Assembly (NCBI GenBank): GCA_017455525.1
Contig: JAFTAP010000104.1
Span: 1 to 37,354 of the forward strand
Direction: 5' to 3'
Origin: Lachnospiraceae bacterium
GTDB taxonomy: Bacteria > Bacillota > Clostridia > Lachnospirales > Lachnospiraceae
DNA: 37,354 nt
The position numbers and the translations under genes were made by a program. This document shows, piece by piece, positions 1-37,354 of this stretch. Below the pieces are notes generated by a model. The model made no database searches and had not been told where the DNA came from. It saw only the letters and a list, made by a program, of their open reading frames with translations. Positions within the stretch are counted from its first letter, which is position 1. Each line of letters begins with the position of its first letter.

Positions 1-66
1 ACTGCAAAAGTGACCGTTACCACAAAGAACGGCGGAAAGAACGTCATAACCGTGACGGTCAAGTAA
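1..66 (+). CDS. C-terminal end of a probable surface protein (partial)
   Basis: Frame 1 is open from the window edge to a TAA at 64-66 and encodes 21 residues, TAKVTVTTKNGGKNVITVTVK read in two halves (TAKVTVTTKN, then GGKNVITVTVK). The alternating Val/Thr pattern ending in a lysine resembles the last beta-strands of bacterial Ig-like (Big_2-type) domains of secreted or cell-wall proteins. Most of the gene lies outside the window, so the family is only a suggestion. It is followed by a hairpin that could end its transcript. Confidence 0.5.
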   Translation, partial: TAKVTVTTKNGGKNVITVTVK

Positions 67-101
67 GAAACGACAACATCCTAGATCTGATATTCCATGT
101 A

Positions 102-141
102 GGTACGCAGCAGGCATCAGAAGATGCCGCTGCGTATCTTT
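102..141 (+). terminator. Stem-loop, possible terminator after the partial gene
   Basis: An inverted repeat of about 16 bp (102-118 against 123-138, with one bulged A) closes on an AGAA loop and is followed by TTTC. The core is TACGCAGC pairing with GCTGCGTA, extended by GGCATC and GATGCC. The T-run is short, so it is a weak or atypical intrinsic terminator. It lies 35 nt behind the stop of the partial gene. The rest of 67-242 holds the thiI promoter and no gene. Confidence 0.5.
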
Positions 142-207
142 CATTGCCAGGAAACATAAATTTGTCCTGCGCCACCACCTGACCTGCCTGACGTGCAGGG
201 GGTGAGG

Positions 208-235
208 TTGAAACATCCCGGAAATATGATAAAAT
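208..235 (+). promoter_or_regulatory. Promoter of thiI, close to the start codon
   Basis: TTGAAA at 208-213 and TAAAAT at 230-235 are separated by 16 nt. The -10 box is preceded by TGA, giving an extended -10 (TGn) form. Only 7 nt separate the -10 box from the ATG at 243, so transcription probably starts at or within a base or two of the start codon. The stretch TATGATAAAATACCTT recurs almost unchanged before the DUF5711-like gene at 15261. Confidence 0.6.
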
Positions 236-242
236 ACCTTCT

Positions 243-1436
243 ATGTTTAAGTCATTCCTTATAAAATATGGTGAGATAGGGGTTAAGGGAAAGAATCGGT
301 ATATATTCGAGGACGCCCTTATGAAGCAGATTAAATATGCGCTTAAGAAAGTCGATGGCAACTTTGCCGTGACGAAGGATCAGGGCGGGCGGATATTTGT
401 CGAGGTTAAGAGTGAGAGCTATGACCATGACGCAGCAGAAGAAGCACTAAAGCATGTTTTCGGCGTGATCGCTTTTTGTCCTGTGGTTCATGTGGAAGAT
501 ACCTCTATAGATAATCTCAGGAAAGAGATAGTCAGCTATGTCGGTGAGGTTTTTGATGATAAGAATTTTTCATTTAAGATAAATACAAGACGCGCTCATA
601 AATCTTATCCGATGACCTCTATGGAGGTTGATGCGGCTTTGGGTGAGGCGGTGCTTATGGCATATCCTGAGACGCATGTAGATGTGCATCGTCCGGAAGT
701 TGATATCAGGGTAGAGATAAGGGATATAGTTCATATTTATTCTAAGGAGATACCCGGAGCCGGCGGCATGCCTATCGGGACGAATGGAAAGACGATGCTG
801 CTGCTCTCCGGCGGTATAGATTCCCCTGTTGCGGGGTACATGACGGCGAAGCGGGGAGTTATAATAGATGCAGTGTATTTTCATGCTCCTCCTTATACGT
901 CGGACAGAGCGAAGCAGAAGGTAGTTGACCTTGCGAAGCTCATATCAGCTTATGCGGGTCCTGTGTATCTGCATATCGTTAATTTCACTGATATACAGCT
1001 TGCTATATATGAGAAATGTCCGCATGACGAGCTTACCATAATCATGAGACGGTATATGATGCGGATAGCGGAGCATCTTGCGTCGGAGAATGACTGTCTG
1101 GGTCTGGTCACGGGTGAGTCGATAGGGCAGGTCGCGTCGCAGACCCTGCAGTCCTTATTCGTTACTGATTCTGCGGTGAAGACTATGCCTGTATACAGAC
1201 CGCTCATTGGTATGGATAAGCAGGAGATAGTTGACCTTTCGGAGAAGATAGGAACCTATGAGACGTCTATCCTGCCTTATGAGGACTGCTGTACGATATT
1301 CGTGGCGAAGCACCCCGTCACGAAGCCTAAATTACAGATAATAGAGAAGTCCGAGAGAAATCTGGACGATGTGATAGACGATTTGCTGGAGAAAGCTTAT
1401 GCTACCGAGGAGCTGGTTATCGTCGGAAAAGAATAA
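243..1436 (+). CDS. thiI: tRNA 4-thiouridine synthetase ThiI, short form
   Basis: ThiI adenylates U8 of tRNA and inserts sulfur to give 4-thiouridine; in some bacteria it also serves thiazole synthesis. The 397-residue protein begins with the family N-terminus (LIKYGEIGVKGKNR), followed by a THUMP region to about residue 170. A PP-loop ATP site, SGGIDSP, lies at 189-195. Vicinal cysteines (349-350, in EDCCTIF) correspond to the conserved cysteine region near the C-terminus. It ends at about 397 residues, so it lacks the C-terminal rhodanese domain of the E. coli enzyme, as the Bacillus type does. That type takes sulfur from a dedicated cysteine desulfurase, and such a gene lies 1.8 kb downstream on the other strand. 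No Shine-Dalgarno sequence precedes the ATG. The last 38 bp overlap the next gene. Confidence 0.95.
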   Translation: MFKSFLIKYGEIGVKGKNRYIFEDALMKQIKYALKKVDGNFAVTKDQGGRIFVEVKSESYDHDAAEEALKHVFGVIAFCPVVHVEDTSIDNLRKEIVSYVGEVFDDKNFSFKINTRRAHKSYPMTSMEVDAALGEAVLMAYPETHVDVHRPEVDIRVEIRDIVHIYSKEIPGAGGMPIGTNGKTMLLLSGGIDSPVAGYMTAKRGVIIDAVYFHAPPYTSDRAKQKVVDLAKLISAYAGPVYLHIVNFTDIQLAIYEKCPHDELTIIMRRYMMRIAEHLASENDCLGLVTGESIGQVASQTLQSLFVTDSAVKTMPVYRPLIGMDKQEIVDLSEKIGTYETSILPYEDCCTIFVAKHPVTKPKLQIIEKSERNLDDVIDDLLEKAYATEELVIVGKE

Positions 1437-3198
1437 ACGCATATTTATTTTCTGCATTTCCATGCTCATAGGGGCATTTCTTTTTATACTTATCTACGGG
1501 CCGTATGTGCTGAACCCTTTTTATGACGACTGGATATTCACGACGGGAGAGCGGGATCTGCCGCAGCATTATATCGGCTTCTGCATGTATAGATCAAGCC
1601 CTTGGCAATTCCCTTTAGGACTTATCACGACTGCGTCCAGTCCGCATGATATGTCCGTGATATATGCGGATGCGATACCGCTCTTTGCCTTTATTTTCAA
1701 GCTTTTGAATCCGATATTGCCGCAGGTTTTCCAGTATCTTGGCATCTATGGGCTGCTTTCGATGGCGCTTACCGGCGGGATAGGGGCGCTTATAATTTAT
1801 GAAATTATTCGTGGACGGGATGATTTAAAAGCCGTTTCTGAGGACTCCCGACAAGAAGCAAAAGCTATCTCTGCGAGTTCCCGGGATGCAGCTGTGCCGA
1901 TAGCAATTGTGTCTTCGGTATTCTACTCCATGAACTGGGTACTGATCTATCGTATGTTCTATCATACATCTCTTACCTCGCATTGGCTTATGCTGCTTGC
2001 TTTCTATCTGTGGATGAGGCTTGACCTTAAAGAGCATACATTGAAGAATTGCCTGATATATGCGGGCTTTTCTGCCGTAGCGCTTCTTATACATCCTTAT
2101 ATATGGGCGATGTGCGCGGGGATCACGGCTATGAGTCTTATCGAATATCTGATAAGGAATAAGGACGTGAAAAAGTTCCTGCTTTACGGTTTTGATTTCT
2201 GTATAGCAGGCGGATTATGCCTGTTTGTTTTCGGGGCTTTCACGGGCGGGACAAAGGCAAGCCTTGGAGCGGGCTCGTATGAGGCGAACTTAAATACTTT
2301 CTTTAATTCGATGGACTTTGCCCTTCTTCCGGGACTTCCTGTTACTCTATTGCAATATGAAGGCTTTGGGTATCTCGGAGCGGGAGTTCTGCTTCTTGTG
2401 GTAGTGACTGCTGTTGTATTTATTGTAGGCAAGGCAAGCTTCCTCAAAAAAGCCGGAGCGAACATAAATGACGACGAACAGGATAAACATAAGGGTATGG
2501 GAGTACCTGTGCAAAAAGGTAATTTACGAAAATGGCTTTATGTCATAACAGCTCTGTGCTTTATTATTTTCAGCATAATTCCCGAAATATCCTGGGGAGA
2601 TAAGGTGCTCTTGAATATAAATCTCGGCAAGCTTTTCGGAACCTTCGTGGGGATATTCAGGAGCAACGGACGCTTTATCTGGCCTGTCTGCTATATGCTG
2701 ATGACAGGGGTTATAGTCTTTATTTACCGGCATATAAACCTAAAAAGATTCCGGCTATTATTGACCTTATGCCTTGTGATACAGATAGCGGACATGACGC
2801 CGTATATTACGGAGAAACACGGCATTTTTGCTAAAGGAGATTACGAATATACAGGTATCCTCGACGGCAATAAAGCAATAGATGATGTAATTGGAAGATA
2901 TGACCATATCGTGATGGATATAAAGGACGGAGAGGTTGACCAATATCTCACGTATTACGCATATCTTCACGGTATGACGACAAATGATTTCTATTATGCA
3001 AGACCTATTGAAAATAAGGTACAGAACACTCTTGAAGCACTCCGTGACGACATGACGAAGGGCAGATATGACGATACTCTGCTCTATGTGCTGGGCAAGG
3101 ATCAGCTTCCGCTATACAAAGACTTCGACCTGCATTTCTATGAGATAGAAGGCCGCTACCTTGCAAGCCATGAGGCGATAGACGGACTTAAGGAGTAG
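1399..3198 (+). CDS. Polytopic membrane protein, GT-C glycosyltransferase-like (possibly DUF6311 family)
   Basis: This 599-residue protein has an N-terminal membrane segment (about 15-34), then an outside loop starting NPFYDDWIF with an acidic pair at D43-D44. Around ten further hydrophobic segments follow, and a hydrophilic C-terminal part of about 130 residues. An acidic pair in the first outside loop after the first membrane helix is typical of GT-C lipid-linked sugar transferases, so a role in cell-surface glycan or glycolipid assembly is plausible but unproven. Two hydrophilic insertions (about 135-170 and 350-375) interrupt the membrane segments. The start at 1399 lies inside thiI with GGAGAA just upstream, suggesting translational coupling. 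Its stop touches the stop of the convergent cysteine desulfurase with no gap. Confidence 0.75.
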   Translation: MLPRSWLSSEKNKRIFIFCISMLIGAFLFILIYGPYVLNPFYDDWIFTTGERDLPQHYIGFCMYRSSPWQFPLGLITTASSPHDMSVIYADAIPLFAFIFKLLNPILPQVFQYLGIYGLLSMALTGGIGALIIYEIIRGRDDLKAVSEDSRQEAKAISASSRDAAVPIAIVSSVFYSMNWVLIYRMFYHTSLTSHWLMLLAFYLWMRLDLKEHTLKNCLIYAGFSAVALLIHPYIWAMCAGITAMSLIEYLIRNKDVKKFLLYGFDFCIAGGLCLFVFGAFTGGTKASLGAGSYEANLNTFFNSMDFALLPGLPVTLLQYEGFGYLGAGVLLLVVVTAVVFIVGKASFLKKAGANINDDEQDKHKGMGVPVQKGNLRKWLYVITALCFIIFSIIPEISWGDKVLLNINLGKLFGTFVGIFRSNGRFIWPVCYMLMTGVIVFIYRHINLKRFRLLLTLCLVIQIADMTPYITEKHGIFAKGDYEYTGILDGNKAIDDVIGRYDHIVMDIKDGEVDQYLTYYAYLHGMTTNDFYYARPIENKVQNTLEALRDDMTKGRYDDTLLYVLGKDQLPLYKDFDLHFYEIEGRYLASHEAIDGLKE

Positions 3199-4341
3199 TT
3201 ATTTCCTCACGAATTTTCTTAACTGCGGAACAAGAACCTTCAGCTGTTCTGCGGCATAGTGCATCTCTTCCTCTGTCGTGTGGGGAGAGAGGGATATGCG
3301 GATGGTGGAGTCAAGCTGCCAGTGCTCCGCTCCTATTGCCTTCATCGTAGCTGAGGTCCGGGGCTTATTCGAAGAGCACGCAGATCCTGCAGATACGTAT
3401 ATTCCCTTTTCTTCAAGGGCATGGAGAAGGACTTCGGAGCGTATGTCTTTTATTGATAATGATATGATATATGGCACGTCCCCTCCGTTTATTTTTATAT
3501 TATCTATTTCAGAAATCCCGCCCATGAAGCTCTCCTTGAGCTTTTCCATGTGAGCATAAGAGCTTTCTATATCCTTGTAAAGCATTGATGCCGCCAGTGC
3601 GAAGCCCGCTACGCCGGGGACATTCTCCGTGCCGGAGCGATAGCCCCTCTGATGCCCGCCCCCATGGATCAATGGCGTGATTTTCGCTCTTTCTGATTTA
3701 TATAAAAGCCCTGCGCCCTTCGGCCCGTGGATTTTATGCGATGACGCAGACAATAAATCAACATGACAGTCCTTTGGTATAAGCCTTATCTTCCCGAAGC
3801 CCTGCACATCATCTACATGAAACAGGCACTCCGGCTCTCTCTGATTTATGAGCCTTCCGATCTCTGCTATGGGCTCCTCGGAGCCGATTTCATTATTAAC
3901 GTGCATCACGGATACGAGGACAGTATTGTCACACAGCAGGTCTTCAAGCCGGTTAATGCTTATATGTCCCGCTTCGTCCACGTCAAGATAATCAACCCTG
4001 GCACCGAGGGTTTCCAGGTATTTTGCTGCTTCTGACACAGCTGGATGCTCTATCTTCGTCGTGATTATATGATTTCCTCTGCGGCTGTTAGCGAAGTATG
4101 CGCCCAGAAGCGCCGTATTATCTGATTCAGTACCGCCGGATGTGAATATAAGCTCGTTTTCCTTGCATTTTAGTATGCCGGCAAGGGTTTCCTTTGCCGT
4201 CCTGATATGCTTCTCCGCCTCAAAGCCCTTTCTATGAAGGCTTGCGGGATTCCCGTAGTCCTCAAGCATTATCTTATGCATAAGAGCCGTGACTTCTTCA
4301 TCAACCCTTGTCGTAGCTGAATTATCAAGATAACATTCCAT
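3199..4341 (-). CDS. Cysteine desulfurase, NifS/IscS-like
   Basis: This PLP enzyme converts cysteine to alanine and loads sulfur as a persulfide for transfer to partners. The start chosen is the ATG at 4341, giving 380 residues beginning MECYLDNSATT. GAGGGA precedes it at a good distance, and the next upstream in-frame ATG would lie inside mtaB. Visible signatures are the PLP lysine motif SSHKIHGPKGAG and the catalytic cysteine in SAGSACSSNKP, in the longer loop typical of group I enzymes. It lies 4 bp behind mtaB in a two-gene operon and converges on the thiI side. The natural reading is a NifZ-like sulfur donor for ThiI, although a general IscS role cannot be excluded. Confidence 0.93.
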   Translation of the reverse strand: MECYLDNSATTRVDEEVTALMHKIMLEDYGNPASLHRKGFEAEKHIRTAKETLAGILKCKENELIFTSGGTESDNTALLGAYFANSRRGNHIITTKIEHPAVSEAAKYLETLGARVDYLDVDEAGHISINRLEDLLCDNTVLVSVMHVNNEIGSEEPIAEIGRLINQREPECLFHVDDVQGFGKIRLIPKDCHVDLLSASSHKIHGPKGAGLLYKSERAKITPLIHGGGHQRGYRSGTENVPGVAGFALAASMLYKDIESSYAHMEKLKESFMGGISEIDNIKINGGDVPYIISLSIKDIRSEVLLHALEEKGIYVSAGSACSSNKPRTSATMKAIGAEHWQLDSTIRISLSPHTTEEEMHYAAEQLKVLVPQLRKFVRK

Positions 4342-4345
4342 TGCT

Positions 4346-5752
4346 TTATTGTCCCTCGAATAAAACCATATTTCCTTGTCTCGCAAGCGTTCCATCTGCG
4401 ATATCCCCGGCACCATGCGTTCCGCTTATATCATACACCTTTATATATTCTCTGGTATACCCTGTCCTGTAAGATACGCCCCCCACATTCTCCATATCCT
4501 CGAAAAGCACCTCCGTTCGGCGTTTTTCTGATATATATAGATTTTCAAAGGCCTCCTTACGCCTTCGGTTCATCTCAATTAATACCTTGGATCTTTCATG
4601 CTTCACCGCCTCCGGCAATTGTCCCTGCATCTTGTCTGCGGCAGTGCCCCTGCGTCTTGAATATTTGAATACATGCGTCTCGTAAAAATCAGCCTTCCTT
4701 ACGAAATCCACGGTTTCCGCAAATTCCTCCTCCGTCTCACCCGGAAACCCCGTGATGATGTCCGTAGTTATAGCAGGAGCATTGAAATAAGACCGTAATA
4801 TATCCACAGACTCCATGAATTCATCGGTCGTATAATGCCTGTTCATCCTTCCCAATACCGTATCAGAGCCTGATTGCAGGCTTAGATGGAAATGCGGGCA
4901 TAGCTGATCTATATTAGAAAGGCTTCTTGCAAAATCCTCTGTGATGATGCGAGGCTCAAGTGAGCTTAACCTTATCCTTTTTACGCCCTCTGTCTCTGAT
5001 ATGCGCTGTATGAGCATAAGCAGATCCTCACCGTCTTCCGGCCTGTCCTTTCCATAGGAAGATATATGTATGCCCGTGGGTACGAATTCTTTGTAGTCTT
5101 CCTGCGTATAATCTTGTATCTCCGTGATTATCTCGGATACAGGTCTTGAATTTATTCTTCCTCTTGCGTAAGGAATAATACAGTATGTACAGAACTGATT
5201 ACAGCCGTCCTGTACCTTGATGAAGCATCTGGTATGCAGGGCTTTGCTGAGATTATCCGATGCGTCTGTAGCCTGAATCGTCTGTATTTCCGGTAGCTGA
5301 CAGGGGGGATATTCTCCAGGGTTCATGCTATCAACCCCCGTGTTGAAAGGATTCGTGAAATCATGAGTCGCAAGGTACTTATTCAATATATCGGCGATAT
5401 CCTTTTTCTGCTCGTTCGTGATGCATATATCCACGCCCTCTGTCTCCGCACCGGGCTTTTCTGATGAACCGGCATTTCCTGCAGAGCTGTCCCCGTCCGC
5501 ATGCGTATTCACATAGCACCCCGCCGCAACGACCACCGCATCGGGATTAAGCGCCCTCGCCCTGTGTAGCATCTGTCTTGATTTTCTGTCGGCTATATTG
5601 GTGACGGAGCAGGTATTTACTATATAAATATCCGCTTTTTGGTCAAATGGCACAATAAGAAAGCCCTGTTCCGCCAGTTCCTTCATCATTTTTTCCGTTT
5701 CGTATGTGTTGACCTTGCAGCCAAGATTGTGAAATGCGACCGTTTTAACCAT
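4346..5752 (-). CDS. mtaB: tRNA t6A37 methylthiotransferase MtaB
   Basis: MtaB is a radical-SAM enzyme that converts t6A at position 37 of ANN-decoding tRNAs to ms2t6A. The 468-residue protein has the N-terminal UPF0004 cysteines at 12 (NLGCKVN), 48 (NTCSVTN) and 79 (AAGCYV), which bind the auxiliary Fe-S cluster. The radical-SAM triad is at C184, C188 and C191 (CNQFCTYC), and a TRAM-like C-terminus follows. The opening HNLGCKVNTYETEKM favours MtaB over MiaB or RimO. The stretch of about 100 residues between the two cysteine sets is longer than usual and contains a Gly/Ser/Glu-rich run at 86-106. It is the first gene of the minus-strand operon with the cysteine desulfurase, which can supply sulfur for Fe-S clusters. 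Confidence 0.93.
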   Translation of the reverse strand: MVKTVAFHNLGCKVNTYETEKMMKELAEQGFLIVPFDQKADIYIVNTCSVTNIADRKSRQMLHRARALNPDAVVVAAGCYVNTHADGDSSAGNAGSSEKPGAETEGVDICITNEQKKDIADILNKYLATHDFTNPFNTGVDSMNPGEYPPCQLPEIQTIQATDASDNLSKALHTRCFIKVQDGCNQFCTYCIIPYARGRINSRPVSEIITEIQDYTQEDYKEFVPTGIHISSYGKDRPEDGEDLLMLIQRISETEGVKRIRLSSLEPRIITEDFARSLSNIDQLCPHFHLSLQSGSDTVLGRMNRHYTTDEFMESVDILRSYFNAPAITTDIITGFPGETEEEFAETVDFVRKADFYETHVFKYSRRRGTAADKMQGQLPEAVKHERSKVLIEMNRRRKEAFENLYISEKRRTEVLFEDMENVGGVSYRTGYTREYIKVYDISGTHGAGDIADGTLARQGNMVLFEGQ

Positions 5753-5783
5753 AAAAATATCTATTTTTCGTTATCTTTTATCA

Positions 5784-5812
5784 TTGACAATTATAAAGTA
5801 CGACCTTATCAT
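5784..5812 (+). promoter_or_regulatory. Promoter of the HPr-like gene
   Basis: A consensus -35 TTGACA (5784-5789) and a -10 TATCAT (5807-5812) are 17 nt apart. The start of transcription would fall near 5819, leaving a leader of about 65 nt with AAGGAGG just before the ATG. The 132-bp gap also has to hold the promoter of the divergent mtaB operon; a TATAAT on the minus strand near 5790 is a possible -10 box for it. Confidence 0.65.
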
Positions 5813-5884
5813 AATAGCCGTGTAATGAAATTTGCACAAGAAAAATCTTATTTATAAGAGCTAACGTTTTAAGGAGGATGAATA

Positions 5885-6115
5885 ATGAAGACAATACAGA
5901 TTTCACTGAATTCAATCGACAAGGTAAAGTCATTCGTGAATGACATCACGAAGTTTGATTATGACTTCGATCTTGTGTCAGGAAGATATGTCATCGATGC
6001 GAAGTCCATCATGGGTATTTTCAGCCTTGACCTTTCAAAGCCCATCGACCTCAATATCCACGCTGAGGACAATATCGATGACGTGCTTAAGGTTCTTGAG
6101 CCTTATACAGTCTGA
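5885..6115 (+). CDS. HPr-like regulatory protein lacking the catalytic histidine
   Basis: This 76-residue protein keeps the HPr fold signature KSIMGIFSLDL at 40-50. Ser41 aligns with Ser46 of Bacillus HPr, the HPr kinase target. The segment that should hold the phosphocarrier histidine (GIHARPA in HPr) reads NSIDKVK instead. By ungapped alignment His15 is Ser10 and Arg17 is Asp12, so it cannot carry phosphate from Enzyme I. It therefore resembles Crh of Bacillus in principle (serine kept, histidine lost), which acts with CcpA in carbon regulation. That function here is inference. It is a single gene with its own promoter and terminator, and has a strong AAGGAGG. Confidence 0.82.
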   Translation: MKTIQISLNSIDKVKSFVNDITKFDYDFDLVSGRYVIDAKSIMGIFSLDLSKPIDLNIHAEDNIDDVLKVLEPYTV

Positions 6116-6162
6116 TAAAGGACTTATTTAGAGGAAAAGGTATAGATTGAAAATGTATTGCG

Positions 6163-6196
6163 GGGCAAATGCCATCATTTGGCATTTGTCCTTTGT
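6163..6196 (+). terminator. Intrinsic terminator of the HPr-like gene
   Basis: A 12-bp stem (6163-6174 with 6180-6191, one G-T pair) closes on a TCATT loop and is followed by TTTG. The arms are GGGCAAATGCCA and TGGCATTTGTCC. The T-run is short, but the stem is strong. The rest of 6116-6370 is AT-rich and holds the next promoter. Confidence 0.65.
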
Positions 6197-6291
6197 AATG
6201 TAATAAATAATAGTATATTGTTTCTGCACAGACATAATCCGACATCTCTCGTTGAAAACTCGTTTAAAAACCGAAATATTTCAGAAAAATA

Positions 6292-6320
6292 ATGAAAAAA
6301 AACCGAAACTGCGTTATAAT
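6292..6320 (+). promoter_or_regulatory. Promoter of the AAA/DUF4143 gene
   Basis: TATAAT at 6315-6320 has an ATGAAA 17 nt upstream (6292-6297), in a very A-rich stretch. The -10 box is perfect and the -35 box weak. The resulting leader would be about 43 nt. Confidence 0.5.
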
Positions 6321-6370
6321 CAGGACAGGGATATCGCGAACTGACATTACTAACGCATGGGGGAAAGCTT

Positions 6371-7669
6371 TTGGAACGTGTATTTTATCAGGAGCTATGT
6401 GAATGGGAGAAGCAAGGAACACCTGAACCGATGCTTGTAATCGGTGCGCGTCAGGTTGGCAAGACGTATATAATCAAGAAATTCTGTGAGAAAAATTATT
6501 CCGATTATATTTATCTCAACCTTGAAAAGCAGCCTGAATATATAGAAGCGTTTGAAGGCGGCTTAACTCCGGAAGGGATTCTTCGCGAGATAGAAATTAT
6601 ATCAGGGCAGCGAGTTAAAGAAGATACGGCTGTCTTTATTGACGAAATCCAGCAAAGCGAGCGGGCAGTCACAGCCTTAAAGTATTTCTGTGAATCTGAA
6701 AAAAAATACCGCATAATAGGCGCAGGAAGTCTCCTTGGCGTAAAGCTGAATCGCTTTGAAGGTTCTTTTCCGGTGGGGAAGATAACCTTTCGGCAGATGT
6801 ATCCGTTAAGCTTCAGAGAGTTTTTATCAGCGTGTGGGGAAGAGCTGCTGGAAGAGGTCATTAGTGAAAGTGTTTCATCTATGCAGCCGTTAAGCTCCGC
6901 CATACATGATAAGGCATTAAAGCTATATCACGATTATCTTTATGTAGGCGGTATGCCGCGGTCTGTCAGTGATTATTTAGAGCAAGACAAGAATGTGATG
7001 CATACTGACGCAAACATTCTTTCCGCCCTTATGGATGAGTATCTTGCGGATATGACGAAGTATACAATAAGCCCTGCAGAGGGAGTAAAAATACAGGAGA
7101 CGTACCGTTCTGTACCACGTCAGCTTGCGCATGATAACCCTAAGTTTAAATATAAAGAAGTCCGTACCTACGCTACAAAAAGAGATTTTATGCTGCCTGT
7201 AGACTGGCTGGTATCCTCCCGCATGGTTCTAAAAGTAAAAAAGTGTACCTTCGCGCAATCACCGTTATCTGTATATGAGGATACGGACAGCTTTAAGCTG
7301 TACCTGTCGGACGTAGGTATGCTTTCAAGACAGAGCGGCATGCTATATAAGAACCTTCGTTCTTCAGAGGACAATCTTTTCAAAGGAATCCTCGCTGAAA
7401 ATTTTGTAGTACAGCAGATGGCATCTCATATGGATAATATGTACTATTTCAAGCCCGACCAGAGCATGGAGATAGACCTTCTTTTGGACACGGAAGATGG
7501 CGTTATTCCACTTGAGATCAAGGCAGGACGTCACCGCAGATCCACAAGCCTGCGCAACTATCGTGAAAAATATGATCCAAGCTATGCCTATCGTCTTTCT
7601 GAAAATAACTTCGGAGAAATTGACGGGCTGAAATCAATACCTATATATGCAGCCGGGTGGATCAGATAA
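6371..7669 (+). CDS. AAA-type ATPase of the ATP-binding / DUF4143 family
   Basis: This 432-residue protein has a Walker A motif GARQVGKT (25-32) and a Walker B AVFIDEIQ (87-94). Its C-terminal DUF4143-type half contains MEIDLLLDT followed by PLEIKAG, a pattern like the D...ExK core of PD-(D/E)XK nucleases. Members of the family are common in gut anaerobes, usually as solitary genes. Their role is not established, and links to mobile DNA or toxin-antitoxin behaviour have only been suggested. The start is TTG at 6371 with GGGGGAAAG upstream. An overlapping ATG at 6358 is in another frame. It has its own promoter and no functional partner nearby. Confidence 0.85.
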   Translation: MERVFYQELCEWEKQGTPEPMLVIGARQVGKTYIIKKFCEKNYSDYIYLNLEKQPEYIEAFEGGLTPEGILREIEIISGQRVKEDTAVFIDEIQQSERAVTALKYFCESEKKYRIIGAGSLLGVKLNRFEGSFPVGKITFRQMYPLSFREFLSACGEELLEEVISESVSSMQPLSSAIHDKALKLYHDYLYVGGMPRSVSDYLEQDKNVMHTDANILSALMDEYLADMTKYTISPAEGVKIQETYRSVPRQLAHDNPKFKYKEVRTYATKRDFMLPVDWLVSSRMVLKVKKCTFAQSPLSVYEDTDSFKLYLSDVGMLSRQSGMLYKNLRSSEDNLFKGILAENFVVQQMASHMDNMYYFKPDQSMEIDLLLDTEDGVIPLEIKAGRHRRSTSLRNYREKYDPSYAYRLSENNFGEIDGLKSIPIYAAGWIR

Positions 7670-7691
7670 TATCCCGATATGCCCTTTGGCA

Positions 7692-7741
7692 TGTACCATA
7701 TTTCTTAGCGAGGTTTCCTACGAGCTTAGAAATATGGTATA
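7692..7741. repeat. Inverted repeat overlapping the pfk promoter
   Basis: Arms 7695-7709 and 7724-7738 pair over 15 bp with one mismatch (core ACCATATTTCT with AGAAATATGGT), and the pairing can extend by a few bases. The right arm runs into the -10 box and the loop contains the -35 region. It could be an operator, a terminator of the preceding ATPase gene, or both. A small hairpin (ATGCC, CTTT, GGCAT) lies just upstream at about 7679-7692. Confidence 0.5.
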
Positions 7742-7743
7742 AT
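7714..7743 (+). promoter_or_regulatory. Promoter of pfk, extended -10 type
   Basis: A perfect -10 TATAAT (7738-7743) is preceded by TGG (extended -10). Upstream at 7714-7728 lies the block TTTCCTACGAGCTTA. The same block, at the same distance from a TAAAAT box, precedes the gene at 15261. The leader would be about 55 nt and ends in AAGGGGGAAGG before the ATG. Confidence 0.65.
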
Positions 7744-7805
7744 ATTTTCCGTTATACATCTTTTGACAATAAATCTTTAGTTCAACAATGTAAGGGGGAA
7801 GGCTT

Positions 7806-8879
7806 ATGAAGCGTATAGGGTTACTTACCAGCGGCGGCGACTGTCAGGCTCTTAATGCGGCTATGAGAGGAGTCGTCAAGTCTTTGGTCAATTCAGGGGA
7901 GCAGATCGAGCTGTACGGATTCCTTGACGGATACAAGGGACTTATCTACGGCGAGTACAGGATGCTCGATATCTCTGATTTCTCAGGTATCCTGACAAGG
8001 GGCGGAACTATCCTCGGCACATCCAGAGTTCCTTTCAAGACGATAAGAGAGCCTGATGAGGACGGCAGGGATAAGGTCGAGTCGATGAAGCACTCATACT
8101 ATAAGCTTCGCCTTGACTGTCTCGTGATCCTTGGAGGCAACGGCACTCACAAGACGGCAAACCTGCTCCGTGAAGAGGGGCTTAATATCGTGACTCTGCC
8201 CAAGACTATAGATAACGACCTCTGGGGCACCGATATGACCTTCGGCTTCCAGAGTGCGGTCGATATCGCTACGCAGACGATCGACTATATCCATACTACG
8301 GCGGATTCACACGGCAGAGTATTTATTGTTGAGATCATGGGACATAAGGTCGGCTTCCTGCCGCTGAATGCAGGCATGGCGGGCGGAGCTGATATCATCC
8401 TTATCCCGGAGATACCTTATGACATTGACAAGATAGCGGACGCTATCGAACTTAGGAAGAAGAGGGGCGCGAAGTTCACGATCATAGTCGTGGCAGAGGG
8501 CGCTATCAGCAAGCAGGACGCAAAGCTTTCAAAGAAGGAATACAAGGAGAAGGTCGCGAAGTCGAAGTATCCTTCGGTTTCTTATGAGATAGCAGAGAAG
8601 ATACAGAAGAAGACCGGCAAGGAAGTCAGAGTCACGGTTCCCGGACATATCCAGAGAGGCGGGGCGCCTGATTCCTACGACAGGGTATTCGCTTCAAGGC
8701 TTGGGTCCGAGGCGGGCAAGCTTATACTTAAGGGCGAGTACGGCTTCATGGTAGGCTATAAGAACAGGGAGATAGTGAAGGTTCCGCTTGACGAGGTAGC
8801 GGGCAAGCTGAAGTCTCTCGACCCCAATGCGGCTATAATCAAGGAAGCGAAGATGCTCGGCATCTCATTCGGTGACTGA
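7806..8879 (+). CDS. pfkA: 6-phosphofructokinase, group III-like
   Basis: This enzyme phosphorylates fructose 6-phosphate in glycolysis. The 357-residue protein shows LTSGGDCQALNAAMRG at the N-terminus, LVILGGNGTHK (GGNG at 110-113), the catalytic PKTIDND (132-138), and MGH (178-180). In the E. coli frame the residue equivalent to 104 is Gly, which fits ATP use. The residue equivalent to 124 is Lys rather than Gly, as in PPi-dependent and mixed group III enzymes, and the usual Asp103 is Asn. ATP dependence is therefore likely but not certain. The gene has its own promoter and precedes dnaX by 18 bp, so the two may be co-transcribed. Confidence 0.9.
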   Translation: MKRIGLLTSGGDCQALNAAMRGVVKSLVNSGEQIELYGFLDGYKGLIYGEYRMLDISDFSGILTRGGTILGTSRVPFKTIREPDEDGRDKVESMKHSYYKLRLDCLVILGGNGTHKTANLLREEGLNIVTLPKTIDNDLWGTDMTFGFQSAVDIATQTIDYIHTTADSHGRVFIVEIMGHKVGFLPLNAGMAGGADIILIPEIPYDIDKIADAIELRKKRGAKFTIIVVAEGAISKQDAKLSKKEYKEKVAKSKYPSVSYEIAEKIQKKTGKEVRVTVPGHIQRGGAPDSYDRVFASRLGSEAGKLILKGEYGFMVGYKNREIVKVPLDEVAGKLKSLDPNAAIIKEAKMLGISFGD

Positions 8880-8897
8880 CGGATAGAATAAGAGCGG

Positions 8898-10481
8898 ATG
8901 GCATATCAGTCTCTTTACAGGAAATACAGGCCGCAGAGGTTCTCCGATGTGGCGGGGCAGGATGCGATAATAAAGGCGCTGGGCAATCAGGTCGTAACAG
9001 ACCGGCTTGCCCATGCGTATCTTTTTACCGGAACCAGAGGCACGGGTAAGACGACGGTTGCGAAGATCTTCGCAAGAGCCGTGAACTGCGAGAATCTGCA
9101 GGAGGATGGAAGCCCCTGCTGTGAGTGCGCTACATGCAGGGGCATAGCGGATGGCTCTTTCATGAACGTGATAGAGATTGATGCCGCGTCCAATAACGGA
9201 GTTGACAATGTCCGCACTATCATAGAGGAAGTCGCATACAGACCACAGAGCGGTAAGAAGAAGGTCTATATCATAGACGAGGTACACATGCTTTCTTCGG
9301 GAGCCTTTAACGCATTGCTAAAGACTCTTGAGGAGCCGCCGGAGTATGCCATGTTCATATTGGCGACGACGGAGATCGGCAAGGTTCCCATCACGATATT
9401 ATCCAGATGCCAGAGGTATGATTTCAGACGCATGAGCGTGGATACCTTGGTCGGAAGGATGCAGAAGATACTGTCTGCGGAGAATGGCAGCGCAGATGAG
9501 AAAGCCCTTGCCTTTATAGCGAGGCAGGCAGACGGGTCCATGAGGGATGCGCTCTCTTTGCTGGATCAGTGCCTGGCTTTTAATCTTGGCGAAAGCCTGA
9601 CTTATGACAGGACTCTTGATGTATTGGGAGCGGTGGACACGTCCGTATACGCGGCCTTGATGGAGGCTGTGGCATCAAGCGATCTGAAAAGCGCTATAAA
9701 GCTTCTTGACGATGCCGTGATGAAGGGACGCGAGATACAGTCTTTCGTGGTCGACCTTATTTCTTATATGAGGAACCTGCTTCTTGTGTCGGCGGAAGGC
9801 TCTACCGGAGCGGATATAGCGGATATACTGGGAGTGTCCTCGGATACTTATGATCAGATGAAGAAGGTCGCTGCGAAGTTTGATGCGGAGACCATGATGC
9901 GTTATATCCGTATATTCTCGGAGCTTACCTCGGAGATAAGATATTCCTCGCAGAAAAAGATACTGACGGAGATAGCGATAGTAAGGCTTATGCACCCGGA
10001 GATGCAGGACGATGCGGCATCCGCGAAGCAGAGGCTTGCGATCATAGAAAGGAAGCTCGACAGACTGGAGAGAGAAGGCGTGAAGGTTTCAGGAGCTTCC
10101 GGGGCTTCTGTTTCAGAGGGGAAGCCTGCCGTGCCTGTGAAGAAAGCGCCTCTGCCGGATGCGCTGCCGGAAGATGTGAAGATGGTATGCGACAACTGGG
10201 GAAGGATCGTCAAGGACTCTAAGGAAATGGTGCGGGGCATACTTGCGGAGTCAAGACCCTCTGTCGACGGAAGCAAGCTTGTGATAGTATGTAAGGATGA
10301 GATATCGTCGGGCTCGCTGAAGGGAAATGAGAGCGAGCTTGCGGCGATACTTGAGCGGGAGACAAAGAAGAAGATAGACTTTGAGATATACGGTCCCGGC
10401 AAGGGAGAGGATTCTGAAGCCAAGTATCCGGATATCATGTCTATGATAGATTTTGATGATATAAAGATTGTGGATGAATAG
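8898..10481 (+). CDS. dnaX: DNA polymerase III subunit gamma/tau
   Basis: This is the clamp-loader ATPase of the replisome. The 527-residue protein begins MAYQSLYRKYRPQRFSDVAGQ. It has Walker A GTRGTGKTT (45-53), a zinc module with cysteines at 64 and around 74-80 (CCECATC), Walker B DEVH (127-130) and sensor/arginine finger SRC (169-171). The tau-specific tail after about residue 365 is short and ends acidic. The ribosome binding site before the ATG is weak. dnaX, ebfC and recR follow in the conserved bacterial order, a replication and recombination operon. No obvious A-rich slippery site for a gamma frameshift was seen. Confidence 0.96.
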   Translation: MAYQSLYRKYRPQRFSDVAGQDAIIKALGNQVVTDRLAHAYLFTGTRGTGKTTVAKIFARAVNCENLQEDGSPCCECATCRGIADGSFMNVIEIDAASNNGVDNVRTIIEEVAYRPQSGKKKVYIIDEVHMLSSGAFNALLKTLEEPPEYAMFILATTEIGKVPITILSRCQRYDFRRMSVDTLVGRMQKILSAENGSADEKALAFIARQADGSMRDALSLLDQCLAFNLGESLTYDRTLDVLGAVDTSVYAALMEAVASSDLKSAIKLLDDAVMKGREIQSFVVDLISYMRNLLLVSAEGSTGADIADILGVSSDTYDQMKKVAAKFDAETMMRYIRIFSELTSEIRYSSQKKILTEIAIVRLMHPEMQDDAASAKQRLAIIERKLDRLEREGVKVSGASGASVSEGKPAVPVKKAPLPDALPEDVKMVCDNWGRIVKDSKEMVRGILAESRPSVDGSKLVIVCKDEISSGSLKGNESELAAILERETKKKIDFEIYGPGKGEDSEAKYPDIMSMIDFDDIKIVDE

Positions 10482-10557
10482 TGGCTGCTTGCGGCAGAAA
10501 TAAGTATCTGCCCCAGAGTAATCGCATAAAATTTATAAAACAAAGGAGCTTTAAGAT

Positions 10558-10899
10558 ATGGGAAGGAGAGGCGGTTTTCCGGGCGGCGGTATGCCCGGTA
10601 ACATGAACAACCTCATGAAGCAGGCTCAGCGCATGCAGCGTCAGATGGCGGAGAAGCAGGAAGAGCTTGAGGGTAAGGAGTATACGGCTTCCGCAGGAGG
10701 CGGAGCGGTTGAGGTCACGGTATCAGGAAAGAAGGAGCTTACGAAGGTAACGATCTCTCCCGATGCCTGCGATCCCGATGACGTGGAAATGCTTCAGGAC
10801 ATGATAATGGCAGCGGTTAATGAAGCAATGAAGCAGGCAGACGACGCATCGGCAGCGGCTATGGGAAGCCTTACCGGCGGACTCGGCGGATTGATGTAG
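10558..10899 (+). CDS. ebfC: YbaB/EbfC family nucleoid-associated protein
   Basis: This small dimeric DNA-binding protein is encoded between dnaX and recR in most bacteria. The 113 residues include a Gly/Met-rich N-terminus (GGFPGGGMPGNMNNLMKQ) and an amphipathic helix rich in Gln/Met/Arg. The core TASAGGGAVEVTVSGKKEL is typical of the family. AAGGAG precedes the start. It is separated by 5 bp from recR, so the two are surely co-transcribed. Confidence 0.93.
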   Translation: MGRRGGFPGGGMPGNMNNLMKQAQRMQRQMAEKQEELEGKEYTASAGGGAVEVTVSGKKELTKVTISPDACDPDDVEMLQDMIMAAVNEAMKQADDASAAAMGSLTGGLGGLM

Positions 10900-10904
10900 G
10901 ACGC

Positions 10905-11504
10905 ATGAAGCTTTACTCCGGCAAGATGAACCGGCTCGTGGAGGAGCTTGCCACGCTTCCGGGAATAGGTGAGAAGTCTGCGGGCAGGCTTGCGGATTAT
11001 CTTATCCGTATGCCGAGGGAGAGGGTGCGGCATCTCACGGAAGCCATCACGGACGCAAGGGAGAACGTGCATTTCTGCAAGGAATGCTTCACGCTGACTG
11101 ATTCTGAGATCTGCCCTGTATGCAGCAATGATACTAGGGATCATGCTACGATAATGGTTGTCGAGGATACCCGAGATATGCAGGCTTATGAGAAGACGGG
11201 CAAGTATCCGGGCGTCTATCATGTGCTGCAGGGTGCGATATCGCCGATGCTTGGGATAGGACCTAATGATATCAGGCTTAAGGAGCTTATGGCGAGGCTT
11301 GAGGGTTCGGATATAAAAGAGGTGATCATTGCGACTAATTCCTCACTTGAGGGCGAGACGACGGCGATGTATATCAGTAAGCTGATAAAGCCTACGGGAA
11401 TTAAAGTCACTAGGATCGCAAGCGGGGTGCCTGTGGGCGGGGATCTTGAAAATATTGATGAGATTACGCTGCTTAGGGCACTTGATGGAAGAGTAGAATT
11501 GTAA
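10905..11504 (+). CDS. recR: Recombination mediator protein RecR
   Basis: RecR acts with RecO/RecF in loading RecA at gaps. The 199-residue protein has the helix-hairpin-helix (LATLPGIGEKSAGRLA), a four-cysteine zinc finger (CKECFTLTDSEICPVC) and a Toprim segment starting at MVVEDTRDMQAYEKTG. GVYHVLQGAISPMLGIGP, the classic RecR block, follows. The length is that of the family, and it closes the dnaX-ebfC-recR unit. Confidence 0.97.
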   Translation: MKLYSGKMNRLVEELATLPGIGEKSAGRLADYLIRMPRERVRHLTEAITDARENVHFCKECFTLTDSEICPVCSNDTRDHATIMVVEDTRDMQAYEKTGKYPGVYHVLQGAISPMLGIGPNDIRLKELMARLEGSDIKEVIIATNSSLEGETTAMYISKLIKPTGIKVTRIASGVPVGGDLENIDEITLLRALDGRVEL

Positions 11505-11530
11505 TTATTTTTATTTATGAGGAGGTAGAG

Positions 11531-12535
11531 ATGGAGTACAAGGTATTTGAGCTGAGCAACAAGAATGGCATGAAGGTCAAGGTCACGGAGTTCGGTGCTA
11601 ATGTCATGGAGATATGGGTGCCGGACAGGAATGGAAAGGCAGAGGATATTGCTTTGGGGTTTGATAAGCCGGAGGATTATGCTGATAATGACAGCTTCTT
11701 CGGGGCATGCGTCGGCAGGATGGCAAACAGGATCTGTGATGCTAAGTTCACTCTTGACGGCAAGGAATACGAGCTTGCGGTGAACGATGGCAAGAATAAT
11801 CTTCATACCGACAAGGGCACGGGGTTCCATAAGATGAAGTGGGATGGCAAGCAGGACGGGAATTCTGCGGCTTTCAAGTTCGTAAGCCCTGACGGTGACG
11901 GCGGATTTCCCGGTAAGCTTGATATGACCGTGACTTATACATTGACGGATGATAATGGATTGAAGATACATTATGAGGGCGTTTCTGATAAGAAGACTTT
12001 GATTAATTGCACCAACCATTCTTATTTTAACTTAAGCGGCGACCTTACAAGCTCTATACACGATCATGAGCTGAAGCTTTATGCACATCAGTATACGCCG
12101 GTGGTAGCGGGCGCTATACCTACAGGCGAGATCACCAAGGTAGCCGGTACGGTCTTTGATTTCACTGATTTCAGGAAGGTCGGACAGAATATAGACGATG
12201 ATGTAGAGCAGCTTAAGCTTGTGGAAGGTTACGATCACAATTTCGTGCTGGACCATCTTACAGGCGATTATTCCAAGGTTGCCGAGGTCAAGTGCGACAG
12301 GTCGGGCAGGAAGATGGAGGTTTATACGGATCTTCCCTGCATACAGTTCTACGCCGGAAACTGCATAGCTCCGCAGACCGGCAAGGGCGGCATAAAATAC
12401 GATAAGAGGCAGGCGTTCTGCCTTGAGACGCAGTATGCTCCCGATGCGATAAATCAGCCGGGATTCGAGAAGCCTGTATTCGATGTGGGACAGAGATACG
12501 ATACGACGACGGAGTACAGATTCAGTACATATTAA
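11531..12535 (+). CDS. galM: Aldose 1-epimerase (galactose mutarotase)
   Basis: GalM interconverts alpha and beta anomers of galactose and related sugars in the cytoplasm. The 334-residue protein shows the family pattern, with GRMANRI, the sugar-binding NCTNHSYFNLSG (catalytic His within NHSYFNL), and GYDHNFVL. The acidic residue in CLETQYAPDAINQPGF probably serves as the catalytic base. GAGGAGG precedes the ATG. It is followed by araD and transketolase genes, so the stretch is a small sugar-conversion neighbourhood. Confidence 0.94.
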   Translation: MEYKVFELSNKNGMKVKVTEFGANVMEIWVPDRNGKAEDIALGFDKPEDYADNDSFFGACVGRMANRICDAKFTLDGKEYELAVNDGKNNLHTDKGTGFHKMKWDGKQDGNSAAFKFVSPDGDGGFPGKLDMTVTYTLTDDNGLKIHYEGVSDKKTLINCTNHSYFNLSGDLTSSIHDHELKLYAHQYTPVVAGAIPTGEITKVAGTVFDFTDFRKVGQNIDDDVEQLKLVEGYDHNFVLDHLTGDYSKVAEVKCDRSGRKMEVYTDLPCIQFYAGNCIAPQTGKGGIKYDKRQAFCLETQYAPDAINQPGFEKPVFDVGQRYDTTTEYRFSTY

Positions 12536-12613
12536 AATGAAGTCATCGCCGATTGCTTGTGCCGGCAGGCAGGTGGTGTAATGCGGGTTTATAAAAAAGA
12601 ACGGAGGAATATA

Positions 12614-13306
12614 ATGCTCGAAGAATTAAAAAAAGAAGTCTATGAAGCGAACATGCTCCTGCCGAAGCACGACCTCGTGACCTTTACATGGGGTAATGTC
12701 AGCGGAGTAGACAGGGACAAGAAGGTATTTGTCATCAAGCCCTCAGGCGTGCCCTATGAAGACCTTACGCCTGATGACATGGTGGTCGTGGATTTCGACG
12801 GAAATAAGGTCGAGGGCAAGCTTAACCCGTCCTCGGACACGGCTACCCATGCGGAGCTTTACAGCAAATTTGATGACATAGGCGGAGTGGTTCACACGCA
12901 CAGCCCTTGGGCTACAAGCTGGGCACAGGCAGGCAGATCGATACCCTGCTATGGCACGACACATGCGGATTATTTCTACGGAAGCGTGCCCTGCCTCAGA
13001 GTCCTCACGCAGCAGGAGATGGACGAAGGTTATGAGAAAAATACCGGCGTTCTCATCACAGACTACTTCAAGGACAAAGATCACAACGCAATACAGGCAG
13101 TGCTCTGCAAGAACCACGGTCCCTTCACCTGGGGCAAGAATGCCGACGACGCCGTCCACTGCGCAGTAGTCCTCGAAGAAGTAGCCAAAATGGCATGCCG
13201 CACTGAGATGATAAACCCCAGAGTAGAGCCCACTCCCCAGCACCTCATGGACAAGCACTACTACAGGAAGCATGGTGAAAATGCTTATTATGGACAAGGA
13301 AAGTAG
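12614..13306 (+). CDS. araD: L-ribulose-5-phosphate 4-epimerase
   Basis: This class II aldolase-fold zinc enzyme interconverts L-ribulose 5-phosphate and D-xylulose 5-phosphate. The 230-residue protein starts MLEELKKEV at 12614, preceded by CGGAGG; an upstream TTG in the same frame is less likely. Metal-binding histidines are visible in HTHSPWAT and in the region GTTHADYF. VLCKNHGPFTWG and the C-terminal HLMDKHYYRKHG are also characteristic. The product feeds the transketolase encoded next, so the pair connects arabinose-type pentoses to the pentose phosphate route. Confidence 0.93.
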   Translation: MLEELKKEVYEANMLLPKHDLVTFTWGNVSGVDRDKKVFVIKPSGVPYEDLTPDDMVVVDFDGNKVEGKLNPSSDTATHAELYSKFDDIGGVVHTHSPWATSWAQAGRSIPCYGTTHADYFYGSVPCLRVLTQQEMDEGYEKNTGVLITDYFKDKDHNAIQAVLCKNHGPFTWGKNADDAVHCAVVLEEVAKMACRTEMINPRVEPTPQHLMDKHYYRKHGENAYYGQGK

Positions 13307-13326
13307 TAAATCTTAGTAGCAACGTA

Positions 13327-13424
13327 GCATTCAGGAGATGGCGTGTTTTCTGCGACGTACTTTTTCGCTTAGTGACATAGAAGCGAAAAAACTTCTAGCA
13401 GAAAATATGCCATCTCCTGAATGC
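13327..13424. repeat. Long nearly perfect hairpin between araD and the transketolase genes
   Basis: The outer arms (13327-13342 with 13409-13424, GCATTCAGGAGATGGC and its complement) are perfect over 16 bp. They continue into a second helix (GTGTTTTCTGC with GCAGAAAATAT, two G-T pairs). After a short internal loop comes an inner helix (TTTTTCGCTT with AAGCGAAAAA) around a 10-nt loop. It fills most of the gap and ends about 30 nt before the transketolase start. It could be a transcript-stabilising or attenuating structure, or a member of a dispersed palindromic repeat family. Confidence 0.85.
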
Positions 13425-13454
13425 GGACTACCAATATAATTTACAGGAGGGAAC

Positions 13455-14285
13455 ATGGATAAGAAAGAACTACAACAGACCGCCGTCAAAGTCCGCAAAG
13501 GCATCGTGACAGCGGTACATGCGGCAAAAGCCGGTCATCCGGGCGGATCGCTGTCCGCTGCGGACATCTTCACTTACCTTTATTTTCAGGAGATGAACAT
13601 CGACCCGAAGGATCCGAGAAAGCCTGACAGAGACAGGTTCGTGCTTTCCAAAGGACACACGGCACCGGGACTTTATTCCGCAATGGCAAACAGGGGATAT
13701 TTCCCTGTCGAGGAATTAACGACCCTAAGGAAGCTCGGCTCGAAGCTACAGGGACATCCGAACATGAACGATGTGCCCGGCATAGATATGTCATCGGGTT
13801 CTTTAGGACAGGGACTGTCGGCAGCAGACGGAATGGCGCTTGCGGCAAAGCTTGACGGCAAGAGCTACAGGGTTTATTGCCTGTGCGGAGACGGGGAGCT
13901 GCAGGAAGGCCAGATATGGGAAGCAGCTATGTTCGCAGGAGCAAAAGGTCTCGATAACCTATGCGTCATCGTAGATAACAACAATCTACAGATCGACGGT
14001 CCTATAGATCAGGTCTGCTCGCCTTACCCTATAGATAAGAAGTTCGAGGCCTTCAATTTCCATGTTATCAATATAGACGGAAATGATTTCGACCAGATCG
14101 AGAAGGCCTTTGAAGAAGCCAGGACGGTAAAGGGCAAGCCTACCTGTATCGTGGCAAAGACGGTAAAGGGCAAGGGCGTGTCCTTCATGGAGAATAATGT
14201 AAGCTGGCATGGGACAGCACCTAATGACGAGCAGTATGCCGTAGCTATGGCAGACCTTGATAAACTGGAGGAGGGCTTGAAATGA
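13455..14285 (+). CDS. Transketolase, N-terminal (TPP-binding) subunit
   Basis: This is the first half of a two-gene transketolase, which transfers two-carbon units between sugar phosphates. The 276-residue protein carries AGHPGGSLSAADI and the thiamine diphosphate motif GDGELQEGQIWEA followed by IVDNNNLQIDG. It corresponds to the PP domain only. ACAGGAGGG precedes the start. It overlaps its partner gene by 4 bp (ATGA), consistent with coupled translation of equal subunits. Confidence 0.95.
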   Translation: MDKKELQQTAVKVRKGIVTAVHAAKAGHPGGSLSAADIFTYLYFQEMNIDPKDPRKPDRDRFVLSKGHTAPGLYSAMANRGYFPVEELTTLRKLGSKLQGHPNMNDVPGIDMSSGSLGQGLSAADGMALAAKLDGKSYRVYCLCGDGELQEGQIWEAAMFAGAKGLDNLCVIVDNNNLQIDGPIDQVCSPYPIDKKFEAFNFHVINIDGNDFDQIEKAFEEARTVKGKPTCIVAKTVKGKGVSFMENNVSWHGTAPNDEQYAVAMADLDKLEEGLK

Positions 14286-15223
14286 GTGATGAGATCAAAA
14301 AGGTAGCTACAAGGCAGAGCTACGGAGAAGCGTTGGCAGAGCTTGGAGATCAGTATCCCGATCTCGTAGTGCTTGATGCTGACCTTGCGAATGCAACGAA
14401 AACAGGCATATTCCAGAAGAAATTCCCCGACAGGCATATAGACTGCGGCATAGCGGAAGCGGATATGACGGGTATAGCGGCAGGACTTGCTACCTGCGGT
14501 AAGATTCCTTTCATCAGCTCCTTTGCGATGTTCGCATCGGGCAGAAACTTCGAGCAGGTGAGGAATTCCATAGGCTATCCGCACTTAAATGTAAAGATAG
14601 GCGCAACCCATGCGGGCATAACCGTGGGTGAGGACGGAGCTTCCCATCAGTGTATGGAAGACCTCGCTCTTATGAGGACGATCCCCGGCATGACGGTCGT
14701 ATGTCCCTCTGATGATATCGAGACGAAGGCAGCGGTCAAGGCGGCTCTTGATATGCAGGGTCCCTTCTACATGAGGACGAGCCGTGCGGCTACTCCCGTG
14801 ATAAACGATAAGCCGGATTACAAATTCGAGCTTGGCAAGGGCATACTTATGAAGGATGGCTCCGATATAGCGATCATAGCTACAGGCGTAGAGGTTAGTT
14901 ATGCTTTAGAGGCCGCGAAGATGCTCGAAGCGGACGGAGTCTCTGCAAGGGTTATAAATATCCATACGATAAAGCCTCTTGACGAAGAGATAGTCCTTAA
15001 GGCGACAAAGGAAACGAAGAAGATCTTCACCGTAGAGGAAGCTACCGTGATAGGCGGACTTGGCTCTGCCGTGACGGAGCTCACATCAGAGAAGAATCCC
15101 GCAGAGGTACACAGGATAGGCATGCAGGATGTATTCGGCGAGTCCGGCACATGGTCAGGACTCCTTGAGAAATACGAGCTCGACGGCAAAGGAATCTACG
15201 GGCAGATAAAGAAGCTGCTGTAA
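14282..15223 (+). CDS. Transketolase, C-terminal (pyrimidine-binding) subunit
   Basis: This is the second half of the split transketolase, with the Pyr domain and the C-terminal domain. The 313-residue protein shows DADLANATKTGIFQ, DCGIAEADMTGIAAGLA (the Glu that activates TPP), GATHAGITVGEDGASHQ, and a C-terminal domain with EEATVIGGLGSAV. It starts inside the stop region of the N-terminal gene. A cis-fused transketolase is not seen in this window. Split forms are common in Clostridia and archaea. Confidence 0.95.
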   Translation: MSDEIKKVATRQSYGEALAELGDQYPDLVVLDADLANATKTGIFQKKFPDRHIDCGIAEADMTGIAAGLATCGKIPFISSFAMFASGRNFEQVRNSIGYPHLNVKIGATHAGITVGEDGASHQCMEDLALMRTIPGMTVVCPSDDIETKAAVKAALDMQGPFYMRTSRAATPVINDKPDYKFELGKGILMKDGSDIAIIATGVEVSYALEAAKMLEADGVSARVINIHTIKPLDEEIVLKATKETKKIFTVEEATVIGGLGSAVTELTSEKNPAEVHRIGMQDVFGESGTWSGLLEKYELDGKGIYGQIKKLL

Positions 15224-15224
15224 G

Positions 15225-15254
15225 TTTCCAACGAGCTTACAATTATGGTAAAAT
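15225..15254 (+). promoter_or_regulatory. Promoter of the DUF5711-like gene, near copy of the pfk promoter
   Basis: The block TTTCCAACGAGCTTA (15225-15239) and the extended -10 TGG-TAAAAT (15249-15254) match the pfk promoter at 26 of 30 positions with identical spacing. An inverted repeat, TGTAAG with CTTACA (15219-15224 and 15236-15241), frames the -35 region. The -10 box ends 6 nt before the ATG and no Shine-Dalgarno sequence is present, so the transcript may be leaderless. Confidence 0.6.
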
Positions 15255-15260
15255 ACCTTT

Positions 15261-16448
15261 ATGTCGGGATTTACTGTAGTAAAGGGTAATAAATCGCCGG
15301 AGGATAAGCATGCTGACAGAGAGATCTTGAAGCATCGTATTCGGAAGGTACTCAGGGTCGTGGCGCTCGTCGCGGCTCTGATTTTTGTAGTCTGGCTTAT
15401 ACACCGCCTTTATCAGAATACAACCTTTAATGATTATGAGATAATGTCGAAGTCTATGAGACAGGACTCGGACAGCTCTGAATATGTCGCTTATAACGGG
15501 CATGTGCTGAAGCTTTCGCGGGATGGAGCCGAGGCATTTGAAGGAAACGGTAAGGCTATATGGAATCTTACCTATCAGATGCAGAAGCCGCAATCCGCGA
15601 CATGCGAGGATTTCGTTGCTATAGCGGATGAGCAGGGCACGGAGATATATGTTGCGTCTTCATCAGAGGATATGGGCAAGATATCCACGAAGCTGCCGAT
15701 ATTGGACTTGTGTATATCAAGGCAGGGGGTCGTAGCGGCAGTGCTGGAAGACTCGGGCACTTCATGGATAAGGCTTTACGACAAAACCGGCAGTGAGCTC
15801 GCTTCTATTAAATGCTCGATGGCGGAGAGCGGTTATCCTATGGATATCTCACTGTCCCCGTCGGGATATCTGCTTGCCGTGACATACACGAGGGTAGAGG
15901 GCGATGAGATGAGAAGCTCCGTTGCTTTCTATAATTTCGGCGATGTCGGAGCGAATGAAAGCGACCATTACATGAGCGGCTACGATTTTGTGGGGACTAT
16001 GATACCAAGGGTCAAGTTCCTGAATGACTCTACTGCCTTCGCTATGGGAACGGATAAGATGGTCATATTTTCCGGCGACCAGAAGCCTGAGAAGAAATTT
16101 GAATATAATTTTGACAATAGAGTCAAAGGCGTTTTCTATAGCGATGACCGCATAGTTCTTGTCAGGGAGAGTGCCATAGACGGGGGATATGCGGCTTCCG
16201 TGTTTAATTTATCCGGGGAGGAGCTTTTGACTTTACCCTTTGACCTTGATTATATAGATGTGCAGGTTAGCAAGAAGCGTATCGTGATCTACAGCGACAC
16301 TCATATGATAGTCTATGACATGCGGGGGACGGTTAAGTACGACGGACCTCTGGATGATTCGACGCTGCTCATATCGCCGACGGACAACGCAAGGCGTTAT
16401 ATCCTCGTGAACCGCGAGACCGTGAAGCTGATACAGCTTGTGAAGTAG
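15261..16448 (+). CDS. DUF5711-like membrane-anchored beta-propeller protein
   Basis: This 395-residue protein has a basic cytoplasmic stretch (1-30), one membrane segment (about 31-50, LRVVALVAALIFVVWLIHRL) and a long outside part. The outside part is full of short beta-rich repeats with the Asp/Gly turns of a WD-like propeller (for example ISLSPSGYLLAVTYTR). It resembles proteins annotated as DUF5711 in Lachnospiraceae, whose function is unknown. The next gene (CvpA-like) is 7 bp downstream, so both are probably expressed together in an envelope-related role. No ribosome binding site precedes the start. Confidence 0.8.
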   Translation: MSGFTVVKGNKSPEDKHADREILKHRIRKVLRVVALVAALIFVVWLIHRLYQNTTFNDYEIMSKSMRQDSDSSEYVAYNGHVLKLSRDGAEAFEGNGKAIWNLTYQMQKPQSATCEDFVAIADEQGTEIYVASSSEDMGKISTKLPILDLCISRQGVVAAVLEDSGTSWIRLYDKTGSELASIKCSMAESGYPMDISLSPSGYLLAVTYTRVEGDEMRSSVAFYNFGDVGANESDHYMSGYDFVGTMIPRVKFLNDSTAFAMGTDKMVIFSGDQKPEKKFEYNFDNRVKGVFYSDDRIVLVRESAIDGGYAASVFNLSGEELLTLPFDLDYIDVQVSKKRIVIYSDTHMIVYDMRGTVKYDGPLDDSTLLISPTDNARRYILVNRETVKLIQLVK

Positions 16449-16455
16449 GCGTGAA

Positions 16456-16965
16456 ATGAACTCGAACACGCTTTTTCTTATTGTAATAGCGATCCTGCTT
16501 ATCTGCTTTTTTGCGGGCAGAAGGGCGGGACTTATCAGGACGCTTATCCCTATAGCGTCTGCTCTTGCTTCATTCTGTCTGCTTGCGATAGCCTTGCCGA
16601 TATTCAGAAAGGATTTCACTGACAGTATCATGGGATTTGAAATAATAGATGCAGCGGCGTCAGCGGTTGCTTTTGCCGTGACCTTTCTTATTCTCCGATG
16701 GATAATAAAAGCGGTTTTAAGATTTTTCAGGATAATAGGCGACGCTCCCGTTGTCGGCACGGTGAACAGGGCATTGGGCGGCATAGTGGGCTTTCTCGGA
16801 GGGCTCGTCATAATATGGGGCACGTTCTTCTTCCTGCTCTTATTCTACGGACCGCAGGGCTTGCCCGAGTTCTTCGATGCCGTGAACGGAAATGAGTTCG
16901 TGAAGCTTCTATATAATAATAACCTTATCATGACGCTTGTGGACTATTTTATTTTTGTGGCATGA
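16456..16965 (+). CDS. CvpA-like membrane protein
   Basis: This 169-residue protein has four hydrophobic segments (about 4-14, 20-40, 60-80 and 98-128) in the CvpA/colicin V production arrangement, including GRRAGLIRTLIPIASALASF and VVGTVNRALGGIVGFLGGL. The family is widespread and linked to envelope processes, but its biochemical role is not settled. It is followed by about 85 nt without a gene or a clear terminator before the S10 operon promoter. Confidence 0.8.
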   Translation: MNSNTLFLIVIAILLICFFAGRRAGLIRTLIPIASALASFCLLAIALPIFRKDFTDSIMGFEIIDAAASAVAFAVTFLILRWIIKAVLRFFRIIGDAPVVGTVNRALGGIVGFLGGLVIIWGTFFFLLLFYGPQGLPEFFDAVNGNEFVKLLYNNNLIMTLVDYFIFVA

Positions 16966-17050
16966 ATGTTTCCTGACCACAATATCTGCCATTTATCAAA
17001 GCGCATTACAAATTTCCTGCTGATTTCTTGCGGAATTCTTAAAATTTTTC

Positions 17051-17079
17051 TTGCATTGGCCTCGAAACTGTGTTAATCT
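17051..17079 (+). promoter_or_regulatory. Promoter of the S10 ribosomal superoperon
   Basis: TTGCAT (17051-17056) and TAATCT (17074-17079) are 17 nt apart. The spacer ends in CTGTGT, and the region matches the promoter before rpmJ (29230-29258) at about 23 of 32 positions. Transcription would start near 17086. Confidence 0.75.
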
Positions 17080-17085
17080 AGCACT

Positions 17086-17390
17086 TGCCGTGACTGGCGA
17101 GGCGGTTTTATTACGTCTTGCGGCGATAGCTGGGAAGCGGAAGTTGCTGGCATGTGAGCCTAAGGCTTGGACCCAAGCATGGCAGGTAATTTCGTGGAGC
17201 GAATGTCAAGTCATAGAATTTTGGCGACGAAGTCACTGTACAGTTAGTGGAGGGAGCAAGGCCCGATAAGGGAACCGGCTTCGGACATAGTAAGGCTGCG
17301 GTCTGCATTTATTTAATATATAAAGGACACGCGCGGCAATGTGTACAGTCACCGACTAGAAATCATTAAATTAAGGAGGCGACTTTTTTT
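17086..17390 (+). promoter_or_regulatory. Long structured 5' leader of the S10 operon
   Basis: About 300 nt lie between the promoter and rpsJ without a credible gene. Hairpins visible by eye are CTTGCC with GGCGAG (17084-17101), GCTTG with CAAGC (17165-17178), TTCG with CGAA (near 17191-17203) and CCG-GCTT-CGG (near 17275-17283). A long-range match pairs ACTGTACA (near 17235) with TGTACAGT (near 17342). Leaders at this position bind L4 in E. coli, and others have been described in Firmicutes. Which protein is sensed here is not known. The last bases are AAGGAGGCGAC before the ATG. Confidence 0.65.
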
Positions 17391-17711
17391 ATGGCAAAAC
17401 AGGTAATGAGGATAACCCTTAAGGCGTACGATCATGAGCTCGTGGATCAGTCTGCTGCCAAGATAATAGAGGCAGTCAGGAAGAACGGCTCTGACGTATC
17501 AGGTCCCGTGCCCCTTCCTACTAAGAAGGAAGTGATCACGATCCTTCGTGCGGTACATAAGTACAAGGATTCGAGAGAGCAGTTCGAGCAGAGGACGCAT
17601 AAGAGGCTCATCGACGTGATAGCGCCCACGCAGAAGACCGTGGACGTGCTGCAGCGTCTTGAGATGCCTGCGGGTGTCTACATCGACATAAAGATGAAGG
17701 AAAAGAACTGA
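17391..17711 (+). CDS. rpsJ: 30S ribosomal protein S10
   Basis: S10 lies in the 30S head and in many bacteria also acts with NusB in antitermination. The 106-residue protein shows [20 protein letters not shown] and the conserved loop [39 protein letters not shown] seen here in pieces ([24 protein letters not shown]). It is the first gene of the superoperon, preceded by a long leader. Confidence 0.98.
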
Positions 17712-17726
17712 TAAGAAGTGCGTAAT

Positions 17727-17771
17727 GAGCGCAGACCTTGAGATGATCCGTAAAATCAAGGCGTGACGCTC
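17727..17771 (+). promoter_or_regulatory. Intercistronic stem-loop between rpsJ and rplC
   Basis: Two stacked helices, GAGCG with CGCTC (17727-17731 and 17767-17771) and CCTTGA with TCAAGG (17736-17741 and 17756-17761), are separated by small internal loops and close on a 14-nt loop. No T-run follows, so it is not a standard terminator. It could be an RNA-processing or control element. Confidence 0.45.
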
Positions 17772-17793
17772 CGAGGCGCAGAAAGGATAAGAG

Positions 17794-18477
17794 ATGAAGA
17801 AGGGAATACTTGCTAAGAAGATTGGCATGACGCAGATCTTTGACGAGAACGGAGCCCTTATACCGGTAACGGTACTTGAAGCGGGCCCCTGCGTCGTGAC
17901 ACAGCTGAGGACTATGGAGAATGACGGCTACGAGGCGGTTCAGGTAGGCTTCGGCGAGAAGAAAGAGAAGGTAGTGAATAAGGACAAGGGCGGAGCGAAG
18001 AACGTGGCTCACAGGCACGGCGCGACGAAGCCTGAGATGGGACTTTTCAAGAAGGCGGGCGTAGAGCCGAAGAGGTTCCTTCGCGAGTTCAAGTTTGAGA
18101 ACAGCTCCGAATATACGCTTGGTCAGGAGATAAAGGCTGATATCTTCGAGGCTGGCGAAAAGGTTGACGTGACCGCCATATCAAAGGGTAAGGGCTTCCA
18201 GGGCGCTATCAAGAGATACGGACAGCACAGGGGACCCATGAAGCACGGCTCCAAGTTCCACCGTCATCAGGGCTCTAACGGCGCTACATCTTCCCCCAGC
18301 CGCGTGTTCAAGGGTAAGGGAATGCCCGGACACATGGGATCCGTACAGGTTACCGTTAAGAACCTTGAGGTAGTGCGCGCGGACGCAGAGAAGAATCTTC
18401 TCCTTATTAAGGGCGCAGTTCCCGGACCAAAGAAGGGTCTGATCACTATAAAAGAGACCACGAAGGTTTCTAAATAA
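17794..18477 (+). CDS. rplC: 50S ribosomal protein L3
   Basis: L3 is an early-assembly protein reaching toward the peptidyl transferase centre. The 227-residue protein begins [16 protein letters not shown]. It carries the loop [18 protein letters not shown], with the glutamine that is often methylated in this protein, and [17 protein letters not shown]. It is slightly longer than the usual 205-215 residues. AAAGGATAAGAG precedes the start. Confidence 0.98.
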
Positions 18478-18504
18478 TCGAGAAGAGAAAGGAGGAAACC
18501 TAAA

Positions 18505-19125
18505 ATGGCAGACGTAAAGACATACGACATGACAGGCAAAGAGACGGGCACTATGACGCTTGACGATGGTATCTTCGGCGTCAAGGTGAACGAGCATCTC
18601 ATACACATGGCGGTCCTGCAGTATCTTGCTAATCACCGTCAGGGCACGCAGAAGGCAAAGACAAGGTCAGAGGTACGCGGAGGCGGAAGGAAGCCCTGGA
18701 GACAGAAGGGCACGGGTCACGCAAGGCAGGGTTCTACGAGGGCTCCCCAGTGGAGGCACGGCGGAGTAGTATTCGCTCCCGTTCCGAGAGACTACAGCTT
18801 CAAGATGAATAAGAAGGAGAAGAGGATCGCCTTAAAGAGCGCCCTCACATCCAGAGTAGAGGCAGAGAAGCTCATAGTGCTCGACGAGCTTAAGATTGAC
18901 GAGTATAAGACGAAGGAAGTGAAGAAGGTGCTTGACGCGCTTAAGGTAGGCAAGGCTCTCATAGTCCTTGATTCACTTGACAAGAAGGCTATAATCTCAG
19001 CGAGGAACCTTCCGGACGTGGCTACCTGTCAGGCGGACAGCATCAATACTTATGACATCATGAAGTACAGCACGGTAGTCGCGACTAAGGCTGCTATAGA
19101 GAAGATACAGGAGGTATACGCATAA
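18505..19125 (+). CDS. rplD: 50S ribosomal protein L4
   Basis: L4 lines the exit tunnel and is the autoregulator of the S10 operon in E. coli. The 206-residue protein carries the tunnel loop [35 protein letters not shown] (seen as [15 protein letters not shown]). Its stop overlaps the start of rplW by 1 bp, indicating coupled translation. Confidence 0.98.
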
Positions 19126-19424
19126 TGGCTGACATTAAATATTACGACGTGATACTCCGTCCTGTGATCACAGAGAAATCCATGAGCCTGCAGGCGGAGA
19201 GGAAGTACACCTTCTATGTAGCGCCTTCAGCGAATAAGACCATGATCAAGGAGGCCGTCGAGAGGATGTTTGACGGCGTGAAGGTCGAGAAGGTCTACAC
19301 CATGAATCTTCCGGGCAAGAAGCGCAGGAGAGGGATGGTAGAAGGATATACGGCAAAGAGGAAGAAGGCTATCGTCAAGCTGACAGCGGAATCCAAGGAG
19401 ATAGAGATCTTCACAGGACTTTAA
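19125..19424 (+). CDS. rplW: 50S ribosomal protein L23
   Basis: L23 sits at the tunnel exit and is the docking site for trigger factor and SRP. The 99-residue protein shows [15 protein letters not shown] and the basic loop [15 protein letters not shown]. It starts at the overlap with rplD and is followed by an unusually long gap for this operon (95 bp) holding a hairpin. Confidence 0.97.
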
Positions 19425-19452
19425 GCCGTAAGGATCTGAGATGAACTTAAGC

Positions 19453-19483
19453 CCGGCTAAAGAATGGTGACCCAGGGAGCCGG
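19453..19483 (+). promoter_or_regulatory. Intercistronic stem-loop between rplW and rplB
   Basis: CCGGCT (19453-19458) pairs with AGCCGG (19478-19483) around a 19-nt loop that contains a smaller CCC/GGG pairing. No T-run follows. It fits an RNA-level element rather than a terminator. Confidence 0.35.
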
Positions 19484-19519
19484 ACGATAAAATTATTCAG
19501 ATACAGAAAGGAAAGAGAG

Positions 19520-20365
19520 ATGGGAATAAAATCATATAAGCCCTATACGCCTTCAAGAAGGCACATGACAGGCTCTGATTTCTCGGAGATAACGAAGAAG
19601 ACCCCTGAGAAGTCTCTGCTTGCGAAGAAGAAGAAGCATTCCGGAAGGAATAATCAGGGCAAGATAACCGTGCGTCACAGAGGCGGCGGAAACAGGCAGA
19701 AGTACAGGATAATCGATTTCAAGAGGAACGACAAGGATGGCATACCCGCTAAGGTCGCAGGCATAGAGTACGATCCTAACAGGACGGCTAATATTGCCTT
19801 GCTTTTCTATGCGGACGGCGAGAAGAGATACATCTTAGCGCCGAACGGCCTTACGAACGGGATGACGGTAATGAACGGTCCCGAAGCCGAGATAAGGGTA
19901 GGAAACTGTCTTCCGCTTGCGAATATACCCGTAGGTACCGAGGTTCACAATATAGAGATGATACCCGGCAAGGGCGGTCAGATGGTAAGAAGCGCCGGCA
20001 CGTCGGCACAGCTCATGGCTAAGGAAGGCAAGTACGCTACGCTGAAGCTTCCTTCAGGCGAGATGCGCATGGTGCCGATAGGCTGCAGGGCTACGATAGG
20101 AACGGTCGGAAATATCGACCATAACCTTATAAATTACGGAAAAGCAGGACGCATCCGTCACATGGGCATCCGTCCTACGGTCAGGGGTTCGGTCATGAAC
20201 CCGAACGACCACCCGCACGGTGGTGGTGAAGGACGCGCACCTATCGGACGTCCGGGACCTTCCACTCCTTGGGGCAAGCCCGCTTTAGGCTATAAGACAA
20301 GGAAAGCCAAGAAGGCAAGCAACAAGCTCATCGTGAGAAGAAGAAACGGCAAGGCACTAGGTTAA
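19520..20365 (+). CDS. rplB: 50S ribosomal protein L2
   Basis: L2 supports peptidyl transfer and subunit joining. The 281-residue protein begins [20 protein letters not shown]. It shows [18 protein letters not shown] and the conserved C-terminal [18 protein letters not shown] with the histidine associated with the catalytic centre. GGAAAGAGAG precedes the start. Confidence 0.98.
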
Positions 20366-20379
20366 GGAGGGTAAGATAG

Positions 20380-20661
20380 ATGTCACGTTCAATAAAAAAA
20401 GGACCGTTCGCGGATGAAAGCCTTCTGAAGAAGGTAGATGCGATGAACGCATCCGGCAAGAAAGAAGTAATAAAGACATGGTCTCGCCGTTCTACTATCT
20501 TTCCTTCATTCGTAGGACATACGATAGCAGTGCATGACGGCAGGAAGCATGTGCCCGTGTATATCACGGAGGACATGGTAGGACATAAGCTGGGTGAGTT
20601 CGTTATGACAAGGACATACAGAGGACATGCATCGTCAGAGTCCAAGTCAGGCGTTAAGTAA
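20380..20661 (+). CDS. rpsS: 30S ribosomal protein S19
   Basis: S19 forms the head of the 30S subunit with S13. The 93-residue protein begins [19 protein letters not shown] and carries [20 protein letters not shown] and [20 protein letters not shown] precedes the start, 14 bp behind rplB. Confidence 0.98.
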
Positions 20662-20688
20662 GGATAATAAGGAAGGAGGTCATAATCC

Positions 20689-21081
20689 ATGGCAAAAGGA
20701 CATAGATCCCAGATAAAAAGGGAGAGAAACGAAAATAACAGGGAAAAGAGACCGCACGCTAAGTTATCCTACGCCAGAATCCCTATACAGAAGGCATGCT
20801 TCGTATTGGATGCAATAAGAGGCAAGGATTTAGACGAGGCGATCGCGATACTCACATACAATCCGAGATATGCGTCAGAGGTCATACTTAAGCTCCTCAA
20901 TTCAGCAGTAGCGAATGCGGAGAATAACAACGGAATGGACACCTCGAAGCTTTATGTAGCAGTATGCTACGCTACTCCGGGTCCCATGCTCAAGCGCATA
21001 CAGCCCAGGGCACAGGGGCGCGCATACAGGATCTTGAAGAGGATGTGCCACATTAACATCGTACTGGATGAAAGGAGCTAA
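20689..21081 (+). CDS. rplV: 50S ribosomal protein L22
   Basis: L22 lines the exit tunnel; changes in its loop cause macrolide resistance. The 130-residue protein carries the tunnel loop and tail region GPMLKRIQPRAQGRAYRILK, with an Arg/Lys-rich N-terminal stretch of about 20 residues before the core. AAGGAGG precedes the start. Confidence 0.97.
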   Translation: MAKGHRSQIKRERNENNREKRPHAKLSYARIPIQKACFVLDAIRGKDLDEAIAILTYNPRYASEVILKLLNSAVANAENNNGMDTSKLYVAVCYATPGPMLKRIQPRAQGRAYRILKRMCHINIVLDERS

Positions 21082-21084
21082 TAT

Positions 21085-21807
21085 ATGGGACAGAAGGTTA
21101 ATCCCCATGGCCTGAGAGTAGGTATCATAAAGGACTGGAGTTCGAGATGGTTCGCGCCCGATACGGAGTTCGCAGACAAGCTCGTCGAGGATCATAAGAT
21201 AAGGGAATTCCTCAAGAAGGAGCTGTATCAGGCAGGCATCTCAAGGATAGAGATAGAGAGGGCCGCAGGCAAGGCGAAGGTTATCGTGTACGCTGCTAAG
21301 GTCGGTATCGTGATGGGCAAGGGCGGAGCAGAGATCGAGAAGACCAAGAAGAAGCTTCAGAAGCTCTCCAAGGACACCCTCGTGCTCGACGTGAGAGAGG
21401 TAAGACGCCCCGACAGGGATGCTCAGCTCGTGGCGGAGAATATCGCCGGACAGCTTGAGAACCGCGTTTCCTTCAGGCGCGCCATGAAGTCCGCTATGCA
21501 GAGGACCATGAAGAACGGCGCTAAGGGAATAAAGGCGAGCGTATCTGGGAGGCTCGGCGGTGCGGATATCGCCCGCAGAGAGTTCTATTCAGAGGGAACC
21601 ATACCCCTTCAGACTTTAAGGGCTGACATAGATTACGGCTTCGCTGAGGCGGACACGACCTACGGCAAGATAGGCGTGAAGGTCTGGATTTATAAGGATG
21701 AAGTGTTAGGCAAGCATAAGTACGCTGTTTCCGAGGACGACATGCCTGAGGATCCTAACATGAGGAATAACAGAAGAAGAAACAACAGGAGGGAGGGTGA
21801 CAGATAA
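21085..21807 (+). CDS. rpsC: 30S ribosomal protein S3
   Basis: S3 lies at the mRNA entry. The 240-residue protein begins [18 protein letters not shown] and contains the KH-domain motif [13 protein letters not shown] and the C-terminal domain with [17 protein letters not shown]. The tail is Asn/Arg-rich. It starts 3 bp after rplV and overlaps rplP by 1 bp. Confidence 0.98.
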
Positions 21808-22253
21808 TGTTAATGCCAAAGAGAGTAAAGCATCGTAAGCAGATGCGCGGAACGATGCGCGGCAAGGCACATTCCGGCAATACCATAGCATACGGTGAGT
21901 ACGGTATCGTAGCCCTGGAGCCCTGCTGGGTCAAGTCAAATCAGATAGAGGCTGCCCGTGTCGCCATGACGAGGTACATCAAGCGTGGCGGACAGGTATG
22001 GATCAAGATATTCCCGGACAAGCCCGTGACGGCAAAGCCTGCCGAGACGAGGATGGGTTCAGGTAAGGGAGCCCTCGAGTACTGGGTAGCCGTCGTGAAG
22101 CCCGGACGCGTCATGTTCGAGATAGCGGGAGTATCGGAAGAGATAGCAAGAGAGGCTTTACGTCTTGCTTCACATAAGCTTCCCTGCAAGTGCAAGATTT
22201 ATTCAAAGGCTGACCTTGCGGCGGAGGTAGCGGCGAAAGGCGGTGACAACTAA
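21807..22253 (+). CDS. rplP: 50S ribosomal protein L16
   Basis: L16 helps position A-site tRNA. The 148-residue protein begins [20 protein letters not shown], the family's standard start. It contains the conserved [20 protein letters not shown] and [15 protein letters not shown]. Its start codon overlaps the rpsC stop, and its stop overlaps rpmC. Confidence 0.98.
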
Positions 22254-22459
22254 TGAAAAGAGATAAGTATCTGGAAGATCTCAGGGCGAAGTCAGGGCCG
22301 GAGCTTGAAAGCGACCTCACCGCGGCGAAGAAGGAGCTTTTCAATCTTCGTTTCCAGAATGCGACGAACCAGATTGACAACACGTCTCGCATAAGAGAGG
22401 TCAGGAAGAACATAGCGCGGATCAAGACGGTCATCACCGAGAAATCGGCTGAAGCCTGA
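22253..22459 (+). CDS. rpmC: 50S ribosomal protein L29
   Basis: L29 is a small helical protein near the tunnel exit. The 68 residues form two helices with the conserved [18 protein letters not shown] and [11 protein letters not shown]. It starts within the TAATG overlap with rplP. Confidence 0.96.
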
Positions 22460-22476
22460 TCGGAAAGGAGATAAAC

Positions 22477-22734
22477 GTGGAAGAGAGAAATCTTAGGAAA
22501 ACCCGTGTAGGGAAGGTCACAAGCGACAAGATGGACAAGACCATCACCGTGGCTGTGCAGGACAATGTGCGTCATCCCCTTTACAAGAAGATCGTGAAAC
22601 GTACATACAAGCTTCATGCGCATGACGAGAATAATGAAGCGAATATCGGTGACACTGTCAAGGTAATGGAGACGCGTCCCCTCTCTAAGACTAAGAGGTG
22701 GAGACTCGTCGAGATAATAGAGAGAGCTAAGTAA
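22477..22734 (+). CDS. rpsQ: 30S ribosomal protein S17
   Basis: S17 is a primary 16S binder. The 85-residue protein shows [21 protein letters not shown] and [14 protein letters not shown]. The start is a GTG at 22477 with GGAAAGGAG upstream. The family core begins only a few residues later, so this start fits. Confidence 0.97.
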
Positions 22735-22752
22735 ACCTGAAAGGAGCGGAAC

Positions 22753-23121
22753 ATGGTACAGCAGGAAACAAGACTGAAAGTTGCTGACAATACCGGCGCG
22801 AAGGAGCTCCTTACCATCAGGGTAATGGGAGGCTCTACGAGGAGATACGCCAGCGTGGGCGATATCATCACGGCGACTGTCAAGGACGCGACACCCGGAG
22901 GAGTAGTGAAGAAGGGCGACGTCGTGAAGGCAGTCGTGGTGCGCACGGTGAAGTCGATACGCCGCAAGGACGGTTCATACATCCGTTTTGACGAGAATGC
23001 GGCGGTCATCATCAAGGAAGACAACACGCCAAGAGGAACACGTATATTCGGGCCCGTAGCCAGGGAGCTTCGCGACAAGCAGTTCATGAAGATAGTCTCG
23101 CTTGCGCCCGAAGTATTATAA
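22753..23121 (+). CDS. rplN: 50S ribosomal protein L14
   Basis: L14 lies at the subunit interface. The 122-residue protein, standard length, begins [20 protein letters not shown] and ends [25 protein letters not shown], read in parts. AAAGGAGCGG precedes the start. Confidence 0.98.
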
Positions 23122-23131
23122 GGAGGTCATC

Positions 23132-23443
23132 ATGGCGACATTGAAGATAAAGAAGGGCGATACCGTACAGGTCATCGCAGGCAGAAGCAAGGGCAAGCAG
23201 GGCAAGGTCATCTCCATAGACAGGAAGAGAGGCAAGATAGTCGTAGAGGGAGTGAACATGGTGACGAAGCATGAGAAGCCCTCAGCCGGGAATCCTGACG
23301 GCGGGATCACCCATAAGGAAGGCACGATAGACATCTCTAATGTGATGTATGTGCATAACGGCAAGCCCACGAGGGTTGGTTTCCAGATAAACGGGGACAA
23401 GAAGGTCCGCATCGCCAAGTCAACAGGCGAAGTCATAGACTGA
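23132..23443 (+). CDS. rplX: 50S ribosomal protein L24
   Basis: L24 starts 50S assembly. The start chosen is the ATG at 23132 (MATLKIKKGDTVQVI), directly preceded by AAGGAGGTCATC, giving 103 residues. An upstream in-frame ATG at 23102 would overlap rplN. The KOW motif (KKGDTVQVIAGRSKGKQGKV) and GGITHKEGTIDISNVM are typical. Confidence 0.97.
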   Translation: MATLKIKKGDTVQVIAGRSKGKQGKVISIDRKRGKIVVEGVNMVTKHEKPSAGNPDGGITHKEGTIDISNVMYVHNGKPTRVGFQINGDKKVRIAKSTGEVID

Positions 23444-23458
23444 TAAGGAGGCCTGAAA

Positions 23459-24010
23459 TTGAGCAGATATAAAGAGATATACAACACAGAAATAAGGGAT
23501 GCCATGCAGAAGAAATTCGGCTATAAGAATGTCATGGAGATCCCGAAGCTTGAGAAGATAGTCGTGAACATGGGCGTCGGCGAGGCGAAGGACAATGCGA
23601 AGCTCCTTGATTCCGCAGTTACGGATCTTGAGAAGATCACGGGACAGCATGTGGTCACGACCAAGGCAAAGAAGGCTGTCGCTAACTTCAAGATAAGGGA
23701 AGGCATGAAGATAGGCTGCAAGGTGACGCTTCGCGGAGAAAAGATGTACGACTTCCTTGACAGACTCGTAAACCTTGCGCTTCCCCGAGTCCGCGACTTC
23801 AGGGGAGTGTCGGCTAATTCCTTCGACGGAAGAGGCAACTATGCGCTGGGTATAAAGGAGCAGATCATATTCCCGGAGATTGAGTATGACAAGATCGACA
23901 AGATCAGAGGCATGGACGTCATAATTGTTACCACGGCAAAGACGGACGAAGAGGCAAGGGAGCTTCTAAGGCTCTTCAATATGCCGTTTGAGAAACAGGA
24001 GGCAGTATAA
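23459..24010 (+). CDS. rplE: 50S ribosomal protein L5
   Basis: L5 binds 5S rRNA and contacts P-site tRNA. The 183-residue protein shows [38 protein letters not shown] and [17 protein letters not shown]. The start is a TTG at 23459, preceded by AAGGAGG. The N-terminal residues [14 protein letters not shown] are typical, which supports the TTG. Confidence 0.97.
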
Positions 24011-24011
24011 T

Positions 24012-24197
24012 ATGGCAAAGTTATCGATGAAAAGAAAGCAGCAGAGGAAGCCTAAGTTCTCAACCAGAGCATATACCCGCTGCAGGATCTGCGGACGTCC
24101 TCATTCAGTCCTCAGGAAATACGGCATCTGCCGCATATGCTTCAGGGAGCTGGCATATAAGGGACAGATACCCGGTATAAAGAAAGCTTCATGGTAA
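24012..24197 (+). CDS. rpsN: 30S ribosomal protein S14, zinc type
   Basis: S14 is in the 30S head. The ATG at 24012, 1 bp behind rplE, gives the standard 61-residue zinc form ([20 protein letters not shown], read in part). The zinc site is CRICGRP followed by CRICF. An in-frame ATG at 23988 would extend it into rplE and is not needed. Confidence 0.97.
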
Positions 24198-24226
24198 GTT
24201 AAGGATTGAGAAAGGAGATCAAATAA

Positions 24227-24634
24227 ATGCTTACGACTAATGATCCGATTGCGGATATGCTTACAAGAATACGTAACGCAAATACTGCAAAACATGATAC
24301 GGTCGAGATCCCTACGTCAAAGATGAAGCTTGCCATAGCGGGCATCCTTCAGGAAGAGGGATACATCAAGAGCTACGAGCTCGTTGATGCGGTTAACGAC
24401 TTCAAGAACATCAAGATAGAGCTTAAGTATAACGACAACAAGAAGGAGAAGGTCATCTCCGGGCTTAAGAGGATATCGAAGCCGGGCTTGCGTATATATG
24501 CGGGCAAGGACGAGCTTCCGAAGGTTCTCGGCGGACTCGGGATAGCGATCATCTCTACGAATAAAGGCGTGATAACTGACAAGAAAGCAAGGGAGCTGGG
24601 CGTCGGCGGAGAAGTCCTTGCTTTCGTATGGTAA
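24227..24634 (+). CDS. rpsH: 30S ribosomal protein S8
   Basis: S8 binds the central domain of 16S rRNA and is the spc-operon autoregulator in E. coli. The 135-residue protein shows [19 protein letters not shown] and the C-terminal [30 protein letters not shown] precedes the start. Confidence 0.98.
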
Positions 24635-24653
24635 ATAAAAGGAGGTTGCGGGC

Positions 24654-25193
24654 ATGTCACGAATAGGAAAAATGCCTATCGCCATACCGTCGGGAGTGAC
24701 GGTCAATGTGGCAGAAAATAATACGGTGACTGTAAAGGGACCGAAGGGGGAGCTAAAAAGGACTCTCCCTGCCATGCTTACTATAAAGCAGGAAGACGGT
24801 CAGCTTAAGATAGAGCGTCCTGACGATGAGAAGCAGACAAAGGCTTACCACGGTCTTACAAGGGCTCTTATCAACAACATGGTAGTCGGAGTTACCGAAG
24901 GCTACAACAAGACCCTTGAGATAAACGGTGTCGGCTACAGAGCGGCGAAGCAGGGCAAGAAGCTCACGCTCTCGCTCGGATACTCACATCCTGTAGAGAT
25001 GGAGGATCCTGAAGGTATCTCTACCGAGGTCAAGGACAATCAGATAATAGTGTCCGGCATCAGCAAGGAGGCCGTAGGACAGTATGCAGCGGTCATCCGC
25101 AGCAAGAGACCGCCGGAGCCTTATAAGGGCAAGGGCATCAAGTATGCTGACGAGAGGATCAGGCGTAAGGTCGGTAAGACAGGTAAGAAATAA
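24654..25193 (+). CDS. rplF: 50S ribosomal protein L6
   Basis: L6 lies near the factor-binding site. The 179-residue protein begins [17 protein letters not shown] and contains [19 protein letters not shown] and [26 protein letters not shown], read in pieces. GGAGGTTGCGGGC precedes the start. Confidence 0.98.
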
Positions 25194-25252
25194 TAAGTCA
25201 TAGTCATAAAGAGCAAAATCTTTTTATGCGGTGAAAACCGGAAAGGACAGAT

Positions 25253-25621
25253 ATGATCAAGAAGAAATCAAGAGCTAAGGTGCGCGAGAAGAAGCACATG
25301 CGCATAAGGAACCGTTTCAGCGGAACGGCGGAGAGACCGAGGCTTGCGGTGTTCCGCAGCAATAAGCACATCTATGCGCAGGTCATAGACGACGACGCGC
25401 AGACGACGCTTGCGGCCGCATCGACCGTAGAGAAGGACCTGGCGAAGGAATTAAAGTTCACGGACAATAAGGAAGCCGCCGAGTGCGTAGGCAAGGCAAT
25501 AGCGGAGCGCGCCAAGGCTAAGGGCATAGAAGAGGTCGTCTTCGACAGGGGCGGCTACATATATCACGGCAAGGTACAGGCATTAGCAGATGCGGCACGC
25601 GAGGCCGGTCTTAAATTCTAA
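25253..25621 (+). CDS. rplR: 50S ribosomal protein L18
   Basis: L18 binds 5S rRNA together with L5. The 122-residue protein shows [31 protein letters not shown] and the C-terminal [29 protein letters not shown] precedes the start, and there is a 59-bp gap after rplF. Confidence 0.98.
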
Positions 25622-25655
25622 GCTGTAAGTAAAAGAAGGCCTTTATATAATGAAC

Positions 25656-25695
25656 GGCATCAGGACTCCGGCTGCTAAAGCAGCCACCTCATGCC
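25656..25695 (+). promoter_or_regulatory. Intercistronic two-level stem-loop before rpsE
   Basis: GGCAT and ATGCC (25656-25660 and 25691-25695) enclose a 6-bp inner hairpin, GGCTGC with GCAGCC, around a TAAA loop (25670-25685). A TATAAT hexamer (25646-25651) lies just upstream but has only a poor -35 partner. No T-run follows the stem. Confidence 0.45.
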
Positions 25696-25714
25696 AAATG
25701 AAAGGAGAGGACAG

Positions 25715-26251
25715 ATGGAAGCAGATAACAGAGACAGAAGAAGAAATTCCAGAAACGACAGAGAGCCTGATGACGGACTTGAAGATAAGGTAGTAACCAT
25801 CAAGAGAGTCACGAAGGTCGTAAAAGGCGGTCGTAACATGCGCTTCTCCACCTTAGTGGTTGTAGGAGACAAGGAAGGACACGTAGGAGTAGGCCTTGGG
25901 AAGGCAACCGAGATACCGGAGGCTATCCGCAAAGGCAGAGAGGATGCGAAGAAGCACATGGTCTCAGTCTCGCTTGACGAGAACGGGTCCATATGCCACG
26001 ACTTCATAGGGCATTTCGGAGGAGCGAAGATACTGCTTAAAAGGGCTCCTGAAGGAACGGGTATCATAGCGGGCGGTCCCGCACGTATCGTCTGCGAGCT
26101 TTCGGGAATAAGGAATATCCGTACGAAGTCGCTCGGCTCTAACAATAAGCAGAATGTCGTGCTTGCGGCGATAGACGCCCTGCAGCAGATCATGTCTCCT
26201 GAGGAAGTTGCGCGCAAGAGAGGCAAGACTGTAGAGGAGGTGCTTGCATAA
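25715..26251 (+). CDS. rpsE: 30S ribosomal protein S5
   Basis: S5 contributes to decoding fidelity. The ATG at 25715 ([11 protein letters not shown]), preceded by GGAGAGGACAG, gives 178 residues. An upstream ATG at 25691 would add eight residues and ignore this ribosome binding site. An acidic/basic N-terminal tail precedes the core ([19 protein letters not shown] and [20 protein letters not shown]). It overlaps rpmD by 1 bp. Confidence 0.97.
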
Positions 26252-26439
26252 TGGCAAAGAAGCTTAAGATAACGCTTTCAAAATCTAAGATAGGAGCTAT
26301 CCCCAAGCAGAGGAAGACCGTGGAGGCATTAGGGCTTCACAAGACCTATCACACAGTCATCCAGCCTGATAACGATGCTATCCGCGGCATGATACAGAGG
26401 GTAAGGCATCTTGTCACCGTAGAGGAGATAGACGACTGA
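26251..26439 (+). CDS. rpmD: 50S ribosomal protein L30
   Basis: The 62-residue protein shows the family pattern [20 protein letters not shown] and [20 protein letters not shown]. It starts within the TAATG overlap with rpsE. A gap of about 125 bp to the L15 start follows; no gene is evident there. Confidence 0.97.
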
Positions 26440-26563
26440 TTTTATTAGCGAATAAGGATTGAGACTGCGGGGAGCGATGAATCCTCGCGTGGAGTTAAAG
26501 GAACTGGCGAGTGGATGCGGGCAAAAGCATCTGCGTAAAGCAACGGAAGGAGATCATATTACG

Positions 26564-27004
26564 ATGGAAATGCATGAATTACACCCTGCGAAGGGTTCCC
26601 GCAAGGAGAGATACAGGAAGGGTCGCGGACACGCCTCAGGAAACGGCAAGACCGCAGGCTACGGACATAAGGGACAGAAGGCAAGGTCTGGCGCTCCCCG
26701 TATAGGGTTCGAGGGAGGACAGATGCCCCTTTACAGAAGGCTTCCAAAGAGGGGCTTCAAGAACTACAACCATAAGGAGATCGTGATCCTTAACGTATCA
26801 CAGCTTGATAAGTACTATGAGGATGGAGCTACGGTAGTTCCCGAGGATCTCATAGAGAGGAAGATAATCAAGGATACGAAGGACGGGCTCAAGATATTAG
26901 GTAACGGAGAGCTCACGAAGAAGCTGACCGTAAAGGCGCACGCTTTCTCTGAGACAGCAAAGCAGAAAATAGAAGCGGCGGGTGGAAAAGCCGAGGTGAT
27001 CTGA
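26564..27004 (+). CDS. rplO: 50S ribosomal protein L15
   Basis: L15 is a late-assembly 50S protein. The ATG at 26564 ([20 protein letters not shown]), preceded by AAGGAGATC, gives 146 residues, the usual length. The open frame extends upstream to 26459, but that stretch has no L15 similarity. The core shows [20 protein letters not shown] and [18 protein letters not shown]. It overlaps secY by 1 bp. Confidence 0.97.
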
Positions 27005-28323
27005 TGATTGAAACAGTAAAGAACGCTTTCAAGATTAAGGAGATCAGGAACGGCATAATCTTCACATTGCTGATGCTGGTCGTCGTCCGTCTCGGATGTC
27101 AGCTTCCGGTTCCCGGTATTAACAGGGACTTCTTTGCGGAGTGGTTTTCGCAGATAACGGGCGATTCGGATTCGTTTAACTTTTTCAATGCCTTCACGGG
27201 CGGTTCCTTTGAGAACATGTCCTTATTCGCATTGAATATAACCCCCTATATCACATCGAGCATCATAATCCAGCTCTTGACCATAGCTATCCCTGCATTG
27301 GAAGAGATGCAGAAGGAGGGCGAAGAGGGCAGGAAGAAGCTCGTGTCTATTACGAGATACCTGACGATAGGACTTGCTCTTATCGAGTCTCTTGCTATGG
27401 CGATAGGCTTCGGAAGGCAGGGCATACTCGAAAAGTATGATGCACTTAATGTCATACTCGTGATATGCACTCTGACGGCGGGCTCCGCCTTCCTTATGTG
27501 GATAGGCGAGCAGATAACGGAGTACGGCGTAGGAAACGGTATATCCATCGTCCTCACGATCAATATCATATCGAGGATACCTGATGACATGACGAGCTTA
27601 TATACGATGTTCGTCTCAGGCAGGCCTGTAGCTTATATGATACTTAACGGCGTCATCATTCTCGCCATTATTCTAGTGACCATAGTTCTTACCATATTGC
27701 TGAACGACGCAGAGCGCCGGATTCCCGTGCAGTATGCCAAGAAGATGCAGGGCAGGAAGCAGTACGGCGGCAACAGCACTTATATTCCGTTAAAAGTGAA
27801 TACAGGCAACGTCATACCGATAATATTCGCTTCATCAATAATGCAGTTCCCTGTCGTCATAGCCCAGCTTTTCGGCAAGACAGGCGGCACGTCGGTATGG
27901 GGACATATCTTAAGGGCTTTAAGCTCGAGCAACTGGTTTAATGCGGCTACGCCTTGGTATACGATAGGAGCATTGGTTTATATCCTGCTCGTCATATTCT
28001 TTGCTTACTTCTACACGTCGATAACCTTCAATCCCTTGGAGATTGCCGATAATATGAAGAAGCAGGGCGGCTTTATCCCGGGGATAAGGCCCGGCAAGCC
28101 CACCAGCGACTATCTTACGAAGATACTGAACTATATCATCTTCATAGGCGCCGTAGGACTTGTGATAGTAGCGATGATCCCGATATTCTTCAACGGAGCG
28201 TTCAATGCGAATGTCACTTTCGGAGGAACCTCGCTCATAATCATAGTCGGCGTCATACTTGAGACCTTGAAGCAGATAGAGTCCAAGATGGTAGTCAGGA
28301 ATTATAAGGGCTTCTTGTCGTGA
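27004..28323 (+). CDS. secY: Protein translocase subunit SecY
   Basis: SecY is the channel of the Sec translocon. The 439-residue protein has about ten membrane helices, beginning with KEIRNGIIFTLLMLVVVRLG. The plug-adjacent helix segment with NITPYITSSIIIQLLTIAIP and the cytoplasmic loop AERRIPVQYAKKMQGR are characteristic, as is NPLEIADNMKKQGGFIPGIR near the C-terminus. It starts on the rplO stop and is followed by adk after 16 bp. Confidence 0.98.
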   Translation: MIETVKNAFKIKEIRNGIIFTLLMLVVVRLGCQLPVPGINRDFFAEWFSQITGDSDSFNFFNAFTGGSFENMSLFALNITPYITSSIIIQLLTIAIPALEEMQKEGEEGRKKLVSITRYLTIGLALIESLAMAIGFGRQGILEKYDALNVILVICTLTAGSAFLMWIGEQITEYGVGNGISIVLTINIISRIPDDMTSLYTMFVSGRPVAYMILNGVIILAIILVTIVLTILLNDAERRIPVQYAKKMQGRKQYGGNSTYIPLKVNTGNVIPIIFASSIMQFPVVIAQLFGKTGGTSVWGHILRALSSSNWFNAATPWYTIGALVYILLVIFFAYFYTSITFNPLEIADNMKKQGGFIPGIRPGKPTSDYLTKILNYIIFIGAVGLVIVAMIPIFFNGAFNANVTFGGTSLIIIVGVILETLKQIESKMVVRNYKGFLS

Positions 28324-28339
28324 AAGGAAAGTAATATAC

Positions 28340-28981
28340 ATGAAGATCATAATGCTGGGAGCACCCGGAGCGGGCAAGGGAACACAGGCCGAGAAGATAG
28401 CGGAGAAATACGGACTGCCGCATATCTCTACGGGCGACATCTTCCGTAAGAATATAAAGGAAGGCACTGAGCTTGGCAGGGAAGCAAAGGGCTACATGGA
28501 TAAGGGAGCGCTGGTTCCCGATGAGCTGACAGTAAGGATGCTTCTTGACAGGGTGAGTAAGAACGACTGCAAGGAAGGCTATATACTTGACGGTTTTCCG
28601 AGGACGATACCCCAGGCAGAGGCTTTGGACGCAGAGCTTACAAAGCTTGGCGAGAAGATAGATTATGCCGTGGACGTCGAGGTTCCGGATGAGAATATAG
28701 TAAAGAGGATGTCCGGACGCAGGGCTTGTCCTAAGTGCCAGGCGACCTATCATTTAGAGTTCATCCCCCCGAAGCAGGAGGGCGTGTGCGATGAGTGTGG
28801 GACCGGGCTTGTGATAAGGGATGACGACAAGCCCGAGACGGTACAGAAGAGACTGTCCGTGTATCACGAGCAGACGCAGCCGCTCATAGATTTCTACGGA
28901 AAGAAGAACGTGCTGCACACTGTCGATGGGACGCAGGATGTCGAGGATGTCTTTAAGGCGATAAAGGACATATTAAAGTAG
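28340..28981 (+). CDS. adk: Adenylate kinase, zinc-lid type
   Basis: Adk interconverts ATP plus AMP and two ADP. The 213-residue protein has the P-loop GAPGAGKGT (7-15), DGFPRT and a lid carrying a four-cysteine zinc site (CPKC, then CDEC) typical of Gram-positive adenylate kinases. In related genomes a methionine aminopeptidase gene commonly follows. Here infA starts 21 bp later instead. Confidence 0.98.
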   Translation: MKIIMLGAPGAGKGTQAEKIAEKYGLPHISTGDIFRKNIKEGTELGREAKGYMDKGALVPDELTVRMLLDRVSKNDCKEGYILDGFPRTIPQAEALDAELTKLGEKIDYAVDVEVPDENIVKRMSGRRACPKCQATYHLEFIPPKQEGVCDECGTGLVIRDDDKPETVQKRLSVYHEQTQPLIDFYGKKNVLHTVDGTQDVEDVFKAIKDILK

Positions 28982-29002
28982 GCATAGGTTCGAGGGGAGT
29001 AT

Positions 29003-29221
29003 ATGTCAAAAGCAGATGTCATAGAAGTAGAGGGAAAAGTAGTAGAGAAGCTGCCTAACGCCATGTTCCGCGTGACGCTTGAGAACGGACATGAGATATT
29101 GGCTCACATATCGGGCAAGCTTCGCATGAACTTCATCAAGATATTGCCGGGGGATAAGGTTACGATAGAGCTTTCGCCCTACGATCTCACCAAAGGCAGG
29201 ATCACATGGAGGGATAAATAA
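29003..29221 (+). CDS. infA: Translation initiation factor IF-1
   Basis: IF-1 blocks the A site during initiation. The 72-residue protein is an S1-type OB fold with [40 protein letters not shown] and a conserved ending [21 protein letters not shown] precedes the start. Confidence 0.98.
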
Positions 29222-29229
29222 AATAGTCC

Positions 29230-29258
29230 TTGAAATGCGGTCGAGGCTGTGTTATTAT
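29230..29258 (+). promoter_or_regulatory. Internal promoter before rpmJ
   Basis: TTGAAA (29230-29235) and TATTAT (29253-29258) are 17 nt apart, and the spacer ends in CTGTGT. The similarity to the S10 promoter suggests a shared growth-linked control class. Transcription would start near 29265 and supply rpmJ and the downstream alpha-type genes independently of the upstream operon. Confidence 0.75.
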
Positions 29259-29293
29259 AGCCGTTGACTCTTTTCGGGAAGGGAGGTTTTATT

Positions 29294-29407
29294 ATGAAAG
29301 TAAGAAGCTCAGTTAAACCTATCTGCGAGAAGTGCAAGATAGTAAAGAGGAAAGGCAAGATCCGCGTGATCTGCGAGAATCCGAAGCATAAGCAGGTACA
29401 GGGGTAG
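29294..29407 (+). CDS. rpmJ: 50S ribosomal protein L36
   Basis: A 37-residue protein, read directly from the sequence: [20 protein letters not shown] followed by [17 protein letters not shown]. It is the zinc-binding (C+) form with CEKC, a third Cys and a His, and has the standard length. GGGAGG lies 7 nt before the ATG. Confidence 0.97.
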
Positions 29408-29553
29408 GATTGGAAACTCCATCAGGAGTTTCAAATTCGTATTTTCCTAGCCCCATAGGGGCGTACCCGTCGAAGACGGGTTTTAGAACGCTTTCATTGA
29501 GCGTTCCAAAAGGAGTACGTATATAGAATACTATAGAAAGGAGATGCTCATTT
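29408..29553 (+). promoter_or_regulatory. Structured leader between rpmJ and rpsM
   Basis: At least four hairpins fill this 146-nt gap: GAAACTCC with GGAGTTTC (29413-29432), GCCCC with GGGGC (29450-29462), ACCCGTC with GACGGGT followed by TTTT (29465-29484), and GAACGCT with AGCGTTC (29486-29506). The last one can extend so that TTTT (29481-29484) pairs with AAAA (about 29508-29511), which would occupy the T-run of the previous hairpin. That is the layout of a terminator and antiterminator pair. In E. coli, S4 controls this operon from a leader just before rpsM, so S4 is a reasonable candidate regulator. Confidence 0.65.
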
Positions 29554-29922
29554 ATGGCTCGAATTGCCGGTGTTGATTTGCCCAGGGATAAGCGCGTCGA
29601 GATAGGACTGACGTATATCTACGGAATCGGCAGGTCTTCCGCTACGAGGATACTTAAGGAAGCAGGAGTCAATCCTGACACCCGCTGCAAGGACCTCACC
29701 GATGCGGAAGTAACCAAGATCCGTGACGTCATAGACAAGACGCAGGTCATCGAGGGTGATCTCAGGAGAGAAGTCGCTATGAATATCAAGCGCCTCACAG
29801 AGATCGGCTGCTACAGGGGAATACGCCACAGAAAGGGACTTCCCTGCCGCGGACAGAAGACCAAGACCAACGCTCGTACCTGCAAGGGTCCGAGAAGGAC
29901 GGTCGCTAACAAGAAGAAGTAA
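29554..29922 (+). CDS. rpsM: 30S ribosomal protein S13
   Basis: S13 contacts P-site tRNA and forms subunit bridges. The 122-residue protein begins [20 protein letters not shown] and shows [14 protein letters not shown] and the basic tail [30 protein letters not shown] precedes the start. It opens the alpha-type gene group. Confidence 0.98.
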
Positions 29923-29973
29923 GAATAGTAACTATTAACGAATTTTAGCATTTACGAAAGTAGGTTAGTTTTA

Positions 29974-30378
29974 ATGGCTGGTAAGACACAAGCAGGTGCG
30001 AAGAAGGTAACGAAAAAGCGCATCAAGAAAAACGTTGAACACGGACAGGCACATATTCAGTCATCCTTCAACAACACTATCGTGACGCTGACGGATGCGC
30101 AGGGTAACGCTCTCTCATGGGCAAGTGCCGGTGGTCTGGGATTTAGAGGTTCAAGGAAATCTACTCCATATGCGGCTCAGATGGCAGCGGAGACTGCCAC
30201 CAAAGCAGCCCTTCCTTATGGTTTGAAGACGGTTGATGTCATGGTCAAGGGACCGGGCTCAGGACGGGAAGCAGCTATCAGGGCGCTTGCCGCTGCCGGA
30301 CTTCAGGTAACGAGTATCAAGGACGTGACGCCGGTTCCGCACAACGGATGCCGTCCGCCCAAGCGCAGAAGAGTATAA
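29974..30378 (+). CDS. rpsK: 30S ribosomal protein S11
   Basis: S11 forms part of the 30S platform. The 134-residue protein has a Lys-rich tail and then [40 protein letters not shown] and the C-terminal [18 protein letters not shown]. The only ribosome-binding-like sequence is AAAGTAGG, weaker than in neighbouring genes. Confidence 0.98.
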
Positions 30379-30399
30379 TCAGGGAGGGAATATAGAGAT

Positions 30400-30993
30400 A
30401 TGGCAGTTAATAGAGAACCTGTTCTGAAAAGGTGCAGATCGCTGGGGCTTGATCCTGTATATCTTGGATATGATAAGAAATCCAAGAGGCAGCTCAAGAG
30501 ATCCGGCAGAAAGATAAGTGAGTACGGCTTACAGCTTCGTGAGAAGCAGAAGGCCAAGTTCATATACGGCGTGCTGGAGAAGCCTTTCAGGAATTACTAT
30601 GATAAGGCTGACAAGATGAAAGGCATGACTGGTCCGAACCTCATGACTATGTTAGAGAGAAGGCTTGATAACGTAGTCTTCCGTTTGGGCTTTGCGAAGA
30701 CTCGCAGGGAGGCCCGCCAGATGGTAGATCACAAGATCTTCTCAGTGAACGGGAAGACCGTGAATATCCCTTCATACAGCGTGAAGCCGGGCGACGTGAT
30801 CGAGATAAGAGAGAACAAGAGATCATCACAGCATATAAAGGACGTGCTTGAGACTACGGCAGGACGCACAGTTCCTGCATGGCTTATAGCTGACCCGGAG
30901 CATTTCAAGGGAACGATAGACAGGCTTCCTGAGAGGGAGGAGATAGACGTCCCTGTGGACGAGATGCTTATAGTCGAGTTGTATTCTAAGTAA
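30400..30993 (+). CDS. rpsD: 30S ribosomal protein S4
   Basis: S4 starts 30S assembly and represses its own operon in several bacteria. The 197-residue protein begins MAVNREPVLKRCRSLGLDP and lacks the N-terminal four-cysteine zinc site (a C-minus form). The S4 RNA-binding domain is seen in LERRLDNVVFRLGFAKTRRE and ARQMVDHKIFSVNGKTVNIP. AGGGAGGG precedes the start. Confidence 0.98.
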   Translation: MAVNREPVLKRCRSLGLDPVYLGYDKKSKRQLKRSGRKISEYGLQLREKQKAKFIYGVLEKPFRNYYDKADKMKGMTGPNLMTMLERRLDNVVFRLGFAKTRREARQMVDHKIFSVNGKTVNIPSYSVKPGDVIEIRENKRSSQHIKDVLETTAGRTVPAWLIADPEHFKGTIDRLPEREEIDVPVDEMLIVELYSK

Positions 30994-31008
30994 TTAGGAG
31001 GTATTCGA

Positions 31009-31977
31009 TTGTTCGAATTTGATAAACCAAAGATTGAGATACAGGACAAATCAGGGGACGGCAGGTATGCCAGGTTTATCTGCACTCCTTTAGAGAGGGG
31101 CTATGGTATCACTATCGGGAATTCGTTAAGGCGCATCATGCTCTCATCGCTTCCCGGTACCGCTGTAAGTCAGGTAAAGGTAGACGGAGTGCTTCATGAG
31201 TTCACTACGATACCCGGAGTAAAGGAAGATCTCACGGAGATCATCCTTAATATAAAGGAGCTCGCTATCCGCAATACCAGCTCTTCAGATGATGAGGTCA
31301 AGACCGCATATATCGAGTGCGAGGGCGAGGGCGAGGTTACAGGAGCCGACGTGCAGTGCGATCAGGACATAGAGGTCGTGAATAAGGATCTGCACATAGC
31401 AACCTTAAGCGGTAAGGATTCGAAGCTTTACATAGAGCTTACGATAACGAATGGCAGAGGCTACGTATCGGCGGAGCAGAATAAGAGCCCGGAGCTTCCT
31501 ATAGGCGTTATTTCCATTGACTCCATCTATACGCCCGTAGAGCGCGTGAATATGAGCGTGGAGAATACCCGTGTAGGACAGCAGACGGACTTTGACAAGC
31601 TGACTCTTGATGTATACACAAATGGGGCGTTAAGCCCTGAGGATGCGGTAAGCCTTGCGGCAAAGGTTCTGTCAGAGCATCTGAATCTTTTCGTCGATCT
31701 GTCTGATGCGGCAAGCAGGGCAGAGGTTATGTCAGCAAAGAAAGAGGACACAAAGGTGGATGTGATGAATATGTCCATCGATGAGCTTGAGCTTTCTGTG
31801 CGGTCGTATAACTGCTTAAAGCGCGCAGGCATCAACACGGTATCCGAGCTTACGAATAAGACGCCTGACGAGATGATGAAGGTAAGGAACCTCGGACGCA
31901 AGTCTTTAGAGGAAGTGCTTGAGAAGCTTAAGGATTTAGGTTTAGAGCTTAAGGCAGGAATGCCGATAGTAGAATAA
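31009..31977 (+). CDS. rpoA: RNA polymerase subunit alpha
   Basis: This is the assembly platform of RNA polymerase. The 322-residue protein starts with a TTG (31009) preceded by TAGGAGG and begins [13 protein letters not shown]. The N-terminal domain contains [20 protein letters not shown], and the C-terminal domain contains [20 protein letters not shown] and [19 protein letters not shown]. The length is normal. A 94-bp gap with hairpins follows. Confidence 0.98.
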
Positions 31978-31982
31978 ATAAT

Positions 31983-32052
31983 GGGATCACACGTAATCCC
32001 GAAGGTTGTGTGGTTCCGTCCACTGGAGCAGTAAGACTGATATGCGTGCTCC
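31983..32052 (+). promoter_or_regulatory. Intercistronic hairpins between rpoA and rplQ
   Basis: GGGAT with ATCCC (31983-31987 and 31996-32000) and GGAGCA with TGCTCC (32025-32030 and 32047-32052) are clear. CACAC (near 31988) can instead pair with GTGTG (near 32007), which excludes the first helix. No T-run is present. Possible RNA switch or processing site. Confidence 0.4.
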
Positions 32053-32071
32053 GGCATAGAAAGGAGAAAAA

Positions 32072-32605
32072 ATGGAGTATAGGAAATTAGGAAAGAATTC
32101 ATCGCAGAGGAAGGCTCTGCTAAGGAATCAGGTCACAGCGCTGATACAGCATGATAAGATCGTGACTACCGAAGCGAGGGCAAAGGAGGTCCGCAAGATC
32201 GCTGAGCACCTCATCACCTTAGCTATCAGGGAAAAGGATAACTATGAGACGGTCAAGGTGATGGCGAAGGTTCCCCGCAAGGACAAGGACGGCAAGCGCA
32301 TCAAGGAAGAGAAGGACGGCAAGAAGGTAACGGTATATGACGAGGTCGAGAAGGAGATCAAGAAGGATCTTCCCTCAAGGCTTCATGCCCGTCGCCAGAT
32401 AATGAAGGTCCTCTATCCCGTGACTTACGTTCCGAAGGAAGGCGCGCAGAGAAAGAGGAACACTAAGAAGGTAGACCTCGCGGCGAAACTTTTCGATGAG
32501 ATTGCTCCCAAGTACGCAGACCGCAAGGGCGGCTACACAAGGATAGTAAAGATAGGCCCCCGTCGCGGCGACGCAGCGATGGAAGTATTGCTTGAGCTAG
32601 TATAA
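32072..32605 (+). CDS. rplQ: 50S ribosomal protein L17 with internal insertions
   Basis: L17 lies at the tunnel exit. The 177-residue protein starts [20 protein letters not shown] and ends [20 protein letters not shown] plus LLELV, both canonical. Between the standard helices it carries an insertion of about 48 residues (roughly 52-100), very rich in Lys/Asp/Glu, before SRLHARRQ. A shorter Lys-rich insertion follows near 115-130. The usual bacterial length is about 115-125. Long forms are believed to occur in related Clostridia. AAAGGAG precedes the start. Confidence 0.96.
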
Positions 32606-32626
32606 AGCACAGAATAATCAGATGCG

Positions 32627-32660
32627 AAGCCCGAATGGTACAGTCCGTTCGGGCTTTTCA
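32627..32660 (+). terminator. Intrinsic terminator of the ribosomal superoperon
   Basis: A 9-bp stem, AAGCCCGAA (32627-32635) with TTCGGGCTT (32648-32656), with a 12-nt loop, ends in TTTT (32655-32658). It is the first clear rho-independent terminator after the S10 promoter, and lies 22 nt behind rplQ. Confidence 0.85.
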
Positions 32661-32663
32661 TAT

Positions 32664-32692
32664 TTGCTAGGAACGCTATTTTATAGTATATT
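32664..32692 (+). promoter_or_regulatory. Promoter of the ecfA-ecfT unit, close to the start codon
   Basis: TTGCTA (32664-32669) and TATATT (32687-32692) are 17 nt apart. The ATG at 32702 is only 9 nt beyond the -10 box, and no Shine-Dalgarno sequence is present, so the transcript may be leaderless. No riboswitch can fit in this leader. Confidence 0.55.
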
Positions 32693-32701
32693 TAACGCAC
32701 T

Positions 32702-34549
32702 ATGGCTATCGTAGAGACACATGATCTGAGCTTTGATTATATACGCCGTGATGATGAGGGGAATGTCGCTTCCATCAACAGGGCTTTGAATGATGTGGAG
32801 CTTTCCGTGGAGAAGGGGGAGTTTATCGCCATCCTTGGCGGGAACGGGTCGGGGAAGTCCACTCTTGCGAAGCATATTAACGCTATCCTCTATCCAACGG
32901 AGGGGTATGTACTTGTTGATGGCAAGGATACCTCAGATGAGGCTAATACTCTCGATATCCGCCAGAAGGCGGGCATGATATTCCAGAATCCCGATAATCA
33001 GATAATAGGCTCCGTAGTCGAGGAAGACGTAGGCTTCGGACCGGAGAATATGGGCATCCCTACGGAGGATATCTGGGCGAGAGTAGAGGAGTCCTTGAAG
33101 ATTCTTGGCATGTGGGAGTACCGGAAGCACTCGCCTATGAGGCTATCCGGCGGACAGAAGCAGAGGGTCGCCATAGCGGGGGTAGTAGCAATGCACCCCG
33201 AATGCATCATAATGGACGAGCCTACGGCTATGCTCGATCCTGCGGGACGGAAGGATGTGATAAGGGCGGCGAGGGCTCTTAATGACGTCGAGAAGGTTAC
33301 GATAATCCTTATCACGCATTATATGGAGGAGGTCGTCTATGCAAACAGGGTTTTCGTCATGCAGGACGGCGAGATAAAGCTGACAGGTACTCCGAGGGAG
33401 ATATTTTCAAGGGTAGAGGAGCTGGAAGGTCTGCGTCTTAACGTACCGCAGGCTACGAGGCTTGCTTATGAGCTTAAGAAGAGAGGACTTACGCAGCTTC
33501 CCGACGGAATATTAACGGAAAAGGAACTTGTAACTGAACTATGTCGTTGCTTTCCAGCGGCCAGAGCCCTGCCCGCTGAAAGCAACGCTCACCGCCATGC
33601 AGAATTGACTGCGTCAATGGGCGGTGAGCTGAATGACCAAGGATATAGCTCCGAAGCCACGCAGCAAGTGCGTGGCTCGGGAATTGGCGATAATGTCAAG
33701 TCTATAATTCTCGACCATATAAACTACATATACAGCAAGGGCACGAGCGATGAGATAAAGGCGCTTGACGACGTGTCCTTTGAGATACGAACGGGGGATT
33801 TCATCGGGCTTATCGGTCATACCGGCTCAGGGAAGTCAACGCTCGTGCAGCATCTTGACGGACTGCTTAAGGCTACGTCAGGTCATATTTATTACAACGG
33901 AGAGGACATATACGATAAGGACTATGACATGAGGGCTTTAAGGGGTAAGGTCGGGCTTGTGTTCCAATACCCGGAGCATCAGTTATTTGAAGAGGATGTA
34001 TTCAAGGATGTCTGCTTCGGACCTAAGAATATGGGAATGTCCGACAAGGACACGGAGCTTGCGGCATATAGCGCATTAAAGGCCGTGAAGCTTCCGGATG
34101 ACCTTTTCTACGTGTCGCCCTTTGAGCTTTCAGGCGGGCAGAAAAGACGGGTGGCTATAGCGGGAGTGCTGGCTATGAAGCCAGAGGTGCTTGTGCTTGA
34201 CGAGCCTACGGCGGGACTTGACCCTGAGGGCAGGGACGAGATACTTGATCTGGTGAAGGAGCTGCATGACGATCAGGGCATCACTGTCGTGCTCGTCTCT
34301 CATTCCATGGAGGATGTGGCAAACTATGCGAGCCATATCATAGTCTTGGAAAAGGGCAGGGTATATATGGACGGAACCCCGAAGGAGATATTCTCGCATA
34401 TAGAGGAGCTTGAGAATATAGGACTTGCGGCGCCCAGAGTCACTTATATAATGAATGAGCTTTACAAGAGGGGCTTTGAGGTGGATGTCACGGCGACTAC
34501 TATACCGGAGGCGGTTAATTCCGTCATAGGGGCGGTGTGGAATGCTTAG
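32702..34549 (+). CDS. Fused ECF transporter ATPase, EcfA1-EcfA2 in one chain
   Basis: This protein drives uptake of vitamins or other micronutrients by ECF transporters, with exchangeable S-subunits. The 615-residue chain has two complete ABC domains. The first has Walker [10 protein letters not shown] (46-54) and LSGGQKQR (148-155); the second has GHTGSGKST (372-380) and a second LSGGQKRR. In most Bacillota these are two adjacent genes of about 280 residues each. Here residues up to about 282 ([13 protein letters not shown]) match the end of an EcfA1, and residues from about 331 ([18 protein letters not shown]) match the start of an EcfA2. The 45-50 residues in between (282-327) are encoded by a block of inverted repeats. 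It overlaps ecfT by 8 bp. Assignment of the halves is by order and general similarity. Confidence 0.92.
33545..33680. repeat. Three consecutive inverted repeats read in frame inside the fused ATPase gene
   Basis: Repeat 1 pairs 33545-33560 with 33573-33587 (CGTTGCTTTCCAGCGG and CCGCTGAAAGCAACG, one bulged base). Repeat 2 pairs 33587-33596 with 33620-33629 (GCTCACCGCC and GGCGGTGAGC), and has an inner ATTGAC/GTCAAT pair at 33604-33618. Repeat 3 pairs 33651-33663 with 33669-33680 (CCGAAGCCACGCA and TGCGTGGCTCGG, one bulge) around a GCAAG loop. Repeats 1 and 2 abut at 33587. The whole block is open in the ATPase frame. It resembles palindromic mobile elements of the kind inserted in genes of Rickettsia. 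Confidence 0.88.
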
Positions 34550-35348
34550 GGAGATGACGCTCGGACAATATTATCAGGCGGAATCAAGGCTTCACAGGCT
34601 CGATCCCAGGGTGAAGCTTGTGGGAACGCTTGTATTCATCATTTCCTTATTCATCTCACAGAAGATAGCGTGCTATGCGGTCGCGACGGTATTCCTTGTC
34701 TGCATGATAAGGCTGTCAAAAGTGCCTTTCTCCTATATGGTGAGAGGAATGAAGGCTATCGTCTTCATCATGCTGATCACGGTCATATTCAATCTTTTCC
34801 TTACGCCGGGAGAGACGCTGATTCATTTCTGGGTATTCACGATTACGAAGGAAGGCTTGAAGAATGCGGTTTACACGGTGATAAGGCTTGCGTATCTGAT
34901 ACTCGGGTCCACGCTTATGACGCTGACTACCACGCCGAACGATCTGACCGACGGTCTGGAAAGAGGCTTGGGCTTCATGCGAGTATTCAAGCTTCCCGTG
35001 CATGAGATAGCTATGATGATGTCGATAGCATTGAGATTCATCCCCATACTTCTCGAAGAGACGGATAAGATAATGAAAGCGCAGCAGGCAAGGGGGGCGG
35101 ACTTTGAGAGCGGAGGACTGATAAAAAGGGCGAGGGCTATGGTCCCTCTTCTCGTGCCGCTCTTTGTATCGGCTTTCAGACGGGCTAATGACCTTGCTCT
35201 TGCTATGGAGGCCAGATGCTATCATGGCGGAGAGGGCAGGACTAAGATGAAGCCGCTTTCATATAAAGCGTGGGATAAGCGGGCGTATGTGATACTTGCA
35301 TGCTATCTTGCCTTGATTATTTTGCTGGGCATAGTGTCGCCTATATGA
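34542..35348 (+). CDS. ecfT: ECF transporter transmembrane protein EcfT
   Basis: EcfT couples the ATPases to the substrate-binding S-subunit. The 268-residue membrane protein begins [20 protein letters not shown] and then has about five to six hydrophobic segments. It carries the coupling-helix motif QQARGADF followed by the second conserved region [15 protein letters not shown]. Its start overlaps the end of the ATPase gene by 8 bp. No S-subunit gene is visible nearby, consistent with a shared (group II) energising module. Confidence 0.95.
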
Positions 35349-35401
35349 TGCGAATGGTTAAGTCTTTTGGTTTGGGCTTTGAAGCAAAGAGCAGGCTGTA
35401 G

Positions 35402-37192
35402 ATGATTTCTCTGTTTTTTTCTTTGAATTACAAAAGGAAGCTGATCGAGGCAATCCCTATAGGGACATACCTTTTCATGCTGATTGCTTATCTTCTCGGT
35501 ATCACGGGGCATGTGAGCCATATCGATAGTTTATTCGTGCTGTATGAACTTGCGGGGCTTGCAGGCACGGCGTATCTAGTCCTTTTTAAGAAGGCGGAAA
35601 TAAAAGAGCCTTTTAAGGATGCAGGCAATCTGATTTTCCTTGTGTTATTGATTATTGCATGGTTTTTAAGTCTTCATATGAGGGTCACGAACTTTGACGA
35701 TTTCCATTCGTGGGCAATAACTCCGAAAGATATGTACTATGTGAACGGTCTTCCTACAGGAAATATGGCGAGCACGTTTTACAGGGATTATTTTCCGCTT
35801 GTGTATATCATGGATTTCTTCGTGTTCAAGCTTACAGGAGGCTTCAAGGAAAGCACGATGTTTTATGTCTTGTGGTCGCTGATGCTTGTATCCCTTGCGG
35901 AGATGTTTCACCATAGGGAGGAGGATGATGTCACAAGATACGTTTGCAGGGCAGCTTGCGGGGTGATGCTTCCGTTCCTTGTGTCCTTTCAATTCCTTCA
36001 CTGTCTTGGCACGGATATACTTGCGACAACGATTTTTGGGAGCGCGCTGGTTTATATAATGGAAGGCAGGGCTATAGGCCGTGGTGCTTTCGGGAGAATA
36101 AACCCTGTTCAGGATAAGGATAAAGCGCAGGACTTACAAGCTGCGAAGCAGATGGATGAAAGCTTTGATTATATCCGCATAGTGCTTGCTGTCACTGTCC
36201 TTGGCATGATGAAGACAACGAGCCTTATTTTCTCTATGGTGTGCATAGGAGTTTATTTCGTGAGGAATATAGAAATAAAGATACTTTCCTCATGGCTTCG
36301 GTTTGTTATGCTGTCAGCCGTTACGGGAGGCTTCTGGCTTTCATGGAAGACATTTTGTAAGATAAAAGGGAATACCACGTATCTGTCCGATAATCTGGAC
36401 AGGAACTTATCGGGCGGTCATGGGGGATTTCCTTATTATGCGGGCTCTACTATAAAGGAGTTTACTGCAAAGCTTTTCACTTATGGATTAAATGACGGCA
36501 CAGTAGGGCTTACAAGTGTTATAATACTTGTAGTATTCATTGCTGCCTTTATAATATACATTAAGTGCTCTGTGAAAACGGACGATATATCAGCGAAGGC
36601 AAGTGCTGATGAGAGACCGCTTTCGGGGCAGAGAGCGTTTAGGGAGTGGCTGACCTTTGCTGTCGTCATACTTGGCATGACAGGCTATCTGCTCGTAATG
36701 ATATATATTTATTTATTCGTTTTCGAGGAATGGGAAGCGCTGTCGCTTTCAAGCTATGACAGGTATATATCGACATATTTCGGAGCGATGCTTTATATGG
36801 CGCTGTTTCTGCTTTTCACAGTGAAGCTCGGTTATAGATGGATAGCGCCGGTATTCACCCTTGTGCTGGCTGTGACTATCAATTATCCGTATGTCGCGAA
36901 GACGCTTATTCCATCGGGCTATGCGAGGGAATACGGCGGTACGGTAGCGGAGATAGAGGCTATAGAGGATGAATTCATGCAGGCAGCGGGAGAGCTTCCG
37001 TCATACGGCGAGAGCATACTGGTCGTTGACTACACTACGGATCAGTTAAGGGCTAAGGTGATACCCTATGCGGCGGTTCCCGGGGTCACGAGGCTTATCC
37101 GCCCTGATGAAGAGACAGGCAGCATGCCTACGGAGCAGGATATTGCGGATAAGGCGGCAGAGTATAATGCCAGAGTTATTGACTTAAGATAA
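35402..37192 (+). CDS. Polytopic membrane protein, GT-C glycosyltransferase-like
   Basis: The 596-residue protein has two N-terminal membrane segments (about 20-35 and 44-62), a further one at about 77-92, then an outside stretch with NFDDFHSW (acidic pair at 99-100). Roughly nine more hydrophobic segments and a hydrophilic C-terminal tail follow. The pattern fits a GT-C-type sugar transferase, and the N-terminal acidic pair parallels the protein at 1399-3198, although the two sequences do not look closely related. The sequence before the ATG (GCAGGCTGTAG) is a poor ribosome binding site. An internal hydrophilic loop lies near 220-260. Family and substrate are unknown. Confidence 0.72.
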   Translation: MISLFFSLNYKRKLIEAIPIGTYLFMLIAYLLGITGHVSHIDSLFVLYELAGLAGTAYLVLFKKAEIKEPFKDAGNLIFLVLLIIAWFLSLHMRVTNFDDFHSWAITPKDMYYVNGLPTGNMASTFYRDYFPLVYIMDFFVFKLTGGFKESTMFYVLWSLMLVSLAEMFHHREEDDVTRYVCRAACGVMLPFLVSFQFLHCLGTDILATTIFGSALVYIMEGRAIGRGAFGRINPVQDKDKAQDLQAAKQMDESFDYIRIVLAVTVLGMMKTTSLIFSMVCIGVYFVRNIEIKILSSWLRFVMLSAVTGGFWLSWKTFCKIKGNTTYLSDNLDRNLSGGHGGFPYYAGSTIKEFTAKLFTYGLNDGTVGLTSVIILVVFIAAFIIYIKCSVKTDDISAKASADERPLSGQRAFREWLTFAVVILGMTGYLLVMIYIYLFVFEEWEALSLSSYDRYISTYFGAMLYMALFLLFTVKLGYRWIAPVFTLVLAVTINYPYVAKTLIPSGYAREYGGTVAEIEAIEDEFMQAAGELPSYGESILVVDYTTDQLRAKVIPYAAVPGVTRLIRPDEETGSMPTEQDIADKAAEYNARVIDLR

Positions 37193-37228
37193 CTGACGGC
37201 TGAAAAATTCGGCAATAAAATGATGCTA

Positions 37229-37346
37229 GGGTCAAAAGGTACAAATCCGATTGTGCTTGCACAAATAGGATTTGGAACTTGTGACCCGCCCGAACATGAG
37301 GAAGTAGCAATTTGCGTAGCAAATTAGCGGATTCCGAATGGACGGA
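37229..37346. repeat. Hairpin-rich intergenic tail
   Basis: Behind the membrane-protein gene, 37229-37287 form a long interrupted hairpin: GGGTCA with TGACCC, AAATCC with GGATTT, TTGTGC with GCACAA. It is followed at 37307-37328 by AATTTGC with GCAAATT around GTA, then by TCCG with CGGA (37333-37346). The first may act as a terminator although no T-run follows. Three hairpins in a row resemble the organisation of the block inside the ATPase gene. The window ends here; no gene is seen after 37192. Confidence 0.65.
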
Positions 37347-37354
37347 GCATGGCG

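Follow-up and report, generated by a model that had tools for sequence, protein, structure and literature searches.

The locus described here raises the question of how two ATPase genes that are separate in relatives became one, and what part a palindromic block at their junction played in the joining. In the window (the whole stretch of DNA that was analyzed, 37,354 nucleotides from a Lachnospiraceae bacterium), the program's ORF translation gives a single open frame from 32702 to 34549 that encodes 615 amino acids, EcfA1 followed by EcfA2. The NCBIfam models ECF_ATPase_1 (TIGR04520) and ECF_ATPase_2 (TIGR04521) locate the two domains at residues 5 to 281 and 335 to 608, respectively, with 634 bits (curated cut-off, 315) and 656 bits (cut-off, 330), both being whole-protein scores of the fused protein to which two stretches each contribute. 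EcfA1 and EcfA2 work as a pair in ECF transporters, in which relatives of EcfA2 have been solved; this makes their fusion plausible and fits with its repeated origin. A T subunit gene adjoins the fused gene, in a position conserved in relatives; its product matched TIGR02454 (E value, 9.4e-27) at 94.1 bits, below the family cut-off of 111.8, and it is therefore named a T component rather than CbiQ. Elsewhere in the window, an S10-Clostridia ribosomal protein leader (Rfam RF03136; 54.6 bits) was identified at 17124 to 17230, and a Clostridiales-1 RNA (RF01699; 84.7 bits), truncated at the window end, at 37221 to 37354. Features of the fused locus are listed in the table.

Table. Positions of the fused gene's domains, the element and its borders in the window
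Feature	Position	Strand	Basis
EcfA1 ATPase domain, codons 1-281	32702..33544	+	TIGR04520; alignment to free-standing EcfA1 of relatives
ATGTC, target left of the element; the ATG at 33541-33543 corresponds to the start codon of the relatives' separate ecfA2	33541..33545	+	Empty-site alignment; translation
MITE-like three-hairpin element, 152 nt, encoding most of the interdomain linker	33546..33697	+	blastn to a genus copy; covariance model
Hairpin 1, holding the left end GTTGCTTTCCAGCGG (family version GTTACAATTCAGCGC)	33546..33586	+	Fold of -24.0 kcal/mol, z -5.5; copy alignment
Hairpin 2	33587..33629	+	Fold of -26.2 kcal/mol, z -5.2
Hairpin 3	33650..33682	+	Inverted repeat; 33648-33682 folds at -22.7 kcal/mol, z -4.5
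AAGTC, probable remnant of the target duplication, 4/5 match to ATGTC	33698..33702	+	Empty-site alignment
EcfA2 ATPase domain from Ser334, plus stop codon	33701..34549	+	TIGR04521
T-component gene (ecfT-like), which begins before the fused gene ends	34542..35348	+	TIGR02454 (CbiQ T component); same place in relatives

The initial annotation had proposed that an in-frame palindromic block joins ecfA1 and ecfA2, and the single 615-codon frame, the presence of both domains and three strong hairpins between them bear this out. Its description of the block as three tandem inverted repeats totaling 136 bp was right as to the three hairpins and needed revision as to extent and regularity, as the element is longer (see the table) and its arms are imperfect. 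Each hairpin was more stable than all 200 of its own shuffles, and the region from 33530 to 33700 had a z score of -7.4 when folded as RNA and -7.9 when the other strand was folded as DNA. Among 59 distinct linkers of fused EcfA1-EcfA2 genes that were folded, the extremes were the window and one other species carrying the same insertion (genome G021; z, -7.1), and the next value was -3.1. In energy per base, another fused linker came close (-0.47, versus -0.48 here and -0.51 in G021), with a z score that was not extreme. An Rfam search at gathering scores returned no known RNA family at the block. The open frame and the element both recur in G021, whose two domains are 84.6% and 80.9% identical in nucleotide sequence to those of the window's own genome (G000), which makes a sequencing error unlikely as the source of the frame.

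The block has relatives. Aligned by blastn to another copy in the genus, it was 78% identical over 107 nt (E value, 1.1e-17), and searches of its own genome found partial copies elsewhere. Across 48 genomes of the genus, blastn identified copies with 73 to 78% identity over about 96 to 110 nt together with shorter pieces, 13 of the 48 having matches at an E value of ≤0.01. Fifteen full or near-full copies, including the two from the ecf loci, could be aligned end to end. In this alignment 14 of 41 base pairs showed changes on both sides, a count that none of 500 shuffles reached; the covariation score was likewise matched by 0/500 shuffles and slid structures scored far lower, while one of the five covariation measures (further pair types) was reached by 31/500 shuffles, all with a structure that came from the very alignment tested. 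A covariance model that included the ecf copies placed 11 matches in the window's own genome at an E value of ≤1, of which one lies partly over a different element on the other strand and two are weak, and found matches in 40/48 genus genomes (own genome included) at ≤0.01; single genomes held up to 63 element matches. A second model, R2, built from 13 copies with both ecf copies left out, still matched 33546 to 33694 of the window at 107.3 bits and the G021 ecf locus at 94.5 bits. It gave no match at the junctions of 43 other loci (32 fused and 11 separate), two of which carry a copy outside the ecf genes. The other host-genome copies of the repeats for which the initial annotation had suggested a search thus exist, and the block belongs to a mobile element that is dispersed through the host genome and the genus.

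Beyond the genus, 14 of 150 family genomes in a wider sample matched at an E value of ≤1e-5, two of the 14 being from this genus. Weaker matches (G032, G066 and others) keep the layout with differing stem sequences, for which reason the family, with varied stems around one three-hairpin layout, looks like a superfamily. Other such subfamilies were seen in G032 (loci L225 to L233), G066 (L234 to L238) and G182, where several copies show visible 8-bp duplications, and the G032 genome (3 contigs) holds 50 element matches. The copy at locus L004 in the window's own genome also has the three-hairpin layout, with a further palindrome inserted within it. A different repeat with the core GTCTTCGCTTCGCTACGGTCGGTGCTAAGCAAACAGCCACTGGCTGTTTAGCACC (own genome, L043 to L059) lies <200 bases from a contig end in 12/17 loci and is therefore a probable cause of assembly breaks; a related repeat can be seen, by eye, inside the three-hairpin element of L004, L169 and L183.

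The element is short (about 147 to 152 nt), dispersed, present in many copies and without a transposase gene. Family ends read GTTACAATTCAGCG ... CGCTGAACAGTAAC and are mutually inverted with mismatches, the right terminal repeat of the ecf copy being degenerate. When boundary shifts of up to two bases were allowed, 8-bp flanking duplications matching at 7 or 8 of 8 positions were found in 10/14 copies (shuffles: mean, 0.78; maximum, 7). With fixed boundaries, a larger set that overlaps the first gave 38/65, of which 31 were exact (shuffles: mean, 0.76; maximum, 4), and the signal in these 65 copies was confined to a length of 8. With terminal inverted repeats and, in other copies, 8-bp target duplications, the element is by these sequence features MITE-like. 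The ecf copy itself retains no intact 8-bp duplication, the boundary 8-mers matching at 1/8 positions in G000 and 0/8 in G021. The AAGTC that precedes the resumed ecfA2 sequence lies precisely at the position predicted for a duplication. By eye and with exact ends, no opposed end pair flanking a transposase-sized stretch, as a parent transposon would have, was seen in G000, G021, G023, G061 or G031.

Alignment with close relatives that have separate ecfA1 and ecfA2, a check proposed at the outset, gave an empty site. Ten relatives (G018, G035, G024, G023, G002, G005, G022, G007, G012 and G020) have an uninterrupted ATGTC/GATTATACTCGACC-type junction and separate overlapping genes, the ecfA2 start sitting within the end of ecfA1 in a different frame. 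In the window, the relatives' sequence is broken after ATGTC by the 152-nt element plus five bases. The net insertion of 157 nt equals 1 modulo 3 and thereby brings the reading frame of ecfA2 into line with that of ecfA1. The original start codon of ecfA2 is retained, and its frame stops after 12 codons; unless an internal start serves, EcfA2 can therefore be made only by ribosomes that have read through the element. Empty sites in relatives, together with the dispersed mobile family, agree with the initial annotation's simplest reading that a palindromic element inserted near the stop codon and was kept as a linker.

Fusion of these genes is not confined to the two carriers of the element. 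Of 36 same-genus relatives, 17 were fused, 11 were separate at the junction (the ten with empty sites plus G003, which has a gap), five gave no junction reading and three had no good match. Fused relatives without palindromes at the junction had been named in advance as evidence against the element's role, and they do occur, the element model matching at none of the junctions of 16 of the 17 fused relatives (all except G021); but a common clade of these with G000 and G021 was rejected. A tree was built from five neighboring genes of 33 taxa picked from 110 loci. In it, G000 and G021 group with the separate-gene genomes G020 and G024 (support, 96), and the fused G017 and G033 adjoin the separate-gene G002 and G022 (94). 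Forced grouping of G000, G021, G017 and G033 was rejected (delta logL, 142), as was that of 13 fused taxa (delta logL, 496), and the element-free fusions are accordingly taken as separate events. Several nodes among the nearest relatives were weak (bootstrap, 28, 29 and 36). A tree of rpoA-rplQ, made without G021 and G017, placed G000 beside AC3007, a separate-gene genome. Repeated splitting of an old fusion is formally allowed by the tree and is unlikely because of the exact match to the empty site. From these sequences we conclude that fusion of ecfA1 and ecfA2 is recurrent in the genus and that, among the fusions compared, only that of the window and G021 was made by the element.

Resemblance between the linkers of G017 and G033 and the element (RCYPAA versus RCFPAA) was considered as a trace of a decayed copy and rejected: the model had no match in L010, L079 or L120, a second model was also blank in L010 and L026, and the tree sets those fusions apart. 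Across Clostridia, EcfA1-EcfA2 fusions (loci L008 to L157) have linkers of about 80 to 240 nt with very different sequences. These fusions look like repeated origins, a single origin having been tested within the genus; the loci were collected with a fused query and are for that reason skewed to fused genes. Another unusual route to a linker was seen in L106 (RUG13462), where it consists of near-exact 17-residue tandem repeats (SPSGDISAKESDWDHGD).

Differences between G000 and G021 are distributed unevenly over the fused gene. Nucleotide differences amount to 15.4% and 19.1% in the two domains and to 9/150 sites in the linker; at fourfold sites the counts are 67/123 and 65/124 in the domains and 1/26 in the linker (Fisher, 3e-7). 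With the pairing common to both genomes, differences fall at 0/90 stem sites, 10/62 sites of loops and spacer, and 292/1693 flanking sites. Stems thus depart from the flanks (p = 9e-8) and from loops and spacer (Fisher, 8e-5), whereas loops and flanks are alike (16.1% versus 17.2%; p = 1.0). Restricted to fourfold sites, the contrast is 0/19 in stems versus 132/247 in flanks, and for loops 1/7 versus 132/247 (p = 0.06). As the common structure was fixed after the differences were known, the test was also made with the unedited G000 fold, which gave 1/88 versus 9/64 (p = 0.002). Among 12 control pairs of other fused genes, several of which have members in common and whose linkers offer small fourfold counts, divergence of the linker exceeded that of the flanks in 11 (in one marginally, 6.7% versus 6.1%); the exception, L019-L020, had a slightly less diverged linker (4% versus 5%). 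Orthologous intergenic copies were sought as a further control, and the best candidate pair, L004/L246, has unrelated flanks. No other element copy at a shared site was seen when nine further G000 loci were compared with 6/11 further G021 copies, the only match outside elements being a 163-nt tract situated about 1.3 to 1.8 kb away from the L195 and L246 elements. The hairpin structure seems to have been selected since insertion, as judged from one comparison, because two genomes alone carry the insertion. Because the stems did not change as loops and flanks diverged, the hairpins probably have a use, whether as RNA or as DNA.

Apart from the ecf locus, no copy that could be judged lay inside a gene. 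Gene context was assessed for 92 rows representing 90 distinct places, six of which end <60 nt from a contig end and could not qualify. Open frames extending at least 60 nt to either side spanned three of the 90 copies, two of them the ecf copies. The third, L249, was rejected, as the element ends 18 nt before the murF ATG, where the family match begins, and hence lies upstream of murF. Copies inside other genes, which the initial annotation had asked after in particular, were thus not found among the 90 places, and a search of the 48 genomes with the linker peptide recovered no long frame except that of 617 amino acids at the ecf loci of G000 and G021, with other matches in frames of 38 to 161 amino acids. 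Two of six frames are open in the ecf copies and none or one in the others among the 15 aligned copies; a productive fusion therefore needs the right orientation, frame and place.

The explanation that we favor, at a probability of roughly 0.85, is that insertion of the element in a shared ancestor fused the overlapping genes and that its hairpins were kept; it draws on element homology, the empty sites, the frame, the shared insertion and the uneven divergence, all read from sequence. A nonautonomous element of roughly 150 bp with three hairpins would have inserted, presumably in a single event, in the common ancestor of the window species and G021, landing in the short overlap between ecfA1 and ecfA2. 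A shortened target duplication would account for the net 157 nt, which would have removed the ecfA1 stop and brought ecfA2 into its frame; as the element is open in that frame, one polypeptide would result, consisting of EcfA1, a linker of about 50 residues and EcfA2. If expressed, this would be one 68-kDa protein, an obligate 1:1 EcfA1/EcfA2 pair as in the lineages that fused the same genes otherwise, and the order of these steps is itself the most plausible one rather than observed. The hairpins may have a role in translation or message stability; our best guess, weakly founded, is a ribosome slowed by them at the border between the domains, which would give EcfA1 time to fold before the synthesis of EcfA2. 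That the same 152 bases came to be read as both protein and structure, the element fusing the ATPases and its hairpins then being selected to pace translation or protect the message, is advanced tentatively, at somewhat less than even odds.

The most serious competitor is that the hairpins are passive, an open-frame element having been tolerated as a linker and its low divergence reflecting a young insertion spread by local recombination. A linker less diverged than both domains is what would be expected of an insertion younger than the flank divergence, the lack of other shared-site copies in the loci compared agrees with this, and loops at 16%, well below fourfold flanks at 53%, suggest that the insertion may be younger than its flanks. 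But youth or transfer of the insertion would reduce divergence throughout it, and constancy confined to the stems, with loops changing as fast as all flanking sites taken together, speaks against this reading; any transferred tract would also have to end at the borders of the element. We regard passive hairpins as unlikely. Less likely still is that the hairpins are signals for RNA processing or internal initiation and that two separate ATPases continue to be made. NEMIS stem-loops have been proposed as RNase III substrates (PMC2229807), and in-frame start codons exist within the element at 33605 (TTG), 33617 (ATG) and 33668 (GTG), but by eye none has a Shine-Dalgarno-like run at a normal distance upstream, and cleavage inside the element would leave no intact message for the whole protein.

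Element-free fusion is common in same-genus relatives, G017 and G033 among them, so the gene might have fused before the element entered an existing linker. Both sides of the element nevertheless match the overlapping separate-gene junction with five extra bases and no older linker left, and G000 and G021 group with separate-gene relatives, which makes this order highly improbable. An assembly or sequencing artifact is scarcely credible: both carriers are draft genomes (G000 has 110 contigs), but the element, with the same borders and the same open frame, is present in two assemblies from species that have diverged.

Gene fusions are mostly met in their finished state. In this rumen bacterium the fusion agent (a mobile element), the empty sites and sister lineages fused by other routes are all visible, so that each step from overlapping genes to a single fused protein is open to test. 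If stem conservation holds in more genomes, this would be a transposable element kept for structure and protein at once.

Among known systems, other EcfA1-EcfA2 fusions of Lachnospiraceae and other Clostridia share the gene order and the single polypeptide with a linker, but 57/59 linkers have z scores above -3.2, compared with about -7 here, and a single origin is rejected within the genus. Rickettsia palindromic elements (RPE) are another close system. They are described as hairpin-forming repeats of about 150 bp that are translated in frame within genes (PMC10969869, PMC2229807), similar to the ecf element in length and in being read in frame; the host differs, and the likeness is one of described features. 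Nearly half of RPEs are reported inside ORFs (PMC10969869), whereas recurrent in-frame insertion into unrelated genes was not seen for this family, only 2/90 copies lying within a gene and both at one locus. As described there, an RPE interrupts one gene while the ecf element joins two neighbors, and the RPE target duplication is entered as "?" in a table of PMC2229807, in contrast to the clear 8-bp duplication of this family. The ERIC, RUP and Correia-NEMIS MITEs are likewise short and mainly intergenic; they have inverted repeats at their ends, duplicate their target and form RNA hairpins, and some contain open frames fused to genes; this family is distinguished by its 8-bp duplication and three-hairpin layout. 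ERIC, RU-2 and NEMIS elements are known fused to ORFs, and such MITEs are described as fused to or inside an ORF, unlike the ecf element, which bridges adjacent genes (PMC10969869, PMC2229807, PMC2759123). No MITE bridging two adjacent genes was found in the parts of the MITE literature searched. Measured against those sources, coding MITEs such as RPE and ERIC are already known, and a MITE that bridges two operon genes and retains its hairpins is new.
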